DNA of 64,000 nt from Cobetia marina (GTDB lineage: Bacteria; Pseudomonadota; Gammaproteobacteria; Pseudomonadales; Halomonadaceae), in NCBI RefSeq assembly GCF_001720485.1, contig NZ_CP017114.1:1426001-1490000 (forward strand). The letters run 5' to 3'. Below are positions 1 to 64,000 of this stretch, in pieces. Each line of letters begins with the position of its first letter. Position 1 is the stretch's first letter. Both the position numbers and the translations under genes were made by a program. The notes under the pieces are model-generated. The model was given only the letters and a program-made list of their open reading frames with translations, was not told where the DNA came from and made no database searches.

Positions 1-345
1 GTGACCCGTATCGGCCGCGTGATCCGCAAGACCCGCATCGATGAGCTGCCGCAGTTCATCAACGTGCTCAAGGGCGAGATGAGCCTCATCGGTCCGCGTC
101 CGGAGCAGGTCAAGTTCGTGAATGAATTCGCCGAACAGATTCCGTTCTACAACTACCGTCACGTGGTTCGTCCGGGCATCACCGGCTGGGCGCAGGTGAC
201 CCAGGGGTACGCCTCCGACGCTGACGAGACGCGCGAGAAGCTCGAACACGACTTCTACTACATCAAGCGCTTCTCCGTGTGGCTGGATCTGTTGATCGTC
301 GGTCGTACCATCAAGACCATGCTGACCGGTTTCGGGGCACGCTGA
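1..345 (+). CDS. Undecaprenyl-phosphate sugar-1-phosphate transferase, C-terminal part
   Basis: Membrane enzyme that starts repeat-unit assembly by moving a sugar-1-phosphate from a UDP-sugar to undecaprenyl phosphate. Only the last ~114 residues are in the window; the gene continues upstream of base 1, so the GTG at base 1 is not a credible start. Visible family motifs are DELPQ, NVLKGEMSLIGPRPE, YRHVVRPGITGWAQV and the C-terminal WLDLLIVGRTI, all typical of the bacterial sugar transferase (WcaJ/WbaP) fold. It has a full-length paralogue at 20896-22206 with nearly the same motif string. It is the first visible gene of the exopolysaccharide operon that runs to 7259. The sugar specificity cannot be read. 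Confidence 0.93.
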   Translation: MTRIGRVIRKTRIDELPQFINVLKGEMSLIGPRPEQVKFVNEFAEQIPFYNYRHVVRPGITGWAQVTQGYASDADETREKLEHDFYYIKRFSVWLDLLIVGRTIKTMLTGFGAR

Positions 346-347
346 GC

Positions 348-1415
348 ATGCTGACCGTCAGTGGCTATTACGTCGGCTTCATGGCCCTGCTGGTGGCAGT
401 TCTGCCACTGGCGGCCAGCGAGCGCACCCGCATGGTGGGTGCCTGGCTGGGTGGCGGGCTGTGTCTGGCGTTCATGGCATTGCGTTACGACGCAGGATAC
501 GACTACTTCTCGTATCGCCAGATGGCCACCTGGCAGGTCGACCTGAGCTTCCTCGAACCCGCGCCGGCGGCACTGGCGCGCATGGCTCGGGCCTGGGGGG
601 AACCGCAGCTGTTCTTCTTCATCACTGCCTTCCTCTATGTATCTTGCTTCGTCACCGCACTGGTGATGAGCCGCCGCAACCTGGCCTGGTGCCTGCTGTT
701 CTTCGTCTGCCTGCCGCTGATCTATCTCTCGGCCTTCGGCTTCGTCAAGCAGCACGTGGCGATCGCCCTGTTCATGGTGGCGATGGCCTGTCTGGAGCGT
801 GGCATGCGGCTGCCGGCGCTGGTGCTGATGCTCGTCGGCACCAGCTTCCACTACACCCTGGCGCTGTATCTGCCGTTGCTGGTGCTCTACCCGCTGCTGC
901 GACGTGCCTATCCCTTCTGGGTCTATCTGGGGCTGCTGCCGCTGTGTTTCGTGGCAGGACCGCTGGCCAAGAGCGCACTCAGCGCGCTGGGGCTCTATGC
1001 CCACTACTTCGAGGATTTTTCCGGGGGCGGGCAGAAGCTCTATGTCATCTATCTGCTGATCTGCCTGGGGACGCTGGGACTCTGGAAGCATTTCCGCCTG
1101 TCACTGGACCCCTGGGCCTTCAATCTGATGTTCATCGGCGTGGCGCTCTACACCCTGTTCATCACCTATGGTGAGCACGTGGCCCGCGCCAGCTACTACT
1201 TCCTGCCGTTTGCCATCTTCGTCATCTGTGACGTCATCGAGCACTTCCGCGACAAGCTGCTGCCCAGTCTGATCAGCGGTGCGCTGATGATGGCGTTGTT
1301 CTTCATGTCGCTGAAGGTGGCGGCCGGCAATCAGGATCATGATTTCTTGAACAACTACCAATTCTATTTCTTGAGCGATGAAGCACTGGTGGTCGGCAAT
1401 GGAGGTCAGTCATGA
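348..1415 (+). CDS. EpsG-like polysaccharide polymerase (Wzy-type membrane protein)
   Basis: Predicted to polymerise lipid-linked repeat units at the outer face of the inner membrane. The 355-residue product is almost entirely hydrophobic with about ten membrane segments. It carries the charged RYDAGYDYFSYRQM motif near residue 45 that is typical of EpsG-family proteins, whose usual size is ~350-370 residues. I start it at the ATG two bases after the preceding stop. A longer in-frame start at 279 would overlap the sugar transferase and adds no membrane segment. Its stop overlaps the flippase start, as expected in one operon. An O-antigen ligase role is less likely given the EpsG motif. Confidence 0.8.
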   Translation: MLTVSGYYVGFMALLVAVLPLAASERTRMVGAWLGGGLCLAFMALRYDAGYDYFSYRQMATWQVDLSFLEPAPAALARMARAWGEPQLFFFITAFLYVSCFVTALVMSRRNLAWCLLFFVCLPLIYLSAFGFVKQHVAIALFMVAMACLERGMRLPALVLMLVGTSFHYTLALYLPLLVLYPLLRRAYPFWVYLGLLPLCFVAGPLAKSALSALGLYAHYFEDFSGGGQKLYVIYLLICLGTLGLWKHFRLSLDPWAFNLMFIGVALYTLFITYGEHVARASYYFLPFAIFVICDVIEHFRDKLLPSLISGALMMALFFMSLKVAAGNQDHDFLNNYQFYFLSDEALVVGNGGQS

Positions 1416-2764
1416 GCGAAGCGCTGATCTTCTCGCTGTTCAACCTGATGGCGCGTGGCCTGTCGTCCGCGGCGGGCCTGCTGCTGGCGCGAGCCGTGGC
1501 GCCCGAGGCCTTCGGGGAATATGCCCTGGCTCTCAACTATGCGGTGTTGCTGGGCGTGCTGGCGCGCATGGGCGGCAACGAGGTGCTGCTGGTCACCGAA
1601 GATGGTGCCAGTGGCGCGGCGCTGCGCCGCTGGATGGGCGTCGGCATCGGCCTCTACGCCTTGCTGTCCATCGCCTTCGCCGTGGGCATCGCGCCGCTGC
1701 TGGGGCTGTCTGCCTTCATTTTCGCCTTCTGTGCCCTGCGCGCCGGGGCGGAGCAGGTCGGCCTGCAGATGGTCAATTCGCGCCTGCAGCGTCAGGAGCG
1801 CCTGGGGCGCGTCAATCTGATGACGGTGCTGATCTCGCTGGCGGTGGCGATCGCGGTCGCCTGCGCGGCAGGTCCGGCGCTCTATCATCAGGGCGTCGCG
1901 CTGCTGACCGGCGCCGAATTCAGCGCCGAGCTGACCACGCCGTCCGGCATGTTCGGCCTGGCACCGGTGGCCACCTTCGTGATGGTCGGTGCCCTCGCGC
2001 TGGTCATCGTGATGCTGCTGGGCATGTGGCTGTCACATGACGCGGCGGCGGATGCCCGGGCGGCGGCTGCCAGCCGCGATGGCGCAAGCTCAAGTCGCCT
2101 GCCGAGCAAGGCGGACTTCGCGCGTGGACGCGGCTTTCTCTACAACAACCTGATGTCATTCGCCTACCTGCAGGCCTGGGTGATCCTGGCCGGGCTCGCC
2201 TTCGCGCCCGCCCAGGTGGCCAGTGTCTCGGTGGTGACTTCCATCGTGTTCGCGCTCTATGTCTTCCCCACCAGCCTGTATCGCTACTACCTGCCCAAGC
2301 TGACCCAGGGTGATGGCCGCCTCAAGGAATACCTGATCATCGCCAGCGGCTTCGCGCTGCCGGTGGCGGGCGGTCTGGCACTGGTGGCGCCGTGGCTGGC
2401 CGAGCACTTCCTGAGCGGCGCCTACCCGCGCCTGACCATGACACTGCGCGCCTTCGCGCTGGTCTACCTGGTGCACGCCTTCGTCACCTGCGCCTTCACG
2501 CGTCTGGCGGCACTGCGCCTGAATGGCAAGCGCCTGCTGTGCCAGAGCACCGGGGCCATTCTGGTGGTCGGTGGGGGCCTTTCGATCGCGGCGCTCAATC
2601 ACTCGCTCGGCAACGCGTCCGGCGAGAGCGGCAGCCTTCTGGGCATCGACCTCTACCACCTCTTCCTGTGCGTGCCGGTCACCGCGGAGCTGGTGATGCT
2701 GGCGATGGCGATCCTCTTCCAGCCGGCTCGCCAGCAAGAGGCGGCCGCGACGGCCAGCCCTTGA
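1412..2764 (+). CDS. Polysaccharide flippase (Wzx/MOP family)
   Basis: Predicted to flip undecaprenyl-linked repeat units across the inner membrane. The 450-residue product has about 12-14 hydrophobic segments. Its start is family-like: N-terminal SLFNLMARGLSSAAGLLLARAVAPEAFGEYAL matches the opening helix of Wzx/RfbX proteins (the FG-Y dipeptide region). The ATG overlaps the polymerase stop by 4 bases (ATGA), implying translational coupling. A soluble, charged stretch at about residues 210-235 (DARAAAASRDGASSSR) breaks the two halves. Together with 348-1415 it makes this locus Wzx/Wzy-dependent. Which oligosaccharide it carries is unknown. Confidence 0.85.
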   Translation: MSEALIFSLFNLMARGLSSAAGLLLARAVAPEAFGEYALALNYAVLLGVLARMGGNEVLLVTEDGASGAALRRWMGVGIGLYALLSIAFAVGIAPLLGLSAFIFAFCALRAGAEQVGLQMVNSRLQRQERLGRVNLMTVLISLAVAIAVACAAGPALYHQGVALLTGAEFSAELTTPSGMFGLAPVATFVMVGALALVIVMLLGMWLSHDAAADARAAAASRDGASSSRLPSKADFARGRGFLYNNLMSFAYLQAWVILAGLAFAPAQVASVSVVTSIVFALYVFPTSLYRYYLPKLTQGDGRLKEYLIIASGFALPVAGGLALVAPWLAEHFLSGAYPRLTMTLRAFALVYLVHAFVTCAFTRLAALRLNGKRLLCQSTGAILVVGGGLSIAALNHSLGNASGESGSLLGIDLYHLFLCVPVTAELVMLAMAILFQPARQQEAAATASP

Positions 2765-2864
2765 CGTTCGGCCTTGGGGCCGACGAGTACACGACATTTC
2801 ACGTGGCGATGCCCGGGCATCGTGCACACCGAACAGCGACATTACGGACAGAAGGACGAACAGC

Positions 2865-4361
2865 ATGGCCAAGATATGCATGACGCACGGATGGCATGAC
2901 GACAACAAGGGCGACTCCGCCATCCTGATGGGCACCATCGACTTCCTCGACCAGCTGATCGATGCCGAACACGGCCGCAGCGATGTCTCCGGTGAAGGCG
3001 TGGCGAAGGCCGAAGGCCATCGCATCGATATCCTGCCCATCGATGATCAGGTGTTCGCCACCGAGCGCGGACCCTTCCGCCACATTCGTCGCCGCTACCG
3101 CGAGCGCGTCACCGTCGGTCAGCCCTTGATGCCGCCGATGCGTGACAAGCTGCGCTTCGTCACCTCGCTGCTGGGGCTGGGGGCCAAGATGGCGTTCGGC
3201 AAGCAGGGCAAGAGCGGCAACGATGTCATCGATGGTGCCGACCTGGTGGTGGTGAAGGGCGGTCATATCTTCCACAACGGCAGCTTCAAGAAGACCCTGT
3301 CTTCCTGGCTGGCGCTGATCGGCTATCTGGCGCCGGTGATGCTGGCGCGCAAGGCCGGCAAGCGCGTGCTGTTGCTGGGCCACTCCTTCGGCCCGTTCAA
3401 GACCCCGGCCCAGGAGCGCTTCTTCCTGCGCACCCTGAGCGACTGCCTGGTGGTCTCGCGTGAGGAGATCACCCACGCCATGACCCAGAAGGCCGACCCG
3501 AAGCTGCCGCATGCGCTGCTGGGCACCGACATGGCCTTCGCCATGGCCCCGCGGGCGAGCGATGAACATGCCGAGGTCAAGGCACCGGGCGGCGTGGCCT
3601 CACCCTATGCCGTGATCACCCTGCGTGACTGGTGGGGGCTGGATCAGCAGGCCTTCGCCGAGCGTGTCGAGGTGCTGTCGCGTTCACTGCTGGAATCCCG
3701 GGAGCGTCTGGGCATCGAGCGCCTGATGATCGTGCCGCACGTGCTGGGCCCGACCGATATCGAGAATGACCAGCGCATCTCCCAGCTGGTGTTCGATCAC
3801 CTGCAGAAGGCACTGGCCGCCGCTGACGGGGGCCAGGAGCTCGCCACGCGCATCGAGCTGGTGCAGGGCGACCCGAGCCCGGATGCGCTGGTGGATCTCT
3901 ACCGCGACGCTGAATTCCTGGTGGGCACGCGTTTCCACTCGGTCATCTTCGCGCTGATGTCCGGCACGCCGGTCTACGCGCTGTCCTACTGTGGCCCCAA
4001 GGCGCCGGGCATCATGCGTGACTTCGGGCTCGGCGACAGCGTTCAGGACATCGAGAACTTCGACCCGGCACGCATCGTGGCCGACATCGAGGCGCTGGTC
4101 GCCGACAAGGCCTTCCCGGCGCTTGCCGAGCGCGTCATCGCCGACAAGCTGGCGATCACCGCCGACATCACGCGGGACTTCCTGCGCCGCGCACCGGGAC
4201 GCGCCGGTGTCTGGGGCCAGCGTGAGCTCAAGCTCAATGATGACGCCTATCCGGCGCCGACGGCTGCCAAGGCACCTGACGCGACGGACCCCGTGGCCAC
4301 GGATGCTCCGGCCGCTGAGCACGCCACCCACGACAGCGAGCCTGTCGTGCGAGGAGTCTGA
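2865..4361 (+). CDS. Polysaccharide pyruvyl transferase family protein
   Basis: Predicted to add a pyruvate ketal from phosphoenolpyruvate to a sugar of the repeat unit, making the polymer acidic. The ~498-residue protein shows family features: N-terminal HGWHDDNKGDSAILMGTIDFL, then KGGHIFHNG near residue 128, LLLGHSFGPF near 169, and GTRFHSVIFALMSGTPVYALSYCGPK near 349. The last ~50 residues are Ala/Pro/Asp-rich and look disordered. An ATG with upstream AAGGACGA is used as start, 100 bases after the flippase. The family also includes CsaB-type cell-wall pyruvylases and some unrelated glycosyl-modifying enzymes, so the exact acceptor is open. Confidence 0.82.
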   Translation: MAKICMTHGWHDDNKGDSAILMGTIDFLDQLIDAEHGRSDVSGEGVAKAEGHRIDILPIDDQVFATERGPFRHIRRRYRERVTVGQPLMPPMRDKLRFVTSLLGLGAKMAFGKQGKSGNDVIDGADLVVVKGGHIFHNGSFKKTLSSWLALIGYLAPVMLARKAGKRVLLLGHSFGPFKTPAQERFFLRTLSDCLVVSREEITHAMTQKADPKLPHALLGTDMAFAMAPRASDEHAEVKAPGGVASPYAVITLRDWWGLDQQAFAERVEVLSRSLLESRERLGIERLMIVPHVLGPTDIENDQRISQLVFDHLQKALAAADGGQELATRIELVQGDPSPDALVDLYRDAEFLVGTRFHSVIFALMSGTPVYALSYCGPKAPGIMRDFGLGDSVQDIENFDPARIVADIEALVADKAFPALAERVIADKLAITADITRDFLRRAPGRAGVWGQRELKLNDDAYPAPTAAKAPDATDPVATDAPAAEHATHDSEPVVRGV

Positions 4362-4362
4362 C

Positions 4363-5601
4363 ATGGCCCATGTCGCTCTGTTGATCCAGGACATCAGCGC
4401 CTGCGGTGGCGTCGAGAAGGTGATGCACGGCCTGGCGCGTGATCTGCGCGACAGCCATCAGGTCACGCTGGTGTCGGTGCGTGAAGGCGAGCCCTACTGG
4501 GGCCGTCTCGAGGGTGTCGAATACCGCACTCTGGGACTGCCCGCCACCGGTACGCGCAAGAACTTCCGCCACTGGGTGACGCATCTGCGTCGTCTGATGC
4601 TGGAGGCGCGCATCGAGGTGATGGTCAGCGGCTACTTCGCCTTCCATCTGGCCGCCCAGCTGGCGGCGCGTGGCACCGGAGGCCGTGACGAGGCGGGCAA
4701 TTCGCGCCCGCTGACCCGCGTCATCGCCCAGGAGCACAGCGCCTATCATCACGATCGTCGCGCCAAGCGCGTCATCAAGCACCTGCTCTATCGTCATCTC
4801 GATGTCCTGCAGGTGCTCAACGAGGTGGATGCGGAATGCTGGCGGCGGCGTGGTCTGCAACCGACGGTGATCCCCAACTATCTGGATGATCTCGCGGAGC
4901 GCGAGACGCGCGCCGAGTGCGAGCGTCAGGCCGACGTGGTGATGGTGGGGCGTCTGGCGCCGATCAAGCGTGTCGATCTGGCGATCCGTGCCTTTGCCCA
5001 TTCGGGTTACCGCCGCGGGCGTCTGGTGCTGGTCGGGGATGGTCCGGAACGTGAGTCCTTGCTGGCGCTGTGCCACGAGCTGGGGCTGAAGGTCTTCCAG
5101 GGCGCCAACGACGACAGCGTGCCGGATGATACCCGGGTGCTGTTCACCGGCGCGCTGCAGGACGTCTCGCGTGAGTTGCGCCGAGCCCGTCTGCTGTTGC
5201 TGACGTCCGAGCGTGAATGCCTGCCGATGAACGTGCTGGAAGCCAAGCGTGAGGGCCTGCCGTGCCTGTCACGCCCGGTGCGCTCAGGCCCGCTGGCATT
5301 GATTCGCCACGATGTCGATGGCGTGCTGAGTGCCGAAGCGGACAGTGCCGGTGAGGTGGAGATCGTGCAGGAGCTGGCGCACGAGCTGGCGCGTCTCGAA
5401 TTTGACGACCATCGCCTGCTACATCTCTCGAAGGCCGCACGCGAGAGCTTTGCCCACTACAGCCGTGATGCGGTGCTGCCGGACTATCAACGCCTGATCA
5501 CGCGCCTGGTGCCGGCCGATTCGCGCCAGCGCGCATTCGTGAACGGCGTCAGCGTCAGTGGATCCCACTCGCCTCATTCCAAGGAGAAGGCCCATGGCTG
5601 A
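4363..5601 (+). CDS. Glycosyltransferase, GT4-like
   Basis: Cytoplasmic retaining glycosyltransferase of the polysaccharide operon. It is 412 residues from the ATG at 4363, one base after the preceding stop; a longer frame exists upstream but lies inside the pyruvyl transferase. GT4 hallmarks: N-terminal QDISACGGVEKVMHGLA, mid-protein VVMVGRLAPIKRVDLAIRAF opening the nucleotide-sugar domain, LVGDGPERESL, and the late LLLTSERECLPMNVLEAKREGLPCLSRPVRSGP, where the family usually has an E-x7-E pair. Donor and acceptor are not predictable from sequence. Confidence 0.88.
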   Translation: MAHVALLIQDISACGGVEKVMHGLARDLRDSHQVTLVSVREGEPYWGRLEGVEYRTLGLPATGTRKNFRHWVTHLRRLMLEARIEVMVSGYFAFHLAAQLAARGTGGRDEAGNSRPLTRVIAQEHSAYHHDRRAKRVIKHLLYRHLDVLQVLNEVDAECWRRRGLQPTVIPNYLDDLAERETRAECERQADVVMVGRLAPIKRVDLAIRAFAHSGYRRGRLVLVGDGPERESLLALCHELGLKVFQGANDDSVPDDTRVLFTGALQDVSRELRRARLLLLTSERECLPMNVLEAKREGLPCLSRPVRSGPLALIRHDVDGVLSAEADSAGEVEIVQELAHELARLEFDDHRLLHLSKAARESFAHYSRDAVLPDYQRLITRLVPADSRQRAFVNGVSVSGSHSPHSKEKAHG

Positions 5602-6349
5602 TGTGTCCGTCATCATGCCCAACTACGGCTATGACCGCCGCCTGCATGCCGCCGTCGATTCCGTGCTGGCCCAGAGCGAGCCGGTGCGCGAGATCCTGAT
5701 CAGCGACGATGCCTCACCCGATGGTGCCGCCGCGCGACTGCGCGAGGATTTCGCGGCACTGGAGACCGGCGACGTCGAGATCCGCATCCTCGAGACCGAC
5801 ACCAACGGCGGGCCGGGGCGTGCCCGCAACCGTGCCATCGCCGAGGCCCAGGGCCGCTACATCGCCTTCCTGGACGCCGATGATGCCTGGCTGCCGGAGA
5901 AGATCGAACGCCAGATCGCCTTCATGCAGGAGACCGGCGCCGGACTGTCCTACACCGGCTACGAGATGGTGGATGAGCAGGGCAACCATGTCTCCCACTT
6001 CGCACCGCCGGCGCGTCTGACGCGTGACGACATGCTGCGCTCCAACTCCATCGGCTGCCTGACCGCCATCTATGACGCGGGGCGCTTCGGGCGTTTCTAC
6101 ATGCCGACCATCCGCAAGCGTCAGGACCTGGCGCTGTGGCTGATCATCATCGGTCAGCTGGGCCCGGCGCAGGGCATGCCCGAGCCGCTGGCGCGTTACA
6201 CGCGTCGCGAGAGCAGCGTGTCCTCCAACAAGTTCAAGGCCGCCGCCTACCAGTGGCGTCTGTATCGTGAGGTGCTGGGGATGGATGTGATCAGCGCCAG
6301 TCGCAACTTTGTCCATTACGCGGTGAACGGTTATGCAAAACATCGTTAA
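5594..6349 (+). CDS. Glycosyltransferase family 2
   Basis: Inverting GT-A glycosyltransferase, 251 residues. The N-terminus MADVSVIMPNYGYDRRLHAAVDSVLAQ is a canonical GT2 start. ISDDASPDG gives the nucleotide-binding Asp and FLDADDAWLPEKIE the DxD metal site; RQDLALWLIIIGQLG is the later acceptor-side motif. I chose the ATG at 5594 because AAGGAG lies 6-10 bases upstream and because the frame upstream overlaps the previous gene with no family residues. It overlaps the preceding GT4 by 8 bases and the next gene by 17, so the three are probably translationally coupled. Confidence 0.9.
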   Translation: MADVSVIMPNYGYDRRLHAAVDSVLAQSEPVREILISDDASPDGAAARLREDFAALETGDVEIRILETDTNGGPGRARNRAIAEAQGRYIAFLDADDAWLPEKIERQIAFMQETGAGLSYTGYEMVDEQGNHVSHFAPPARLTRDDMLRSNSIGCLTAIYDAGRFGRFYMPTIRKRQDLALWLIIIGQLGPAQGMPEPLARYTRRESSVSSNKFKAAAYQWRLYREVLGMDVISASRNFVHYAVNGYAKHR

Positions 6350-7259
6350 TGAAACTATCTCCGTCGATCCCGCTCGTCATGCAGGCCGCCCCATGCAGGA
6401 ATCCCGTGCTCGTGTGCTGAAGCATCAGCGTCAGGTGGAAGACAGCGCCCGTCGTCAGGTGCCGGAACTGACCTTCCTGATCTCGACCCTGGATGCCGGG
6501 ATCTACAGCGTGCCGCGTTATGACGAGCTGCCCGGTGCCCGCTTCCTGATCGTGCATCAGCTGTCGGAAGCCCATCAGGACGAGGCGCAGCGCGATATCT
6601 TCCGCGAGTACGTGCTGGCCCATTTCGACAGCCGTTTCGAGTATCTGGCGGTCGCGGGGCGTGGTCTCTCCAAGAGCCGCAACATCGCGCTGGCGGCCTG
6701 CCCGACACGCTACGCCTACATCCTGGACGACGATGTCCAGCTGCATCCCCAGGCCGTGTCGCTGGTGATGGAAGCCTTCACCTGTACCGAGGCGGCGGCG
6801 ATCAGCTTCCCGCACGTCAAGGCCTTCCCCTTGCACGAACGGGACCCGGATCGTCCGGCACCGCCGGTCGCCTTCAAGGCCCACACCCTGATGTCACTGG
6901 CTCGCGTGCGCTCGGTGGACATGGCGCTGGATCTCTGTCAGTTCCATGCCCGCTTCGATGAGCAGTTCGGGCTGGGCACCGACCAACCCTCCGGCGAGGA
7001 ATTCATCGTGATGAGCGATGCCCGCCGTCAGGGCGCGCGCCTGATGCGCGCCAATCTGGGCATCGTCGCCCATGCGGGGGTCACCTCCGGCAGCGACTTC
7101 TACAGCTCGCCCGCCAAGGCGCGCACCAAGGGGCGGATGTTCGCTCGGGTCACTGGCAGTCGCTTCTCGCCGCTGGCACTGGCCTTCCTGGTTCGCAAGG
7201 CCCCGATCGCTTTCAAGCGCGGCTATCTGGCGACCTTCGTCGGCAATTTCTTCCGCTAG
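6333..7259 (+). CDS. Glycosyltransferase family 2-like protein, last gene of the operon
   Basis: 308-residue protein with a GT-A-like core after a ~45-residue leader. ELTFLISTLDAGI begins the fold, GRGLSKSRNIALAA matches the region before the metal site, and YILDDDVQLHP supplies the D-D-D motif near residue 132. QFGLGTDQPSGEEFIVMSDARRQG resembles the C-terminal catalytic-base region. The C-terminal KRGYLATFVGNFFR is basic and amphipathic and may dock at the membrane. The start at 6333 overlaps the preceding gene by 17 bases; an internal ATG at 6393 is an alternative. A stable hairpin lies about 80 bases downstream. Confidence 0.82.
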   Translation: MQNIVNETISVDPARHAGRPMQESRARVLKHQRQVEDSARRQVPELTFLISTLDAGIYSVPRYDELPGARFLIVHQLSEAHQDEAQRDIFREYVLAHFDSRFEYLAVAGRGLSKSRNIALAACPTRYAYILDDDVQLHPQAVSLVMEAFTCTEAAAISFPHVKAFPLHERDPDRPAPPVAFKAHTLMSLARVRSVDMALDLCQFHARFDEQFGLGTDQPSGEEFIVMSDARRQGARLMRANLGIVAHAGVTSGSDFYSSPAKARTKGRMFARVTGSRFSPLALAFLVRKAPIAFKRGYLATFVGNFFR

Positions 7260-7339
7260 TCGCCCGCGCGACACACACGTACGCCCGAATCGGCATGGGC
7301 AGACGCCGATGGATGGCAGTCTCTGCGCTTTTCTCTCTC

Positions 7340-7364
7340 CCCACTGACGTTGCCCGTCAGTGGG
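7340..7364 (+). terminator. Hairpin after the first polysaccharide operon
   Basis: Ten-base perfect inverted repeat CCCACTGACG / CGTCAGTGGG with a 5-base loop, 80 bases after the last glycosyltransferase stop and 160 bases before ugd. It is followed by TTGGGTAA, not a real T-run, so it may be a weak terminator or an mRNA-stabilising stem rather than a full stop. Confidence 0.45.
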
Positions 7365-7525
7365 TTGGGTAACGTCACGCCGGATTCGGGCCGAGGGGCG
7401 ATCTGTCAGTGGTTCACGGTCTCCCTGCAGTGGGAGATCCGCCCCGACCGGTATCGCTCATGCATCGCTTTGGCGCATTGCGTTCACACTCGAGATGGCC
7501 GTCAGGCCAACAAGGATGACATTCA

Positions 7526-8872
7526 ATGAAGATCACGATTTTCGGAAGCGGTTATGTAGGCCTGGTCACCGGTACCTGCCTGGCCGATGTGGGACATGAT
7601 GTGGTGTGCATGGACGTGGACGCCGCCAAGATCGAGCGCCTCAAGCAGGGCGAGATTCCCATCTACGAGCCGGGACTCGAGAGCATGCTGCTGCGCAACG
7701 TGGAAGCCGGCCGTCTGAGCTTCACCACCGACCCCCGCGAGGCCGTCGCGCACGGCGTGCTGCAGTTCATCGCCGTGGGCACGCCGCCGGATGAAGATGG
7801 CAGTGCTGACCTCAAGTACGTGCTGGCGGTGGCCGAGAGCATCGGTGAGTACATGGATGACTACAAGGTCATCATCGACAAGTCCACCGTGCCGGTGGGC
7901 ACGGCAGACCGCGTGCACGCCCGCGTGGCTGAGGTGCTCAAGCACCGCGGCGTGAGCGTGGATTTCGATGTCTGCTCCAACCCGGAATTCCTCAAGGAGG
8001 GCGCGGCGCTGGAGGACTTCACGCGTGGTGCCCGCATCGTGGTCGGCACCGATTCCGAGAAGGTGCGCGAGCGCATGCGCGAATGCTACGCCCCCTACAA
8101 TCGCAATCATGAAAAGCTGATGTTCATGGATGTGCGTGCCGCCGAGCTGACCAAGTACGCCGCCAACGCGATGCTGGCCACCAAGATCAGCTTCATGAAC
8201 GAGATCTCCAACCTGGCCGAGCGTCTCGGGGCGGATATCGAGGAAGTGCGCCGCGGGATCGGCAGTGACCCGCGCATCGGCTACCACTTCATCTACCCGG
8301 GCTGTGGCTACGGTGGCTCCTGCTTCCCGAAGGATGTCCAGGCGCTGGCGCGTACCGCCAGCCAGATCGGCTATGAGGCCGAGCTGCTCACCGCGGTGGA
8401 ATCCGTCAACAAGCGTCAGAAGGTCACGCTGTTCGAGAAGCTGTCACGCGCCTTCGATGGCGATCTCGCCGGCAAGACCATCGCCGTCTGGGGGCTGGCC
8501 TTCAAGCCGAACACCGATGACATGCGCGATGCGCCGAGCCGCACGCTGATGGAAGCGCTGTGGGCGGCGGGCGCCAAGGTGCAGGCCTATGACCCGGAAT
8601 CCATGCGTGAGACACGCCGCATCTACGGCGAGCGCGATGATCTGGTGCTGGTGGCGGATCGCATCCAGGCGGTCAAGGGCGCGGATGCGCTGGTGATCTG
8701 CACCGAGTGGAAGGAATTCCGCACGCTGGATGCCGGCTGGCTCAAGACCCAGCTGGCCTTCCCGGTGGTGGTGGATGGCCGCAACCTCTTCGAGCCGTCC
8801 GCCATGAAGTCTGCCGGCCTGATGTATTACGCGGTCGGCCGTGGCGACACCCTGGCGCTGACGCGCGACTGA
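7526..8872 (+). CDS. ugd: UDP-glucose 6-dehydrogenase
   Basis: Cytoplasmic NAD-dependent enzyme that oxidises UDP-glucose twice to UDP-glucuronate, a precursor for acidic polysaccharides. The 448 residues match the usual family length. N-terminal Rossmann motif is [11 protein letters not shown] (GxGxxG at residues 7-12). [11 protein letters not shown] holds the catalytic Lys. [11 protein letters not shown] holds the catalytic Cys, residue 266 by my count. [18 protein letters not shown] marks the UDP-binding C-terminal domain. It lies 266 bases after the polysaccharide operon with its own leader, so it may be expressed separately, but the context says it feeds that polymer. Confidence 0.97.
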
Positions 8873-8925
8873 CCCAGGCGGCGGCCTGCGACACGTGCGG
8901 TTGCAAGCCGTCGTCGCGGCATCCC

Positions 8926-8970
8926 GACTCAGTCTTTGACTCAGTTCTGTGGCTCAGTTCTCTGACTCAG
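8926..8970 (+). repeat. Four-copy GACTCAG repeat upstream of glmS
   Basis: GACTCAG occurs at 8926, 8938 and 8964, with a one-base variant GGCTCAG at 8951, giving a period of 12-13 bases. The spacers are T-rich (TCTTT, TTCTGT, TTCTCT). It falls in the 210-base gap between ugd and glmS, about 110 bases before the glmS start. It could be a slippage-born tandem repeat or a set of binding sites; nothing in the sequence decides. Confidence 0.6.
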
Positions 8971-9082
8971 CCTCTCGGCAAGGCGGTCGCGTCCGTGACC
9001 TCTGCAAGGGCACCGCCTTGCCCCCCATTCGTTCGAACCGCTCCGTGCCTGGCACGGGGCGGCAGCAGACAAGGAGCTTTCC

Positions 9083-11035
9083 ATGTGTGGCATCGTTGCC
9101 GGCCTGGCTCAGCGTGACATCAGCAAGATTCTCATCGAGGGGCTGCATCGCCTCGAATACCGGGGTTACGACTCCGCTGGCGTGGCCGTGATCGACCCCG
9201 CCGGTGAACTGCGCCGTGCGCGTGCCGTCGGCAAGGTCCGCGCGCTGGAGGACGAGCTGCGTGAAGCGCCGCTGTCCGGTGCCATCGGCGTCGCCCATAC
9301 CCGCTGGGCCACCCACGGGCGTCCGGCCCAGCACAACGCGCACCCGCACCTCTCGAGCGAGCGCGTGGCCGTGGTGCACAATGGCATCATCGAGAACCAC
9401 GAGGCGCTGCGCCGTGAGCTGGAGCAGGAGGGCTATGACTTCACTTCCGAGACGGACACCGAGGTGGTCGCGCATCTGGTCGACCGCGAACTGCGCGCTG
9501 GCCGTGCGCTGCCGGAGGCGGTCAATGTGGTCACCGCGCGTCTGGATGGCGCTTTCGCGCTGGCGGTGATGGAACAGCAGAATCCCGAGCTGCTGGTCGG
9601 CGCCCGTCAGGGCAGCCCGCTGGTCGTGGGTGTGGGAATCGAGGAGCACTTCATCGCTTCTGACCCGCTGGCACTGCTGCCGGTCACCGACCGCTTCATC
9701 TATCTGGATGAGGGCGACATGGTGGCCATCAGCCCGAGTGGCATCCAGGTGCTGGAACGCGGCGCCGAGCAGGATGAGCTCACGCCGGTGACCCGCGAAG
9801 TGGTGCGCTATGAGCACAGCGTCGAAGCGGCGGGCAAGGGTGAGTATCGCCACTTCATGATGAAGGAGATCATGGAGCAGCCCACCGTGCTGTCGCGTAC
9901 CCTGGCCGAGCGTCTCGACCCGCAGGGCGTGCGCCTGGAGGCCTTCGAGGTCTCGCGCCATTCCTTCCTGGCCGCGGATGATGGCGCCGAGAAGGGCAGG
10001 GAAGTCGTCGATGTCGAGCGACTGACGCAGCTGCTGGCCGATGTGCGTCAGGTGCAGATCATCGCCTGCGGGACCAGCTATCACGCCGGCATGGTGGCGC
10101 GTTACTGGCTCGAAGAGGTCGCCGGCATTCCGGCGCAGGTCGAGGTGGCCTCGGAGTTTCGTTACCGCGAGCGTGTCGCGGCCCCGGGCACGCTGTTCAT
10201 CACCCTGTCGCAGTCCGGCGAGACCGCCGACACGCTGGCGGCCCTGCGGGATATCCAGAAGCTCAACCGCGAGGGGCCGCAGGCAGGGCATTACCTGGCG
10301 AGTCTGGCCATCTGCAACGTGGCGGGAAGCTCGCTGGTTCGTGAGTCGGATCTGTCACTGCTGACCCATGCCGGGCCGGAGATCGGGGTGGCTTCCACCA
10401 AGGCCTTCACCACCCAGCTGGTGGCGCTGATGCTGACCACGCTGGCCCTGCGCCAGAGCCGTCGACAGCCGCAGGACGAGGAAGATGACCTGCTCACGCG
10501 TCAGCTGCTGATGCGTCTCAAGGACCTGCCGCATGTCATCGAGCAATCGCTGGGGCTGAACGGGGAAATCGCCCAGTTGGCCGAGAAGTTCATGCATCGC
10601 CATCACACCCTGTTCCTCGGGCGCGGCAGCCAGTACCCGATCGCGATGGAGGGTGCGCTCAAGCTCAAGGAAATCTCCTATATCCACGCCGAAGCCTATG
10701 CGGCGGGTGAGCTCAAGCACGGCCCGCTGGCCTTGATCGATGAGGACATGCCGGTGGTGGCGGTCGCGCCGATGGATGACCTGATGGAGAAGCTGAAGTC
10801 CAACCTTCAGGAAGTCCGCGCGCGTGGCGGCCAGCTGTTCGTGTTCGCCGACCCGGAAGTCAGCCTCAAGGCCGGTGAGGGCGTGCACGTCGTCACCGTG
10901 CCGGGGGTGTGTCGCTTCCTCGCGCCGATCGTCTATGCGGTCCCGCTGCAGCTGCTGTCCTATCACGTCGCCGTGCTCAAGGGTACCGATGTCGATCAGC
11001 CGCGCAATCTCGCCAAGAGTGTCACGGTAGAGTGA
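9083..11035 (+). CDS. glmS: Glutamine--fructose-6-phosphate aminotransferase (isomerizing)
   Basis: Makes glucosamine-6-phosphate from fructose-6-phosphate and glutamine, the entry to UDP-GlcNAc for peptidoglycan, LPS and amino-sugar polymers. The 650-residue product has the N-terminal amidotransferase nucleophile Cys2 (MCGIVAG), HTRWATHG near residue 73, and two SIS domains (CGTSYHAGMVA and LGRGSQYPIAMEGALKLKEIS). It ends in the diagnostic DQPRNLAKSVTVE. It is ~40 residues longer than the E. coli enzyme (609), with extra charged stretches near residues 295-310 and 465-475. AAGGAGC lies just upstream of the ATG. A strong terminator follows. Confidence 0.97.
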   Translation: MCGIVAGLAQRDISKILIEGLHRLEYRGYDSAGVAVIDPAGELRRARAVGKVRALEDELREAPLSGAIGVAHTRWATHGRPAQHNAHPHLSSERVAVVHNGIIENHEALRRELEQEGYDFTSETDTEVVAHLVDRELRAGRALPEAVNVVTARLDGAFALAVMEQQNPELLVGARQGSPLVVGVGIEEHFIASDPLALLPVTDRFIYLDEGDMVAISPSGIQVLERGAEQDELTPVTREVVRYEHSVEAAGKGEYRHFMMKEIMEQPTVLSRTLAERLDPQGVRLEAFEVSRHSFLAADDGAEKGREVVDVERLTQLLADVRQVQIIACGTSYHAGMVARYWLEEVAGIPAQVEVASEFRYRERVAAPGTLFITLSQSGETADTLAALRDIQKLNREGPQAGHYLASLAICNVAGSSLVRESDLSLLTHAGPEIGVASTKAFTTQLVALMLTTLALRQSRRQPQDEEDDLLTRQLLMRLKDLPHVIEQSLGLNGEIAQLAEKFMHRHHTLFLGRGSQYPIAMEGALKLKEISYIHAEAYAAGELKHGPLALIDEDMPVVAVAPMDDLMEKLKSNLQEVRARGGQLFVFADPEVSLKAGEGVHVVTVPGVCRFLAPIVYAVPLQLLSYHVAVLKGTDVDQPRNLAKSVTVE

Positions 11036-11073
11036 TCCCGCGCGGGCACTGAATCGTGTCTCGCATGAAGACG

Positions 11074-11104
11074 AAAGGGACTGCCCATGGGCAGTCCCTT
11101 TTTT
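11074..11104 (+). terminator. Rho-independent terminator of glmS
   Basis: A 13-base perfect stem (AAAGGGACTGCCC / GGGCAGTCCCTTT, 2-base gap) runs directly into six T residues, 39 bases after the glmS stop. The upstream A-run makes it potentially active in both directions, which would also serve the minus-strand ORF ending at 11160. Confidence 0.93.
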
Positions 11105-11159
11105 CGTGCGCGCGCATCATGCCGCCGGCGGTTGCCTGACGCTGCCTGCTTGATGCAGC

Positions 11160-11456
11160 TCAGCCCGGCAGGACCCATGACGACAGACGGCGCCACCAGC
11201 TGCGCCGCCCGGCTGTGGTGTCCGTCTCGCAGGTGTCCGGGGGCTCGGGGGTGGGGCCCTGATGACGAATGCAGAAACGATCTCCCCCCGGCCCCGTGAT
11301 CCAGCGTGAACTGCCTGAGCTGACACGCCCCGCCTTGACGTCATCGTCGAGTTTCCTGCCCGCCGCCTTGATGGCCTCCAGTGTGCCTGGCGCCAGTTCG
11401 ATGAAGCCTTCCTCTCCCGGCGCTTCCTCGGCCTGTGACGGTGGAATCTCGCGCAT
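11160..11456 (-). CDS. Small hypothetical protein coupled to the TSUP exporter
   Basis: A 98-residue ORF that I do not recognise. Its ATG shares one base with the stop of the upstream TSUP gene (TGATG), the classical arrangement for translational coupling; this is the main reason to keep it. The first half (GFIELAPGTLEAIKAAGRKLDDDVKAGRVSSG) is charged and probably helical. The second half is Pro/Thr-rich and ends WWRRLSSWVLPG. There is no signal peptide or clear membrane segment. The glmS terminator lies beyond its stop. It could instead be a chance frame in GC-rich DNA. Confidence 0.5.
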   Translation of the reverse strand: MREIPPSQAEEAPGEEGFIELAPGTLEAIKAAGRKLDDDVKAGRVSSGSSRWITGPGGDRFCIRHQGPTPEPPDTCETDTTAGRRSWWRRLSSWVLPG

Positions 11457-12217
11457 CAGATCAACCCCTTGAGGATCAGATTGCCACTGGAGACCAGCAG
11501 GATGGCGTAGGCCACCTGGCGCAGGTGATGATCACTGAGCGGGGGTGGGAAGCGGCGTGCGAGCTCCGTGAAGGCGATGACCACGAACACGCCTGCGGCA
11601 CCGATCATCAGCAGTTCACTCAGGTGCTCGCCGGCGCGTCCGGGAGAGATGATCGAGAGCCCCATGCGCATGGCGCCCCCGACCAGAAAGACAGCGAACA
11701 GGGTGCAGCGGATCGCCACCAGCGTCATCGGCTGGCGGTAGAGCATTACCACCAGCGGCGGCCCGTTGGCGGCGAACAGCCCGCCCATCAGGCCCGAGAG
11801 CCCGCCGGCGGCATGGAAGTGCCAACGGGGAGACAGCGTCTCACGCGGCTTGGGTTGCATCAGCAGCGCCAGGCAGGCGATGAGGATCACGCATCCCAGC
11901 AGCATGCCGAGCAGGGGCGCGCGCTCCTCTCCCAGCCAGGTGGCCAGGTAATAGCCGACCGGCAGCAGCGGCAGGCTGGTGACCAGCAGTCGCCGCGCGA
12001 GGCGCAGGTCGATTTCCCGCCAGTGACCCCGCAGTGCCATGCAGTTGTTGAACAGGCTCAAGAGGGCGCAGAGCAAGGCGGCGCTCTCGATGGGCAGGAC
12101 ATCGAGAGTGGCCAGCAGGCCCATGACGATGAGCCCGAAGGCAAAGCCGGTGAGGGTCTGGATGTAGCTGGCCAGTGCCAGGCTCAACAGGATGGCAGCG
12201 AGTTGCCAGAGGGTCAT
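11456..12217 (-). CDS. TSUP family (TauE/SafE-like) membrane exporter
   Basis: Predicted small-anion transporter, 253 residues, with about eight membrane segments in two repeats. Family features are the opening SLALASYIQTLTGFAFGLIVMGLLA and the second-half GGLSGLMGGLFAANGPPLVVML, the paired G-x-x-x-G/A-F and GPP motifs of the TauE/SafE family. I start it at the ATG at 12217 (MTLWQLAAIL). The 42-residue extension upstream is basic, has no family match and reads through likely promoter DNA. Known family substrates include sulfite, sulfoacetate and other C2-sulfonates; none can be assigned here. Confidence 0.85.
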   Translation of the reverse strand: MTLWQLAAILLSLALASYIQTLTGFAFGLIVMGLLATLDVLPIESAALLCALLSLFNNCMALRGHWREIDLRLARRLLVTSLPLLPVGYYLATWLGEERAPLLGMLLGCVILIACLALLMQPKPRETLSPRWHFHAAGGLSGLMGGLFAANGPPLVVMLYRQPMTLVAIRCTLFAVFLVGGAMRMGLSIISPGRAGEHLSELLMIGAAGVFVVIAFTELARRFPPPLSDHHLRQVAYAILLVSSGNLILKGLI

Positions 12218-12717
12218 GGTGACTCCGTTGGGTGGCCCCGTTCGGCGCGAGGGGAGGGTGGAGGCATTGCGCTGCCATGATAGCGCGGGCCAGCCGCAAA
12301 AGGGCGACAGTCTCGTGGCTGCCAGCCGGCGAGGGTGAGTCATGTGAGCTTTCGCGGATGAAGCGTGTCAGCAGCTCGGCCCATCCTGCTCAAACTTGCA
12401 TAGGTAATTTAGTGGTCTTGAATTGCTTAGCTTACGCATGAGATGCAAGGAGTTTGCGACATGAACCCTCATGAATTCGGTTTTTGGCGACATGTCGCCT
12501 TGTTTGAATATCAGCAGCTTATTAGTCTGTGGTGAACAAGGGGGCATGAAGTGTCGCCATTTGCGGCCACATGATGTCGCTGGTGGCTTGGGCCGGGCTT
12601 TGGCAGGGCAAGCCAGCCGACAGATTCATGGGCCTCCTTGCTTGATGCCTGGCAGTGATGAACACGGCCTGAGCGTGAGCCCCTGATGGACAAGCACCGC
12701 CACATGGATATCCGGGC
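12218..12717. other. Divergent intergenic region, 500 bp
   Basis: Non-coding gap between the TSUP gene (minus) and a GT2 gene (plus). GC content falls clearly at about 12380-12500 (runs such as CATAGGTAATTTAGTGG), as expected for promoter DNA of one or both genes. I could not fix a convincing -35/-10 pair by eye, and no ORF here has family features. Confidence 0.5.
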
Positions 12718-13722
12718 ATGGAACGCAACGCAGCACAATCTCCTTTCTTCACCATCGTGACGCCGAATCACAATTCGGGTGACGGGCTCGAGCGCTGCAT
12801 CGCCAGTCTCGCGGCCAACGACACCGCTTACGAACACATCATCATCGATGATGCCTCTTCGGATGATTCCTTTCTGCGGGTGGAGCGCAGTCACGCCGCC
12901 CGGCCACCGACCTCATTGGTACTGTGCCGCAATGCCGAGAATCTCGGGCCCGGGCCGACCCGCAACCATGGCCTGAGTCTGGCACGTGGCCGCTATGTGC
13001 TGTTCTGCGATGCGGATGACACCTTCGTGGCCGGCGCCCTGGATACGCTCAAGGCGCAGATCGTGGCCTTCGATTGCCCGCAGGTGGTGGTGTTCCGTTA
13101 TTGCCTGCAGGGGCCACAGGGAGAGCGGGAGAGCACGCCACTGTGCAGCCAGCCCCTTGAGCGCACCCAGATGCAGGCCTTCACCGATTTCATGCACGAC
13201 CGCATCGTCTCCGCTCCCTGGGGCAAGGCGATCCGTGCCGATCTCGCCTGTGCCCTGAGCTTTCCTGATCTTCCTGTTTCCCAGGATGGTCTCTACAACC
13301 TCGAGCTGTTCGGTCGGGCGGCACGCGTTCTCTATCTGCCCCAGGTGCTGTATCGCTTCGACAAGCGCAGCGACGGTTCTCTGACCCGCAAGCCCTTCGG
13401 CAATCGCGAGCTGGCCCGATTTCACCGCAGCTGGCAGGTGTTCGATTCCCGCTACCGCGAGCAGTTCGCGGCCGCCCACGGCCTGGCACTGCTGGAGATT
13501 CGCGCCCTGCGCTTCGTCGGTGTGAGCTTCATCATGCGCCAGGCCATCAACAAGACCCACGACGATGACCAGGTGAGGCAGGTGGTGATGTCTCAGCTGC
13601 GCCAGTCATCCTGGGCGGCATTGCGTCAGCTGTCGTTGAAGGAAAAGGCGTTGCTGATGAGCTATGCGTTCAGTCCTTCCCTGTCCCGGCAATTGATTCG
13701 GCGGAGCCAATACGCGTCATGA
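12718..13722 (+). CDS. Glycosyltransferase family 2
   Basis: 334-residue GT-A glycosyltransferase. FFTIVTPNHNSGDGLERCIASL opens the fold, HIIIDDASSDDS is the nucleotide-binding loop and VLFCDADDTFV the DxD metal site near residue 98. NLGPGPTRNHGLSLA precedes it, as in GT2 enzymes of capsule clusters. The stop overlaps the following GT4 start by 4 bases (ATGA), so these two form an operon. Substrates are unknown. The gene sits between the two large polysaccharide loci and could serve either, or LPS core. Confidence 0.88.
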   Translation: MERNAAQSPFFTIVTPNHNSGDGLERCIASLAANDTAYEHIIIDDASSDDSFLRVERSHAARPPTSLVLCRNAENLGPGPTRNHGLSLARGRYVLFCDADDTFVAGALDTLKAQIVAFDCPQVVVFRYCLQGPQGERESTPLCSQPLERTQMQAFTDFMHDRIVSAPWGKAIRADLACALSFPDLPVSQDGLYNLELFGRAARVLYLPQVLYRFDKRSDGSLTRKPFGNRELARFHRSWQVFDSRYREQFAAAHGLALLEIRALRFVGVSFIMRQAINKTHDDDQVRQVVMSQLRQSSWAALRQLSLKEKALLMSYAFSPSLSRQLIRRSQYAS

Positions 13723-14900
13723 GCACTCGCAAGCATATCCTGTTCTACACCGGCGCCCAGTCGCGCACCGGCGGCACCGAGCGTGCCTGCGCCGATACCG
13801 CCAACATGCTGGCGGCCAGCGGTGACTATCAGGTGGAGGTGGTCAGCGAGCATGGCCCTGCCGACAGCCCCTATCCCCTGCACGAGGATATCGTGCATGA
13901 ATCGCTGTATCCAAAACGTCAGCATCTGGGGGCGCTGCGCGGCGTGCTGCTGTTCCTGCGGCTTTTCTGGATGGTGCTGCGCAAGCGACCGGACGTGGTG
14001 ATCGTGGTCGAGAGCATCGGTTTCCTGCCACTCTTGCTGCCCAGCTATCTGCTGCGGCGCACGCGCTATCTCTGCTGGGAACACTTCAATGCCACCTCGG
14101 ATCTCGGCGTGCCACGGCGCAATGTCGCGCGGCGTCTCGCGGCCAGGCGGGCCGATCGTATCGTGGTGCTTTCCCATGAGGACCGCGAATACTGGGAGCA
14201 GCTGCTCCCCCAGTCCAGCGAGCGTCTGAGCGTCGTGCCCAACCTCAATCCGCTGGAGCACGAGATCCTCCAGCGTCAGGCCCGGCTGCAGGACGCCGCC
14301 GCCGCGCCGCCCGCAGTGGCGCCTTCTGAGGCCGTCGCGCCGAAGGTGGCGGTGGCGGTGGGGCGCCTGACGCACCAGAAGGGCTTTGATCTGCTGCTGG
14401 AGGCATGGGCGGCGATTCCCGCCGAATCGCGTGATGGCTGGGTGCTGCGCATCGTCGGCGAGGGTGATGCACGCGAGGCGCTGGAGGCGCAGGCGGAGCG
14501 GCTTGGCATCACGCGCCAGATTCAGATGCCCGGCCAGTGCAGCGACATCCGGCGCGAGTACGCCGCGGCAGACCTGTTCGTGCTGTCATCACGCTTCGAA
14601 GGCTTCGGGCTGGTACTGGTCGAGGCGCTCAGCTGTGGCGTGCCCTGCATCAGCTTCGCCTGCCCGGCCGGGCCCCGCGAGATCCTCAAGCATGGCATCA
14701 ATGGCTATCTGGTCGAGCAGGGCAATGTGGCAGCGTTCAGTCAGCAGCTGGGCGCCGTGCTCGGTGATGATGAAGTGCTTGCGCGCCTGCGTGCCAATGT
14801 CGATTACGGCCTGGAGCGGTTTTCGCGCCGTACCGTCGAGGCCAGTTGGCAGGCCGTGCTGGAGGGACTGGAAGCCCCGGCACTGCTACGTGTCATCTGA
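13719..14900 (+). CDS. Glycosyltransferase, GT4-like
   Basis: 393-residue GT-B enzyme. N-terminal YTGAQSRTGGTERACADTANML gives the acceptor-domain glycine loop. VAVGRLTHQKGFDLLLEAWAAI opens the donor domain near residue 210 and LFVLSSRFEGFGLVLVEALSCGVPCISF carries the family's E-x7-E. A low-complexity Ala/Pro linker (DAAAAPPAVAPSEAVAPK) separates the two domains. It is similar in motif wording to the enzyme at 31977-33083 (both have LLCWEHFN-like and GLTEQKGFD-like strings), suggesting paralogues that use related sugars. It is translationally coupled to the GT2 upstream. Confidence 0.9.
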   Translation: MSTRKHILFYTGAQSRTGGTERACADTANMLAASGDYQVEVVSEHGPADSPYPLHEDIVHESLYPKRQHLGALRGVLLFLRLFWMVLRKRPDVVIVVESIGFLPLLLPSYLLRRTRYLCWEHFNATSDLGVPRRNVARRLAARRADRIVVLSHEDREYWEQLLPQSSERLSVVPNLNPLEHEILQRQARLQDAAAAPPAVAPSEAVAPKVAVAVGRLTHQKGFDLLLEAWAAIPAESRDGWVLRIVGEGDAREALEAQAERLGITRQIQMPGQCSDIRREYAAADLFVLSSRFEGFGLVLVEALSCGVPCISFACPAGPREILKHGINGYLVEQGNVAAFSQQLGAVLGDDEVLARLRANVDYGLERFSRRTVEASWQAVLEGLEAPALLRVI

Positions 14901-14928
14901 GCTGAGTCAGGCACCAGACATGTGATTT

Positions 14929-14952
14929 GCGAGCCCTCCTTTCGGGGCTCGC
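14929..14952 (+). terminator. Weak hairpin between two GT4 genes
   Basis: Eight-base stem GCGAGCCC / GGGCTCGC with an 8-base loop, 29 bases after the GT4 stop. There is no T-run behind it, so it is a weak terminator or a processing stem at best. Confidence 0.35.
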
Positions 14953-15004
14953 GTTCGCGCTATCGGATACGAATCTTCAGGTACGACAGCAGGAGGCTAT
15001 CGCC

Positions 15005-16123
15005 GTGAGAATCATGCATGTCATCTCGACCCCCGCATCAGGAGGTGCCGAGGTCTACGTCAAGGACCTGAGCCTTGCCATGGTCGCGGCGGGGCACAGC
15101 GTTCATGTCACGTTTCTGGAAACCGCTGAGCAGTGCGGGCGAGATCTGGACTATGAAAGGCACTTCCTGGCCCAGCTGAGTCAGGCGGGCATCAGTCATT
15201 CGTTTCTGGGCGCCGACACGCGTCGCCGTCCCTGGCGGGGCGGCACGCGGCTGCGCGCGGAAGTGAATCGATTCGCCCCGGATGTGGTGCATTGCCATCT
15301 CTACTACGCGCTGATGTTCGCCTTCCTGCTGCCACGAAAGCTTGCGGTGATCATGACCGTGCACAGTATCGAGCTGGGGGCGCCCAACTGGCTGTTTCGA
15401 CTGTTCGATCGTCGCGTCAGCGCCTATGTCGGCATCTGTCACGCCTGCACGCGCAAGCTTGCGCCGCTGGTCAGGCGGCCGGTGGTCCAGATCGACAATG
15501 CCGTCTCGGGGGCACGCCTCAAGCACAGCGGCTGGCAGATGACGGCGCTGGATACCCCGGTGAAGCTGGCAGCCATCGGACGTCTCACCGAAGCCAAGCA
15601 GTATCCCTTGATGCTCGAGAGCTGCCGCCGCCTCAAGGCACAGGGGTTGAATGTCACGCTCAGCATCGCCGGGGAGGGGCCGCTCAAGGCCGAGTTGGTC
15701 ACGCAGATCCGTGACGCCGGGCTCGAGGATCAGGTCACCTTGCTGGGCAACATCTCGGATGTGGCGGGGCTTCTGGCCTCATCGGACATCTTCCTGATGT
15801 CGTCTGCCTGGGAAGGACTGCCGATCTCGCTGCTGGAAGCCACGCTGAGCGGGCTGCCGGTGCTGGTCACCAACGTCGGTGGCTGCGCAGAAGTCGTGCA
15901 TCGGGTCGGCAACGGGCTGGTGGTGGATGAGCAGACGCCGGCGCGCTATGCCGATGCTCTCACCCGCCTGGTGGCTGACGAGGAGCTGCGACGCAGCTGT
16001 GCGCGCAACGCGCGACGCCACGGCGGCAGCTACCACATCAACACGGCGCTGGCCGGGCATCTGGAGCTCTACACCAGCCGGCTGCAAGGCGAGCTGGATG
16101 CGGCACCCGAAGTCTCGGTCTGA
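15005..16123 (+). CDS. Glycosyltransferase, GT4-like
   Basis: 372-residue GT-B glycosyltransferase. I use the GTG at 15005 because AGGAGG lies eight bases upstream; a longer frame from 14927 reads through the hairpin between genes. Motifs: MHVISTPASGGAEVYVKDLSLAM (N-terminal domain), DVVHCHLYYALMFAF, KLAAIGRLTEAKQYPLMLES (start of the donor domain), IAGEGPLKAEL, and DIFLMSSAWEGLPISLLEATLSGLPVLVTNVGG with the E-x7-E. The final ~30 residues are the usual C-terminal helix. A terminator follows at 16287, ending this three-gene group. Confidence 0.9.
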   Translation: MRIMHVISTPASGGAEVYVKDLSLAMVAAGHSVHVTFLETAEQCGRDLDYERHFLAQLSQAGISHSFLGADTRRRPWRGGTRLRAEVNRFAPDVVHCHLYYALMFAFLLPRKLAVIMTVHSIELGAPNWLFRLFDRRVSAYVGICHACTRKLAPLVRRPVVQIDNAVSGARLKHSGWQMTALDTPVKLAAIGRLTEAKQYPLMLESCRRLKAQGLNVTLSIAGEGPLKAELVTQIRDAGLEDQVTLLGNISDVAGLLASSDIFLMSSAWEGLPISLLEATLSGLPVLVTNVGGCAEVVHRVGNGLVVDEQTPARYADALTRLVADEELRRSCARNARRHGGSYHINTALAGHLELYTSRLQGELDAAPEVSV

Positions 16124-16286
16124 ACGCGCAGGGCGAGGGTGGCGAATGGGAGAAGAGTGCGCATGGGGCCCTGCGGGTCTGAAGAATGGGCCTGCGGTGC
16201 GGACCTGAAAGGTGCGCTTGAAAAGCGGGCTTGAGATGCGGGCTCGAGATGCGGGGTCTGGCGCTGGACATGGCAGTCAGAAGAGT

Positions 16287-16320
16287 GGGCAATCGATGCG
16301 ATGATCGGTTGCCCTTTTTC
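16287..16320 (+). terminator. Rho-independent terminator after the GT4 group
   Basis: Stem GGGCAATCGAT / ATCGGTTGCCC (11 pairs including one G-T wobble) with an 8-base loop, followed by TTTTTC. It lies 163 bases after the GT4 stop and separates that group from the wza locus. Confidence 0.85.
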
Positions 16321-17407
16321 TTGTCCTGGAAAAGGGGAATGGCGCTATGCGGCCACCTGAATGAGACGTCTCATGCCAGATGATGGGGAGCGCTGGGTCA
16401 TGAGGTTCATGCGGATGTCAGTCAGGTGTGGCATCAGGATGAGTGGCTCTCAGCGGTTGGCGATTCATTCATGTCATCGCTCTACTAATACTTGAGATGA
16501 GAGAAAGCAGTCTAAAGTGAAGTGCGGCAATACAATCGTCGTGAAAGAGAGTTTACGCCTTGCTGTTGTGGTCGATTAATTTATTATCAAGTCCGTAATC
16601 AGACATTGAAAATCAAGCAGATCGCCACCTCATGAAATATCGATGATGTCACGCCGATTAAGACGTGATTATTCACGATTCATCGTAGATGAGAGGGCGA
16701 TTTGATGATGGTCAAGTGCCGAATCCATCACGAAATCCCTGTGACGTTCTGATCGCTGCTGTCAGTCTCGATGGCGCCAGTTCGTGGCATGGGAGAAGAG
16801 AATGGAAAGGCCGACAGGAAGTCAGGCAGGTACGAACTGGTCGCAAGTTGCTGTATTTCATTGTGTCTCACTACTCCAGAATACGTGAATGTCATCTTCT
16901 CCTGATGCCGGATGCAGAGGGTTCGCCCTTGCTCATCCGGTGATGCAATGCGGAGATTGACGTTTCACGATTCACCCAGGCCTTCTCGTGATGCGTTTTT
17001 GATACTCGGGAAAGTGTCGAGAGATCTCTGAAATACCGGCGAAAATGAGTCCTCATTTTCGTTCTGATGCCCTCCTGTAATGGCTGATCACGCTATCAGT
17101 CATCCTTCAATGACGATACTGATGATGTCGAGCATGAGAGTCATGAGTCATCGATGAAGATGCCGTGATTATCTTTCATGTCGTCATGATGAGTTGTGCT
17201 GATTCTTCTGGCCGTGTCATGGATCAGGATGGTCTGATGCCGTTGGATGATTTTCATGATCCGGTACATGTCGGGATTGGGTCGATCCTGACAGGTCACC
17301 GTTCTTTCAACGGCGCGCTGGCGGAGGCAGGGAATGATTCGCGCCTGTCTCGCAAGGGAACGTCACAGAATTTCCACGTGCTGCAGGGGAGAAAGCCGAT
17401 TCCTCGG

Positions 17408-17419
17408 GGCGGTAGCGTG
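17408..17419 (+). promoter_or_regulatory. ops element (RfaH recruitment site), JUMPstart-like
   Basis: GGCGGTAGCGTG is an exact copy of the enterobacterial ops sequence. It is on the coding strand, 64 bases before the wza start, just where ops elements sit in the untranslated leaders of capsule and LPS operons. Upstream bases AAAGCC...TCGGG recall the rest of the JUMPstart region. By analogy RNA polymerase would pause here and load RfaH, which then suppresses termination through the long operon. RfaH itself is not in the window, and function in this organism is inference. Confidence 0.75.
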
Positions 17420-17482
17420 TCCGGATACACGATGAATGCGCCGATCAGGATGTGATCGAGCAGAGCGCAGGGCTTACAGGGG

Positions 17483-18616
17483 ATGACAGAGGTTATGAAG
17501 AGATCGACCAGATCGACGCTGCGGGGAGTTTCCCTGGCGATAATGCTGGCCGCCTTGGGAGGCTGTGCCTTCGCCCCTGGCGGCCATATGGACTATGAGG
17601 TCGAGACGGCGCCGCTGTCGGACCATGTCACGGTCAGCCCGATCACGCCGGCCTTGATCAGCAGTTATCGCGCACTCCCGGCTCAGACAGCCCCGGCCGA
17701 TGACGCTCTGGTGGATGACATCAAGCGCTACGTCTACCGCGTGGGTGGCGGTGACATCCTGGCCATCAATCTGAGCACGCCGCTGGATCTGGCCCAGGAG
17801 ACGGGTGTTCAGCGCCAGACGGTGGAAGCGCTGACCTACATCGTGCAGCCGGATGGCACGCTGTATTACCCCTACGTCGGGCGCATCAACGTCAAGGACA
17901 TGACCGTGGATGAGGTGCGCGCCTCGCTGGTGCGTGGCCTGTCACGCTTCATCACCGACCCGCAGGTCAACGTCTCCGTCGCCCAGTTCCGCTCGCAGCG
18001 CGTCTATCTGAGCGGCGCGGTCCGTGAGCCGGGCTTCGTGCCGGTCACCGATGTGCCCCTGACCCTGATCGATGCCATCAGTGCCAGTGGTGGCGTCACC
18101 GAACTCGCCAATACCCACGACATCACCCTGACCCGCGACGGCCACCAGGAGCACCTGAGCCTCTATCAGCTGCTACAGCAGGGCAACATGCGTGAGAACC
18201 GCCTGCTGCACGATGGCGACGTCATCAACATCCCGGTGGCGACCGACCAGAACGTCTTCGTGCTGGGGCAGGTCCTCAAGCCCGGCAACATGCCGGTGGG
18301 CAACGAGCGTCTGAGTCTGACCGATGCCCTGTCACGCGCCGGTGGCGTGGATGAGGACCGTGCCGACCCCTCCGGTGTCTTCGTGGTCCGGGAGAACGGC
18401 CCGGACGCTGACAAGCTCGCCACCGTCTATGTGCTCGATATCTCCGATGCCACCTCGCTGATGCTGGGGGCACGCTTCCCGCTGCAGCCCAGGGATGTGG
18501 TCTATGTCACCGCGGCGCCGGTCAGCCGTTGGAACCGCGTGCTGAGTCAGTTGCTGCCGTCGGTCACCAGTACCGGGGCCTTCGTCTCGGTCATCGACGA
18601 CATCGAGGGAGATTGA
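17483..18616 (+). CDS. wza: Wza-like polysaccharide export outer-membrane lipoprotein
   Basis: Outer-membrane export channel for polysaccharide. The 377-residue precursor has a lipoprotein signal: basic start, hydrophobic SLAIMLAALGGC, lipidation Cys28. YVYRVGGGDILAINL begins the polysaccharide export domain near residue 82. SLRB/DUF-type repeats follow at about residues 170-220 (VYLSGAVREPGFVPVTDVPLTLIDAISASGGV) and 255-290 (VFVLGQVLKPGNMPVG). The C-terminus VSRWNRVLSQLLPSV is the amphipathic helix that lines the Wza pore. An internal ATG four codons in is an alternative start. It is the first gene after the ops site and is followed after five bases by wzc. Confidence 0.93.
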   Translation: MTEVMKRSTRSTLRGVSLAIMLAALGGCAFAPGGHMDYEVETAPLSDHVTVSPITPALISSYRALPAQTAPADDALVDDIKRYVYRVGGGDILAINLSTPLDLAQETGVQRQTVEALTYIVQPDGTLYYPYVGRINVKDMTVDEVRASLVRGLSRFITDPQVNVSVAQFRSQRVYLSGAVREPGFVPVTDVPLTLIDAISASGGVTELANTHDITLTRDGHQEHLSLYQLLQQGNMRENRLLHDGDVINIPVATDQNVFVLGQVLKPGNMPVGNERLSLTDALSRAGGVDEDRADPSGVFVVRENGPDADKLATVYVLDISDATSLMLGARFPLQPRDVVYVTAAPVSRWNRVLSQLLPSVTSTGAFVSVIDDIEGD

Positions 18617-18621
18617 GGTCC

Positions 18622-20841
18622 ATGAATCAGTTCACTTCTCCCATGCCGCCATCTTCCGGTGACGCTGGCCGGGACGCGACGCGTCGCCTGGACTTCAGCA
18701 CCCTGCTGGCACTGCTCTGGCATCGTCGCTGGTGGTTGATCGCCAGCACCGTGCTGCTGACGTTGATCGGCATCTATGTGGTCGGCAGCCAGCAGCGCAT
18801 CTATCTGGCTGACTCGCTGATCCAGATCGAAGACAAGGGCGGCAGCGCCAGCCTGCTGGGCACGCTGACGGGTCAGTCCGGAGGCCCCGAGGAGGGCAGT
18901 ACCAGTGACGAGCTGGAGATCCTGGCCTCGCGGCTGGTGCTCGGGCAGGCCGTGGCGCGTGAGCGTCTCAACATCGTCGTCACACCGGTGCGCTACCCCG
19001 TCATCGGCGACTGGCTGTCCCATCGCGGAATGCGTCTGCCGGAGAGTCTCGGCGGCAATGAATATGCCTGGGGGGATGACGTCCTGAAGGTCACCACGCT
19101 GGAGCTTGGCGGCCAGTGGCAGGGACAGACGCTGACCTTGGAAGTGGTCGATGAGCAGCACTATCGCCTGCTGGACGCCGAGGGCAACCTGCTGATGCAT
19201 GGCACGGTGGGCGAGAATGCGCTGTCCGGTGACATCAAGGTCTTCGTCCAGCGCATGGAGGCCAGCCCCGGGGCGCGCTTCGCGCTGACCAGCATCTCGG
19301 ACCTCAGTGCCATCAACTCCATCAAGTCGCGTTTCACCGCCGAGCGCAACGGCAGCGATACCGGCGTGGTGACCCTGAGTCTGTCCGGCAGCGACCAGCA
19401 GGCCATCGTCAGCACCCTGGACACCATCACCGACGTCTTCCTGCAGCAGAACATCGAGCGCGAATCCGCCGAGGCCGACAATCAGCTGGGCTTTTTGGGT
19501 GACCAGATCCCGACGCTGCGCGGCCAGCTCGATGAGGCGGAATCCGCCCTCAACGACTATCGCCGCCGCCGCGATTCCGTGGACCTGACCGCCGAGAGCC
19601 AGCAGGTGATGGAGAACCTGGTGGGGCTGGACAACCAGCTGACCGAGATCAAGCTGCGACTGGCGGAGCTGTCGCGTGCCTACACCCATGAGCACCCGGC
19701 CTATCGGGCACTGGTGGCGCGTCGTGACTCCCTCAATCAGGAAAAGGCGCGGGTCCAGAAGCAGGCGGAACAGCTGCCGGCGGCGCAGCGCGAAGCGCTC
19801 AATCTGAACCGCAACGTCAATGTCAGCCAGGAAATCTACGTCGCGCTGCTCAACAAGCGCGAAGAAGTGCGCCTCAAGAAGGCCGGTACGGTCGGCAACG
19901 TGCGGATTCTGGATCCCGCCGTCCTGCAGCCTGGCCCCATCTCGCCGAGAACCTCGCTGATGATGGTGGTCTTCGCGATGGCCGGTTTCCTGCTGGGCGT
20001 GCTGGGCATCCTGCTGCGGCATTCCATGCGCAAGGGCATCGACAGCGCCGAACAGATCGAGTCCCTGGACCTGCCGGTCTACGCCACCATCCCGCTCTCG
20101 CCGCTGCAGCAGGGCATGATGCGTCGCGTGCGCCTCAAGGGCGAGAAGTCCGGGCGCGAGATCTATCAGGGCGTGCTGGCGACCTCGCAGCCTTCCGACA
20201 TCAGCATCGAGGCGCTGCGCAGCCTGCGCACCAGCCTGCACTTCGCGCTGCTGGACAATCAGCGCAAGTCGGTGATGTTCACCGGCCCGAGTCCGGGCAT
20301 CGGCAAGAGCTTCGTGAGCCTCAACCTGGCCGCGGTGAGCGCCGAGGCCGGCCAGCGCGTGCTGCTGATCGATGCCGACATGCGGCGCGGACATCTTCAC
20401 CACGCCTTCCAGCGCACCTCCGAGCAGGGCGGCCTCTCGGATGTCCTCAGCGGCGCAAGTCCTCTGGAAGAGGTCATCTATCACACGCGCATCGACAACC
20501 TGGACTTCCTGGGCCGTGGGGTGGCACCACCGAATCCGTCCGAGCTCCTGATGCAGGAAAACTTTGCCCAGTTGCTGGAGCAGCTGGGAGAGCGCTATGA
20601 CCTGATCATCATCGATACCCCGCCGGTACTCGCCGTCACCGAGGCGCTGATCATCGGGCGCCATGTCGGCGCGAGCCTGATGGTGGCGCGTTTCGGCATG
20701 AACCAGGTGCGTGAGCTGGAACATGCTCGCAAGAAGCTCGAGAACAACGGCATCCACGTCAAGGGCGCGATCTTGAATGCCATCGAGCAGCAGGCCGGGG
20801 ATAAGCAGCACTACGGGTATTACAACTACAGCTATACCTGA
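18622..20841 (+). CDS. wzc: Wzc-like polysaccharide co-polymerase / BY-kinase
   Basis: Inner-membrane tyrosine autokinase that controls polymer length and partners Wza. The 739 residues contain an N-terminal Wzz domain with its first membrane helix near residues 36-56 (WWLIASTVLLTLIGIYVV), coiled-coil periplasmic region around 290-430, a second helix near 453-475 (SLMMVVFAMAGFLLGVLGIL), and a cytoplasmic kinase. Walker A GPSPGIGKS has Lys562; Walker A' LLIDADMRRG has Asp584/586; IIIDTPPVLAVTEA is Walker B. The tail ends with five tyrosines at 731-738 (YGYYNYSYT), the autophosphorylation cluster. The start at 18622 leaves 5 bases after wza. No wzb phosphatase gene lies between them. Confidence 0.95.
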   Translation: MNQFTSPMPPSSGDAGRDATRRLDFSTLLALLWHRRWWLIASTVLLTLIGIYVVGSQQRIYLADSLIQIEDKGGSASLLGTLTGQSGGPEEGSTSDELEILASRLVLGQAVARERLNIVVTPVRYPVIGDWLSHRGMRLPESLGGNEYAWGDDVLKVTTLELGGQWQGQTLTLEVVDEQHYRLLDAEGNLLMHGTVGENALSGDIKVFVQRMEASPGARFALTSISDLSAINSIKSRFTAERNGSDTGVVTLSLSGSDQQAIVSTLDTITDVFLQQNIERESAEADNQLGFLGDQIPTLRGQLDEAESALNDYRRRRDSVDLTAESQQVMENLVGLDNQLTEIKLRLAELSRAYTHEHPAYRALVARRDSLNQEKARVQKQAEQLPAAQREALNLNRNVNVSQEIYVALLNKREEVRLKKAGTVGNVRILDPAVLQPGPISPRTSLMMVVFAMAGFLLGVLGILLRHSMRKGIDSAEQIESLDLPVYATIPLSPLQQGMMRRVRLKGEKSGREIYQGVLATSQPSDISIEALRSLRTSLHFALLDNQRKSVMFTGPSPGIGKSFVSLNLAAVSAEAGQRVLLIDADMRRGHLHHAFQRTSEQGGLSDVLSGASPLEEVIYHTRIDNLDFLGRGVAPPNPSELLMQENFAQLLEQLGERYDLIIIDTPPVLAVTEALIIGRHVGASLMVARFGMNQVRELEHARKKLENNGIHVKGAILNAIEQQAGDKQHYGYYNYSYT

Positions 20842-20895
20842 TGCCGTGTCGCGGCACGGCTCTCATGACGCTTGAATCACGGAGGAGATGGCACG

Positions 20896-22206
20896 ATGAG
20901 CGGTTTACCCTTATCGATGGAGCACCAGCGTCGTTACTCGCATCATTACGAGCGCTTGATCGCCAGCAAACGCCTGCAGCTGGTCTTCGGCATGCTGGTG
21001 GTGGTGATCGCGCCGGCACTCTACCAGGCGGGGCTCAACGAGCTGGTACCCGGTGACCACGGCTGGTGGCTGACCAGCGATGCCCAATGGCACGCCATGA
21101 TCGGCACGGGGGTGGCCTATACGCTGTCCATCACCGCCGTCAATCGCCTGTCGCGCCTGCCGGGGACCCGCTCCTACCTCTACGTGGTACCCACCATCGT
21201 CATCTGCTATCTGATGCTGATGCTGGCGCTGGGGGTCTTCGATCTCGACTACTCTCGTCATCAGGTCGGCCTGTCCTTCCTGCTCGCCGTAAGCCTGTGC
21301 ACGGCCTACTACTACATCGACACCCATGTCCGGCGTATGCGCTTTGCCGTGGTGCCGTTCGGCAAGGCGCCGGCGCTGTGTCAGCGTCGCGAGGTCGAGT
21401 GGCTGACGCTCAAGGGGCCGGACCTCGTGGGCATGCGGCGCATCGATGGCGTGGTGGCAGACCTGCGTGCCGAGATGCCCCGTGAGTGGGAGAGCTTCCT
21501 CGCTGACTGCACCATCCACCGCATTCCCGTCTATCACGCCACCCAGGCCCACGAGATGATCACCGGCCGCGTGCTGCTCGATCACCTCTATGCCAATGAA
21601 TTCGGCTCGCTGATGCCACGTGAGGATTACGAGGTCATCAAGCGCTGGATGGACTTCAGCGTGGCGCTGGTGCTGCTGCCGCTGCTGGCACCGGTGATGT
21701 TGCTGACCGCGCTGGCCATCCGACTGGACAGTCCGGGCCCCGTGGTCTTCCGTCAGCCACGCATGGGCTTTCATTGTCGTCCCTTCACCGTCTACAAGTT
21801 TCGCAGCATGTATGACGGCATGAAGGGGGCCGGCTTCACCCAGGAAGGCAGTGACCCGCGCATCACCCGGGTCGGGCGCTTCATCCGCAAGTGCCGTCTC
21901 GATGAACTCCCGCAGCTGTTCAACGTGCTCAAGGGTGACATGAGCCTGATCGGGCCGCGTCCGGAATCGATGAATCTGGCGGACTGGTATCGCAAGGATG
22001 TGCCGTTCTTCCATTACCGCCATGTGGTACGCCCGGGCATCACCGGCTGGGCGCAGGTCGAGCAGGGCTATGCCGCGGAAGTCGAGGGCATGATCCGCAA
22101 GCTTGAATACGACTTCTTCTACATCAAGCACTTTTCCTTCTGGCTGGATCTGCTGGTGGTGATTCGCACCATCCGGATCGTGATCAGCGGGAACGGGTCG
22201 CGCTAG
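20896..22206 (+). CDS. Undecaprenyl-phosphate sugar-1-phosphate transferase
   Basis: Initiating enzyme of the second locus. The 436-residue product has about four N-terminal membrane segments (residues 25-130), a CoA-binding-like soluble segment, then one more helix (VALVLLPLLAPVMLLTALAI) leading to the catalytic domain: LDSPGPVVFRQPRMG with Asp278-Ser-Pro, YKFRSMYDGMK, RLDELPQLFNVLKGDMSLIGPRPE and RHVVRPGITGWAQVEQGY. The ATG at 20896 follows GGAGGAGAT; an in-frame TTG eight codons earlier is less likely. It is a full-length paralogue of the partial gene at 1-345. PglC/WcaJ/WbaP specificity cannot be separated by eye. Confidence 0.93.
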   Translation: MSGLPLSMEHQRRYSHHYERLIASKRLQLVFGMLVVVIAPALYQAGLNELVPGDHGWWLTSDAQWHAMIGTGVAYTLSITAVNRLSRLPGTRSYLYVVPTIVICYLMLMLALGVFDLDYSRHQVGLSFLLAVSLCTAYYYIDTHVRRMRFAVVPFGKAPALCQRREVEWLTLKGPDLVGMRRIDGVVADLRAEMPREWESFLADCTIHRIPVYHATQAHEMITGRVLLDHLYANEFGSLMPREDYEVIKRWMDFSVALVLLPLLAPVMLLTALAIRLDSPGPVVFRQPRMGFHCRPFTVYKFRSMYDGMKGAGFTQEGSDPRITRVGRFIRKCRLDELPQLFNVLKGDMSLIGPRPESMNLADWYRKDVPFFHYRHVVRPGITGWAQVEQGYAAEVEGMIRKLEYDFFYIKHFSFWLDLLVVIRTIRIVISGNGSR

Positions 22207-22302
22207 CCGACCCTCCTTCTTCCGGTTACCCCTGGCACTCGCGACCTGACAGGGGCCCATGAGCTACCACCCATTGTCTGATGCACGAAAGGAGTCGAGA
22301 TC

Positions 22303-23445
22303 ATGATCACGGTGACGCGCCCCTATTTTCCCGAGCGGAAGAATTTCGATCGTTATGTGGATGCCATCTTCCAGAGCCGCTGGTTGACCAATCATGGCCC
22401 GCTGGAGCAGGAGCTGACCCGGCGCCTGGAGACCTATCTGGGCGTCAAGCATCTGCTGCTGGTCAGCAATGGCACCCTGGCACTGCAGGTGGCCTATCGC
22501 GCGCTGGGGATCAACAACGTGGTCGGGCAGCGCGAACCCGCCGAGGTCATCACGACTCCCTTCACCTTCATCGCCACGGCCAGCAGCCTGAAGTGGGAAG
22601 GGATGCAGCCGGTCTTCGCGGACATCGATCCTGCCACCCTGTGCCTGGACCCCGCACAGGTCGAGGCAGCCATCACGCCGCGTACCCGCGCCATCGTGCC
22701 GGTGCACGTGTTCGGCAACGCCTGTGACGTGGAAGCCATCGATGCGCTGGGGGAAGAGCACGACCTCAAGGTCATCTATGACGGCGCCCATGCCTTCGGC
22801 GCGACCTACCGTGGCAACAGCCTGCTGTCGTACGGGGATGCCAGCACCCTGAGCTTCCATGCCACCAAGCTGTTCCACAGCATCGAGGGCGGCGCGATCA
22901 TCTTCAAGCGCAAGGAAGACCTGGAGCGTGCCCGCAAGATGATCAACTTCGGCATCACTGGCCCCGAGTGCATCGAGGAGCTGGGCATCAATGCCAAGAT
23001 GAACGAGTTCCAGGCCGCCATGGGGCTGTGCGTGCTCGACGAGATCGAGGGCAACCTCGAGAGCCGCGCGCTGGTCTGGCATGCCTATGCCCAGGCGTTT
23101 CAGGGCAACGTGCAGCTTCAGGCACGTCAGCCAGGCGTCAGCCTCAACTACGCCTATTTCCCGATCATTCTGGAAAGCGAAAGTGTCCTGCTGGAGGTGA
23201 TGCAGCGTCTGGAGCGGGAAGGCTACCAGCCGCGGCGCTATTTCTGTCCGTCGCTGGAGTCACTGGCATTTCTGGGGCGACCGGCGGCAGACCTGCAGGA
23301 CGCGGACTTCCAGCAGCCCGAGATCGTGCATTCCAGAGACATCGCCAGCCGTATCCTGTGTCTGCCGTTGTTCTCGGGACTTCAGGTCAGCGAGATTCTC
23401 GCCGCGGTGCGCGTCATCGTCGATCGGCATCAGAAGGCAGCCTGA
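22303..23445 (+). CDS. DegT/DnrJ/EryC1/StrS aminotransferase
   Basis: PLP-dependent sugar aminotransferase of 380 residues, predicted to convert a nucleotide-linked 4-keto (or 3-keto) sugar to the amino sugar using glutamate. Motifs: SNGTLALQVAYRALGI near 50, TTPFTFIATASSLKWEGMQPVFADID near 85, VHVFGNACDVEAIDAL near 133, YDGAHAFGA near 158, and SFHATKLFHSIEGG, in which Lys189 should bind PLP. It is followed three bases later by a WbqC family gene, a pairing seen in clusters making N-acylated 4-amino-4,6-dideoxy sugars. The dehydratase and synthase that would make the keto sugar are not in the window. Confidence 0.92.
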   Translation: MITVTRPYFPERKNFDRYVDAIFQSRWLTNHGPLEQELTRRLETYLGVKHLLLVSNGTLALQVAYRALGINNVVGQREPAEVITTPFTFIATASSLKWEGMQPVFADIDPATLCLDPAQVEAAITPRTRAIVPVHVFGNACDVEAIDALGEEHDLKVIYDGAHAFGATYRGNSLLSYGDASTLSFHATKLFHSIEGGAIIFKRKEDLERARKMINFGITGPECIEELGINAKMNEFQAAMGLCVLDEIEGNLESRALVWHAYAQAFQGNVQLQARQPGVSLNYAYFPIILESESVLLEVMQRLEREGYQPRRYFCPSLESLAFLGRPAADLQDADFQQPEIVHSRDIASRILCLPLFSGLQVSEILAAVRVIVDRHQKAA

Positions 23446-23448
23446 ACG

Positions 23449-24282
23449 ATGAACATCGCGATCATGCAACCCTACCTGTTGCCGCATCTGGGCTACTTCC
23501 AGCTGATGCACGCCTGTGACGAATTCCTCATCTATGACGACGTCGCCTACATTCCGCGTGGCTACATCAACCGCAACAGCGTGCTGCTGGGGGGCAAGGC
23601 CCATCGCTTCACGCTGTCGGTGCCGGATGCCTCACCCAATCGGCGCATCAGCGAGCTGTCGTTCGCGCCGACCCCCCAGTCACTGTTGACCACTCTGCAC
23701 CATGCCTATGCCAAGGCGCCGCATTACGCAGAGGTCATGCCGCTGCTGCAGACGATTCTCATGCATGAGGATCGCCGCATCGGGGCACTGTGCCAGTTCA
23801 GCTTCGAGACGATCTGCCGCTATCTGGGGCTCGAGTGTCGCTTCGCGCTGACCAGCGAGATGGATTACGAGCGCAGCCAGTCGGCGCAGGACCGTCTGAT
23901 TGAACTTTCCCGCCAGCGCGGCGGGCGCGGCTACGTCAACAGTATCGGCGGGCGCAAGCTCTACCGGGGGGAGGCCTTCGAGCAGGCAGGGCTGCGTCTG
24001 TCCTTTCTCTCCAGCCATCCGCGTGATTACCGCCAGGCAGCGCCCGGCGCACGCGAGGGCGAGTTCGTCGGCAGTCTCTCGATCATCGATGTGCTGATGT
24101 GGTGCTCGCCCGCCGACGTCGTCTCGCGGCTGGCGGAGTACACCCTGCTGTCGGGAGATGCACCCTGGGGGCCCGCCGCTGAGGGCATGGATCAGCTCTG
24201 GCAGCCGTCGCTTGCAGAGCCTGCTTCGCGCCCGCGCGCCTCTTCACGAGAAGCAGCCGGAGGCGTCGCCGCGTGTCACTGA
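23449..24282 (+). CDS. WbqC family protein
   Basis: 277-residue member of the WbqC-like family, known from O-antigen clusters. The start MNIAIMQPYLLPHLGYFQLMHACDEF and the following YDDVAYIPRGYINRN are diagnostic. FSFETICRYLGLECRF and VNSIGGRKLY are later conserved parts. The biochemical role of the family is not firmly settled; its steady association with DegT aminotransferases suggests a step in N-acylation of the amino sugar. The final ~40 residues (Ala/Arg/Pro-rich) are beyond the family core and partly overlap the next gene. Confidence 0.88.
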   Translation: MNIAIMQPYLLPHLGYFQLMHACDEFLIYDDVAYIPRGYINRNSVLLGGKAHRFTLSVPDASPNRRISELSFAPTPQSLLTTLHHAYAKAPHYAEVMPLLQTILMHEDRRIGALCQFSFETICRYLGLECRFALTSEMDYERSQSAQDRLIELSRQRGGRGYVNSIGGRKLYRGEAFEQAGLRLSFLSSHPRDYRQAAPGAREGEFVGSLSIIDVLMWCSPADVVSRLAEYTLLSGDAPWGPAAEGMDQLWQPSLAEPASRPRASSREAAGGVAACH

Positions 24283-25751
24283 CCCACAAGACGACCATCG
24301 GCATCCTGTGGAATTTCATGGATCAGCTGTTGCGCCGTGGCATGGCCAGCATCGTCACCTTGCTGCTGGCCCGTCTGCTGCTGCCGGAAGACTTCGGGCT
24401 GCTGGCCATGGTGCTGGTCTTTCTGACCATCGCCTCGGCCATGATGGATTCGGGCCTGCAGCAGGCCATCCTGCGTCTGCCGACTCTCGGCCCGCGTGAT
24501 GCCAGCACCGCCTTCTTCAGCAACATCGGCTTCGGGGTGGTGGCCTATGCGCTGCTGTACTTCAGCGCCCCGTTGATTGCCGATTTCTACGCTGAACCAC
24601 GACTTGTCGTGCTGGTGCGTATCGGCGGGCTGGTGGTGCTGATCAACGCCTTCGAGGTGATCCAGGGCGCGATGCTCAACCGGGCGCTGGATTTTCGCAC
24701 CCGCATGAAGGCCGGCATCCCCGGCAGCGTGATCTCGGGCAGCGTCGCGGTGTTGCTGGGCTGGCTGGGCTTCGGGGTCTGGGCGCTGGTGGGCCAGATG
24801 CTGACGGCGGCCTTCGTGACCACGGCACTGATGTGGTGGTGGGGCAGCTGGCGTCCGCACCTGACCTTCGACATGGACGCCTTCAAGGCCATGTTCAGCT
24901 TCGGCTACAAGATGTTCCTGTCGCGCATGCTGGACGTGGTGTTCGTCAATCTCTACGTGCTGGTGATCGCCAAGCTGTTCGCGGCTTCGGTGGCGGGGCT
25001 GTTCTTCTTTGCGGATCGCCTCAAGGAGCTGGTGCTCAATCAACTGGTCGCCGCGATCCAGAACGTGACCTTCCCGGCCCTGGCCAGCATCCAGCATGAC
25101 CCGGTGCGGCTGAAGGATGCCTATCGACGCATTCTGCAGCTGATGGTCTATCTGCTGTTCCCCGGGGTGCTGCTGATGGCGGCGCTGGCCCGTCCGCTGT
25201 TCGAGGCACTGTTCCCCGACCGCTGGCTGGACGCCGTGCCCTATCTGCAGTTGATGTGCATTGCCGCCGTCATGTATCCGCTCAGTTCGCTCAACCTCAA
25301 TGTGCTCAAGGTCAAGGGGCGCTCGGACCTGTTCCTGGGGCTTGAGGTGATCAAGAAGCTGCTGATCTGCGTGGTGCTGGCGCTCACCTGGCAACACGGC
25401 GTGATCGCGATCCTGATCGGTCAGATCGTGGTGGCGGTGCTGTCCTACATCCCCAATGCGTGGTTCTCGCGAACGCTGATCGATTACAGCATCCGCGAGC
25501 AGTGCGTCGACTTCCTGCCGAGCCTGATGCTGTCATCGGTCATCGCGCTTTGCTGCTGGCTGGCGGTGGAGCATCTGGCGGCATCGCCAGACTGGTCTCC
25601 GTGGGCGGCGCTGCTGGGACTGGGATGTCTCTCCGGCGCAAGTTACCTGTTGCTCTCTTGCCTGCTGCGCTTTCCGGCCTGGCAGTCGGGTGTTGGTCTG
25701 ATACGAGATCGTCTTTCACAACGGAAAGTGGAGAATCTTCATGCTAGCTGA
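24273..25751 (+). CDS. Oligosaccharide flippase (Wzx/MOP family)
   Basis: 492-residue integral membrane protein with ~14 hydrophobic segments, predicted to flip the lipid-linked repeat unit. It starts with KTTIGILWNFMDQLLRRGMASIVTLLLARLLLPEDFGLLAMVLV, typical of the WzxC/TuaB branch (the LLLPEDFGLLAM signature), and has MFSFGYKMFLSRMLDVVFVNLYVLVIAKLF in mid-protein. The start is GTG, overlapping the WbqC gene by 10 bases; its own stop overlaps the next GT2 by 11. It belongs to a different MOP branch from the flippase at 1412-2764, which supports two independent export routes. Confidence 0.9.
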   Translation: MSLTHKTTIGILWNFMDQLLRRGMASIVTLLLARLLLPEDFGLLAMVLVFLTIASAMMDSGLQQAILRLPTLGPRDASTAFFSNIGFGVVAYALLYFSAPLIADFYAEPRLVVLVRIGGLVVLINAFEVIQGAMLNRALDFRTRMKAGIPGSVISGSVAVLLGWLGFGVWALVGQMLTAAFVTTALMWWWGSWRPHLTFDMDAFKAMFSFGYKMFLSRMLDVVFVNLYVLVIAKLFAASVAGLFFFADRLKELVLNQLVAAIQNVTFPALASIQHDPVRLKDAYRRILQLMVYLLFPGVLLMAALARPLFEALFPDRWLDAVPYLQLMCIAAVMYPLSSLNLNVLKVKGRSDLFLGLEVIKKLLICVVLALTWQHGVIAILIGQIVVAVLSYIPNAWFSRTLIDYSIREQCVDFLPSLMLSSVIALCCWLAVEHLAASPDWSPWAALLGLGCLSGASYLLLSCLLRFPAWQSGVGLIRDRLSQRKVENLHAS

Positions 25752-26862
25752 ATTGAGCTATTCCCAGGCGCAGGGTACCCCGGTCACGGGGGGCACCCTC
25801 GAGGAAGGGCCGATTCCGGTTCCCCCGGCACCGGCGGATGAAGCCACCATCATGGCGGACTGGGAGGGGAATCTCTCCACGCCGCGTGTCTCGGTGATGT
25901 GCTTCGCCTTCAATCACGGCGACTACATCGCGATGGCGCTGGATGGTTTTCTGATGCAGCGCACGCGGTTTCCCTTCGAGATCGTGGTGCATGATGATGC
26001 CTCCACCGACGGCACGCGCGAGATCATCGAGGACTATGCCGCGCGTTACCCCTCCATCATCCGGCCGATCCTGCAGGACGTGAACCAGTACTCGCAGCAC
26101 GTGTGGCCCATCACCTTCTGCATGCCGGTGATGCGCGGCGACATCATCGCCTACTGCGAAGGGGATGATTACTGGGTCAAGGCCGACAAGCTGGCGCGTC
26201 AGGTGGCGCTGTTCGATGCCAACCCGCGTGCCACCGTGTGCTTCCACCCGGCCATCGAGTATGACGAGCATCGCGATGAGCATTCGATCATCTGCCGCTA
26301 TGCCGACAGCGTCGCGCGTCTCTCCCCCGAGGCCATCATCGGGCTGCGGGGCGGCTCCATTCCGTCACCGGCGCTGACCTTCCGCCGCGTGGAGTCGCAT
26401 GTGGACGCCATGCTGGAATCCTACCGTGGTGCGCCGATCATGGACTTCTTCCTGCAGGCCTACATGGCGCTGCTGGGTGAGACGCTCTATTACGAGGATG
26501 CCGCCTGCGTCTATCGTCGCAACGCCAAGGGCTCCTGGACCTCCCAGCAGCAGGATCATGAGGTCGAGCAGCGCTACCAGCGCGACATGCTGGCCGCCAT
26601 CGACACCTTCTATGGCGCCACGCGCACGCTGCCGGAAGCCGACACCCTGTATATCCCGCTCTATCACTACTTCAAGCAGTACGTGATGGCGCCCGGCACC
26701 ACCCAGCAGCGCCTCGCCAACTTCCGCCGCGGGCTGGGCTATCTGCACCACATGCAGCGCAACAAGGTGCTGTCGCTGGTCCGCCGCGACATGTTCGCCA
26801 AGCTGACGCGTCGCAAGGCTGCCACGCCCGGGCAGGCGAAGGACACGGAGGCAGCGGCATGA
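25741..26862 (+). CDS. Glycosyltransferase family 2
   Basis: 373-residue glycosyltransferase. After a ~48-residue Pro/Gly-rich leader, VSVMCFAFNHGDYIAMALDGFLMQ opens the GT-A domain. VVHDDASTDGTREII is the nucleotide loop and IIAYCEGDDYWV the metal-binding motif (E-x-D-D) near residue 142. This variant, with YCEGDDYW and a YRRNAKGSWT stretch, is common in marine bacterial polysaccharide clusters. It overlaps the flippase gene by 11 bases and the next gene by 4 (ATGA). Confidence 0.9.
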   Translation: MLAELSYSQAQGTPVTGGTLEEGPIPVPPAPADEATIMADWEGNLSTPRVSVMCFAFNHGDYIAMALDGFLMQRTRFPFEIVVHDDASTDGTREIIEDYAARYPSIIRPILQDVNQYSQHVWPITFCMPVMRGDIIAYCEGDDYWVKADKLARQVALFDANPRATVCFHPAIEYDEHRDEHSIICRYADSVARLSPEAIIGLRGGSIPSPALTFRRVESHVDAMLESYRGAPIMDFFLQAYMALLGETLYYEDAACVYRRNAKGSWTSQQQDHEVEQRYQRDMLAAIDTFYGATRTLPEADTLYIPLYHYFKQYVMAPGTTQQRLANFRRGLGYLHHMQRNKVLSLVRRDMFAKLTRRKAATPGQAKDTEAAA

Positions 26863-27875
26863 ACTATCGCAGCTACGGCGATCTGGGCCGTGACATCGCC
26901 AGTCAGATCTCACGCCTGCAGGCAGGGGACTTCGACCTGATCGTCGGCATTCCGCGCAGTGGCATGGTGCCGGCCTACATGATCAGCGCGATGCTCAATC
27001 GCGCCTGTACCGATCTCGATACCTTCCTGGCGGATGGCGTGCCCGGCAAGGGCATCACGCGCAAGTTGCGCGAGTCCACCGCCGGCGAGGTGTCCGAGGA
27101 AGGCACACGTTCCGCCTGGGCCTATCGTCGCGTGCTGCTGGTGGATGACAGCCTCAACAGCGGTGCCTCGCTCAAGGCCTCCCTGGCGCGCATCCCGGCG
27201 GATTGCCCCTGCGAGATCATGACCTGCGTGATCTACGCCAACCCCGGGGTCACCAATGAAGTGGATCTGGCGCTCGTCGAGCTCGAACACCCGCGCGCCT
27301 TCCAGTGGAACCTCTTCCACCATCCGGCACTGGAGGATGCCTGCGTGGATATCGATGGCGTGCTGTGTCTCGATCCTTCTCCCGAAGACAACGATGACGG
27401 CCCGCGCTATCGCAGATTCCTGCTCGAGGCGACCCCGCTGCATCTGCCCACCTACCGGGTGCACTCGCTGGTCACCAACCGTCTCGAGAAGTACCGCCCC
27501 GAGACGGAGGCCTGGCTTGCGCGCCATGGCGTGACCTATGAGCGACTGATCATGCTGGATCTGCCGAGCAAGGAAGCGCGACTGAAACTGGGCTGTCATG
27601 CCAGCCACAAGGCCGGCTATTACCGCGAGTCGGGCTGTCGGCTGTTCATCGAGAGTGAAGTGGGGCAGGCCAGCAGCATCGCGCAGATGACCGGCAAGCC
27701 GGTCTACTGCGTGGATGCCCAGCAGATGGTCAACCCCGAATGGCTGGCCATGCTGAAGTTGCAGCGTGGCAAGTGGATGACACGCCAATGCAAGCGTGGC
27801 ATCCGCCGGGTGATGAAGCTGCTGCCGGCTTCCTGGGAGCGTCAGGCACGGGGCGTCTTCCAGCGAGTGGCATGA
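26859..27875 (+). CDS. Phosphoribosyltransferase-like / HAD-like two-domain protein
   Basis: 338 residues. The N-terminal half looks like a type I PRTase: FDLIVGIPRSGMVPAYMIS (PRTase loop region) and RVLLVDDSLNSGAS at about residues 91-104, the PRPP-binding signature. The second half begins with ACVDIDGVLCLDPS near residue 160, a HAD-type D-x-D-G-V motif, and later LDLPSKEARLKLGCHASHKAGYY and LFIESEVGQA (a plausible HAD C-terminal acidic motif). The basic tail resembles a membrane-docking helix. Its reaction is unknown. It is translationally coupled to the GT2 before it, so it probably acts in polymer synthesis or its control rather than nucleotide salvage. Confidence 0.75.
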   Translation: MNYRSYGDLGRDIASQISRLQAGDFDLIVGIPRSGMVPAYMISAMLNRACTDLDTFLADGVPGKGITRKLRESTAGEVSEEGTRSAWAYRRVLLVDDSLNSGASLKASLARIPADCPCEIMTCVIYANPGVTNEVDLALVELEHPRAFQWNLFHHPALEDACVDIDGVLCLDPSPEDNDDGPRYRRFLLEATPLHLPTYRVHSLVTNRLEKYRPETEAWLARHGVTYERLIMLDLPSKEARLKLGCHASHKAGYYRESGCRLFIESEVGQASSIAQMTGKPVYCVDAQQMVNPEWLAMLKLQRGKWMTRQCKRGIRRVMKLLPASWERQARGVFQRVA

Positions 27876-27884
27876 ACCTCGCGC

Positions 27885-27906
27885 GGACACCCCCTCGGGG
27901 GTGTCC
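27885..27906 (+). terminator. GC-rich hairpin inside the second locus
   Basis: Perfect stem GGACACCCC / GGGGTGTCC closing a CTCG tetraloop, 10 bases after the PRTase-HAD stop and 22 bases before the next ATG. No T-run follows, so it is more likely an mRNA stability or processing stem than a terminator. Confidence 0.45.
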
Positions 27907-27927
27907 ATCCACTGCAAAGGAATCGTT

Positions 27928-28725
27928 ATGAAAACGCACAGGATGGCGCTATTCGTCTCGGCCGGCTCCGATCATGGCGAGACTCGTCAGATGCTGGCGC
28001 TGGCCGCGGGTCTGACCCGCCTGGGACACGAGGTGGATGTGGTACTGCCGCATGCCGAGGAAGACGTCGTCACGTCGCTGGCGCATGGCGTGCGTCTGGT
28101 GGAGCTTGGCAGGCAGGGGCCGTTGGCCCTGTCATTGGCCCTGACGCGCTACCTGGCGCGCCACAAGCCCTGTGTGCTGATGTCCAGCGGTCTGGAAGCC
28201 AACCTGACGGCGCTCAAGGCGGCGCGCCTCAATCGGCGGCGCGTGCCGGTGGTCATCCACCACGTCGCGGCGCTGGCGCAGGAGCTGGCAGCGGCGGGGA
28301 ATCGTCGCGACGCGGCAAGACGTGCGATGGCGCTCAAGTATCCGCAGGCGGCATTGGTGATCGGGGCCAGCGAGGCGATCATTCAGGCACTGGCCAGCGA
28401 GGCAGGCATCCCGCAGGCGAATACCGCGCAACTGGATCTCGCGCCACAGCGCATCGGTGGCGCGGCGCACGCCGGGGAATCGTCTGCGGCGCTGGAAGAA
28501 GGGCCCTTGATGCGGTGTCTGTGGCTCTTGATGCAGGCGGCAGGCATGAACACGCAAGAGCTGGAAGACAGCCCGTCAGTCGCGTCCGCGACTCCCGCAC
28601 GCGTGCAGGGACGGGACACGCAGACCGTGCCGGTCACCGCGTTTGCGGGTGACAGGGCATCGGCGACGTATCGCGTCACGGCCAATGCCGGCCTGTCTGC
28701 TACACACACCGACGTCAGGGACTGA
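27928..28725 (+). CDS. Glycosyltransferase-like protein with only the N-terminal domain
   Basis: 265 residues from the ATG at 27928, which follows AAAGGA. The first ~175 residues resemble the acceptor domain of a GT4 enzyme: ALFVSAGSDHGETRQMLALAAGLTRLGHEVDVVLP, then CVLMSSGLEANLTALKAARL and LVIGASEAIIQALASEAGI. Where the nucleotide-sugar domain should begin, the sequence becomes Ala/Thr/Ser-rich and low-complexity to the stop, with no V-G-R-L or E-x7-E motif. It is therefore either a degenerate gene or a repurposed domain. Neighbouring genes on both sides are intact. Confidence 0.65.
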   Translation: MKTHRMALFVSAGSDHGETRQMLALAAGLTRLGHEVDVVLPHAEEDVVTSLAHGVRLVELGRQGPLALSLALTRYLARHKPCVLMSSGLEANLTALKAARLNRRRVPVVIHHVAALAQELAAAGNRRDAARRAMALKYPQAALVIGASEAIIQALASEAGIPQANTAQLDLAPQRIGGAAHAGESSAALEEGPLMRCLWLLMQAAGMNTQELEDSPSVASATPARVQGRDTQTVPVTAFAGDRASATYRVTANAGLSATHTDVRD

Positions 28726-28733
28726 GCCGTTTC

Positions 28734-29852
28734 ATGGAAGCCATACTGCTCGACCTGCCCAATCTGCTCGTCTGTCTGGTACTGGTGATGGTGGGCTTCG
28801 TGCGCGGGTGGGTGACCCGCAACGTCGCGATCATCCTGAGTCTGAGCAGCCTGGTGCCTTACCTACTCAACAATGTGCTGTTCTCGCCGGAATACATGCC
28901 GGACCAGTTCCGTTACTGGGAGCAGGTACTGGCCATGCGCAGCATGGACTGGGACTCGATGGATCACTCGCTGACCGTCTCGTTCTCCTCGAGCCTGCTG
29001 GCCCTGCTGCCATTGCCGCTGGTGGAGACGATTTCCAGTCTGGGATTCTTCAACAAGTTTCTCTACATCGGCGGGCTGATGGTCATGCTGCGCCGCGGGA
29101 TCATCTCGCATGCGGTGCTGCTGTTCCTGCTCTGCTACCCGAGTCTGGTGCTCTACAGCTCGCTGAGTCTGCGCGACACCCTGGTGACGGGCTTCATGCT
29201 GGCCAGCTTCCTGCTGGCCATCGAACGGCGACCGGGCTGGGCACTGCTGATGCTGATGCCGCTGTGGCTGATCAAGTTCCAGAACATGCTGATCATGCTG
29301 GTGTTCCTCGGCGTCTACGTGGTCTACGACGTCAGCCGCCGTGGCCTTTCCACCAAGCGCTTCTGCTGGTTGCTGGTCGGTCTGGTCGCCAGCGTACTGA
29401 TCATCTATCCGCTGGCGGTGGACCAGATCAACTTCTTCCGCGCGGCCATGTACATCGAGGATGGCGGCAAGAAGGAGGATGTCGAGATCATCCAGGGCTT
29501 CGGCGACTTCGTGGTCACGGGCATCCAGGGGGCGCTGTACTTCCTGATCAAACCGCTGCCCTGGGAGGCGGCCAACCCGCTGCAGCTGATCCAGGCCGGC
29601 GAGAATCTGCTGGTGGTGGTCTTCCTCGTCTGGCTGACCCTGCAATGCTGGCAGGTCCAGCGCGAGAAGACGCTCTTCTGGCTGCTGTACCTGATCGGCG
29701 CCTTCACCATCTATGGACTGGTGGTCTTCAACTACGGGACGGCAGTGCGCTACCGCTTCCCGTTCCTGGTCATCTACGTGGTCTGCATGGCCTACGACAC
29801 CGGGCTGATTCGCCGCTGGCAGCAGGAACGCCGCCCGGCCTTGCTCGACTGA
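28734..29852 (+). CDS. Wzy-like polysaccharide polymerase (membrane protein)
   Basis: 372-residue protein with about ten membrane segments and a periplasmic loop containing PEYMPDQFRYWEQVLAMRSMDWDSMDHSL near residue 55. This D-Q-F-R-Y-W arrangement is similar to the D-Y-x-x-Y motif of EpsG-type polymerases. SLSLRDTLVTGFMLASFLLAIERRPGWALLMLM also fits that group. It starts 8 bases after the previous stop and is the only polymerase candidate of the second locus. Its sequence is quite unlike 348-1415, as expected if the two polymers differ. Confidence 0.75.
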   Translation: MEAILLDLPNLLVCLVLVMVGFVRGWVTRNVAIILSLSSLVPYLLNNVLFSPEYMPDQFRYWEQVLAMRSMDWDSMDHSLTVSFSSSLLALLPLPLVETISSLGFFNKFLYIGGLMVMLRRGIISHAVLLFLLCYPSLVLYSSLSLRDTLVTGFMLASFLLAIERRPGWALLMLMPLWLIKFQNMLIMLVFLGVYVVYDVSRRGLSTKRFCWLLVGLVASVLIIYPLAVDQINFFRAAMYIEDGGKKEDVEIIQGFGDFVVTGIQGALYFLIKPLPWEAANPLQLIQAGENLLVVVFLVWLTLQCWQVQREKTLFWLLYLIGAFTIYGLVVFNYGTAVRYRFPFLVIYVVCMAYDTGLIRRWQQERRPALLD

Positions 29853-29970
29853 CGCCTCGCGCTGATCGCCTGCCCGCACACTTCCCGCCGCTCATGTGGC
29901 TGGCAGATCACCGGGCAGGCGATCCGTGCCCCTCGCTTGTTCCTCTGCATCACATGCCAAGGATAGCCAC

Positions 29971-31143
29971 ATGCCGACATCAGATTCCCGGCCCGCCACG
30001 GTGGTGCTGGTCTCCAACTCGTCCTTCTTCCTCTACAACTTCCATCGCGGTGTCATCGAGGGCCTGCGCGACACGGGCTATCGCGTGGTGTGTCTCGCTC
30101 CTACCGATGCACACAGTGCGCGCCTGGTCGATGAGCTCAAGGTCGAGCATCGGCCGCTGGGGATGGAAGGCAAGGGCACGTCACTCGTGGGTGAGGGCAA
30201 GAGCCTGATGGCGCTGTTGATGACGCTGCTCAAGCTCAGGCCACGCTATGTCCTCAACTTCACCATCAAGGCCAATATCTACTCGGGGCTTGCCTGTCGC
30301 CTGCTCAACATCCCCTACACCAACAACGTCTCGGGACTGGGCACCGCCTTCCTCCACGACAGCTGGCTGTTCCGCCGGGTACGGGCGCTCTACGGCATCG
30401 CCAATCGCGGCGCACGCTGCGTGTTCTTCGAGAACCGGGATGACCAGGCGCTGTTCCTGCGCATGGGGCTGCAGAAGTCGACACCTTCCGTGGTGCTGCC
30501 CGGAGCGGGGATCGACCCTGAACGCTTCGCCTTCACCGAACAGCCCCAGAGCCCGCCGCTGACCTTCGTGATGGTCGCGCGGCTCATTGCCGACAAGGGC
30601 GTGCGGGAGTACGTGGCAGCGGCGGAACGCCTGCATGAGCGTTATCCCCAGGCACGCTTCTGGCTGATCGGGCCGTCGGGCATCAGCAACCGCACCGCGA
30701 TCAGTGACGAGGAAATCGCCCAGTGGCGTGCGCGGGGCGTGCTGCATTATCTGGGGGAACAGCGTGATGTCAGGCCGTTCCTGGCCGAGTCCAACATCCT
30801 GGTGCTGCCGTCCTACCGAGAAGGCATGCCGCGTACGGTACTCGAAGCGGCCTCGATGGGACGTCCCGCCATCGTCAGCGACGTGCCCGGCTGTCGCAGC
30901 TCGGTGCTGCCGGGGGCCACTGGCTGGCTGTGCGAGGCCGGCAGCATCGACTCTCTCGAGCAGCACATGCAGGCCTGCCTGGAAATGCCCCGCGAGGCCC
31001 TGGAGGCGGCGGGGCTGGCCTCACGGGAGCGTATCGAGCGCGAGTTCGATCAGGCCATCGTGGTACGGGCCTATCTCGGGTGCATGCAGCACACCCTGGC
31101 GCCGGAAATCGGACGGGGGCGCGGTGCGATGTCACCGGCCTGA
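29971..31143 (+). CDS. Glycosyltransferase, GT4 family (PglA-like)
   Basis: 390-residue GT-B enzyme. The opening VVLVSNSSFFLYNFHRGVIEGLRDTGYRVVCLAP and the block FTIKANIYSGLACRLLNIPYTNNVSGLGTAFLHD are strongly reminiscent of PglA/WbnK-type alpha-HexNAc or galactosyl transferases that act on undecaprenyl-linked acceptors. The donor domain has FVMVARLIADKGVREYVAAAERL and ILVLPSYREGMPRTVLEAASMGRPAIVSDVPGCR with the E-x7-E. The ATG at 29971 is preceded by AAGGA; the frame upstream lacks family residues. It is the last gene before a 320-base gap in the locus. Confidence 0.9.
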   Translation: MPTSDSRPATVVLVSNSSFFLYNFHRGVIEGLRDTGYRVVCLAPTDAHSARLVDELKVEHRPLGMEGKGTSLVGEGKSLMALLMTLLKLRPRYVLNFTIKANIYSGLACRLLNIPYTNNVSGLGTAFLHDSWLFRRVRALYGIANRGARCVFFENRDDQALFLRMGLQKSTPSVVLPGAGIDPERFAFTEQPQSPPLTFVMVARLIADKGVREYVAAAERLHERYPQARFWLIGPSGISNRTAISDEEIAQWRARGVLHYLGEQRDVRPFLAESNILVLPSYREGMPRTVLEAASMGRPAIVSDVPGCRSSVLPGATGWLCEAGSIDSLEQHMQACLEMPREALEAAGLASRERIEREFDQAIVVRAYLGCMQHTLAPEIGRGRGAMSPA

Positions 31144-31469
31144 GCGGCGAAAGCATGACGGATTTGCTGCTATGCAGTGCGGCGAATATCGGAAACGGCG
31201 TGCGCGCGAGAGGCGCATAATGGACAGACCACGTTACCTGTCAGGCCGTCATCCTTCTGGTGCCTGCGCCGCCGTTACCTTCACGTCGTCATCGCCTTGT
31301 CGTTACCACGCCCACACGGCGCGAGCCTGCGGTGTCAGTCTGCCGAGTAGAGGGCAGCGCATGATGGCGATTGCGCCATTTGACTGTCCTGCCAGTTGCC
31401 ATGCACGTAATGGAAGCATCTCGGGGTCGTGCCCGGGATATCTGAGAATACATGGAGTAGAGAGTCATC
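31144..31469. other. Intergenic gap, 326 bp
   Basis: No gene, no hairpin with a T-run and no clear promoter found. It separates the GT4 gene from a small zinc-ribbon ORF. It may hold a promoter for the latter. Confidence 0.5.
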
Positions 31470-31664
31470 ATGCGTGGATATCGTTTCTGCACCCAATGTG
31501 GCGGTGCCAGCGTGCACCGTATCAAGCGCCACTGGTGGCAGCGGCTGATCGGGCTGCCGCCTCGCTATCATTGCGAGGACTGTGGCGTGATTGACCAGGT
31601 CTCCGACAGGGAGCATCACCCAGCTCTGCATGAGGCGAAGCCGGGCGGTAGAGCCTCCTCCTGA
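31470..31664 (+). CDS. Small zinc-ribbon protein, unknown function
   Basis: 64 residues. FCTQCGGASVHRIKRHWWQRLIGLPPRYHCEDCGVI has two CxxC knuckles (Cys8/Cys11 and Cys35/Cys38) 23 residues apart, enough to bind one zinc in a rubredoxin-type ribbon. The middle stretch is basic and aromatic (RIKRHWWQRLIGLPPRYH), suggesting nucleic-acid or membrane contact. The preceding TAGAGAG is a weak ribosome site. It stands alone between two glycosyltransferase genes. I do not recognise the family; many proteobacteria carry similar small ribbon proteins of no known role. Confidence 0.6.
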   Translation: MRGYRFCTQCGGASVHRIKRHWWQRLIGLPPRYHCEDCGVIDQVSDREHHPALHEAKPGGRASS

Positions 31665-31976
31665 GCGACGCATGATGTCTGGTGATACTGTGATCGTGGG
31701 CCGAGCTCGCGATTGTCAGGCGAGACAGCGCGATGGCCATGCGTGATCGACCCTCGCCAGAGCCCCTCGAACTGGCTTACGAGCTAGCCTTTCGAAATGG
31801 CTCACTCGATATCGTCCACTCGAAATAGCCCTTCAAAATAGACCCCGCCATCGACACTCGTCGGTGGCGGGTTTTTTCTGCGCCGGAGATTGTCATGTCT
31901 GGTGCACCGCGCCCCTGGCTGCGCCTGCCGGACACGGCTCTCCTGCGTGAATTTCCCTGCACGGAGCGCATGAGAA
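31665..31976. other. Intergenic gap with terminator, 312 bp
   Basis: Non-coding except for the terminator at 31844-31877. The first part contains near-repeats of TTCGAAATGGCTC / CTCGAAATAGCCC around 31792-31830. The last 100 bases, after the terminator, should carry a promoter for the GT4 gene at 31977, but I could not identify one with confidence. Confidence 0.5.
31844..31877 (+). terminator. Rho-independent terminator inside the second locus
   Basis: Twelve-pair stem CCCGCCATCGAC / GTCGGTGGCGGG (one G-T wobble), ACTC loop, then six T residues. It is a strong intrinsic terminator 180 bases after the zinc-ribbon stop and 100 bases before the next GT4 start. Confidence 0.92.
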
Positions 31977-33083
31977 ATGAAGATCCTGTTCATCGTCGGC
32001 AATCTTTCCAGTGACGGCGGTACGGAACGCGTGACCTGCGAGATCGCCAGTGGACTGGCACGCGCGGGACATGATGTCACCATCGCCAGCCTGTTCGGTC
32101 CCGCGACCACCTCCTTTCATCTCGATGACGCTGTCATGACCAGTGAGCTCAAGCTCAAGGAAGCGCGCGGTGGCGTGCGCCGCTTCATGGGCATCAGCTC
32201 GGGTCTGCTTGCCAAGGTGCGCCGCCATCAGGCGGATGCGGTGATTCTGGTGGACTCCATCCTGTTCGCCTTCTGTGCGTCATGGGCACCTTTCGTGCGT
32301 TCGCGACTGGTGTGCTGGGAGCACTTCAATCTCGGCACGCATCATGGCTCGCACCTGCGCACGGTGGGGCGCTCGACCGCGGTGCGTCTGGCAGATGCCA
32401 TCGTGGTGCTGACCGAGCGGGACGCCACGGCGTGGCGTGCACGCTATGGCATCACCGACAAGGTGCAGGCGATCTGGAATCCGGTGCCGCGCATCCCCCA
32501 GGAGGATGCGCCGACTCAGGCATCGCGCACCGTGCTGGCCGTCGGCCGCCTCACCGAGCAGAAGGGATTTGATGTCCTGCTGGAGGCCTGGGCCAGGGTC
32601 GCCCGTCAACATCCGGACTGGCGACTGCGCATCGTCGGCTGGGGAGAGGATGAGAACGCCCTCAAGGCTCAGGCCTGGACGCTGGGACTGAGCGAGAGCG
32701 TGGTCTTCGTCGGTCGCACCTCCCGGGTGGAAGAGGAGTATCAGCGGGCGGCGCTGTTCGCGATGAGTTCGCGCTGGGAGGGATTGCCGATGACGTTGCT
32801 GGAGGCGCAGTCCTTCGGTCTTCCCGTGGTCTCCACCAACTGCGAGACCGGCCCGGCGGAGATCCTTCAGGGCGGCAGTGGCGTGCTGGTGGATGTGGAA
32901 GATGCTGCGGCACTGGCGCGTGAGCTCTGCCTGCTGATCGAGGACGCGCCGCGGCGCCAGCAGATGTCCCTGCTGGCGCGCGAGAACGCGGCACGCTTCG
33001 ATGCCGACGTCCTGTGTGACGAGTGGCAGCAGCTGCTGGCGCGCATGCTGCCCGGGCAGCGGGTGCTGGACAAGGCATCCTGA
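31977..33083 (+). CDS. Glycosyltransferase, GT4-like
   Basis: 368-residue GT-B glycosyltransferase. N-terminal LFIVGNLSSDGGTERVTCEIASGLARAGHDV is typical of GT4 enzymes; RLVCWEHFN lies near residue 115. The donor domain begins at TVLAVGRLTEQKGFDVLLEAWARVA, with IVGWGEDENAL and LFAMSSRWEGLPMTLLEAQSFGLPVVSTNCETGPAEI (E-x7-E). It is close in motif wording to 13719-14900. It is placed after a strong terminator, so it is either separately transcribed or reached only by read-through. The convergent gene at 33112 begins 28 bases after its stop. Confidence 0.9.
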   Translation: MKILFIVGNLSSDGGTERVTCEIASGLARAGHDVTIASLFGPATTSFHLDDAVMTSELKLKEARGGVRRFMGISSGLLAKVRRHQADAVILVDSILFAFCASWAPFVRSRLVCWEHFNLGTHHGSHLRTVGRSTAVRLADAIVVLTERDATAWRARYGITDKVQAIWNPVPRIPQEDAPTQASRTVLAVGRLTEQKGFDVLLEAWARVARQHPDWRLRIVGWGEDENALKAQAWTLGLSESVVFVGRTSRVEEEYQRAALFAMSSRWEGLPMTLLEAQSFGLPVVSTNCETGPAEILQGGSGVLVDVEDAAALARELCLLIEDAPRRQQMSLLARENAARFDADVLCDEWQQLLARMLPGQRVLDKAS

Positions 33084-33111
33084 GACTCGGCCTAGAATGC
33101 CTCGCGCAATA

Positions 33112-34368
33112 TCAGAAACGTGCCGGGGAGCAGGGTGCCAGCCAGTCAGGTAAGCCTTCGGCTAAACACTCGCTGACAAGTCGCCCGGTCACGCCCGCCA
33201 GGGTCACGCCGATATGCTGGTGGCCATAGGCATGGATCACGCGCGGCTCGTTGGGTGACGGGCCGATCACCGGCACGGAGTCCGGCAGGGTGGGGCGAAA
33301 GCCCAGCCAGCGCCGGGCTACCGGGGCATCCAGTCCCAGCACCCTGCGCACTCGGGTTTCCAGATAATCGAAGCGGGCCGGGTTGGCGGGCCCCGCAAGC
33401 GAACTCAACTCCACGGTGCCTGCCACTCGCAGACGCGGCCCTTCGGCGCCTCGCAGAGGCGTCATGTAGAAGGCACTCTCCACCGGACAGGTCGGGCGGT
33501 TGAGCGGCGAGTGCTCGAGATCGAATTCGATGTGGTAGCCACGCTCGGTATCCAACGGAATCCTGTCGCCGATCTGGCGGGCGAGATGTGCCGACCAGGC
33601 CCCGGCTGCCAGTACCACGCGGTCCGCCATCAGCCGTCTGCCGTCGGCGTACTCCAGCAGCATGCCGGAGGCCTGAGAGCTCAGGCGGGTGACCTCGGCG
33701 GTGACGAGTCGGCCCTCCTCACGCAGCGGAGCGGCCAGGGTATCGATGAACACCTGCGGGTCATCCAGATGACAGGAAGAGGGGAACAGCACGCCGCCGG
33801 CGGTATGGCCTGCCATGGCGGGTTCCAGCGCGATCAGCTCGTCCGCTGTCAGTACCTGCTGCTGGATGCCGAGCTGGTCACGCAGCCGGATATCGCCCTG
33901 TGCGGCCTGCAGGTTCTCGGCCTTGCCGTAGGCATATAGACAGCCCTTGCGCTGAATCATCCCGGCCGCCGCCGGGGCAGCGTCCAGCAGCGGCTGATAG
34001 TCCTCGTAGGTGTGACTGAGCAGACGCGCCAGCATCTCGCTGTTGGCTCGAAAGCGCGTGGCGTTGCACTGACCCATGAAGCGCATCAACCACGGCGAGA
34101 GCCTCGGCAGGCACTTCCAGTCGATGACGAAGGGGGAGTCAGGTGACAGCAGCAGTGAGGGCATGCTGCGCCAGATCTCGGGGCGAGCGATGGGCAGGCA
34201 GCCATAATCCGCGAGGGTACTGGCATTGCCGAAGGAGGTGCCGCTGGCGATGCCCTCGCGCTCGATCATCGTCACCTCGTGGCCGCTGCGCCGCAGCCAC
34301 AGGGCGCAGGCGACACCGACGGCGCCCGCGCCGACCACGGCCACTTCCGTGTGTTCGCTATCACTCAT
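33112..34368 (-). CDS. FAD-dependent amino acid/amine oxidoreductase (DadA-like)
   Basis: 418 residues from the ATG at 34368 (MSDSEHTEVAVVGAGAVGVACALWLRRSGHEVTMIER). It has the dinucleotide-binding GxGxxG at residues 12-17 and an acidic residue ending the second strand. GTSFGNASTLADYGCLP, WLMRFMGQCN and the C-terminal GFRPTLPDSVPVIGPSPNEPRVIHAYGHQHIGVTLAGVTGRLVSECL are DAO-fold signatures resembling DadA, which oxidatively deaminates D-amino acids to 2-oxo acids and passes electrons to the respiratory chain. The substrate here is not known. It is last in a minus-strand set with the AhpD-like and aminotransferase genes. Confidence 0.88.
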   Translation of the reverse strand: MSDSEHTEVAVVGAGAVGVACALWLRRSGHEVTMIEREGIASGTSFGNASTLADYGCLPIARPEIWRSMPSLLLSPDSPFVIDWKCLPRLSPWLMRFMGQCNATRFRANSEMLARLLSHTYEDYQPLLDAAPAAAGMIQRKGCLYAYGKAENLQAAQGDIRLRDQLGIQQQVLTADELIALEPAMAGHTAGGVLFPSSCHLDDPQVFIDTLAAPLREEGRLVTAEVTRLSSQASGMLLEYADGRRLMADRVVLAAGAWSAHLARQIGDRIPLDTERGYHIEFDLEHSPLNRPTCPVESAFYMTPLRGAEGPRLRVAGTVELSSLAGPANPARFDYLETRVRRVLGLDAPVARRWLGFRPTLPDSVPVIGPSPNEPRVIHAYGHQHIGVTLAGVTGRLVSECLAEGLPDWLAPCSPARF

Positions 34369-34569
34369 CGAATGCTCACCATGTTGTCTTGTCGTTGTTG
34401 TCGGGGTGCTTGCGCCGCAATGCATCGCTCCCCGGAGTCAGCCGGGGCGCAGAGTGTGACAACCCGAGCATGCCTCGCAGGGGAAATCTCGGCAAGGGCG
34501 TCCTGCGTCTCGGCAGCGTGTCCGCCAGGGCGATGGGCGCCAGGCGATGAGCGACTTGCGGTGAGCGGT

Positions 34570-35142
34570 TCAGGAGCCGTTCGGCTCCTCGAAGGGCAGC
34601 GGGATGTCATCGCCACGCCGCACGGCGAAGACATTCAGCGTCATCGCCACCAGAGCGTAGTAACCCAGTATGCCAACCAGTTCGACCACGACCGTCTCGC
34701 CGAACATCGCGACGGCCTCGGCATACAGCGCATCATCGATACGCCGCTCGGCGTAGAGCGCGCGGGTGAATCGGTGGATCAGCCGCTCATCATCGCGGTC
34801 GAACTCAGGCTCCCGCTCCTCGCGCAGTGCCGTGATGACATCCGGCGAGAGACCGGCCTGCTCGGCGATCGGCGCGTGGATCTGCCATTCCGCCTGGGAC
34901 TTCCACCACACCGCCGTGGTGAGAATCGCCAGCTCGCTCAGGCGCAGCTCAAGGCCGGTAGCGTAGCGGCAGAAGGCGCCGAGTCGCTGGGCGTGATTGG
35001 CAAGCTCCGGACTGTGGACCCAGGCCAGAAACGGGCCATCGAGGTTGCCGCGCGGGCCGCTGAGAATCTCGGCGATCACCTCGCGTTGGGCTGCGCTCAT
35101 GCTGGCCTCATCCAGTTCGGTCAGGCGCGATGTGATCGCCAT
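34570..35142 (-). CDS. Carboxymuconolactone decarboxylase/AhpD-like protein
   Basis: 190 residues, mostly helical. LGAFCRYATGLELRLSELAILTTAVWWKSQAEWQIHAPIAEQAGLSPDVI is the CMD/AhpD core, but the usual E-x-x-x-x-C-x-x-C-x-x-x-H peroxidase motif is replaced by W-W-K-S-Q-A-E-W-Q-I-H, with no redox cysteine pair. It therefore probably is not an AhpD-type peroxidase. It may be a decarboxylase- or hydrolase-like member. The ATG at 35142 has GGAGTGA 6-12 bases upstream; an earlier start at 35166 is less likely. It lies 64 bases after the aminotransferase gene on the same strand. Confidence 0.78.
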   Translation of the reverse strand: MAITSRLTELDEASMSAAQREVIAEILSGPRGNLDGPFLAWVHSPELANHAQRLGAFCRYATGLELRLSELAILTTAVWWKSQAEWQIHAPIAEQAGLSPDVITALREEREPEFDRDDERLIHRFTRALYAERRIDDALYAEAVAMFGETVVVELVGILGYYALVAMTLNVFAVRRGDDIPLPFEEPNGS

Positions 35143-35206
35143 GAAAGTCACTCCATTCAAATCCATTCAAAGATCGTGGGTAGGCAATGCGCCTGCAGCT
35201 GAGCCG

Positions 35207-36535
35207 TCACAGGCTGGCAAGGGTGGTGTCGATGGCACGCCCCAGCCTGTCGGTGATCTCGTCCAGATGTGAGTCTTCCAGCATGAACGGCGGCGCCAGC
35301 AGGATGTGATCGCCCTGGCGGCCATCCAGGGTGCCGCCCATCGGGTAGCACATCAGGCCTTCGGCCATGGCGGCCTTCTTGAGGCGTGCGTGCAGCTTGA
35401 GGGCAGGGTCGAAGGGGCGCTTGCTGTCGCGATCCGCCACCAGCTCAAGCCCCTGGAAGAGACCGCGACCGCGGATGTCGCCGATGTGAGGATGGTCCGC
35501 GAAGCGCTCGTTCAGGCGTGCCTGCAAGCCATTGCCCAGCCGCGTGACCTGCGCCAGCAGCTCGCGGGACTCGATGGCCTGCTGGACGGCCAGTGCCGCG
35601 GCACAGGCGGTGGCATGGCCGATGTAGGTATGGCCGTGCTGGAAGAAGCCGGAGCCATTGGCGATGGCGTCACGAATGCGCTGGCTGACCAGGGTCGCGC
35701 CGATCGGTTGATAGCCGGCGCCCAGCCCCTTGGCGATGGTGATCAGGTCCGCCGTGACACCTTCCTGCTCGGCGGCGAACAGGCTGCCGGTGCGTCCCAT
35801 GCCGCACATCACCTCGTCGAGAATCAGCAGCACGCCGTAGCGGTCACAGACCTCGCGGATGCGCGTGAAGTAGCCCGGCACCGCCGTGACGGCCCCCAGG
35901 GTGGCACCCACGACGGGCTCTGCCACGAAGGCCATCACGTTCTCACCGCCCAGCCGCAGGATTTCCGCCTCAAGCTCGGCGGCGAGACGCACGCCCATCG
36001 CCTCGGGCGTCTCGTCGGGTTGCTGGTCCCGATAGGCGTAGCAGGGGCTGACGTGACTGACGTTGATCAACAGCGGCTCGAACTGCTGGCGGCGCCAGGC
36101 GTTGCCGCCAGTGGCCAGCGCGCCCAGCGTATTGCCGTGATAGCTCTGGCGCCGCGCGATCAGATGCTTGCGCTGGGGCTGGCCGATCTCGACGAAATAC
36201 TGGCGGGCCAGCTTGAGTGCCGCCTCGACCGCTTCCGAGCCACCGGAGACGAAGTAGACGGACTCTAGCCCCTCGGGGGCGCGCTCGATGAGGAAGTCGG
36301 CCAGCTGCTCCATCGGCTCGCTGGTGAAGAACGAGGTATGCGCGTAGGCCAGTCGGCTGACCTGCTCCTTGATGGCCTGCGCCACTGCCTCGTCGCTGTG
36401 GCCCAGGCATGACACGGCAGCGCCACCGCTGGCATCCAGATAACGGCGACCCTCTCGGTCGACGATGTAGGGACCATCGCCCTGCACGGCGGTGGGGTAG
36501 TCCTGATGGAGATTGCGATGGAAGACGTGGCTCAT
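35207..36535 (-). CDS. Class III aminotransferase
   Basis: 442-residue fold-type I PLP enzyme (omega-aminotransferase group). Signatures: DREGRRYLDASGGAAVSCLGHSDEAVAQAIKEQ near the start, VYFVSGGSEAVEAALKLARQYF near 92 and ARRQSYHGNTLGALATGG near 121. LILDEVMCGMGRTGSLFAAEQEGVTADLITIAKGLGAGYQPIGA holds the PLP-binding Asp-Glu-Val and the Schiff-base Lys. The ATG at 36535 begins the family-like MSHVFHRNLHQDYP. The product annotated in similar genes ranges over aspartate aminotransferase family and beta-alanine:pyruvate types, so the amine donor is open. It is divergent from the RpiR regulator. Confidence 0.92.
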   Translation of the reverse strand: MSHVFHRNLHQDYPTAVQGDGPYIVDREGRRYLDASGGAAVSCLGHSDEAVAQAIKEQVSRLAYAHTSFFTSEPMEQLADFLIERAPEGLESVYFVSGGSEAVEAALKLARQYFVEIGQPQRKHLIARRQSYHGNTLGALATGGNAWRRQQFEPLLINVSHVSPCYAYRDQQPDETPEAMGVRLAAELEAEILRLGGENVMAFVAEPVVGATLGAVTAVPGYFTRIREVCDRYGVLLILDEVMCGMGRTGSLFAAEQEGVTADLITIAKGLGAGYQPIGATLVSQRIRDAIANGSGFFQHGHTYIGHATACAAALAVQQAIESRELLAQVTRLGNGLQARLNERFADHPHIGDIRGRGLFQGLELVADRDSKRPFDPALKLHARLKKAAMAEGLMCYPMGGTLDGRQGDHILLAPPFMLEDSHLDEITDRLGRAIDTTLASL

Positions 36536-36568
36536 GGGGGCTCCGTGGGGCGGGTGCGCGAAGGCGTA

Positions 36569-36614
36569 ATGCAAATATGTAGTGCATTTGTCGTTTGTGC
36601 AATCAATAATTGCA
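36569..36614. promoter_or_regulatory. Operator candidate between aminotransferase and RpiR genes
   Basis: AT-rich island in the 165-base divergent gap. TGCAAT-CAATA-ATTGCA (36598-36614) is a perfect 6+6 inverted repeat. A second one, ATGCA-N9-TGCAT (36569-36587), lies 29 bases away on the aminotransferase side. Two related TGCA-type palindromes between divergent regulator and target genes are what an autoregulating RpiR protein would use. Binding is inference. Confidence 0.6.
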
Positions 36615-36700
36615 TACGGTCGTTTGTGCCTTCGGACTCGACCCGCCAGAGATGCTACCGTTGCCGCCATCTGTCCTGTCCCTTGCCAAGGAGGCATCCC

Positions 36701-37633
36701 ATGCCCCCATCCTCCCGAGCCCCCGGGCCCGCATCCCCTGACTCGCCGCCGGAGACCCTGGAAGGGTTGAAGCAGCTGCTGGTGGCGATCGATCGTCGTG
36801 AGGTGGAGATCCGCCTCGGGGCGAGTTCCCGGCGTGTGCTGGCCGTGCTGATCGAGTCCCCGCAACGCACGGCGGTGTCTTCCATCAGCCAGCTGGCGGA
36901 GATGACCGGCGTGAATGCCTCGACCTTCTCGCGTCTGGCGCAGCGCCTGGGTTACGAGGGCTTCAGCCGGTTTCAGGCTGTCTTCCGTCAGGCCGTGACG
37001 GATGGCCAGCATTTCTACAGCGCCCAGGCGGCGCAACTCTCGTCACGTGATGCGGATAGCACCGCCATGGCGCAGCTGGCGCGGTTGGGGCGACAGGAAA
37101 GCGCCAATATTCTCGGCATGTTGGAGAGGGTGGACGCCGCGGCCTTCGAGGCCGCGACCACCTTGCTGGCAGAAGCCCCGCGCGTGCGCCTGCATGGCAT
37201 GCGCCAGTTCAATTCCTTGGCACTGTTCATGGCCTATGGACTTGGCATGCTGCGCCCGGACGTGGCGCCGCTGGATGCCAGTCGTCAGGGCGTGGCGGAT
37301 GCGCTGGCCCAGCTGGCGGCCGGCGACGTGCTGGTGGTGGCCAGCTGCTTCCCCTACACCCCAAGCGTGGTGGCCTGCGCCGAGGTCGCGGTGAAACGCG
37401 GAGTCGTGGTGATCGCGTTGACCGATTCGGCCAGCTCCCCGCTGGCGCCGCTGGCGCGCCACAGTTTCCATGTGCCCAATCACAGCCTCTTCTACAGCAA
37501 CAGTATGAGCGCCTTCATGTTTCTCGCCGAAGGCCTGCTCAGCGAGGTGGCCAGCAAGCTGGGAGCGGCAGGCGTGGCCTCGCTCAAGCAGCGCGAGGCG
37601 ATCATCACGGAGCTGGGAGGCGCACGTCGCTGA
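36701..37633 (+). CDS. RpiR/MurR family transcriptional regulator
   Basis: 310-residue regulator. The N-terminal helix-turn-helix spans about residues 50-100 (SSISQLAEMTGVNASTFSRLAQRLGYEGFSRFQAVF). A SIS sugar-phosphate sensing domain follows at about 145-270 (RVRLHGMRQFNSLALFMAYGL and DVLVVASCFPYTPSVVACAEVAVKRGVVVIALTDSASSPLA). The start ATG at 36701 has AAGGAGG at an ideal distance; the longer frame upstream crosses the operator region. Divergent arrangement suggests that it controls the aminotransferase/AhpD/DadA-like genes. Proximity to eutBC may be incidental. The ligand is unknown. Confidence 0.9.
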   Translation: MPPSSRAPGPASPDSPPETLEGLKQLLVAIDRREVEIRLGASSRRVLAVLIESPQRTAVSSISQLAEMTGVNASTFSRLAQRLGYEGFSRFQAVFRQAVTDGQHFYSAQAAQLSSRDADSTAMAQLARLGRQESANILGMLERVDAAAFEAATTLLAEAPRVRLHGMRQFNSLALFMAYGLGMLRPDVAPLDASRQGVADALAQLAAGDVLVVASCFPYTPSVVACAEVAVKRGVVVIALTDSASSPLAPLARHSFHVPNHSLFYSNSMSAFMFLAEGLLSEVASKLGAAGVASLKQREAIITELGGARR

Positions 37634-37928
37634 TCTGGCGCCGATGCACTTGTCCCATCTCACGCGGCATGGCTGGGCGGGCGCTCCAATTGGCAGCATC
37701 TGTCTGCTCGCATCCGTTCGCGAATGACTGAAGGCGCGCCAATCTGGTGCGAGGGTGTCGCCGCAGTGATGTTCACTCTCGCCGTGCAGGCGTGTCAGTC
37801 ATGAAGGCACGCCTTGCAGCGTAGGGTCTGCAGGCATGTGCAGGACCAAAGAGGGGCCTGAAGAAATTGGCGTGATTCCTGCAAAACGACTGAGATGAAA
37901 TGACATCTGTCAGTGCAAGGAATCACCC
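37634..37928. other. Leader region of the ethanolamine operon
   Basis: 295 bases with no ORF of note. It contains a sigma-54 promoter candidate near its downstream end. I looked for a cobalamin riboswitch, since the downstream enzyme needs B12, and did not find the B12-box consensus. Confidence 0.5.
37867..37883 (+). promoter_or_regulatory. Sigma-54 promoter candidate of eutBC
   Basis: TTGGCGTGATTCCTGCA matches the sigma-54 consensus with GG and GC exactly 10 bases apart (-24/-12), 46 bases before the eutB ATG. In pseudomonads the equivalent ethanolamine operon is driven by an enhancer-binding protein (EatR) with sigma-54; no such activator gene is in this window. Confidence 0.65.
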
Positions 37929-39335
37929 ATGAGTCGCGAATACCGTTACACCCTGGGCAGTCAGGTCCATCGCTTCGCCAGTCTGGCCGAGCTGATGGCC
38001 AAGGCGACCCCCGCCCGCTCCGGAGATCGCCTTGCTGGCGTGATCGCGGAAACCGCCGAGGAGCGAGTGATCGCTCAGCTGTGTCTGGCCGAATTGCCCC
38101 TCAAGACCTTCCTGAACGACGTGCTGATTCCCTACGAACAGGACGACATCACCCGCCTGATCATTGATGAGCATGATCCGGTAGCCTTCCTGCCGATCGC
38201 CCATCTCACCGTCGGCGACTTCCGCAACTGGCTGCTGAGTGATCTCGCGACGCCTGCGGTGCTGGCGCAGGTGCGTGCCGGCATCACCCCGGAAATGGCT
38301 GCGGCGGTCAGCAAGCTGATGCGCAATCAGGACCTGATTCTGGTCGCGAAGAAGTGTGAGGTGGTCACGGCCTTTCGCAATACCATCGGCAAGAGCGGCC
38401 ATCTCTCCACGCGCCTGCAGCCCAACCATCCCACCGATGATGTCACCGGCATCGCTGCCAGCATTCTCGATGGCCTGCTCTACGGCAACGGCGACGCCGT
38501 GATCGGCATCAATCCGGCCACCGACAACGTGGCCCAGAGCATCAAGCTGATGCGTCTGATGGATGAAGTGATCCAGAAATACGAAATCCCCACCCAGTCC
38601 TGCGTGCTCACCCACGTCACCAACACCATTGAATGCATCGAGCAGGGCGCTCCGGTGGATCTTGTCTTCCAGTCCATCGGCGGCACCCAGGCCACCAACG
38701 AGAGCTTCGGCGTCGAGCTTTCCGTGCTGGCGGAGGCGCAGCAGGCCGCGCTGTCACTCAAGCGCGGCACGGTGGGCGACAACGTGATGTATTTCGAGAC
38801 CGGCCAGGGCAGTGCGCTGTCCGCCGATGCCCATCACGGCCTGGACCAGCAGACCTGCGAGGCACGCGCCTATGCGGTGGCCCGCAAGTACTCGCCGTTG
38901 CTGGTGAACACCGTGGTCGGCTTCATCGGTCCCGAGTATCTGTTCAATGGCAAGGAGATCATCCGCGCGGGGCTTGAGGACCACTTCTGCGGCAAGCTGC
39001 TGGGCCTGCCGATGGGCTGCGACATCTGCTACACCAATCATGCCGATGCCGACCAGAACGACATGGATACCCTGCTGACGCTGCTCGGGGTGGCGGGCTG
39101 CAACTTCATCATGGGCATCCCCGGCTCCGATGACATCATGCTCAACTATCAGACCACCTCCTTCCACGATGCTCTCTATGCACGACGGGTGCTGGGCCTG
39201 GGCCCGGCGCCGGAATTCGCCGCCTGGCTCGAGGAGATGCAGATCTTCACCGATGTCGCCCAGCAGAAGCTGCCCGCTGACATGCCGTCCTGCTTTGCCG
39301 ATTCCCTGCGTCAGGTATCCGGAGGTGATGCATGA
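37929..39335 (+). CDS. eutB: Ethanolamine ammonia-lyase large subunit
   Basis: Adenosylcobalamin-dependent enzyme that splits ethanolamine to acetaldehyde and ammonia; this is the substrate-binding barrel subunit. The 468 residues match the usual 450-465. Recognisable family stretches are YTLGSQVHRFASLAELMAKATPARSGDRLAG, LNDVLIPYEQDDITRLIIDEHD, LQPNHPTDDVTGIAASILDGLLYGNGDAVIGINPATDN, TNIECI-type QGAPVDLVFQSIGGTQ and GADQNDMDTLLTLLGVAGCNFIMGIPGSDDIMLNYQTTSFHD. AAGGAA precedes the ATG. Its stop overlaps eutC by 4 bases, so the two subunits are co-translated. Confidence 0.97.
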   Translation: MSREYRYTLGSQVHRFASLAELMAKATPARSGDRLAGVIAETAEERVIAQLCLAELPLKTFLNDVLIPYEQDDITRLIIDEHDPVAFLPIAHLTVGDFRNWLLSDLATPAVLAQVRAGITPEMAAAVSKLMRNQDLILVAKKCEVVTAFRNTIGKSGHLSTRLQPNHPTDDVTGIAASILDGLLYGNGDAVIGINPATDNVAQSIKLMRLMDEVIQKYEIPTQSCVLTHVTNTIECIEQGAPVDLVFQSIGGTQATNESFGVELSVLAEAQQAALSLKRGTVGDNVMYFETGQGSALSADAHHGLDQQTCEARAYAVARKYSPLLVNTVVGFIGPEYLFNGKEIIRAGLEDHFCGKLLGLPMGCDICYTNHADADQNDMDTLLTLLGVAGCNFIMGIPGSDDIMLNYQTTSFHDALYARRVLGLGPAPEFAAWLEEMQIFTDVAQQKLPADMPSCFADSLRQVSGGDA

Positions 39336-40219
39336 GCCATGACTCTTCCCCCAGTGATGCGTCATCCACGGCTCGCGAGGGCCAGCAGGGAACGGCTGTC
39401 AGCGAATCGCCCGCCATCGTCACGCCCAATGCCTGGCAGTTGCTGGGACAGTTCACGGATGCGCGCATCGGCCTGGGCCGCGCCGGCATCAGCCTGCCGA
39501 CCCAGCGCTCGCTGGAATTCCAGCTGGCGCATGCCCGCGCGCAGGACGCCGTCCATCTGCCGCTGGAGATTCCCCGACTGATCGAGGATCTCAATCAGCT
39601 ACCTGCACTCGAGAACGCCCCTGACCTTCAGCGCCTGCACAGTCGCGCCGTGGATCGCACCACCTATCTGCAACGCCCCGACTATGGGCGACGTCTCGAT
39701 GCGGCCTCGTGTGAGCAATTGTCCAGCCTCGCACCGGAGCCTGCGGATCTGGCCATCGTGATCGTCGATGGGCTGTCGTCTCTGGCGGTCCAGAACAACG
39801 CCGCGCCCTTCATCGCGGCATTGCTGGAAACGCTTGCCGAGGAGGGTCCGGATGCCTGGACGCTGTCACCCATCAGCGTGGTGGAGCAGGGACGGGTCGC
39901 GATCGGCGATGAAGTCGGTGAACTGCTCAGGGCGCGGGCGGTGCTGGTGATGGTCGGCGAGCGCCCCGGTCTCAGCTCACCGGACAGCCTCGGCCTCTAT
40001 CTCACCTGGCAGCCGCGCGTCGGACTCAGTGATGCCAGTCGCAACTGCATCTCCAACGTGCGCCCGGCAGGGCTCGACTTCGCCATGGCCGCCCAGCGGC
40101 TGCATTACCTGCTGCGCGAGGCCCGCAAGCTCGGCCTCACCGGGGTGGGGCTCAAGGACAGAAGTGGTGACAACTCGCTGGAGAGCGGGGGCGGTATCCA
40201 GAACTTCCTGCTGTCCTGA
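39332..40219 (+). CDS. eutC: Ethanolamine ammonia-lyase small subunit
   Basis: 295-residue partner of EutB that contributes to cobalamin binding. Family motifs: LGQFTDARIGLGRAGISLPTQRSLEFQLAHARAQDAVH, TYLQRPDYGRRLD, LAIVIVDGLSSLAVQNNAAPFIAALL, VMVGERPGLSSPDSLGLYLTWQPR and the C-terminal RNCISNVRPAGLDFAMAAQRLHYLLREARKLGLTGVGLKD. It begins inside the last codons of eutB. A ~25-residue Ser-rich leader precedes the conserved core. It is followed after 72 bases by the permease gene. Confidence 0.97.
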   Translation: MSHDSSPSDASSTAREGQQGTAVSESPAIVTPNAWQLLGQFTDARIGLGRAGISLPTQRSLEFQLAHARAQDAVHLPLEIPRLIEDLNQLPALENAPDLQRLHSRAVDRTTYLQRPDYGRRLDAASCEQLSSLAPEPADLAIVIVDGLSSLAVQNNAAPFIAALLETLAEEGPDAWTLSPISVVEQGRVAIGDEVGELLRARAVLVMVGERPGLSSPDSLGLYLTWQPRVGLSDASRNCISNVRPAGLDFAMAAQRLHYLLREARKLGLTGVGLKDRSGDNSLESGGGIQNFLLS

Positions 40220-40291
40220 CGGGATGGCAGCGCATCAGCGGGAATCTCCCGATCCAACAATGACAATGCTTGACGGAATCAAGGCGGCACC

Positions 40292-41722
40292 ATGACTCGC
40301 GACACGAATCACGACATGAATCACGACACCAACGAGCAGGACTATCTGGCCAGACGGCAGTTGAAGAAGGGCACGGCGGGCTGGATTCTGCTGGCGGGAC
40401 TCGGGGTCTCCTATGTGATCTCCGGCGATTTCGCCGGCTGGAATTTCGGTATCGCGGAGGCGGGCTGGGGCGGCTTCGCGATCGCGGCGCTGCTGATGGG
40501 CATCATGTATCTGGCGCTGGTGCTGTCGCTGGCGGAAATGTCAGCGGCGATACCGGCCGCCGGCGGCGGTTACAGCTTCGCGCGTCAGGCCATGGGCCCG
40601 GCTGGCGGCTATCTCACGGGCCTTGCGGTATTGATCGAATATGCGCTGGCCCCCGCAGCCATCGTCATCTTCATCGGCAGCGCGGTGGAGTCGCTGCTGG
40701 GCATCAATGGCCCGATCATCTACGCCATCTTCTACCTGATATTCATCGGTATCCACCTGGCGGGGGTTGGCGAGGCGCTCAAGGTGATGATGGTGATCAG
40801 CGGCCTGGCGGTGTTCGCGATCATCGCCACCGCGGTCGCGCTGATCGGTGACTTCGACAGCAGTCGCCTGTTCGACATCGCGCCGACGGATGCCTGGGGC
40901 GCCAGCGATTTCATGCCCAATGGCTGGTATGGCATCTGGGCCGCGCTGCCCTTCGGCATGTGGCTGTTCCTGGCCGTGGAAGGGGTGCCGCTGGCGGCAG
41001 AGGAATCGCGCAACCCGGCCCGTGATGTCCCGCGTGGCATCATCGGCGCCATGCTGTTTCTGATGTTCACCGCCGTGCTCGTCGTCTTCCTGCTGGCCGG
41101 TGCCGCCGGTGCCGAGGCGATCGGCAGCAGTGCCGTGCCGCTGGTGGATGCGCTGAACGCGACCGGCAGCGAAGGGTTGGCGACGCTGGTCAACGTGCTG
41201 GCACTGGCCGGGCTGGTGGCCTCGTTCTTCTCGATCATCTACGGCTACAGCCGTCTGGTGTTCGCGCTGTCACGGGCCGGCTATCTGCCCAAGACGCTGT
41301 CGCTGACCAGCAAGCGCAAGGCGCCGACCTGGGCGCTGGTGGTGCCGGGCATCTTCGGTTTCCTGGTCTCGCTGACCGGTGAAGGCGATCTGATCCTGGG
41401 CATGGCGGTGGTGGGGGCGACCGTCTCCTACGCACTGATGGCCGCCAGCCACATCCTGCTGCGCCTGCGCCAGCCGCAGATGGCGCGCCCCTATCGCACG
41501 CCGGGTGGCATCGTGACCTCCTCCATCGCGCTGGTGCTGTCGCTGATCGCGCTGACCGGGGTCTATGCCTTTGACCCGCGCGCCTTCAACTACACTCTGG
41601 TGCTGTTCGTGGTGGGCATCGCCTACTATGCCATCTTCAGCCGCCATCAGCTGGTGGCGAAGACCGCCGAGGAAGAGTTCGCGCTGGTGGCCAGTGCCGA
41701 GAGTGATCTCGCGGCCAGCTGA
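40292..41722 (+). CDS. eat: Ethanolamine permease (APC superfamily)
   Basis: 476-residue amino acid/polyamine-type transporter with 12 hydrophobic segments. LKKGTAGWILLAGLGVSYVISGDFAGWNFGIAEAGWGGFAIA is the characteristic opening of ethanolamine permeases. AAGGGYSFARQAMGPAGGYLTGLAVLIEYALAPAAIVIFIG and FLAVEGVPLAAEESRNPARDVPRGI follow. Position after eutBC makes ethanolamine import near certain. The window has no microcompartment shell genes, no EutE-type aldehyde dehydrogenase and no EutA reactivase, so the acetaldehyde must be handled by enzymes coded elsewhere. The N-terminus has a His/Asp/Asn repeat (MTRDTNHDMNHDTNEQD). Confidence 0.93.
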   Translation: MTRDTNHDMNHDTNEQDYLARRQLKKGTAGWILLAGLGVSYVISGDFAGWNFGIAEAGWGGFAIAALLMGIMYLALVLSLAEMSAAIPAAGGGYSFARQAMGPAGGYLTGLAVLIEYALAPAAIVIFIGSAVESLLGINGPIIYAIFYLIFIGIHLAGVGEALKVMMVISGLAVFAIIATAVALIGDFDSSRLFDIAPTDAWGASDFMPNGWYGIWAALPFGMWLFLAVEGVPLAAEESRNPARDVPRGIIGAMLFLMFTAVLVVFLLAGAAGAEAIGSSAVPLVDALNATGSEGLATLVNVLALAGLVASFFSIIYGYSRLVFALSRAGYLPKTLSLTSKRKAPTWALVVPGIFGFLVSLTGEGDLILGMAVVGATVSYALMAASHILLRLRQPQMARPYRTPGGIVTSSIALVLSLIALTGVYAFDPRAFNYTLVLFVVGIAYYAIFSRHQLVAKTAEEEFALVASAESDLAAS

Positions 41723-41747
41723 TTCGCTCAGACAGACCCTTTAGCAA

Positions 41748-41793
41748 AGACGACAACGCCCGCCATGGCTGACCATGGCGGGCGTTGTCGTCT
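41748..41793. terminator. Bidirectional hairpin between eat and thiE
   Basis: A 21-base perfect inverted repeat (arms beginning AGACGACAACGCC) with a CTGA loop, sitting between the convergent eat and thiE genes, 25 bases after one stop and 22 before the other. It is a very strong stem. There is only a short T-rich tail, better on the minus strand (TCTTTGCT), so it fits a shared terminator. Confidence 0.8.
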
Positions 41794-41815
41794 CTAGTTG
41801 ATGGGCAGGATCCGA

Positions 41816-42439
41816 TCAGAAAGGATACTGCGCCAGAAATTGCTGCGCGGCGGCGGCGGGGTCCTCGGCACAACACAGCGCCGAGACCACGGCGAGGCCG
41901 TCAGTGCCGCTGCTCATGACGTCTCCCGCATTGGCCAGCGAGATACCGCCGATGGCCACCGTCGGCAGCGGGCTTGAGCGCACCAGCTGGGTGAGTCCTT
42001 CGATGCCCAGCGGTGCGGCGTGATCGGGCTTGGTCGCGGTGGCATAGACCGGGCCGAGGCCGAGGTAGTCGATGCGCTCGACATCGACGGCCTTGAGCTG
42101 CTCAAGCGTCTGGACCGACAGGCCGATCAAGGCATCCTCGCCCAGACGGCGACGCGCCTCGACCGGGTCGCCATCGCTCTGGCCGATGTGCAGGCCATCG
42201 GCGCCACTGGCCAGCGCGACCTCGATGCGGTCATTGATGATCAGCGGCACCTCGTACTCGTCCAGCAGCGCCTTGAGGCGGATGGCCTGGGCGATCATCT
42301 CCTCGTCGCTGGCGTGCTTGTCGCGCAGCTGCACGACACTGACGCCGCCGCGCACGGCGGCCATCACGGTGGCTTCCAGGCCGCGCTCGGCGCACAGCGC
42401 GGGGTCGGTGACCAGGTAAAGGGATAGATCAAGTGACAT
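41816..42439 (-). CDS. thiE: Thiamine-phosphate synthase
   Basis: Joins 4-amino-5-hydroxymethyl-2-methylpyrimidine pyrophosphate and thiazole phosphate to thiamine phosphate. The 207-residue TIM barrel is the normal length. SLYLVTDPALCAERGLEATVMAAVRGGVSVVQLRDKHASDEE is the classic opening (VQLRDK binds pyrophosphate). LIINDRIEVALASGADGLHIGQSDGD and YLGLGPVYATATKPDHAAPLG follow, with VAIGGISLANAGDV at the phosphate site. It overlaps the start-side end of thiM by 11 bases, so the two are one minus-strand operon. Confidence 0.96.
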   Translation of the reverse strand: MSLDLSLYLVTDPALCAERGLEATVMAAVRGGVSVVQLRDKHASDEEMIAQAIRLKALLDEYEVPLIINDRIEVALASGADGLHIGQSDGDPVEARRRLGEDALIGLSVQTLEQLKAVDVERIDYLGLGPVYATATKPDHAAPLGIEGLTQLVRSSPLPTVAIGGISLANAGDVMSSGTDGLAVVSALCCAEDPAAAAQQFLAQYPF

Positions 42440-43268
42440 CGGTCAGCTCCAGACGAGAGGCAAGCAGGGTGGAATCGGCGTCGAGAGTATACAGGGCATC
42501 CAGGAAGCGTGGCACGAAGCTGCCCGGGCCCTCTACTGACTGGCCCGCCGTCTCACCGGCTTCGGCGTAGCAGGCCAGCGCGGCGGCGGTGGCCTGCAAG
42601 GTGTCGTCATGTCCGTCGAGTGAGGCGGCGAGGAAGGCGGCGACCACGCTGCTCAGTGCGCAGCCCATGGCGGTGACGCGGCCCATCAGCGCATGGCCGC
42701 CCTGAATCGTGATTTGCCGCTGGCCATCGGTGACGACATCGACGTGGCCGGTCATCGCCACCACGCAGTTCTGCGTGCGCGCCAGGGCGACCGCGGCCCG
42801 GCTGGCGCGCTCCAGCGCATCCTCACCGTCATCGCCGCTGTCCACGCCACGGCCCTGATTCATCTCGCCGGCCAGCGCCAGCACTTCGGAGGCATTGGCA
42901 CGTATCACGCTGGGGCGATATTCCAGCAGCGCGCGGCACGCGTACTGGCGCAGGCTGGAGGCGCCGATGCCGACGGGGTCCAGCACCCAGGGTTTGCCAT
43001 CGCGGTGGGCGCACATCGCCGCCAGCTGCATGGCCTCGATCCAGCTGGGCGACAGGGTGCCGATATTGATCGACAGCGCCGCACTGATGGCGGAGATCTC
43101 CTGGATCTCCTGCTGCGCATGCGCCATCAGCGGCGAGGCCCCGATGGCCAGCAGGGTATTGGCGGTCGGGGTCATGGCGACATGGTTGGTGATGTTGTGC
43201 ACCAGCGGGGTGGTCTGACGCAGACGGCGCAACGCGTTGCCGGGGGAGTGGGATGGCGATGTCATCAT
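42429..43268 (-). CDS. thiM: Hydroxyethylthiazole kinase
   Basis: Salvage kinase that phosphorylates 4-methyl-5-(2-hydroxyethyl)thiazole for ThiE. 279 residues from the ATG at 43268 (an ATG-ATG pair; the longer frame reads upstream promoter DNA). Motifs: TPLVHNITNHVAMTPTANTLLAIGASPLMAHA, KPWVLDPVGIGASSLR, VIRANASEVLALAG, and near the end TAMGCALSSVVAAFLA, where the family has the GCxxS/A phosphoryl-transfer loop. No TPP riboswitch is visible upstream. The two genes alone imply salvage rather than de novo thiazole synthesis. Confidence 0.95.
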   Translation of the reverse strand: MMTSPSHSPGNALRRLRQTTPLVHNITNHVAMTPTANTLLAIGASPLMAHAQQEIQEISAISAALSINIGTLSPSWIEAMQLAAMCAHRDGKPWVLDPVGIGASSLRQYACRALLEYRPSVIRANASEVLALAGEMNQGRGVDSGDDGEDALERASRAAVALARTQNCVVAMTGHVDVVTDGQRQITIQGGHALMGRVTAMGCALSSVVAAFLAASLDGHDDTLQATAAALACYAEAGETAGQSVEGPGSFVPRFLDALYTLDADSTLLASRLELTDVT

Positions 43269-43464
43269 GGAAGCTCGTGGTGAAAGACAGGGAAGACGCT
43301 GTGAGTCGAGGGTAAGAGCTTGCGCTGCAAGGTCAAGCGACGACCGTCGTGAGCGTGTGGCTGACCCGGTAGTCATCGAAAGTCGCGCAAAGGGTAATAA
43401 ATAACATCATGGTTCTATAAACCTTGACGACAAGTCCATAAGATACAGGGTCTTACGGTCTTTT

Positions 43465-44739
43465 GTGTACGAGTCATCAGTCAAGGGTCATGCAGTGATA
43501 CGCACAGGTCATCGCGGTAGCGTCAGCAATTCGAGCAGCAGTCACTCAAATATCGCTAGCAACAGCAGCACGAGTAGCATCAGCAAGAACACGCGCGGCC
43601 GGCAGCCCTCTGATGGCTCTCGGCTTGAGCGGATTGTCAGGCGGGTGGTGACGGCGCTGGCAGTCCCCGTGCTGTTGGGCGCTGCGGCCACCAGTCAGGC
43701 GAATGCGGTGATTGCCAGCTGGAATCTGAAGCATGCCGGCTGGAACAACGGCAAGCATCTCGAGCAGGTCGCGGCGGTGGCCAGCCACATGGATCTGATC
43801 GGCCTGCAGGAGGTGATGAAGGAGGAGGTCGTCAGCGAGCTCGAGCAGCAGCTGGAGGCCCTGACCGGCGACGAGTGGGACAGCCTGGTCAGTCATGCGG
43901 TGGGGCGCAGCACCTATACCGAGCGCTACGCCTATCTGTATCGCGACAAGACGATCGCCTATCAGGGCGGGGCTACCGTCTATCTCGATCCCGAGGATGT
44001 GTTCTCGCGCGAGCCGCTGCTCGCCACCTTCGTCGAGAAGGACACTGGGCGGGCCTTCAGCGCCGCCAACGTGCACATCGTCTATGGCGACAGCAAGGCG
44101 GATCGCTCGCCGGAAATCCGCGCGCTGGCGGATATCTATGACCTGATGAAGGAAATCTCGCCCGGCACTCCGGCGATCATCATGGGCGACTTCAACATGG
44201 CACCGACCGAGCCTGCGTGGGGAGATCTGCGTACCCTCGGCCTGCGCCCGTTGATCACCGAGGGTGCGACGACGCTCTCCAAGACCGATGGCCGCTATGC
44301 CTCGCTCTACGACAACATCTGGTATGTGCCGAGCGAATGGCCCAAGGCCAATGGCGATGTGTTCCGCTTCCCGGACTATCTGGGCATCAGTCATGAGACA
44401 GCGCGTGCCGATGTCTCGGACCACGCCCCGATCTATCTGTCGGTGACCGGCGAGACACTGGCGTTGCTACCGCTGGAGGGTGGCCAGCCGCAGGCAGCCG
44501 GGGCAGAGGTCGCCTCCCGCAGGGCGTCAAAGACCTCCAGCTCGGCGAGTCAGACCTGCATCGACCTCAACACCGCCAACGCCGACCAGCTGGATCAGCT
44601 GCCCAATATCGGGCCGGCGCGTGCCGCAGACATCATCCGTCAGCGTCCGTGGAGTTCCAGTGGTCAACTGACCCGCATCAGTGGCATCGGCCAGGGCACG
44701 CTCAGCGAGATCGTCGCCAGTGGGCTACTGTGCAGCTGA
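43465..44739 (+). CDS. Secreted EEP-family nuclease with C-terminal helix-hairpin-helix
   Basis: 424 residues from a GTG at 43465; a GTG ten codons later is an alternative. A Ser/Asn-rich, unusual N-terminus (residues ~18-45) precedes a signal peptide, RIVRRVVTALAVPVLLGAAATSQANA. The endonuclease/exonuclease/phosphatase domain has VIASWNLKHAGWNN, DLIGLQEVMKEE, ANVHIVYGD, AIIMGDFNMAPTEPAW and VSDHAPI at its end (metal-binding Glu, Asp-Phe-Asn, Asp-His). Residues ~365-424 add a ComEA-type helix-hairpin-helix (CIDLNTANADQLDQLPNIGPARAADII), a DNA-binding module. An extracellular DNase for nutrient or biofilm DNA is the simplest reading. Confidence 0.85.
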   Translation: MYESSVKGHAVIRTGHRGSVSNSSSSHSNIASNSSTSSISKNTRGRQPSDGSRLERIVRRVVTALAVPVLLGAAATSQANAVIASWNLKHAGWNNGKHLEQVAAVASHMDLIGLQEVMKEEVVSELEQQLEALTGDEWDSLVSHAVGRSTYTERYAYLYRDKTIAYQGGATVYLDPEDVFSREPLLATFVEKDTGRAFSAANVHIVYGDSKADRSPEIRALADIYDLMKEISPGTPAIIMGDFNMAPTEPAWGDLRTLGLRPLITEGATTLSKTDGRYASLYDNIWYVPSEWPKANGDVFRFPDYLGISHETARADVSDHAPIYLSVTGETLALLPLEGGQPQAAGAEVASRRASKTSSSASQTCIDLNTANADQLDQLPNIGPARAADIIRQRPWSSSGQLTRISGIGQGTLSEIVASGLLCS

Positions 44740-44816
44740 GCTTTTTTCAGAACTGGCCTGTTCCGAACTGATCAGGCCTGAGCCTGAAGGGGCATCGGCC
44801 CCGGTCACACGAAAAT

Positions 44817-44861
44817 GACGAAGCCAGCCATCACGCAATCCAGGTGATGGCTGGCTTCGTC
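44817..44861. terminator. Terminator hairpin between nuclease and hydrolase genes
   Basis: An 18-base perfect inverted repeat (GACGAAGCCAGCCATCAC and its complement) with a 9-base loop, between two convergent genes. On the minus strand it is followed by ATTTTCG, a short U-run, so it best serves the dienelactone hydrolase gene. It probably also stops the nuclease transcript. Confidence 0.82.
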
Positions 44862-44901
44862 GTATTGAGGCTGGTGGCAGTTTCCCCGGTGCCGCCTGAG
44901 G

Positions 44902-45789
44902 TCAGCTCAGATACTTCTCGAACCAGGCAAGGGTTCTGTCCCAGGCGAGCTTGGCGGCCTGTTCGTCATAGCGTGGGGTCGAGTCGTTGTGGAATCCGTG
45001 GTGGGTGCCGGGGTAGAGGTAGGCCTCGTAGGTCTTGTCGTGTTCCTTCAGCGCGGCTTCATAGGCGGGCCAGCCAGCGTTGACGCGCTCGTCATGCTCG
45101 GCGTAATGCAAGAGCAGCGGCGCCTGGATGGCGGCGACTTCCTCGGCGCGTGGCTGGCGGCCATAGAACGGCACGGCGCAGGCCAGTTCCGGATAGGCGA
45201 CGGCGGCTGCATTGGAGACGCCCCCGCCGTAGCAGAAGCCGGTGATGCCGATCTTGCCGGTGGTGCGATTCTCGGCCATCAGGTAATCGATGGCGGCAAA
45301 GAAGTCGTTCATCAGCTTTTCCGGGTCTACCTGTGCCTGCAGCTCCTTGCCTCTGGGGTCGTTGCCGGGATAGCCGCCCACCGAACTGAGGCCATCCGGC
45401 GCCAGCGCGACATAGCCGGCCTTGGCCACACGCCGCGCGACATCCTCGATATAGGGGTTCAGGCCGCGGTTCTCGTGCACCACCACCACGCCGGGCAACG
45501 GCCCGCTGGCATTGGCCGGTGTCACTCGATAGGCGCGCACCTCGCCGTGGCCTTCGGGAGAGGGGTAGGTGATGTACTCGGCCACGATGTCGGGGTCGGT
45601 GAACTCGACCTGTGAGGCCAGCGCGTAGTTCGGGCTTAGGCTGGCCAGTATCGAGGTGGCCGTCATGCCCGCGACGGCAAAGGCTGCCGCGCGATCCAGA
45701 AACTGGCGGCGGGTGATCTGGCCATGCACATAGCCGTCATACAGCTCCAGCAACTCGGGGGCAAAATCCTTTGCGGTCAGGCGGGTCAT
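44902..45789 (-). CDS. Dienelactone hydrolase family protein, Tat-exported
   Basis: 295-residue alpha/beta hydrolase. It has a twin-arginine signal, RRQFLDRAAAFAVAG, from residue 27, followed by a hydrophobic stretch and ALA, so export to the periplasm is likely. The DLH fold follows: PGVVVVHENRGLNPYIEDVARRVAKAGYVALAPDGLSS near 92, then the nucleophile elbow GITGFCYGGGVSNA (Cys in place of Ser, as in classical DLH), and the final catalytic His in YPGTHHGFHND. True substrates of exported DLH proteins are generally unknown. An AGGAGT ribosome site precedes the ATG. Confidence 0.9.
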   Translation of the reverse strand: MTRLTAKDFAPELLELYDGYVHGQITRRQFLDRAAAFAVAGMTATSILASLSPNYALASQVEFTDPDIVAEYITYPSPEGHGEVRAYRVTPANASGPLPGVVVVHENRGLNPYIEDVARRVAKAGYVALAPDGLSSVGGYPGNDPRGKELQAQVDPEKLMNDFFAAIDYLMAENRTTGKIGITGFCYGGGVSNAAAVAYPELACAVPFYGRQPRAEEVAAIQAPLLLHYAEHDERVNAGWPAYEAALKEHDKTYEAYLYPGTHHGFHNDSTPRYDEQAAKLAWDRTLAWFEKYLS

Positions 45790-46009
45790 GTCAGACTCCT
45801 GTGATCAAGGGAATTCTGAACATAGCAACCCTGAGGTGACGCCACCATGTCAGCGCGAGTCTTTTTGTCGGATAGGCGAAGGGAGGCTGAATTCGGCATT
45901 CTTCCTGTACTACGCTCACCAGAGCGGTGGCCAATCGCTTGAGGCAAGCGGCGGGTGAGCGGTGAGCCGCCTAAGAAGCGTGCTCAAGACGTCTGACGTG
46001 GAGGCCAGC

Positions 46010-46186
46010 ATGACAGAGGCGGAGTATCAGAGATTGCGCTGGAGAAGCATCGCGCTCACCAATGCCCAGTTGGTGTCGGCCGGTCTGGCGGTGGTGAATC
46101 TGTTTCGCGGCGATTTCGCCTCGGTGGTGGTGCTCGTCGGGGTCTGCTGGGTGCTTGGCTGGTTCAAGCCCCGCTGGGATGTCTAG
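46010..46186 (+). CDS. Small inner-membrane protein, unknown
   Basis: 58 residues from the ATG at 46010, with GGAGGC just upstream; a GTG at 45962 would add 16 residues. MTEAEYQRLRWRSIALTNAQLVSAGLAVVNLF is followed by a hydrophobic stretch, FASVVVLVGVCWVLGWFKPRWDV. It appears to have one or two short membrane segments and a cytoplasmic N-terminus. I do not recognise a family. It is flanked by promoter-like gaps and seems to be a single-gene unit. Confidence 0.6.
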   Translation: MTEAEYQRLRWRSIALTNAQLVSAGLAVVNLFRGDFASVVVLVGVCWVLGWFKPRWDV

Positions 46187-46367
46187 CGTCGATGGCGGGC
46201 CTATCGCGCCAGTTGCGGATGGATATTCATGAAAGTGGAACTTATTGTATGGAAAAGTGATGTTTGATGGCGGATGATGGCGGAGCAGGCCGAGAGATTG
46301 CTCTGACTTGCCTTCATTTCCGTGCCATCGCCATGGCGCGCTGCACGACGTTTCTCAAGGAGGCCAC

Positions 46368-46781
46368 ATGTCCAGGACACGCATGGTGACCCAGTTCGGT
46401 ATGGGCACTTCCATTCGCAGCCAGAACTACACCGAGGCGGCGGCCCGCGGGATTCGTGATGCCCTGTGGCACAACTCCCTGAATGTGGCGGATGCCTTCG
46501 GCTTTCCCAAGGAGGCGATGCTGATCGAGGTCGAGATCGGCGTGCAGCAGCCCGACAAGGTCGACAGTGACGCCCTGCTGGGGATCTTTCCCTATGGCCA
46601 GCCCAGCGTGAAGGTGGTCAAGGGCGGGTTAGACGTGGCCAAGCCGGATGGTAGCGGGGTGAGCGTGATCGCCAATGTCGCCCTCATCGTGTCGTTTGAC
46701 ATGCTGGCGAGCGGTACCGACATGCCGGAGCGCCCTCAGGCTTCGCGACAGACCCGCCATCCGTCAGGAGGTCAGGCATGA
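46368..46781 (+). CDS. Lin0512 family protein (first copy)
   Basis: 137 residues from the ATG at 46368, preceded by AAGGAGG. FGMGTSIRSQNYTEAAARGIRDALWHNSLNVADAFGFPKEAMLIEVEIGVQQPDKVD and the following VVKGGLDVAKPDGSGVSVIANVAL match the Lin0512 family, whose function is not established. Its stop overlaps the second copy by 4 bases (ATGA), and the two share a common layout (GTGxxxxxxxYTxAAxRxxxDALxHxS). The short Ser/Arg/His-rich tail is unique to this copy. The pair may form a hetero-oligomer. Confidence 0.85.
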   Translation: MSRTRMVTQFGMGTSIRSQNYTEAAARGIRDALWHNSLNVADAFGFPKEAMLIEVEIGVQQPDKVDSDALLGIFPYGQPSVKVVKGGLDVAKPDGSGVSVIANVALIVSFDMLASGTDMPERPQASRQTRHPSGGQA

Positions 46782-47155
46782 GCGAGCAGCGCATCATTCT
46801 CGAGATGGGCACCGGCAATGATCTCTACGGAGAGGACTACACCAAGGCCGCCTGCCGCGCAGTGCAGGATGCCCTGCATCATTCCTCCATCGTGCTGTTT
46901 CAGTCCCTGGGCATCGACCATCGTCAGATGCGTGTCGAGGTCACCATCGGCGTACAGACACCGGAGGCCGTGGATGTGGATGCCGTGACACGCGAGTTGC
47001 CACGCGGGCGCGCCGAGGTCACGGTGGTGCACGGTGGGCTGAATGTGCATGATGAGGCCAATGGCCAGACCCATGTCATCGCCTCGGCCGCCATCGCGGC
47101 AATGCTGGAGATCGAGCACGACGACTGGCAGCTGTGCTCGCCATCGTCTGGATAG
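46778..47155 (+). CDS. Lin0512 family protein (second copy)
   Basis: 125 residues. LEMGTGNDLYGEDYTKAACRAVQDALHHSSIVLFQSLGIDHRQMRVEVTIGVQTPEAVD and VTVVHGGLNVHDEANGQTHVIASAAIAAMLEI align with the copy just upstream, at clearly less than full identity, so this is an old duplication. The start overlaps the stop of the first copy, so both are made from one message. Family function is unknown. Confidence 0.85.
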   Translation: MSEQRIILEMGTGNDLYGEDYTKAACRAVQDALHHSSIVLFQSLGIDHRQMRVEVTIGVQTPEAVDVDAVTRELPRGRAEVTVVHGGLNVHDEANGQTHVIASAAIAAMLEIEHDDWQLCSPSSG

Positions 47156-47228
47156 TCCGGAGTGTCCAGGCAGGCCGTCTTGTCTTGCCGGCTGGCCGGC
47201 CATCGCGTCCGGGAGCGAGTCCCTTGGA

Positions 47229-48260
47229 TCAGGAGGCGTCCCGAGTGGTGACGTGAGTGATCACCGACATGCCGATGCGCACCTTGTCGAAGTCGGGTTG
47301 ATCGGGGTCAAACGCGATCTTGACCGGCATGCGCTGGGTGATCTTGGTGAAGTTGCCGGTGGCGTTCTCGCTGGCCACTGCCGAGAAGGCGTTGCTGGAG
47401 GCCGGTGCGATGCTCTCGACATGACCGTGGAAGGTCTTGCCCGGCAGGCTGTCCAGCGTCATCTCTACCGGCTGGCCCGGCGCCATCTCGGCCATCTGGG
47501 TCTCGAGATAGTTGGCGACCACGTAGGCTTCCTTGTGTGGCACGATGGCCAGCAGCGAGGAGCCCGGCTGCACGTACGCACCGACACGCAATGAGCGCTG
47601 GGTGACGATGCCATCCTTGGGGGCGCGGATGGTGGTGTAATCGACGTTCAGCGCTGCCTGCTCAAGCGTGGCGCGCGAGCGCTCGACCTCGGCGCGGGCC
47701 TCGACGCGTTGAGCCTGCAGGACACCGATCTGTTTCTCGGCCGAGCGCTGAGCGGCCTGATACTGCACGAGTCGTGCCTCCCAGATGCCCTGTTCCTCAT
47801 CGGCCTTTTCCTTGTCCTGCTGGGAGGCGGCATTGGTCATGCGCAGGCTGCGATAGCGTTTGGCATCATTGCGTGCGTAACGCAGTGACGCCTCGGTCGC
47901 CTTCACTTCGGCGAGGGCTTGCTGCACCACCGCGCGCTGACGTTCGATGTTGGCGTCCAGATCTCCTACCGCCGCCTGACTGGCGGCGAGATCCGCCTGG
48001 GCGGAATGCAGGGAGGCCTGGTAATCACGGTCGTCCAGCGTGGCCAGTATCTGCCCCTCGTGAACCACCTGGTTGTCTTCCACCCGTACCGTGTCGATCT
48101 GGCCGGCCACCCGTGGGGTGACCATCACGCTATCGGCACGCACGTAGGCGTTGTTGGTGGCCTCGCGGCCATCGTGACCCTTCCAGTAGAGCGCTGCATA
48201 GAGAATCAGCAGCAGCAGGGCCAGTCCGCTCAGCAGCAGAGTCGTGCGTGTCTTGTTCAT
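47229..48260 (-). CDS. HlyD/EmrA-type membrane fusion protein
   Basis: Periplasmic adaptor of a tripartite drug efflux pump. 343 residues from the ATG at 48260. One N-terminal membrane anchor (LLLSGLALLLLILYAALYW) is followed by DNAYVRADSVMV-like TNNAYVRADSVMVTPRVAGQIDTVRVEDNQVVHEGQILATLDDRDY (lipoyl-like half). A long alpha-hairpin coiled coil spans about residues 80-190, then VDYTTIRAPKDGIVTQRSLRVGAYVQPGSSLLAIVP. This is the typical EmrA layout. It begins 22 bases after the MFS gene on the same strand. The outer-membrane partner is not in the window. Confidence 0.92.
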   Translation of the reverse strand: MNKTRTTLLLSGLALLLLILYAALYWKGHDGREATNNAYVRADSVMVTPRVAGQIDTVRVEDNQVVHEGQILATLDDRDYQASLHSAQADLAASQAAVGDLDANIERQRAVVQQALAEVKATEASLRYARNDAKRYRSLRMTNAASQQDKEKADEEQGIWEARLVQYQAAQRSAEKQIGVLQAQRVEARAEVERSRATLEQAALNVDYTTIRAPKDGIVTQRSLRVGAYVQPGSSLLAIVPHKEAYVVANYLETQMAEMAPGQPVEMTLDSLPGKTFHGHVESIAPASSNAFSAVASENATGNFTKITQRMPVKIAFDPDQPDFDKVRIGMSVITHVTTRDAS

Positions 48261-48282
48261 GGCAGTATCGTGTTCTCGCTTT

Positions 48283-49821
48283 TCAGGTCGCAGGAGAGTG
48301 GGTGTGCTGGCGGACGGCAGGTGCCGGTTGCGGCGGGTAGGCGCGCACCGGCAACACCATGACCAGCACCAGCAGGGCCACCACGAAGGGAATGATGGCG
48401 AGGTAGGCATCCGCGTAGCTCATCACCGCGGCCTGCTCGGAGAGGCGCGTGGCGATATCGCGCGCGGCGTCCAGCGGGATGAGGCCGGCAGGCTGATTGC
48501 CCTGCAGGCCCAGCGCCTCGCTCAGGCGGGTCGAATGCAGGGCATCACGCTGGACGATGAAGCTGCCATAGACGGTGGCGGCCACCACCGTGAACAGCGC
48601 CCGCAGCGAGTTGACCATCGCGGTGGCAAAGGGGCCGTCCAGCGGACTGATGGCGCCGGTGGCATTCATCAAGAGCGGCACGACCACCATCGGTTGGCCC
48701 AGGGTATTGAGCACCTCGATGAGCAGGAAGTTGTCACGGTTCCAGTCGCTGGTGAGCTGCGAGCCCAGCAGGCAGCTGATCAGGATCAACACCAGGCCCG
48801 TGGCCATCACATAGCGGCTGTCGATGCTCCTGCGGTTGATCAGTGTCGCCACCAGCGGTGCCAGCACGAGCTGCGGCAGAGCCATGGTCAGCATCACCGG
48901 GAACAGCTGCATGGGGCGATAGCCCTGTACCTCGCCCAGGAAGGCGGCGGGAATGGTGCCGGCGGCCAGGGTCAGGAACATGAAGGTACACAGGGTGAGA
49001 ATGCCGAAGGCGAAGTTGCGATGGGCCAGGAGCTGCAGCTTGTAGAGCGGCAACGGGTGGAACCATTCATGGATCAGGAAGGCGGCGAAGGCCAGTCCGC
49101 CCGTGCCCAGCAGGGCGATGATCACGGGGGAGTTGCCCCAGTCGAGACGCTCGCCCTGGGTCATGCCGGCCACCAGAGCACAGAGACCGGTGACGCCAAG
49201 CAGGGCGCCGAGCCAGTCGAACTGCTTGAGGCGCTCCAGCTTGAGCGGGTCCTGTGGCAGTCCCCAGGACACCAGCGCCGCCGCGATGAGACACATCGGC
49301 GCGGTTTCCCAGAACACCAGATTCCAGTCGCCCAGGTCGCCATAGAGCGCGGCCAGCGGTGCCGACAGATAAGGGCCGAAGGTGGCCGTCATCGCATAGG
49401 CCGACAGGCCATAGAGCTTGCTGTGCCACGGCAGAAAGCGCAGCGCCGACATCATCAGCAGCGGCAGGATGCTGCCGGATGCCAGCCCCTGGGCAACGCG
49501 CAGCCCCGCCATCAACGGGAAGCTGTCGGCCAGTGGCACCAGAAGCGAGAACACTGCCAGTGACAGGCAGGCACCGATGGCGAAGCGGCGCAGGCTGAAG
49601 GTGACGGCCAACCAGCCGGCCAGCAGCATCATCGAGACTTCAGCGGCGCTGTAGAGGGTGGTCAGCCAACTGCCTTCATCATGGGAAAAGCCGAAATGAC
49701 CGATCACATCCGTCAGCACCGTCTGAGTGACTCGCTCGCCGACACCGGACATCAGCGAGGCGAGCAGGATACCCACGAGGCCGAGAGCGATTCGTAGATT
49801 GAAGGGTTGAGCAGCAGCCAC
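48283..49821 (-). CDS. MFS drug exporter, DHA2 family (EmrB-like)
   Basis: Proton-coupled exporter with 14 predicted membrane segments, the partner of the EmrA-like gene after it. There is no ATG near the natural N-terminus. I use the GTG at 49821, giving 512 residues, the length of E. coli EmrB. GTG at 49890 also reads in frame but lies within the operator. Motifs: FGFSHDEGSWLTTLYSAAEVSMMLLAGWLAVTFSLRRFAIGAC, RVAQGLASGSILPL and SALRALFTVVAATVYGSFI. The substrate cannot be told; the neighbour is an IclR regulator. Confidence 0.88.
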   Translation of the reverse strand: MAAAQPFNLRIALGLVGILLASLMSGVGERVTQTVLTDVIGHFGFSHDEGSWLTTLYSAAEVSMMLLAGWLAVTFSLRRFAIGACLSLAVFSLLVPLADSFPLMAGLRVAQGLASGSILPLLMMSALRFLPWHSKLYGLSAYAMTATFGPYLSAPLAALYGDLGDWNLVFWETAPMCLIAAALVSWGLPQDPLKLERLKQFDWLGALLGVTGLCALVAGMTQGERLDWGNSPVIIALLGTGGLAFAAFLIHEWFHPLPLYKLQLLAHRNFAFGILTLCTFMFLTLAAGTIPAAFLGEVQGYRPMQLFPVMLTMALPQLVLAPLVATLINRRSIDSRYVMATGLVLILISCLLGSQLTSDWNRDNFLLIEVLNTLGQPMVVVPLLMNATGAISPLDGPFATAMVNSLRALFTVVAATVYGSFIVQRDALHSTRLSEALGLQGNQPAGLIPLDAARDIATRLSEQAAVMSYADAYLAIIPFVVALLVLVMVLPVRAYPPQPAPAVRQHTHSPAT

Positions 49822-49883
49822 TGGCAGGTTCTCGCGTCTGACGGAAAGGGCAGGAAGATATCGCGGTGGGTGTTTCGTTATGC

Positions 49884-49896
49884 GGTACACTGTACC
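49884..49896. promoter_or_regulatory. Palindromic operator candidate, EmrAB/IclR intergenic
   Basis: GGTACACTGTACC is a perfect 6+1+6 palindrome in the divergent gap between the MFS gene and the IclR regulator. Palindromes of about this length with GGTAC/GTACC halves are typical IclR-family sites. It lies 50-60 bases before the regulator start, where it could repress both promoters. Confidence 0.65.
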
Positions 49897-49945
49897 ATTC
49901 AGTGGTTTTGTTGAGCAAGTAGTTAGCTTGTTAAGGAGATGTGAC

Positions 49946-50695
49946 TTGACCACACGTGAAGGCGGTGGCGTACAGGTCGTGGCCAGGGTCGCGGCGATTC
50001 TCAAGAGCCTGGAAGGCAATGAGCGGGGCATGAGTCTGGGGGAGATCGCGCAGCGCAGTGAGCTGCCGCGCTCCACCGTCAAGCGGCTGGTGGACGCGCT
50101 GGCGCAGGAGGATCTGCTGGAGATTCATGGGCATGGCGGTATCCGGCTGGGGTCTGCCTTGATGCGACTGGCGCGGCATAGCCAGCTCGACATCACCACG
50201 CACGCCAAGTCATTTCTGGAAGCCTTGAGTGTCACCACCGAGGAGACGGTGGTGCTCTGCAGCCTGAGCGGCAACGAGTTGCTGATACTGCATTCCGTAT
50301 TGTCCCCGCAGCCCCTGCGGGTATCGCCGATGGCCGGCAATTTCCTCTCACTGCACGCGACGTCCAGTGGCAAGGTCCTGCTGGCACACCTGCAGGACGC
50401 GCAGGTCAAGCACTTGCTGGGAACCGCGCTCACGGCTTACACGGAGAAGACCGCGAACATGCCCGAGCTGCTCGAGCAGCTGGCGGAGATTCGTCGCTGC
50501 GGATACGCATACGACGCCGGTGAGCACACCCGCGGGGTCGCGGCCATCGCCATGGGTCTCGAGACCAGTCAGGGGCATTACGCCATCTCGGTACTGGGAC
50601 CGGAATGGCGCATTGCCAGCCGGCATGACGAGATCAAGACGGCCCTCGGCCAGACCCGTGACGAGATGCTCAAGACGTTCCGGTCGCTGGAGTGA
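49946..50695 (+). CDS. IclR family transcriptional regulator
   Basis: 249 residues using a TTG start at 49946, chosen because AAGGAG lies 7 bases upstream and the family sequence begins right after it (TTREGGGVQVVARVAAILKSLE). The N-terminal winged helix spans ~residues 10-70 (MSLGEIAQRSELPRSTVKRLVDALAQEDLLE). The effector domain has KSFLEALSVTTEETVVLCSLSGNELLILH, LSLHATSSGKVLLAHL and RRCGYAYDAGEHTRGVAAIAMGL. Divergent position and the shared palindrome imply control of the efflux pump genes. The inducer is unknown. Confidence 0.9.
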   Translation: MTTREGGGVQVVARVAAILKSLEGNERGMSLGEIAQRSELPRSTVKRLVDALAQEDLLEIHGHGGIRLGSALMRLARHSQLDITTHAKSFLEALSVTTEETVVLCSLSGNELLILHSVLSPQPLRVSPMAGNFLSLHATSSGKVLLAHLQDAQVKHLLGTALTAYTEKTANMPELLEQLAEIRRCGYAYDAGEHTRGVAAIAMGLETSQGHYAISVLGPEWRIASRHDEIKTALGQTRDEMLKTFRSLE

Positions 50696-50775
50696 AGACG
50701 TCGACAAGAGGCAGGGGGCAGAAGAAGGCTGCAGATCACCAGAGAGGTGGCGGTGAGGCGGGGGAAGAGATGAAT

Positions 50776-50817
50776 CAGACACGCCACGGGCCTTGAGTAG
50801 GCGCCGTGGCGTGTCTG
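50776..50817. terminator. Hairpin between IclR and haloacid dehalogenase genes
   Basis: A 14-base perfect inverted repeat (CAGACACGCCACGG and complement) around a 14-base loop, between convergent genes. There is no T-run on either side, so it is a probable shared transcription end with limited certainty. Confidence 0.6.
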
Positions 50818-50844
50818 TCATGCGGCTTTCACCAGCGGGGGAGA

Positions 50845-51540
50845 TCAGGCGTGTCGGGTGGCGATCAGGTGATCGGCCAGGGTCATCAACTCATCGGCCA
50901 CATGGTCCGGTGTCGGGACATTGCTTGCCGGCAGCACGGCATTGTGCGGACGCGTCAGGAGTGCACCCTGCATGCCGGCTGCCTGGGCGCCGATGGTATC
51001 CCAGACGTGACAGGCGACCATGCACATGTCATCGAGCTTGACCTCGAGTTGCTCGGCCACGTGCTGGTAGGTCGCGGGCGCCGGCTTGAACTGTTCCACG
51101 GCTCCGACACTGAAGTGCTGCTCGAAGGCCTCGCTGATGCCGGCCTTTTCCAACGGTGTCGGTGAGGCACCGGCGGGAGAGTTGGTCAGGGTCACCAGAC
51201 GGAAACCGGCCTGCTTCAAGCGCTCAAGCGCCGGTGCGACGTCGGGGTGAGCCGGCATCTCGGCCATGCGCGACTTGAGCTCATCGATATCGCTGTCCTT
51301 GAGCGTGACCTGATGGATATCGGCGACCATCTTCAGGACACCCACGCCAAGCTCACCGAAGGGGGTATAGCGATGCGCAAGCGTCATGGTCTGGGAATAC
51401 AGCACCAGTTGCGCGAACCATTCACGCAGCACGCCTTCATCGCCGAAGACGCGCCCGAACAGCGGTGAAAGGGTGGTGATGTCGAGCAGGGTCTCGTTGA
51501 CGTCGAATACCAGAACGGAGACGGGCTTTGGGGTGGACAT
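50845..51540 (-). CDS. Haloacid dehalogenase, type II
   Basis: 231-residue HAD-fold hydrolase predicted to dehalogenate short 2-haloalkanoates such as L-2-haloacids. VLVFDVNETLLDITTLSPLFGRVFGDEGVLREWFAQLVLY supplies nucleophile Asp13 and the family's DVNETL and substrate-loop residues. VTLTNSPAGASPTPLEKAGI (motif II Thr/Ser-Asn), FKPAPATYQHVAEQL (motif III Lys) and CMVACHVWDTIGAQAAGMQGALL (motif IV) follow. The cluster ends with a His-rich tail. A few members of this group act on other substrates. The ATG at 51540 has AGGAG 5 bases upstream. Confidence 0.88.
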   Translation of the reverse strand: MSTPKPVSVLVFDVNETLLDITTLSPLFGRVFGDEGVLREWFAQLVLYSQTMTLAHRYTPFGELGVGVLKMVADIHQVTLKDSDIDELKSRMAEMPAHPDVAPALERLKQAGFRLVTLTNSPAGASPTPLEKAGISEAFEQHFSVGAVEQFKPAPATYQHVAEQLEVKLDDMCMVACHVWDTIGAQAAGMQGALLTRPHNAVLPASNVPTPDHVADELMTLADHLIATRHA

Positions 51541-51831
51541 GAACACTCCTGGACAGACTGGGTGTGGGGTGTGGGCCTGGGGAGGCAGTACAGCGGATGT
51601 CGGTGAAAGGAGTCTCCCTGCATTGCTGGCCCGGTAGCGCCCATCGATTGCCTACCAGCTTACGCAAATTTGAATGATTGCTCAACAATCGACAGGAGGC
51701 GACCGTGATGGGGCCTGGCCATGACGAAAAAATCCCCTTGCCCCTTCTGATGACAGGGGGCAAGGGGCGCTGGTTCGATGCACGCATGCGTCGGTCATCG
51801 ACTCATGCGTGCATCGCTGCCTGGGGCTTGA

Positions 51832-52350
51832 TCAGTCGTTCTGATAGGCACCGGCGGCATAGGTCATTTCATAGCTGTGGCTGTAGACCTCGAGGATGTT
51901 GCCGAACGGGTCTTCCATGTAGACCATGCGGAACGGCTTCTCGCCCGGGAAGTACTCGCGTACCGGCATGCGCTGCTTGCCGCCGGCGGCCACGATGCGT
52001 TCGGCCAGCCCTTCGACGTCCGGGTCCTGAACGCAGAAGTGGAAGATGCCGGTCTTCCAGTACTCGAAGTTGTTCTCCGGCGTCTCGTGGTTCGGGAATT
52101 CGAAGATCTCGACCCCGATACGATCACCGGTGGACAGGTGGGCGATGCGGAAGCTGCCCCAACCCGGACCGAAGACATCGCTGCACATCACGCCGATGGC
52201 GGAGTCGTCTTCGGTGATGGTGGTCGGCTCCATCACCACGTACCACCCCAGTACCTCGGTATAGAACTTGACGGCGGCTTCCACATCACCGACGGACAGG
52301 CCGATGTGGGAGAAGGTGCGCGGATACGGTGTGTGCTTTTCGCTGCTCAT
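51832..52350 (-). CDS. VOC family (glyoxalase/dioxygenase-like) protein
   Basis: 172-residue vicinal-oxygen-chelate protein with two beta-alpha-beta3 modules: FSHIGLSVGDVEAAVKFYTEVLGWYVV (His as first metal ligand) and IFHFCVQDPDVEGLAERIVAAGG (second His), ending MVYMEDPFGNILEVYSHSYE (Glu ligand). It has the four-ligand pattern of an active metal enzyme, but VOC families include lyases, dioxygenases and resistance proteins, so the reaction is open. It is divergent from the LysR regulator at 52572, which may control it. Confidence 0.85.
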   Translation of the reverse strand: MSSEKHTPYPRTFSHIGLSVGDVEAAVKFYTEVLGWYVVMEPTTITEDDSAIGVMCSDVFGPGWGSFRIAHLSTGDRIGVEIFEFPNHETPENNFEYWKTGIFHFCVQDPDVEGLAERIVAAGGKQRMPVREYFPGEKPFRMVYMEDPFGNILEVYSHSYEMTYAAGAYQND

Positions 52351-52571
52351 GATTCACCTCGTGAAGGGAGTCGTGAAGGGAATTGGCTCAGTCACTGTCT
52401 GCGTGACGTTGGATGCCATCTTGGGTGTCATGAGCAATAATGAAAACTACGTAGCTGTTATGATAGTGATAAGAGTTCGTTATGGCGGACCGGCGTCGTC
52501 GCCGATCAGGACTGCCTGCTGTCAGGCCAGACACGTCCCGGGCGCCATGACTGTCGCAACGAGGAGCCGAC

Positions 52572-53447
52572 ATGCTGCAACCCCAGTGGTTACGTACCTT
52601 CCGCACTCTGGTGAGTGTCGGCAATTTCACGCGCACCGCAGAGCAGCTCGATCTGACCCAGGCCGCTGTCAGCCAGCATGTGCGACATCTGGAAACCCAG
52701 CTGGGCAAGCTGTTGATTCGACATCCTCGCAAGCTCGAGCTGACACCGGCCGGCCATGCGTTGCTGGATTACGCGCGCGAGATGGAGACGGCGGAGCAGC
52801 GCCTGGCCCAGCGCCTGGCCGGCAATGAAGACAGTCACGGGGATATTCGGCTGATCACGCCGGGTAGCATCGGACTGGCGCTTTACCCCCGCTTGCTGGC
52901 GCTGCAGCAGGCGTCACCCGGTCTCAATATCCATCATCGCTTCGCCCCCACGCGCGAAGTGGTGGAGTCAGTGCTTGAGAATCGCTTCGAGCTGGGCATC
53001 GTCACCCAGAAGCCGGATGACCCGCGCCTGAGCGTGACGGAGCTGACCCGCGAGCCACTTGAGCTGGTGGTGCCGGCGGGTGTCGAGATCCATGACTGGC
53101 GCGATCTCGAGACGTTGGGCTTCATCGATCATCCCGATGGCCAGGACATGGCGTCACGACTGCTCAGTCGGCGTTTCCCGGGCAATCCGGGCGTCCGCTC
53201 ATTGCCGCGCAGTGGCTCCACCAATCAGATCAGCCTGATTCTGGAACCGGTGGCCTGCGGGCTGGGCTTCAGTGTCGTGCCTCGCCATGCCCGTGAGGCC
53301 TTCCAGAATCCTCAGGCCATCAAGGTGGTGGCACCCGCAGACGGGGATGTCGAGGTGGTGGATACGCTGTGGTGGATCACGCGGGCGGAGTGGCCGCTGT
53401 CAGCGCGCGCCAGACGGGTACAGCGCGATCTTCAGGCCGGTCTCTGA
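52572..53447 (+). CDS. LysR family transcriptional regulator
   Basis: 291 residues. The N-terminal winged helix is LQPQWLRTFRTLVSVGNFTRTAEQLDLTQAAVSQHVRHLETQLGKLLI. The effector-binding domain begins near residue 90 (GDIRLITPGSIGLALYPRLLALQQASPGLNI). It is divergent from the VOC gene with a 221-base gap containing an AT-rich stretch at 52438-52490, a likely shared promoter region. It converges with a second LysR gene only 26 bases downstream. Confidence 0.92.
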   Translation: MLQPQWLRTFRTLVSVGNFTRTAEQLDLTQAAVSQHVRHLETQLGKLLIRHPRKLELTPAGHALLDYAREMETAEQRLAQRLAGNEDSHGDIRLITPGSIGLALYPRLLALQQASPGLNIHHRFAPTREVVESVLENRFELGIVTQKPDDPRLSVTELTREPLELVVPAGVEIHDWRDLETLGFIDHPDGQDMASRLLSRRFPGNPGVRSLPRSGSTNQISLILEPVACGLGFSVVPRHAREAFQNPQAIKVVAPADGDVEVVDTLWWITRAEWPLSARARRVQRDLQAGL

Positions 53448-53473
53448 GAGCTGATGAGTGAGGAGGGCGGGCG

Positions 53474-54442
53474 TCAGGCGTCAGGCAATGTCAGGCCTGA
53501 GAATTCGCGCATCAACCAGCGGGTGATGGGCTGGATCACGGCGCTGTTGGGATGGCGGACACTCATGCGATAGCCATGACGGTCACGCGAGATATGCGGC
53601 GTCAGGGCGATCAGCGAGCCGTTGTCGAGCAGGTCCTGAATGACGTGACTCCAGCCCAGCGCGACTCCCTGATGGTTGACGGCGGCGTTCAGCGTCAGCG
53701 GGAAGTTGTTGAAGGGAAAGGCCTTGTCGAGACGCGGTACCGGCAGTCCCGCATGACGACACCAGGTGGCCCAGTCCAGCCAGCGGCTATCGCGCATGTC
53801 CAGATGCAGCAGCGTGATGCGCGACAGCGCCTCGGCATCCAACCCCTTCTCCAGCCCATGACGCCGCGCGTAATCCGGGGAGCAGACAGGAAAGGCGCGC
53901 TCCGCGACCACCAGCGTATCGCGATGATCGCCCGTCAGCGGCGGGCCGAAGCGGATCGCGATATCGGCCTGCTGCATCTGCGGGTCTTCATCGCGATCGA
54001 TCGGCAGCAGCGTGAAGTGACACTCCGGAAAGGCCTGCTCCAACCGCTCCAGCCGCGGGCGCAGCCAGACGTGGGCGAAACCGGCACCCGCGGCGATGGT
54101 GATGCGCGGTGTCGGCTTGTGCACCTTGCGACGTGCTTCCGTGACGGCGCTGCAGACCTGGCCAAGTCCGCCTGCCAGTTCGGTATGGAAGGTCTCGCCG
54201 TAGTGGTTGAGGATCAGCCTGCCGCCCTGGCGATCGAACAGCGGATGGCCCAGGTGCTCCTCCAGCGCGCGGATGCGCTGGGAGATGGTGGGCTGGGTGG
54301 TATCCAGCTCATTGGCCGCAGCCGTCATCGAGCCCAGGCGAACCGTCACGTCAAAGGCGACCAGCCCGCGCAGGGAGGGCAGGTCATCCAGAGGGCTGGC
54401 GGTATCGTCTGGCGCAGGGGAGCGTGTCTTTCGGGCCGGCAC
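53474..54442 (-). CDS. LysR family transcriptional regulator (GcvA-like)
   Basis: 322 residues with a ~22-residue charged leader before LPSLRGLVAFDVTVRLGSMTAAANELDTTQPTISQRIRALEEHLGHPLFDRQGGRL. The HTH wording and the C-terminal NFPLTLNAAVNHQGVALGWSHVIQDLLDNGSLIAL are typical of the GcvA-like LysR branch. Its target is not obvious: the neighbour upstream is a GFA family gene transcribed in the same direction, 235 bases away. The direct repeat at 54619-54657 is in that gap. Confidence 0.92.
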   Translation of the reverse strand: MPARKTRSPAPDDTASPLDDLPSLRGLVAFDVTVRLGSMTAAANELDTTQPTISQRIRALEEHLGHPLFDRQGGRLILNHYGETFHTELAGGLGQVCSAVTEARRKVHKPTPRITIAAGAGFAHVWLRPRLERLEQAFPECHFTLLPIDRDEDPQMQQADIAIRFGPPLTGDHRDTLVVAERAFPVCSPDYARRHGLEKGLDAEALSRITLLHLDMRDSRWLDWATWCRHAGLPVPRLDKAFPFNNFPLTLNAAVNHQGVALGWSHVIQDLLDNGSLIALTPHISRDRHGYRMSVRHPNSAVIQPITRWLMREFSGLTLPDA

Positions 54443-54618
54443 GGGAGTCCTCGCTGTGATGCACTGTCACGGCGATCCTGTCCTGGAATATCCGGGCCTG
54501 CGAGAGGCTTCACGCCGTACACCGCGGATATCAGGCAAGAGCGCCGCCTTGTATAGGCGGCACTTATACGCGACGCAGCGAGTGACATCAACGCTCAGCC
54601 CGGCGAATCAGGGCGCGA

Positions 54619-54657
54619 GGTCGCACCTGATCCTGACCAGGGTCGCACCTGTTCCTG
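54619..54657. repeat. 17-base direct repeat upstream of the GcvA-like regulator
   Basis: GGTCGCACCTGATCCTG at 54619-54635 and GGTCGCACCTGTTCCTG at 54641-54657 differ at one base and have a 22-base period, close to two helical turns. They lie 177 bases upstream of the LysR start and 20 bases after the GFA stop (both minus strand). They could be tandem regulator sites or a slippage repeat. Confidence 0.7.
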
Positions 54658-54676
54658 TTGGAGGGCGTTCCTGAGC

Positions 54677-55153
54677 TTACTGAGTGCCGCGCTCGGCAAT
54701 TCGCGCATGCCAGGCCGCGATGCTCTCGTCGGGATACTCGGCGTGATGGGCATCACGCGCCTCGTGCGCGACTTCCACCCAGTTGGCCTTGCTGTCGAGC
54801 ATGATGTGGACATGCTCCGGTGGCACGGGCAGCGGGGTGTCGATCGCCCCCGCCTGCGGGTGGATCAGTTCTGGCCAGCGGGCATCGTAGAGCCACAGTG
54901 CACTGCCGCAGTGCTTGCAGAAATGACGTTCCGCCGGGCTTTCGACCCCGTCGATCACCGCGTGATAGATCGAGATGTGCTCGCGGCCTTCCACCTTGAG
55001 GGTGCCGGCGTCGCCCGCCAGGTTGATCGCATGGCCGCCGCTGCCTGCCGTCTTGCGACAGATCGAGCAGTAGCAGCGCTGGTACGGGTAGGGATGCGGC
55101 GACTCAAGCTGGAATGTGACGGCCTTGCAGTGGCACGAACCTTCAAGCTGCAT
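54677..55153 (-). CDS. GFA family (glutathione-dependent formaldehyde-activating-like) protein
   Basis: 158 residues from the ATG at 55153. The Cys pattern of the GFA zinc fold is complete: GSCHCKAVTF, RCYCSICRKTAGSGG and HFCKHCGSALWLYD. Family members are often annotated as glutathione-dependent formaldehyde-activating enzymes or as CENP-V-like, but activity has been questioned for many. Here the protein lacks any formaldehyde-pathway neighbour. The frame upstream of 55153 has no family residues. AGGAGGA just before the ATG supports the start. Confidence 0.88.
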   Translation of the reverse strand: MQLEGSCHCKAVTFQLESPHPYPYQRCYCSICRKTAGSGGHAINLAGDAGTLKVEGREHISIYHAVIDGVESPAERHFCKHCGSALWLYDARWPELIHPQAGAIDTPLPVPPEHVHIMLDSKANWVEVAHEARDAHHAEYPDESIAAWHARIAERGTQ

Positions 55154-55277
55154 GAGAAATCCTCCTTGTGATGCCTGGGCGAGGGCGCTGGCGAGGCTGG
55201 GGCCGAGAGGGTGACTCAATCCAGAGGCAGGGGGATCGCTCTGTCACTTGTCGCTCTGCCTGCCCGGCAGGAGATTC

Positions 55278-55604
55278 TCACATCGCCAGCGCATAGACAT
55301 AGACCTCGAGCTCACGATTGTCGTCGAGAATGACGGTGGTGACGCGACGCTGATAGATGGGGCCCTCGAAGTCATCGAGAGCGTCCCAATGCTCGGGCAG
55401 CTGCGGTGAGGAAAAGACGTGGCCGCGTATCACCTGCCCCGTGTTGTCGACCACCAGCCCGGGGAAGTTGTGCTCGGTACCCTGATCGCTGTTCTCGAGT
55501 CGGCCGCGCAGATAGGCCGGGCGCCATTCGCCATCGATGTTGGCGATGACATGTTCGTTGAGTCCGCCTGGCCCCAGCGGGCCATAGATGAAGAGGTGTT
55601 CCAT
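55278..55604 (-). CDS. Gamma-glutamylcyclotransferase (AIG2-like) family protein
   Basis: 108 residues. MEHLFIYGPLGPGGLNEHVI is the YGxLxxG substrate-binding loop of the GGCT fold, although the family's usual YGTL is YGPL here. AYLRGRLEN, VRGHVFSSPQLPEHWDALDDFEGPIYQRRVTTVIL (with a catalytic Glu in the D-x-F/Y-E-G motif) and VYVYAL complete the small barrel. Family enzymes cleave gamma-glutamyl or glutathione-type peptides to 5-oxoproline; substrate here is unknown. Confidence 0.88.
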   Translation of the reverse strand: MEHLFIYGPLGPGGLNEHVIANIDGEWRPAYLRGRLENSDQGTEHNFPGLVVDNTGQVIRGHVFSSPQLPEHWDALDDFEGPIYQRRVTTVILDDNRELEVYVYALAM

Positions 55605-55773
55605 GTGTCTGCCTGTCGGGTCGGGGAGGGGGAATGCGTCTCAAGGAGCGAGACTGCCGCATCATCAGGGACAGTCTTCATGGATACTTGCCTTGCCCCA
55701 CGATGATGAAGGCTGAGTGGCGAGGTTCAACCCCCTGTTGGCGTGGTGCGCTCAACGCAACGCCCACAAACCA

Positions 55774-55808
55774 CATTGCCCCCACTGGGCGGGCCAGTGG
55801 GGGCAATG
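55774..55808 (-). terminator. Hairpin after the HD-domain gene
   Basis: A 15-base perfect stem (CATTGCCCCCACTGG and complement) with a 5-base loop, about 60 bases beyond the HD gene stop on the minus strand. GTGGTTTGTGG follows on that strand, a modest T content, so a terminator is likely but not ideal. Confidence 0.7.
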
Positions 55809-55865
55809 GTCAATCACAGGAGTGGAGCAGGTCAGGCGCGATTCATGCGCCCGCCATCCACACGT

Positions 55866-56465
55866 TCAGACGCGGCTGTCGAAACCGCCGGCGGGCTCTT
55901 CGCCGATCACGTCCGGATCGAAGGGCTTGCGTGCGAAGACGCGACGCAGAGCCGGCTCGAAGTGCTCCAGCGGCGGGGTCGGATAGTCGGGGTCGAAGGC
56001 CGCCTGATCATAACGCTCGCAGAAATCCACACACTTCTGATACCAGGGGTGATCCTTGTAGATCTCGCGCTCGTTGCGGTCTTCGCCGTAGAAGTGACCG
56101 TAGTAGAACTTCTGGAACAGTCCATGGTGGTGGATGATCCAGGTGACCTCGGCACGCACATACGGGCGAATGATGGCGGCGGCCAGCTGCGAGTGATTGT
56201 AGGGCGCCAGCTCGTCACCCAGGTCATGCAGGAGGGTCGCGACGACGAGATCATCATCGCCACCGTCGGCTTCGGCACGTGCCGCTGACTGCAGGGAGTG
56301 CTCCAGACGGCTGACCTTGTAGCCGCTCAGACCATCATCGAGCTTGCGCAGGGCAAGCTTGAGGCGCTCCACCAGCCCTTCATTGAACTGATCCTCAAGA
56401 CGCTCGAGCAACGCATAGTCTTCTGCGGTGCCGTCCTTCATCTGGGTGAATGAAACCTGATCCAT
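55866..56465 (-). CDS. HD-domain protein, putative diiron oxygenase (TmpB/PhnZ-like)
   Basis: 199 residues. The ligand set of HD-type diiron oxygenases appears to be complete: His56 (RLEHSLQSA), His80-Asp81 (LLHDLGDE), His91 (YNHSQLAA), a His at 112-114 (IIHHHG) and Asp153 (RYDQAAFDPD). The His56-to-His80 spacing of 24 equals that of PhnZ as I recall it. A Tyr/Glu pair I associate with PhnZ substrate binding has no clear match: those positions are Leu46 and Tyr49. The ATG shares one base with the stop of the upstream dioxygenase (TAATG), so the two are coupled. By this context it would cleave the hydroxylated product of that enzyme. A simple phosphohydrolase is the alternative. Confidence 0.8.
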   Translation of the reverse strand: MDQVSFTQMKDGTAEDYALLERLEDQFNEGLVERLKLALRKLDDGLSGYKVSRLEHSLQSAARAEADGGDDDLVVATLLHDLGDELAPYNHSQLAAAIIRPYVRAEVTWIIHHHGLFQKFYYGHFYGEDRNEREIYKDHPWYQKCVDFCERYDQAAFDPDYPTPPLEHFEPALRRVFARKPFDPDVIGEEPAGGFDSRV

Positions 56466-57634
56466 TACGCCATTTCCTCACGGTTTTCTTGTTGTGCCTG
56501 CTGCTGACGCTGACGCATCAGGGTCGTGGCGAAGCGCTCACGCGGGCCGTCGCTGTCCATGTAGCAGCCCTGCAGGTGACGATGCCCCTCATTGGTGTCG
56601 AACGCCGTACGGCCATGCAGCACGCGGGTGTTGTCGAACATCATCAGCTCACCGGACTCGAGCTGGAAGCGAATCTCGTTGGCCGGGTCCTGGAACAGCT
56701 GTCCAAGACGCTGACGGGCCTGATGGTAGCGGCGCGTGTTCTCCAGCGACATGTGCGGCAGATGATCAAGACGCGGGCTGTAGTTGACGCCGATCGGCTC
56801 ACCATCGGCGCTCTCACGGATCACGCAGCGACGGGTGGTCAGCTCGGTACCGGCATCCAGGAAGCGGAAGCCCACCGGGGTGGTGCGCAGCAGTTCATAG
56901 CCTTCCGGCATCTCGGCCTTGAGCTGCTTGAGCGCATTCAGGCTGTCGACCAGCGTGGACAGGCCGCCAGTGGTCTCGTTGACCAGGCAATGCAGCATCT
57001 GGATGCCCGGCACCGGATCACGATACGGATTATCGGTGTGCGGTCCAAGTGCCACGCTGCGATAGGCCAGATCGTTGCCGGTCGGGCGCGAATACACCTC
57101 GAAGTAGCTGCCGAAGTTGGTGTCCTTCACGTAACCGAAGTGACCGGCCACTTCCAGAATGCGCTCCGGATCGGTCGGCACGTTCTGCACGATGATGTAG
57201 CCAAAGCGCAGATAGGCCTCCAGTGCCTTCTGGAAGTCCTCATTGTTGCCCATCTTCTCCCAGTCGACGCGCTGCGCCTGCTGATCGATGCCCGCATCCC
57301 AGCTCTCGGCCTTGGGGAACGGCGTGATGCCCTGCAGCTCATGCGCCAGCAGGGGGAGGTCATACACCTCGCAATGCCCGTCACTGAAAGTGAATTCCAC
57401 GTGCGTCTCATCGACCGGGCGCGCCGCGGTCAACTCGAGATTGACGTCGATGGCATGCGAATCGAACAGACGCTGGGTGGTGACTTCATCGAGCTGCTCC
57501 GGGTCCTGGGTGCGCTCGCGCAGCCACAGCGGGCTGACCGGCTCGAGGCCTTCAGCGGTGATCAGGTTCAGTGACAGCGGCGACTCGCTCAGGCTCAGCG
57601 GCAGCGCGTCGGACAGGGCATTGGTCAGGGACAT
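56465..57634 (-). CDS. Fe(II)/2-oxoglutarate dioxygenase, gamma-butyrobetaine hydroxylase/TmpA-like
   Basis: 389 residues. The N-terminal domain (~residues 1-95, with WLRERTQDPEQLDE and VEFTFSDGH) matches the GBBH-like N domain, but the zinc-binding Cys residues seen in animal enzymes are not evident. The TauD-type catalytic domain has LGPHTDNPYRDPVPGIQMLHCL (iron ligands His199 and Asp201) and NTRVLHGRTAF (His340), then HRHLQGCYMD (2-oxoglutarate Arg). Family members hydroxylate gamma-butyrobetaine to carnitine; TmpA hydroxylates 2-(trimethylammonio)ethylphosphonate. Coupling to an HD-domain gene favours the TmpA reading. Carnitine genes are absent here. Confidence 0.88.
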   Translation of the reverse strand: MSLTNALSDALPLSLSESPLSLNLITAEGLEPVSPLWLRERTQDPEQLDEVTTQRLFDSHAIDVNLELTAARPVDETHVEFTFSDGHCEVYDLPLLAHELQGITPFPKAESWDAGIDQQAQRVDWEKMGNNEDFQKALEAYLRFGYIIVQNVPTDPERILEVAGHFGYVKDTNFGSYFEVYSRPTGNDLAYRSVALGPHTDNPYRDPVPGIQMLHCLVNETTGGLSTLVDSLNALKQLKAEMPEGYELLRTTPVGFRFLDAGTELTTRRCVIRESADGEPIGVNYSPRLDHLPHMSLENTRRYHQARQRLGQLFQDPANEIRFQLESGELMMFDNTRVLHGRTAFDTNEGHRHLQGCYMDSDGPRERFATTLMRQRQQQAQQENREEMA

Positions 57635-58344
57635 GCAGGCATCTCTCCATTAGCACGGTTGTATATCGTGGCCATTATGGGAGCGAGGCATGGGACCTAA
57701 GTAGGGGGTGAGTGTTATTGGAGGGTATGCATTTTTCTTATGGAGTGAGCCGTGGCGAGATGACGTGAATGCTCAGCCTGAAGATGCTGACGTCACTGGG
57801 CGGTTGACGTGTTCTCGTGACTGCCGGGCGTGGGGGGGAGCACTCCCTTAACCACCACTCATACCAGGGACTCTCGGCTGCGATGGACGATGATATTGAC
57901 ATGCCATTGGTCGCATATAGGAGGTCTTGCGTGTCAAGAAATCCAGCGAATCACTCCTGTAAGACCAAAGGATAAATGCGATTTTATTTCTCTATATCAA
58001 TGACTTGTATTTTAAGCGGGGCGCTCGAAAAGAGAATTTTCGTGAAATTGACTGCGTGTAATCATAGTTTGTCGAACCCGTAATATGAATACATATTTAT
58101 ATATTAAACAAGAATTAAAACGACATTTCATATTTTTGGTGTGCTTGCTAGCTTTGGTGAAACGCCATTTCATTCGCTTGATTCAAGGAGAGGCGTGATG
58201 CCACGGGGTCCTGCTCGAAAAGTGCTCGTCAGGTGATGAGTTACGCACTGCCCCCCTTAAGACCGGAAGTCATCGGAGTGCCCTGCCGCGGCACGGCGCT
58301 TCATCTCTGCACGCCATACGCCAAATAAATACAAGAGGCACAAG
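57635..58344. other. AT-rich intergenic region before the symporter, 710 bp
   Basis: No gene found. The part from about 57700 to 58180 is much more AT-rich than the genes on either side, with runs such as ATACATATTTATATATTAAA, and contains a small CGAAAA-GAGAA-TTTTCG stem near 58026-58042. It must hold the promoter for the symporter and the start of the dioxygenase transcript. The composition shift marks the likely edge of an acquired segment. A -35/-10 pair could not be chosen with confidence. Confidence 0.55.
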
Positions 58345-60126
58345 ATGAGCATCGATATATTGATCGTCTTGGTATATTTTGCATTTCTAATGTTGCTGGG
58401 GTGGCTCTATCGCTCCGCGACTCGTTCGACAAACGATTATTTCCGAGGTGGCGGTCGCATGCCGTGGTGGATGGTCGGCGCCACGGCATTCATGATGTCG
58501 CTGAGTGCCATGACCTTCACCGGACTGATGGGCAAGGCGCTGACGGGCGGGATCTCCATCGTCATCGTCTTCGTGGCCAATGCCACGGGGTATTTCATCA
58601 ACTACCTCTTCTTTGCCGCCAAGGCTCGGCAGATGCGAGTGGTCAGCCCCATCCAGGGGATTCGCCTGCGCTTCGGTCGCGTCAACGAGCAGGTCTTCAC
58701 CTGGGCGAATGTGCCGCTCAACGTGATGCAGGCTGCCATCTGGCTCAATGGCCTCTCTGTCTTCGTCAGTGCCGTGCTGGATATCCCCATCGAGCAGACC
58801 GTGGCAGGGGCTGGCTTCGTTGTCCTGTTCATGTCCCTGGTCGGTGGCAGCTGGGCGGTCATCGCCTCCGATTTTCTGCAGATGGTGCTATTGACGGTGA
58901 TGACCTTCGTCGCGGCGGTGGTGGCGGTCGTCAAGTCGGGCGGCGTGGAGAATCTGATGAGCCGAGGCCTGCCGGAGCATGCTTTCCTCGGGGATGGGTA
59001 CAGTTATGGATATCTGTTCGTCGGCTGGTTCATCTGCATCTTCGTGAAACAGTTCTTCAGTACCAACAACATGATCGATTCCTATCGCTATGTGGCCGCC
59101 AAGGACACGCGTCATGCGCGCAAGGCAGCACTGCTTGCCTGTGGCCTGACGCTCTTCGGCACCAGTATCTGGTTTCTTCCCGCGTGGTATGTGGCTGGGA
59201 ATTACCCTGACCCGGCCAGCTGGGGGCTGGCAGATCTCGGCAGCAATCAGGCGGACGCGGCCTATTACATCTTCGTCAAGCGCGAGCTTCCCCTGGGCAT
59301 GGTGGGACTGATGCTCTCGGCGATGTTTGCGGCCACCATGTCGTCCATGGACTCCGCCCTCAATCGCAATGCCGGGATTCTGGTGAAGAGTGTGTATGAG
59401 CCATATTTCTGCAAGGACGGTGATGAACGCAAGCTGATGCTGGCAGGCAAGATATTCACGGCGATGTTCGGGTTGATCGTGATCGGCGCGGGACTGTTCT
59501 TGACCACGCTGCAGGAGTTCGGGCTGTTCGATGCCATGATGATCGTCGGTACTCTGGTCGGGTTCCCATTGCTGATCCCCGCCATTCTCTGCTTCTTCGT
59601 ACGCAAGACGCCTGACTGGGCCGGCTGGGGCACCATCTTGGTCGGTATGTGCGTGTCGGCCATCATCGCCTTCGGTGTCACGCCGGAGCTTGTGCAGTCC
59701 GTGATGGGCATGTCCGAGCCGATGGAGGCACGCGAGTTCGCCGAACTCAAGTCAGTCACCCTCGGGGTAGGGGCACACATGTTGATCACGTTGCCGTTCT
59801 TCCTGCTCACCACACTCTTCTACAAGGTGCCCTCGGCTGAACGTGCCGCGGAGATCGCCCGGTTCTTCGACAACGTGGATACCCCGGTGGTGTCCGAGGA
59901 TACTGCCGAGACACTCGAGCTGGATCGTCAGCCCTACCAGCTGTTGGGGAAATTGCTGATGGCCTCAGCCTTGGGTGTCCTGCTGCTGGTGCTGGTGCCC
60001 AACGAGATGACGGGACGTCTCATCTTTGTCAGCATCGCCGCGATTCTAGGCATCCTGGGCTTCTTCATGAATCGGTTCGGTCAGGAAAAGGTACAAAAAG
60101 CAGCATATCGGCCTTCTCATTCGTAA
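58345..60126 (+). CDS. Sodium:solute symporter family transporter (SSS)
   Basis: 593-residue LeuT-fold transporter with 13-14 hydrophobic helices. MSIDILIVLVYFAFLMLLGWLYRSATRSTNDYFRGGGRMPWWMVGATAFMMSLSAMTFTG is the usual SSS opening (Na+ site residues in the STFTG-like stretch). AFLGDGYSYGYLFVGWFICIFVKQFFSTNNMIDSYRYVAAKD and MFAATMSSMDSALNRNAGILVKSVYEP hold the second Na+ site (SMDS). Family members import sugars, uronates, amino acids and vitamins. Followed by an acyltransferase and a heparinase-type lyase on the same strand, an acidic saccharide import is likely. Confidence 0.9.
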   Translation: MSIDILIVLVYFAFLMLLGWLYRSATRSTNDYFRGGGRMPWWMVGATAFMMSLSAMTFTGLMGKALTGGISIVIVFVANATGYFINYLFFAAKARQMRVVSPIQGIRLRFGRVNEQVFTWANVPLNVMQAAIWLNGLSVFVSAVLDIPIEQTVAGAGFVVLFMSLVGGSWAVIASDFLQMVLLTVMTFVAAVVAVVKSGGVENLMSRGLPEHAFLGDGYSYGYLFVGWFICIFVKQFFSTNNMIDSYRYVAAKDTRHARKAALLACGLTLFGTSIWFLPAWYVAGNYPDPASWGLADLGSNQADAAYYIFVKRELPLGMVGLMLSAMFAATMSSMDSALNRNAGILVKSVYEPYFCKDGDERKLMLAGKIFTAMFGLIVIGAGLFLTTLQEFGLFDAMMIVGTLVGFPLLIPAILCFFVRKTPDWAGWGTILVGMCVSAIIAFGVTPELVQSVMGMSEPMEAREFAELKSVTLGVGAHMLITLPFFLLTTLFYKVPSAERAAEIARFFDNVDTPVVSEDTAETLELDRQPYQLLGKLLMASALGVLLLVLVPNEMTGRLIFVSIAAILGILGFFMNRFGQEKVQKAAYRPSHS

Positions 60127-60152
60127 CCCCTTGGACAGCAAGTGACTGTTAC

Positions 60153-60199
60153 CAGCATGGGGGAGAGGATGTCTTCTTTTCCCATGTTCTCCCATGCTG
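60153..60199 (+). repeat. Inverted repeat between symporter and acyltransferase genes
   Basis: CAGCATGGG (60153-60161) and its complement CCCATGCTG (60191-60199) flank a 29-base loop; the loop holds another CCCAT and a T-run, CTTCTTTT. It sits 27 bases after the symporter stop. Could act as an intercistronic processing or attenuation hairpin. Confidence 0.5.
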
Positions 60200-60242
60200 A
60201 GTGACTCGACCCGAAAATCGTCATGTTCCATCAGGAGCCATC

Positions 60243-60821
60243 ATGCCCGAGCGACCTAGGTCCGCCATTCACGCCACGCCATCGGTTCAGGCCCGGCATG
60301 GCGGCATCTTGAGCGAGGAAGAGTTCGAGAAGTTCACGCTCTATCTACAGGCGAGCAACAACCGCGAGGATGACCAGGCACGCGCCCGTATCTTGGGATT
60401 CACAGGAGAGGGCATCCGCATTGCGCCGGGAGCCATCGTGCGCCCTCATGATAGGAGTGCCATTCATGAGCAGGTCTATATCGGCCTACAGGCTTACATC
60501 AATGGGGATGTCACCATCTATCCGCATGTACTCATCGGCCCCAATGTCTCGATCGTGGCCTCCAACCATCAATATTCTCCACGGGATGACCGTTTCAGTG
60601 ATCGCTCGGATGAGGTGAAAGGTCGCGTCATCATCCAGTATGGCGCGTGGTTGACCTCTGGCGTGGTCGTGACACCTGGGTGCGTGCTGGGCCGTTGTTG
60701 CCTGATCTGTGCCAACTCCGTGGTCACGAGCGATGTGCCGGACTATGCCATCTTCGCTGGTATGCCAGCGCGTCAGATTGGTCATATTGACCGTGACACC
60801 GGCGAATATCATTGGATCTGA
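60243..60821 (+). CDS. Left-handed beta-helix acyltransferase family protein
   Basis: 192 residues; ATG at 60243 with AGGAG upstream, rather than the longer frame from 60201. After ~60 N-terminal helical residues (GILSEEEFEKFTLYLQASNN), the hexapeptide-repeat helix begins at GIRIAPGAIVRPHDRSAIHEQVYIGLQAYINGDVTIYPHVLIGPNVSIVASNHQYS. The His of VASNHQYS is the usual catalytic His in NodL/MAT-type acetyltransferases. GRVIIQYGAWLTSGVVVTPGCVLGRCCLICANSVVTSDVPDYAIFAGMPARQIG is the standard C-terminal coil. An acetyl donor is expected. It is located between a transporter and a lyase, suggesting modification of an imported sugar. Confidence 0.85.
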   Translation: MPERPRSAIHATPSVQARHGGILSEEEFEKFTLYLQASNNREDDQARARILGFTGEGIRIAPGAIVRPHDRSAIHEQVYIGLQAYINGDVTIYPHVLIGPNVSIVASNHQYSPRDDRFSDRSDEVKGRVIIQYGAWLTSGVVVTPGCVLGRCCLICANSVVTSDVPDYAIFAGMPARQIGHIDRDTGEYHWI

Positions 60822-60833
60822 AGGAGAGGCTGG

Positions 60834-63035
60834 ATGCTGCTGTTGACACGAGATCACGATTTTCAGGTCTTCCTCTCGCCCTGCGAGTCACTGCCGGCCT
60901 GTACCAACCCGCCCGCTTTTACCTGGCCAATGGCCACGACCGACAGCGTCTACACCTTTGAGCTGGTGAGGACGGAATCGGGAGACTCACTTTGTCGTGA
61001 GCAGGTCACCTCCCCGGTGCTTCTTGAGGATATCCTCGAGGTCGGGGGATATCGGTGGCGTGTCACTGACGAGATGGGGGAAAGCTCGCAGTGGGTCGAG
61101 TTCACCCTGACCGGCCGAGAGCCTGAGTATCTCCCGCCACGTGCAGAAGTCTTGTTTGCCGCCTGCGAAGCACAGACGCAATGGATGCTGTATCTCGATG
61201 CCGACCTTCCACTGGTGAAGCAGGCCGCTGCCGAGGATATTCCCCGTATGCGGGCGACAGCCAGAGTCGCGCTGGATAACGGGTTGCCGGAATATCCTGA
61301 CCACCATCGCCGGGGGCGTGAACGTTACAAGCGTCTGGCCATCCATCGGATACGCGAATGGGTGGATCGTGACCTGATGGCACTGTGCCTGCTCTATCGC
61401 ATCGAGGGGGATGTCGCGGCAGGCGAGGCTGCCGTCGAGCGATTGCTCACGTTGGCGGAATGGAGCACGGATGGCCCTGCCACCCTGGAGAGACCTTGCC
61501 AGTGGGGTGATGAGGTCGGGTTGTCTCTGGCGCGAAATGTCTTCCTGGCCTATCACTGGCTGACGCCGCTGCTGGCGGATGGAGAGCGTTTCTTTGCCCG
61601 AGCGCTGCTGGTACGTGTCGCCGAGCAGATGATGCATCGTCTCGAGCAGGATGACTTCGTGCAATATCCCGGTCATTCACATACGTCGCGGTTGCCAGCC
61701 TATCTCGGTGTGGCAGCGCTGGTGCTGCACAAGGAACACGACCGCACCAGGTGCACGCAGTGGTTGCAGTGTGCGCTCGACCTCTATCGAGGCGTATTGC
61801 CGTTCTATGGCAGTGCGGATGGCGGATGGGCAGAGGGTGCCTTCTATTCGTCTTCCTATACCAAGTGGTTTCATCCGTTCTTTCTTGCGGTGGAGCGGTT
61901 ATCCGGCTTCTCGTTCTATCAGCATCCCTTCTACGTCAACTATCTGACGTACTGCCGCGACTTCGTCGTGACGGACAATGACCTGCATCCCTTCGGAGAT
62001 GGTTTCTGGTGTTATGCCGATGGCAAAGAGTGGCCAGGGTTCTTCGCTCAGAATCCGCTGCGGATCTACGCCCAGCGTTTTGGCAGCCGGGACGATATGC
62101 ATAAGAGCCGTCAGCTGGAAGAGTCGATCGAGATCCATGCTCTGCATCTGCTGGATGTCATCCCGACGCTGGATCAGATACGTCTTGCACACGAACGTAG
62201 TGAGCAGCAGACAGGATCTCGGCATAAGTCTCCTGATGACTCCCGTCATGCTTTCTACCCGCATGCCGGGCATGGTCTCGATCGTTTCGGCAAGCTGGAG
62301 CTGCGCTACCGCTGCAGCCCCTTCGGCAACAGCTCTCACCGCCATGGTGATCAAGGCAATGTGAGTTTCATCGATACCGGTCGCTCCGTTTTATGTCCCA
62401 CAGGAAGTTACGGTTATGCTTTCGGCAGCCAGCATCACCGTGAATGGACGCGCACCTCACTTGCCCACAACGTGCCATTGATCGATGGAGTGGCGCAGTC
62501 TCTGGATGATCCAGCAGCGATAGCTCGCGTTATCTCGAGTACCCGAACGGGTGGAATGGTGGCTCATCGGCTGGACTTGAGCGCTGCCTATACAGGTGAT
62601 ATCCGCTATGTACGCACCATCGTGTTATTGGAAGGTGTCGGCAGCGTGATATTTGATGATCTCTCAAGTCAGCAGCCATTTACTGTGCAGTGGCAGCTGC
62701 ATTCTTCACTGAAAGCTGGCCTTCAATCCGACGAGCAGGGCAAAGCAGTAACACTTTGCGAAGGCCAGCGTGACTACCGACTGCGCCTGGAAAGCCACCC
62801 GGAACTGACTCCTGAAGTGACTCATGGCTACGCTGAAGAGCGAGAAGAGCACATCATCATCGACAGCGATGCAAACCCCGATGTCGCTCACATGACGTGG
62901 ACAATTCTTGCCCAGCGACAGCATTGCATCCTTGCCAGCTGTGTCAGTCAGGAGGTCATTCTGAAGCAGGAGGAGGGAAGGTTGCGTATCGTCTGGGAGG
63001 GTAAGGAGATGGTGGTGGAATTGATTGATTATTAA
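60834..63035 (+). CDS. Heparinase II/III-type polysaccharide lyase (DUF4962-like)
   Basis: 733 residues; starts 12 bases after the acyltransferase. An N-terminal beta module (residues 1-110; CTNPPAFTWPMATTDSVYTFELV) resembles DUF4962-type domains. The (alpha/alpha) toroid then spans about 110-450 (RGRERYKRLAIHRIREWVDRDLMALCLLYRIEGD and WGDEVGLSLARNVFLAYHWLTPLL, then QYPGHSHTSRLPAYLGVAALVLHKEHDRT). The C-terminal heparinase-like beta sandwich has PFGNSSHRHGDQGNVSFIDTGRSVLCPTGSYGYAFGSQHHREWTRTSLAHNVPLIDG. No signal peptide is visible, so it likely acts on imported oligosaccharides. Substrates of relatives include alginate and glycosaminoglycan oligomers. Confidence 0.83.
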   Translation: MLLLTRDHDFQVFLSPCESLPACTNPPAFTWPMATTDSVYTFELVRTESGDSLCREQVTSPVLLEDILEVGGYRWRVTDEMGESSQWVEFTLTGREPEYLPPRAEVLFAACEAQTQWMLYLDADLPLVKQAAAEDIPRMRATARVALDNGLPEYPDHHRRGRERYKRLAIHRIREWVDRDLMALCLLYRIEGDVAAGEAAVERLLTLAEWSTDGPATLERPCQWGDEVGLSLARNVFLAYHWLTPLLADGERFFARALLVRVAEQMMHRLEQDDFVQYPGHSHTSRLPAYLGVAALVLHKEHDRTRCTQWLQCALDLYRGVLPFYGSADGGWAEGAFYSSSYTKWFHPFFLAVERLSGFSFYQHPFYVNYLTYCRDFVVTDNDLHPFGDGFWCYADGKEWPGFFAQNPLRIYAQRFGSRDDMHKSRQLEESIEIHALHLLDVIPTLDQIRLAHERSEQQTGSRHKSPDDSRHAFYPHAGHGLDRFGKLELRYRCSPFGNSSHRHGDQGNVSFIDTGRSVLCPTGSYGYAFGSQHHREWTRTSLAHNVPLIDGVAQSLDDPAAIARVISSTRTGGMVAHRLDLSAAYTGDIRYVRTIVLLEGVGSVIFDDLSSQQPFTVQWQLHSSLKAGLQSDEQGKAVTLCEGQRDYRLRLESHPELTPEVTHGYAEEREEHIIIDSDANPDVAHMTWTILAQRQHCILASCVSQEVILKQEEGRLRIVWEGKEMVVELIDY

Positions 63036-63496
63036 TGGGAGAGGTTTTCTCTATTGTTATCATTCATTTTCAATCTCTACTTTATTGTCACACATTGAGT
63101 GTCCCGGCACTAGAATATGGTCCTTATTTAAGGAGGTTATAAATGACTATCCGTAGTGGCCGGGTTTGTACTCGCTTCAATTAAGTGTGGATAAATTTAG
63201 CTTCCTGTACTGGCTTGTTTTCTCTACTGGAGGGCATAAAAACCAGCAGAAATAGTGTATGGATATCCATCGGGCCTGGTCTGAAAGGGAGAGGTGAATG
63301 TATGGTGATTATCTTGATTCAGTCATAGGTCATAAGATAATCTTACTATCTATTGTTATTGTAATATATCAGAAATCACCTTCCGATTTAGCCCTTTGTA
63401 TAATGTGGATAGCATGCTCTTCTTGATCATGAAGTGTAGAGTTCTCATTACTGCAATGCTATGATCAGCGTTCTGAAAATATATAGAGAACATGGG
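63036..63496. other. Very AT-rich intergenic region with a minute ORF
   Basis: 461 bases whose GC content is far below the window average. It holds a 13-codon ORF (63143-63184) with a perfect ribosome-binding site and nothing else I can assign. Promoters for the gene starting at 63497 are expected here. Confidence 0.5.
63143..63184 (+). CDS. Possible 13-residue leader peptide ORF
   Basis: AAGGAGGT (63130-63137) is an exact anti-Shine-Dalgarno match, five bases before an ATG. The frame reads MTIRSGRVCTRFN and stops at TAA (63182-63184). So strong a site in AT-rich DNA is unlikely to be used for nothing, but the peptide is not recognisable. It may be a leader peptide, a regulatory uORF for the next gene 313 bases away, or the remnant of a truncated gene. 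Confidence 0.4.
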   Translation: MTIRSGRVCTRFN

Positions 63497-64000
63497 ATGT
63501 CAAACGATAGGGAAGTTGTTTCTCGGAAATATCATGTTGATGACTTGCCGGGTACAAAATTACCCGCCACCAGAATTACTGGTATCTTGGAGCGGCTTCA
63601 GCAGGGAGAACCCATATCTCAGCTATCATTACGATACTTGGATAGTCAGGGTCTGCTGGCCCTAAAGAAATTTATTATGCAAGACATCCCTTTTGATCAG
63701 TTTCATCAAGAAGCAGAAGAAGAGCAGATTCTCAGAATACGGAAAGCCAAGCTAGACAGGATCGCAAAGGAAGAAGAAGCACGGTTGATAGAGGAAGCAA
63801 GACAAGAGAGTGTCCGAATAGCACAACAAAAATCCTTGGAGAAACGAAAGGCGCTAGAAAAGACACCTCAATATAAAGCCAGGATGAAAAATCGATTTCT
63901 GAGAAATAAGTATGCTATCGACTGTTACATTGAGAAAATCGACTTTCATCGTTTGATGGATATATTGCGTCGAATTGATGAAGACAATCGTCTTTTCGAA
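63497..64000 (+). CDS. AT-rich coiled-coil protein, 5' part (continues past the window)
   Basis: Open for 168 codons from the ATG at 63497 to the last base, with no stop. The N-terminus MSNDREVVSRKYHVDDLPGT is polar. Residues ~70-125 are a highly charged coiled coil (EEEQILRIRKAKLDRIAKEEEARLIEEARQES and QQKSLEKRKALEKTPQ). Then FLRNKYAIDCYIEKIDFHRLMDILRRIDEDNRLFE follows. The GC content is far below the neighbours, indicating recent transfer. I do not recognise the family. An ATG at 63492 in another frame reads into a stop soon and is unlikely. Confidence 0.7.
   Translation, partial: MSNDREVVSRKYHVDDLPGTKLPATRITGILERLQQGEPISQLSLRYLDSQGLLALKKFIMQDIPFDQFHQEAEEEQILRIRKAKLDRIAKEEEARLIEEARQESVRIAQQKSLEKRKALEKTPQYKARMKNRFLRNKYAIDCYIEKIDFHRLMDILRRIDEDNRLFE

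Follow-up and report, generated by a model that had tools for sequence, protein, structure and literature searches.

Three HD-domain oxygenases, MIOX, PhnZ and TmpB, are treated in the accessible part of a 2020 review (PMC8177086), to which the accessible part of a later one adds GmPhnZ and the fusion protein PhoF (PMC10574752); as described there, all but MIOX act on phosphonates. According to the same part of the earlier review, PhnZ and TmpB have a diiron site of mixed valence and work as partners of 2-oxoglutarate (2OG) hydroxylases, whereas MIOX is an HD diiron oxygenase that cleaves a C–C bond, lacks the YxxE motif and works without a 2OG hydroxylase partner (PMC8177086). The closest two-gene system is TmpA/TmpB of Leisingera caerulea (6NPA-6NPD), an operon encoding a six-ligand HD protein along with a GBBH-like Fe/2OG hydroxylase, whose products convert 2-(trimethylammonio)ethylphosphonate to glycine betaine and phosphate. 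In PhnY*/PhnZ the hydroxylase PhnY* is of the PhyH kind, and the phosphonate-binding residues of PhnZ are Lys108, Ser126 and Arg158.

The window (the whole 64,000-nucleotide stretch of Cobetia marina contig NZ_CP017114.1 that was analysed) holds a pair of the same architecture, called OX and HD below (Table 1). The original prediction, made from the letters alone, had described a Fe/2OG oxygenase gene and an HD-domain gene overlapping by one base, with a full H/HD/H/H/D ligand set in the HD protein and no Tyr/Glu pair of the PhnZ kind, and all three points were confirmed: base 56465 is common to the OX stop and the HD start (TAATG on the minus strand), the six ligands are in place, and a different peptide occupies the position of the YxxE loop. 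OX matches Pfam TauD with 156.9 bits (gathering threshold 27) and falls just below GBBH-like_N (22.6 against 22.8), and HD matches PF01966 with 25.1 bits (gathering threshold 22).

Table 1. Features of the OX–HD locus in window coordinates (TMLH, trimethyllysine hydroxylase)
Feature	Position	Strand	Remarks
OX, Fe(II)/2-oxoglutarate hydroxylase	56465..57634	-	389 aa; predicted iron ligands H199, D201, H340; 2OG Arg R352
HD, HD-domain putative diiron oxygenase	55866..56465	-	199 aa; ligands H56, H80, D81, H91, H114, D153
HD residues 46-53 (LSGYKVSR)	56307..56330	-	place of the TmpB/PhnZ YxxE loop; conserved aromatic 49 and Arg53
OX Asp188 codon	57071..57073	-	residue distinguishing this oxygenase type; position of BBOX Asn191 and TMLH Asp231
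LysR-type regulator, probable regulator of the pair	53474..54442	-	closest relatives adjoin an OX–HD pair in 13 loci

A scan of GTDB contigs returned at least 565 HD relatives among at least 593 pattern hits, and the best 80 loci were examined with gene calls from a script of our own, which miscalled strands and missed some genes in G+C-rich loci. These best 80 of at least 565 come from Halomonas, Alteromonas, Marinomonas, Pelagibacteraceae, roseobacter-type bacteria, Chloroflexi MAGs and others. HD itself was called in 78 of them, and in 24 an OX of the same type lies directly upstream on the same strand, with gaps of -14 to +91 bases; in the others the same-strand gene directly upstream encodes a PhyH-type oxygenase (5 loci), a class II aldolase (1) or some other product (17), while 29 have none nearby and 2 end at a contig edge. 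Since the pair recurs in the loci of relatives, its occurrence is more than chance. HD reaches 100 bits or more in 65 of 293 genomes of the order, 14 weaker ones having been dropped, and TmpB exceeds its cut-off in 12 of 299 genomes of the phylum; the HD group is thus apparently the commoner, with the qualification that order and phylum are different samples. Among 20 genomes with an HD gene but no adjacent OX, several of them incomplete, 2 have an OX of the same type elsewhere (as judged by residues), 8 have only weaker, unclassified OX matches and 10 have none. Of two unlinked OX genes, one (L216) lies near sugar/inositol dehydrogenases and the other (L217) near histidinol-phosphatase-like and peptide ABC-type genes.

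The window type was found in 5 of the 6 genomes of the genus searched. The C. marina genome also has a second OX–HD pair at 3898469-3900183 (L035), in which HD is 42% and OX 33% identical to the window proteins, and two further OX besides both pairs; basic amino acid ABC-type genes lie near the second pair. A mobile origin was considered and rejected, the pair having no megablast match in the phage collection; HD relatives do occur in 15 plasmid records. The titles and abstract openings of the literature matches listed, drawn from a coverage outside which most subscription journals fall, contain no description of such a pair.

Turning to the hydroxylase, the best NCBIfam match of OX is TmpA (NF049936), with 346.1 bits against a cut-off of 400, and it also stays below the cut-offs for gamma-butyrobetaine hydroxylase (TIGR02409, 244.3 against 414.75) and trimethyllysine hydroxylase (TIGR02410, 180.8 against 268.3), although it belongs to the same superfamily as TMLH and BBOX. 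A PDB search likewise gave TmpA (6npb, 8.1e-58) first and BBOX second (4.5e-31). In a quick tree with SH-aLRT support only, built from 24 window-type, 12 second-type, 4 SAR11-type and 12 TmpA rows plus GBBH-like rows, and flagged for long branches at human BBOX and five other rows, the window, second and SAR11 types form one clade (SH-aLRT 95). TmpA is the sister of this joint HD-partnered clade (80), the GBBH-like rows stand apart, and the 12 TmpA rows occupy one side of a branch (support 100) with the window OX outside. Whether OX clusters with the enzymes of the carnitine pathway had been raised as a check on the original prediction. It does not, being nearer to TmpA than to the sampled hydroxylases at that same support of 80, and its identity as a true carnitine-pathway hydroxylase was rejected on the tree together with the two sub-cut-off TIGRFAM scores.

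The pocket residues separate these types further. At the position of human BBOX Asn191, all 45 rows of the three OX types, the window included, have Asp (for four of the rows no HD gene was called alongside, and locus L110's TmpA-like third gene is included in the TmpA rows), whereas Asn is found in 12/12 TmpA rows and Asp in neither these nor the 17 GBBH-like rows (0/12 and 0/17). At the position of BBOX Asn292, occupied by Ser286 in OX, Ser is present in 26/26 window-type rows and Asn in 12/12 TmpA rows. In TMLH, the homologue of BBOX Asn191 is Asp231, which is thought to bind the trimethyllysine alpha-ammonium, and both D231 and N334 are important for the substrate, according to the accessible portion of the source (PMC7764450). 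OX therefore agrees with TMLH at the first position through Asp188 but not at the second, where Ser286 replaces Asn334, the equivalence of N334 with BBOX N292 resting on our own offset. The aromatic cage is kept in the window type (Phe, Phe and, in most rows, Tyr) and altered in the second type (Trp, Ala and mostly Met).

The HD protein scores 37.8 bits against the TmpB family (NF049941), far below the cut-off of 300, and 45.5 bits against the NCBIfam phosphonate HD family (cut-off 214.6); the nearest solved structures in a PDB search with its profile are PhnZ (4.6e-12) and TmpB (9.3e-9). Pfam MIOX is matched weakly by 23 of 55 HD group members (E 0.01), the window protein reaching 19.1 bits against a gathering threshold of 25. 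HD carries the ligand set of HD-domain diiron oxygenases of the MIOX/PhnZ/TmpB kind. In an alignment of 52 rows, which includes the window protein and near-copies, the six metal ligands, R34, R53, W109, F117, Q118, F148, F157 and D158 are invariant; in a second alignment of 55 rows (A2) the first five ligands are present in 55/55 and D153 in 54/55. Two weak matches, L019 and L020, were set aside before the 52 rows were counted; they have a GExxT loop of their own, and their last His and Asp ligands are separated by 56 residues.

Compared with ten TmpB proteins above the family cut-off (L079-L088), two differences stand out. The Tyr and Glu of YxxE are found in 10/10 TmpB and 0/52 HD group rows, in which residue 49 is instead always Tyr or Phe (52/52, and 55/55 in A2) and position 53 Arg (52/52, and 54/55 in A2). 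Secondly, the HVAAKRY..LQGGPM stretch of TmpB is lacking: the last His and Asp ligands are 38 residues apart in the group (39 in one row; 38 in 55/55 of A2) against 56 in 10/10 TmpB, which makes HD 18 residues shorter there, and the AAKRY motif occurs in 0/52 rows against 10/10 TmpB, its Lys being replaced by Gln118 (55/55 in A2). PhnZ shares with HD the family, the ligand set and a tandem arrangement with a 2OG hydroxylase, but it has both a YIGE motif and the long stretch, and its partner PhnY* is unlike OX. In a quick tree, again with SH-aLRT only, a branch supported at 100 separates 44 HD rows (the window and 43 others) from TmpB, PhnZ and two YxxE-type rows. Alignment with TmpA/TmpB and PhnZ, as advised in the original prediction, thus gives a mixed outcome, OX being the sister of TmpA and HD standing apart from both TmpB and PhnZ.

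In the window the pair has no adjoining carnitine genes. The LysR-type protein listed in Table 1 is 54% identical to LysR proteins that adjoin the pair in two loci (L038 and L109) and 34-46% identical in 11 further loci; since its relatives adjoin the pair in these 13 loci it probably regulates the window pair, from which two other genes, 54677-55219 and 55278-55604, separate it. Upstream lie an SSS symporter gene (58345-60126) and the gene of a large protein (60834-63035), whose association with the pair was rejected: both are divergent from it, and neither was seen beside it in the listed neighbourhoods of relatives. Further along the minus strand, 51832-52350 encodes a glyoxalase-family protein (TIGR03645, 324.9 bits, cut-off 262.05) and 50845-51546 a type II haloacid dehalogenase (173.8 bits, cut-off 125.4).

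The relatives offer a richer context, in which names such as CdhA-like come from BLAST clustering with annotated members. In the seven SAR11 loci with the pair, an acetoacetate-CoA ligase gene precedes it in 7/7 and an aldehyde dehydrogenase gene in 6/7, and the opposite strand carries CdhA-, BKACE- and GBBH-like genes in 6/7; CdhA- and BKACE-like genes occur in 10 of the best 80 HD loci (of at least 565 relatives). One locus (L105, genome G170) has a window-type pair among GBBH-like OX (375.8 bits, cut-off 414.75), CdhA-like (320.1, cut-off 414), BKACE-like, choline/betaine ABC-like, class II aldolase and GhrA-like reductase genes (216.4, cut-off 403), of which the class II aldolase alone is not below its NCBIfam cut-off. 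In another (L115) a BCCT-family transporter gene lies downstream. An Arctic SAR11 island has been described with two BBOX, carnitine dehydrogenase, BKACE, ALDH and class II aldolase (PMC12421898); the term 'HD domain' is absent from its main text in the accessible version, and one of the two BBOX may be of the OX type described here. In two other loci (L099 and L100) the neighbours of HD encode RACo, a pterin-binding protein and serine dehydratase, and L100 also has an OX-like gene; the setting is reminiscent of corrinoid glycine betaine demethylation as outlined in the accessible part of PMC12478193.

The association with carnitine genes extends to whole genomes. Across 293 genomes of the order, HD (at least 100 bits) is present in 65 and carnitine dehydrogenase CdhA (at least 280 bits) in 35, and both occur in 20 where 7.8 are expected (p 1.5e-6); by genus (n = 119) the counts are 35, 20 and 14 (p 4.3e-5). 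Both p values are uncorrected for ancestry, and the thresholds were set after the lists had been seen. C. marina itself encodes BKACE as well as a CdhA of 435.6 bits (cut-off 414). From the 19 window-type-pair loci, 14 named genomes could be compared (five on short contigs were left out), and 10 of these have both CdhA and BKACE; both genes are missing from the other four, of which three are Alteromonas and one is Marinomonas. Within the order, CdhA accompanies the pair in only 2 of 5 genomes. A family-level link to carnitine metabolism is therefore present as far as gene content goes, but because of these last two counts butyrobetaine is not necessarily the product everywhere.

The explanation that we prefer, and in which our confidence is evenly balanced, is that the pair forms a two-step oxidative module acting on a trimethylammonium ('betaine-type') acid. 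OX would hydroxylate one carbon of the substrate, and HD, as a diiron oxygenase of the MIOX/PhnZ/TmpB kind, would use O2 to break the bond beside the new carbinol, a C–C rather than a C–P bond, so that a shorter betaine would enter butyrobetaine, carnitine or glycine betaine metabolism. The sequences show the protein families, the ligand sets, the separate clades, the linkage, the lost YxxE and TmpB/PhnZ stretch, Asp188 and, for part of the relatives, carnitine genes nearby, and from these we infer the diiron state, the C–C cleavage, the substrate and the products; cleavage of a betaine-type acid appears the best reading because YxxE and the stretch of the phosphonate enzymes have been lost and because of the carnitine context. 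A more specific and distinctly tentative version has trimethyllysine (algal 'laminine') converted to gamma-butyrobetaine by two oxygenases in SAR11, roseobacter-type bacteria and halophiles. OX would hydroxylate C3 of trimethyllysine or a close analogue and HD would cut C2–C3 to give gamma-butyrobetaine, glyoxylate and ammonia, so taking the place of the aldolase and aldehyde dehydrogenase reactions that eukaryotes use. Trimethyllysine is favoured since Asp188 is present and since butyrobetaine is the entry to the neighbouring pathway; Ser286, in place of the Asn important for the TMLH substrate, counts against it. With the neighbourhood of L109 resembling sugar-acid metabolism, and with agmatinase-like genes near some HD genes that lack this OX, other HD members may have other substrates.

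Within the same general reading, an equally doubtful alternative to the trimethyllysine version is alpha-oxidation of omega-trimethylammonio acids, in which OX would hydroxylate the carbon beside the carboxylate and HD would remove CO2, leaving a chain one carbon shorter, so that delta-valerobetaine would yield butyrobetaine, or beta-alanine betaine would yield glycine betaine. Such a reaction would mirror that of TmpAB with a carboxylate in place of the phosphonate. This would be the closest chemical analogue of TmpB chemistry, and it is consistent with the five PhyH-type oxygenases directly upstream of HD, with the 2-hydroxyacid dehydrogenase gene of L105, with the TmpA–TmpB-type pair that adjoins a window-type pair in L110, and with the aminotransferase-like and 2-oxo-acid decarboxylase-like genes of the second-type operon, which could make valerobetaine from trimethyllysine. 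Glycine betaine as product would also explain the pair genomes without CdhA. However, an acidic residue at the BBOX Asn191 position is a better match for an ammonium group than for a carboxylate, as reasoned from the accessible portion of PMC7764450.

It is rather improbable that guanidino or other cationic, arginine-derived acids serve at least some of the family as substrates, with betaines linked to it only incidentally. Such substrates would be in keeping with the second-type operon, where a ThDP gene belonging to the 5-guanidino-2-oxopentanoate decarboxylase subfamily (798.9 bits, cut-off 500) accompanies basic amino acid ABC-type genes and an OX with the altered cage. The operon encodes a GbdR-like regulator and a choline-type binding protein as well (each below its cut-off), however, and the window type keeps its aromatic cage with no guanidino-type neighbours seen beside its pairs. 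Agmatinase-like genes, one of them scored and the others assigned by clustering, point the same way; they are found in six loci and adjoin HD in three. These loci (L140, L145, L154, and also L147, L097 and L175) have HD without a TmpA-like partner, and such HD genes perhaps represent a guanidino-acid branch.

Just as improbable is a role of HD as a phosphohydrolase or as a partner without oxygenase activity, with OX alone doing the chemistry, since, although YxxE is absent and the scores to HD oxygenase families are weak, the nearest solved structures are oxygenases, the six-ligand set is complete and the gene directly follows O2-dependent hydroxylases (TmpA-like in 24 and PhyH in 5 of the best 80 loci).

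The remaining explanation, that the pair is a true TmpAB, was the reading of the original prediction and now seems quite unlikely. It draws on the shared two-gene architecture, on TmpA being the top match of OX in both NCBIfam and the PDB, and on one second-type OX that exceeds the TmpA cut-off, but both window proteins lie below their family cut-offs, OX lacks the two Asn of the TmpA rows, and HD lacks the loop and the stretch of TmpB with its Lys. Halomonas urmiana (L110) provides a direct comparison, since its window-type pair (346.3 bits for TmpA and 44.2 for TmpB) is followed by a TmpA of 565.1 bits (cut-off 400) and then a TmpB-like protein of 263.5 bits (cut-off 300) with YLGE and the long stretch; the two pairs thus adjoin in one genome. 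A LysR-like reading frame on the opposite strand lies between them (within L110:6867-11305). In C. marina's own genome no TmpB exceeds the cut-off, the best score being 28.6 bits, and no phosphonate family reached its own cut-off among the annotated neighbour genes. True TmpAB identity was rejected on the membership tests: judged by sequence, the TmpA/TmpB analogy is valid for the architecture of a 2OG hydroxylase and an HD protein and not for membership. Of the proposed phosphonate or betaine oxidation, a betaine-type substrate is retained, in line with the betaine and carnitine neighbourhoods of relatives, and the organophosphonate is given up on the failed cut-offs, the missing YxxE and 18 residues and the want of phosphonate-family neighbours; phosphonate use by the window pair is unsupported.

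The second-type OX just mentioned (L050:7392-8555, plus strand) scores 448.7 bits against the TmpA equivalog cut-off of 400, while its HD partner reaches 40.9 against 300 for TmpB. Phosphonate degraders are thus likely over-annotated, and TmpA annotation may over-count phosphonate users. If the preferred explanation is true, the HD group described here would be a further group of HD oxygenases, present in SAR11 and tied in part to quaternary-ammonium metabolism and not to phosphorus. It would then constitute a new C–C cleaving class of these enzymes and supply a missing entry to marine carnitine and betaine catabolism, and the fate of algal betaines and trimethyllysine would be testable with two small proteins.
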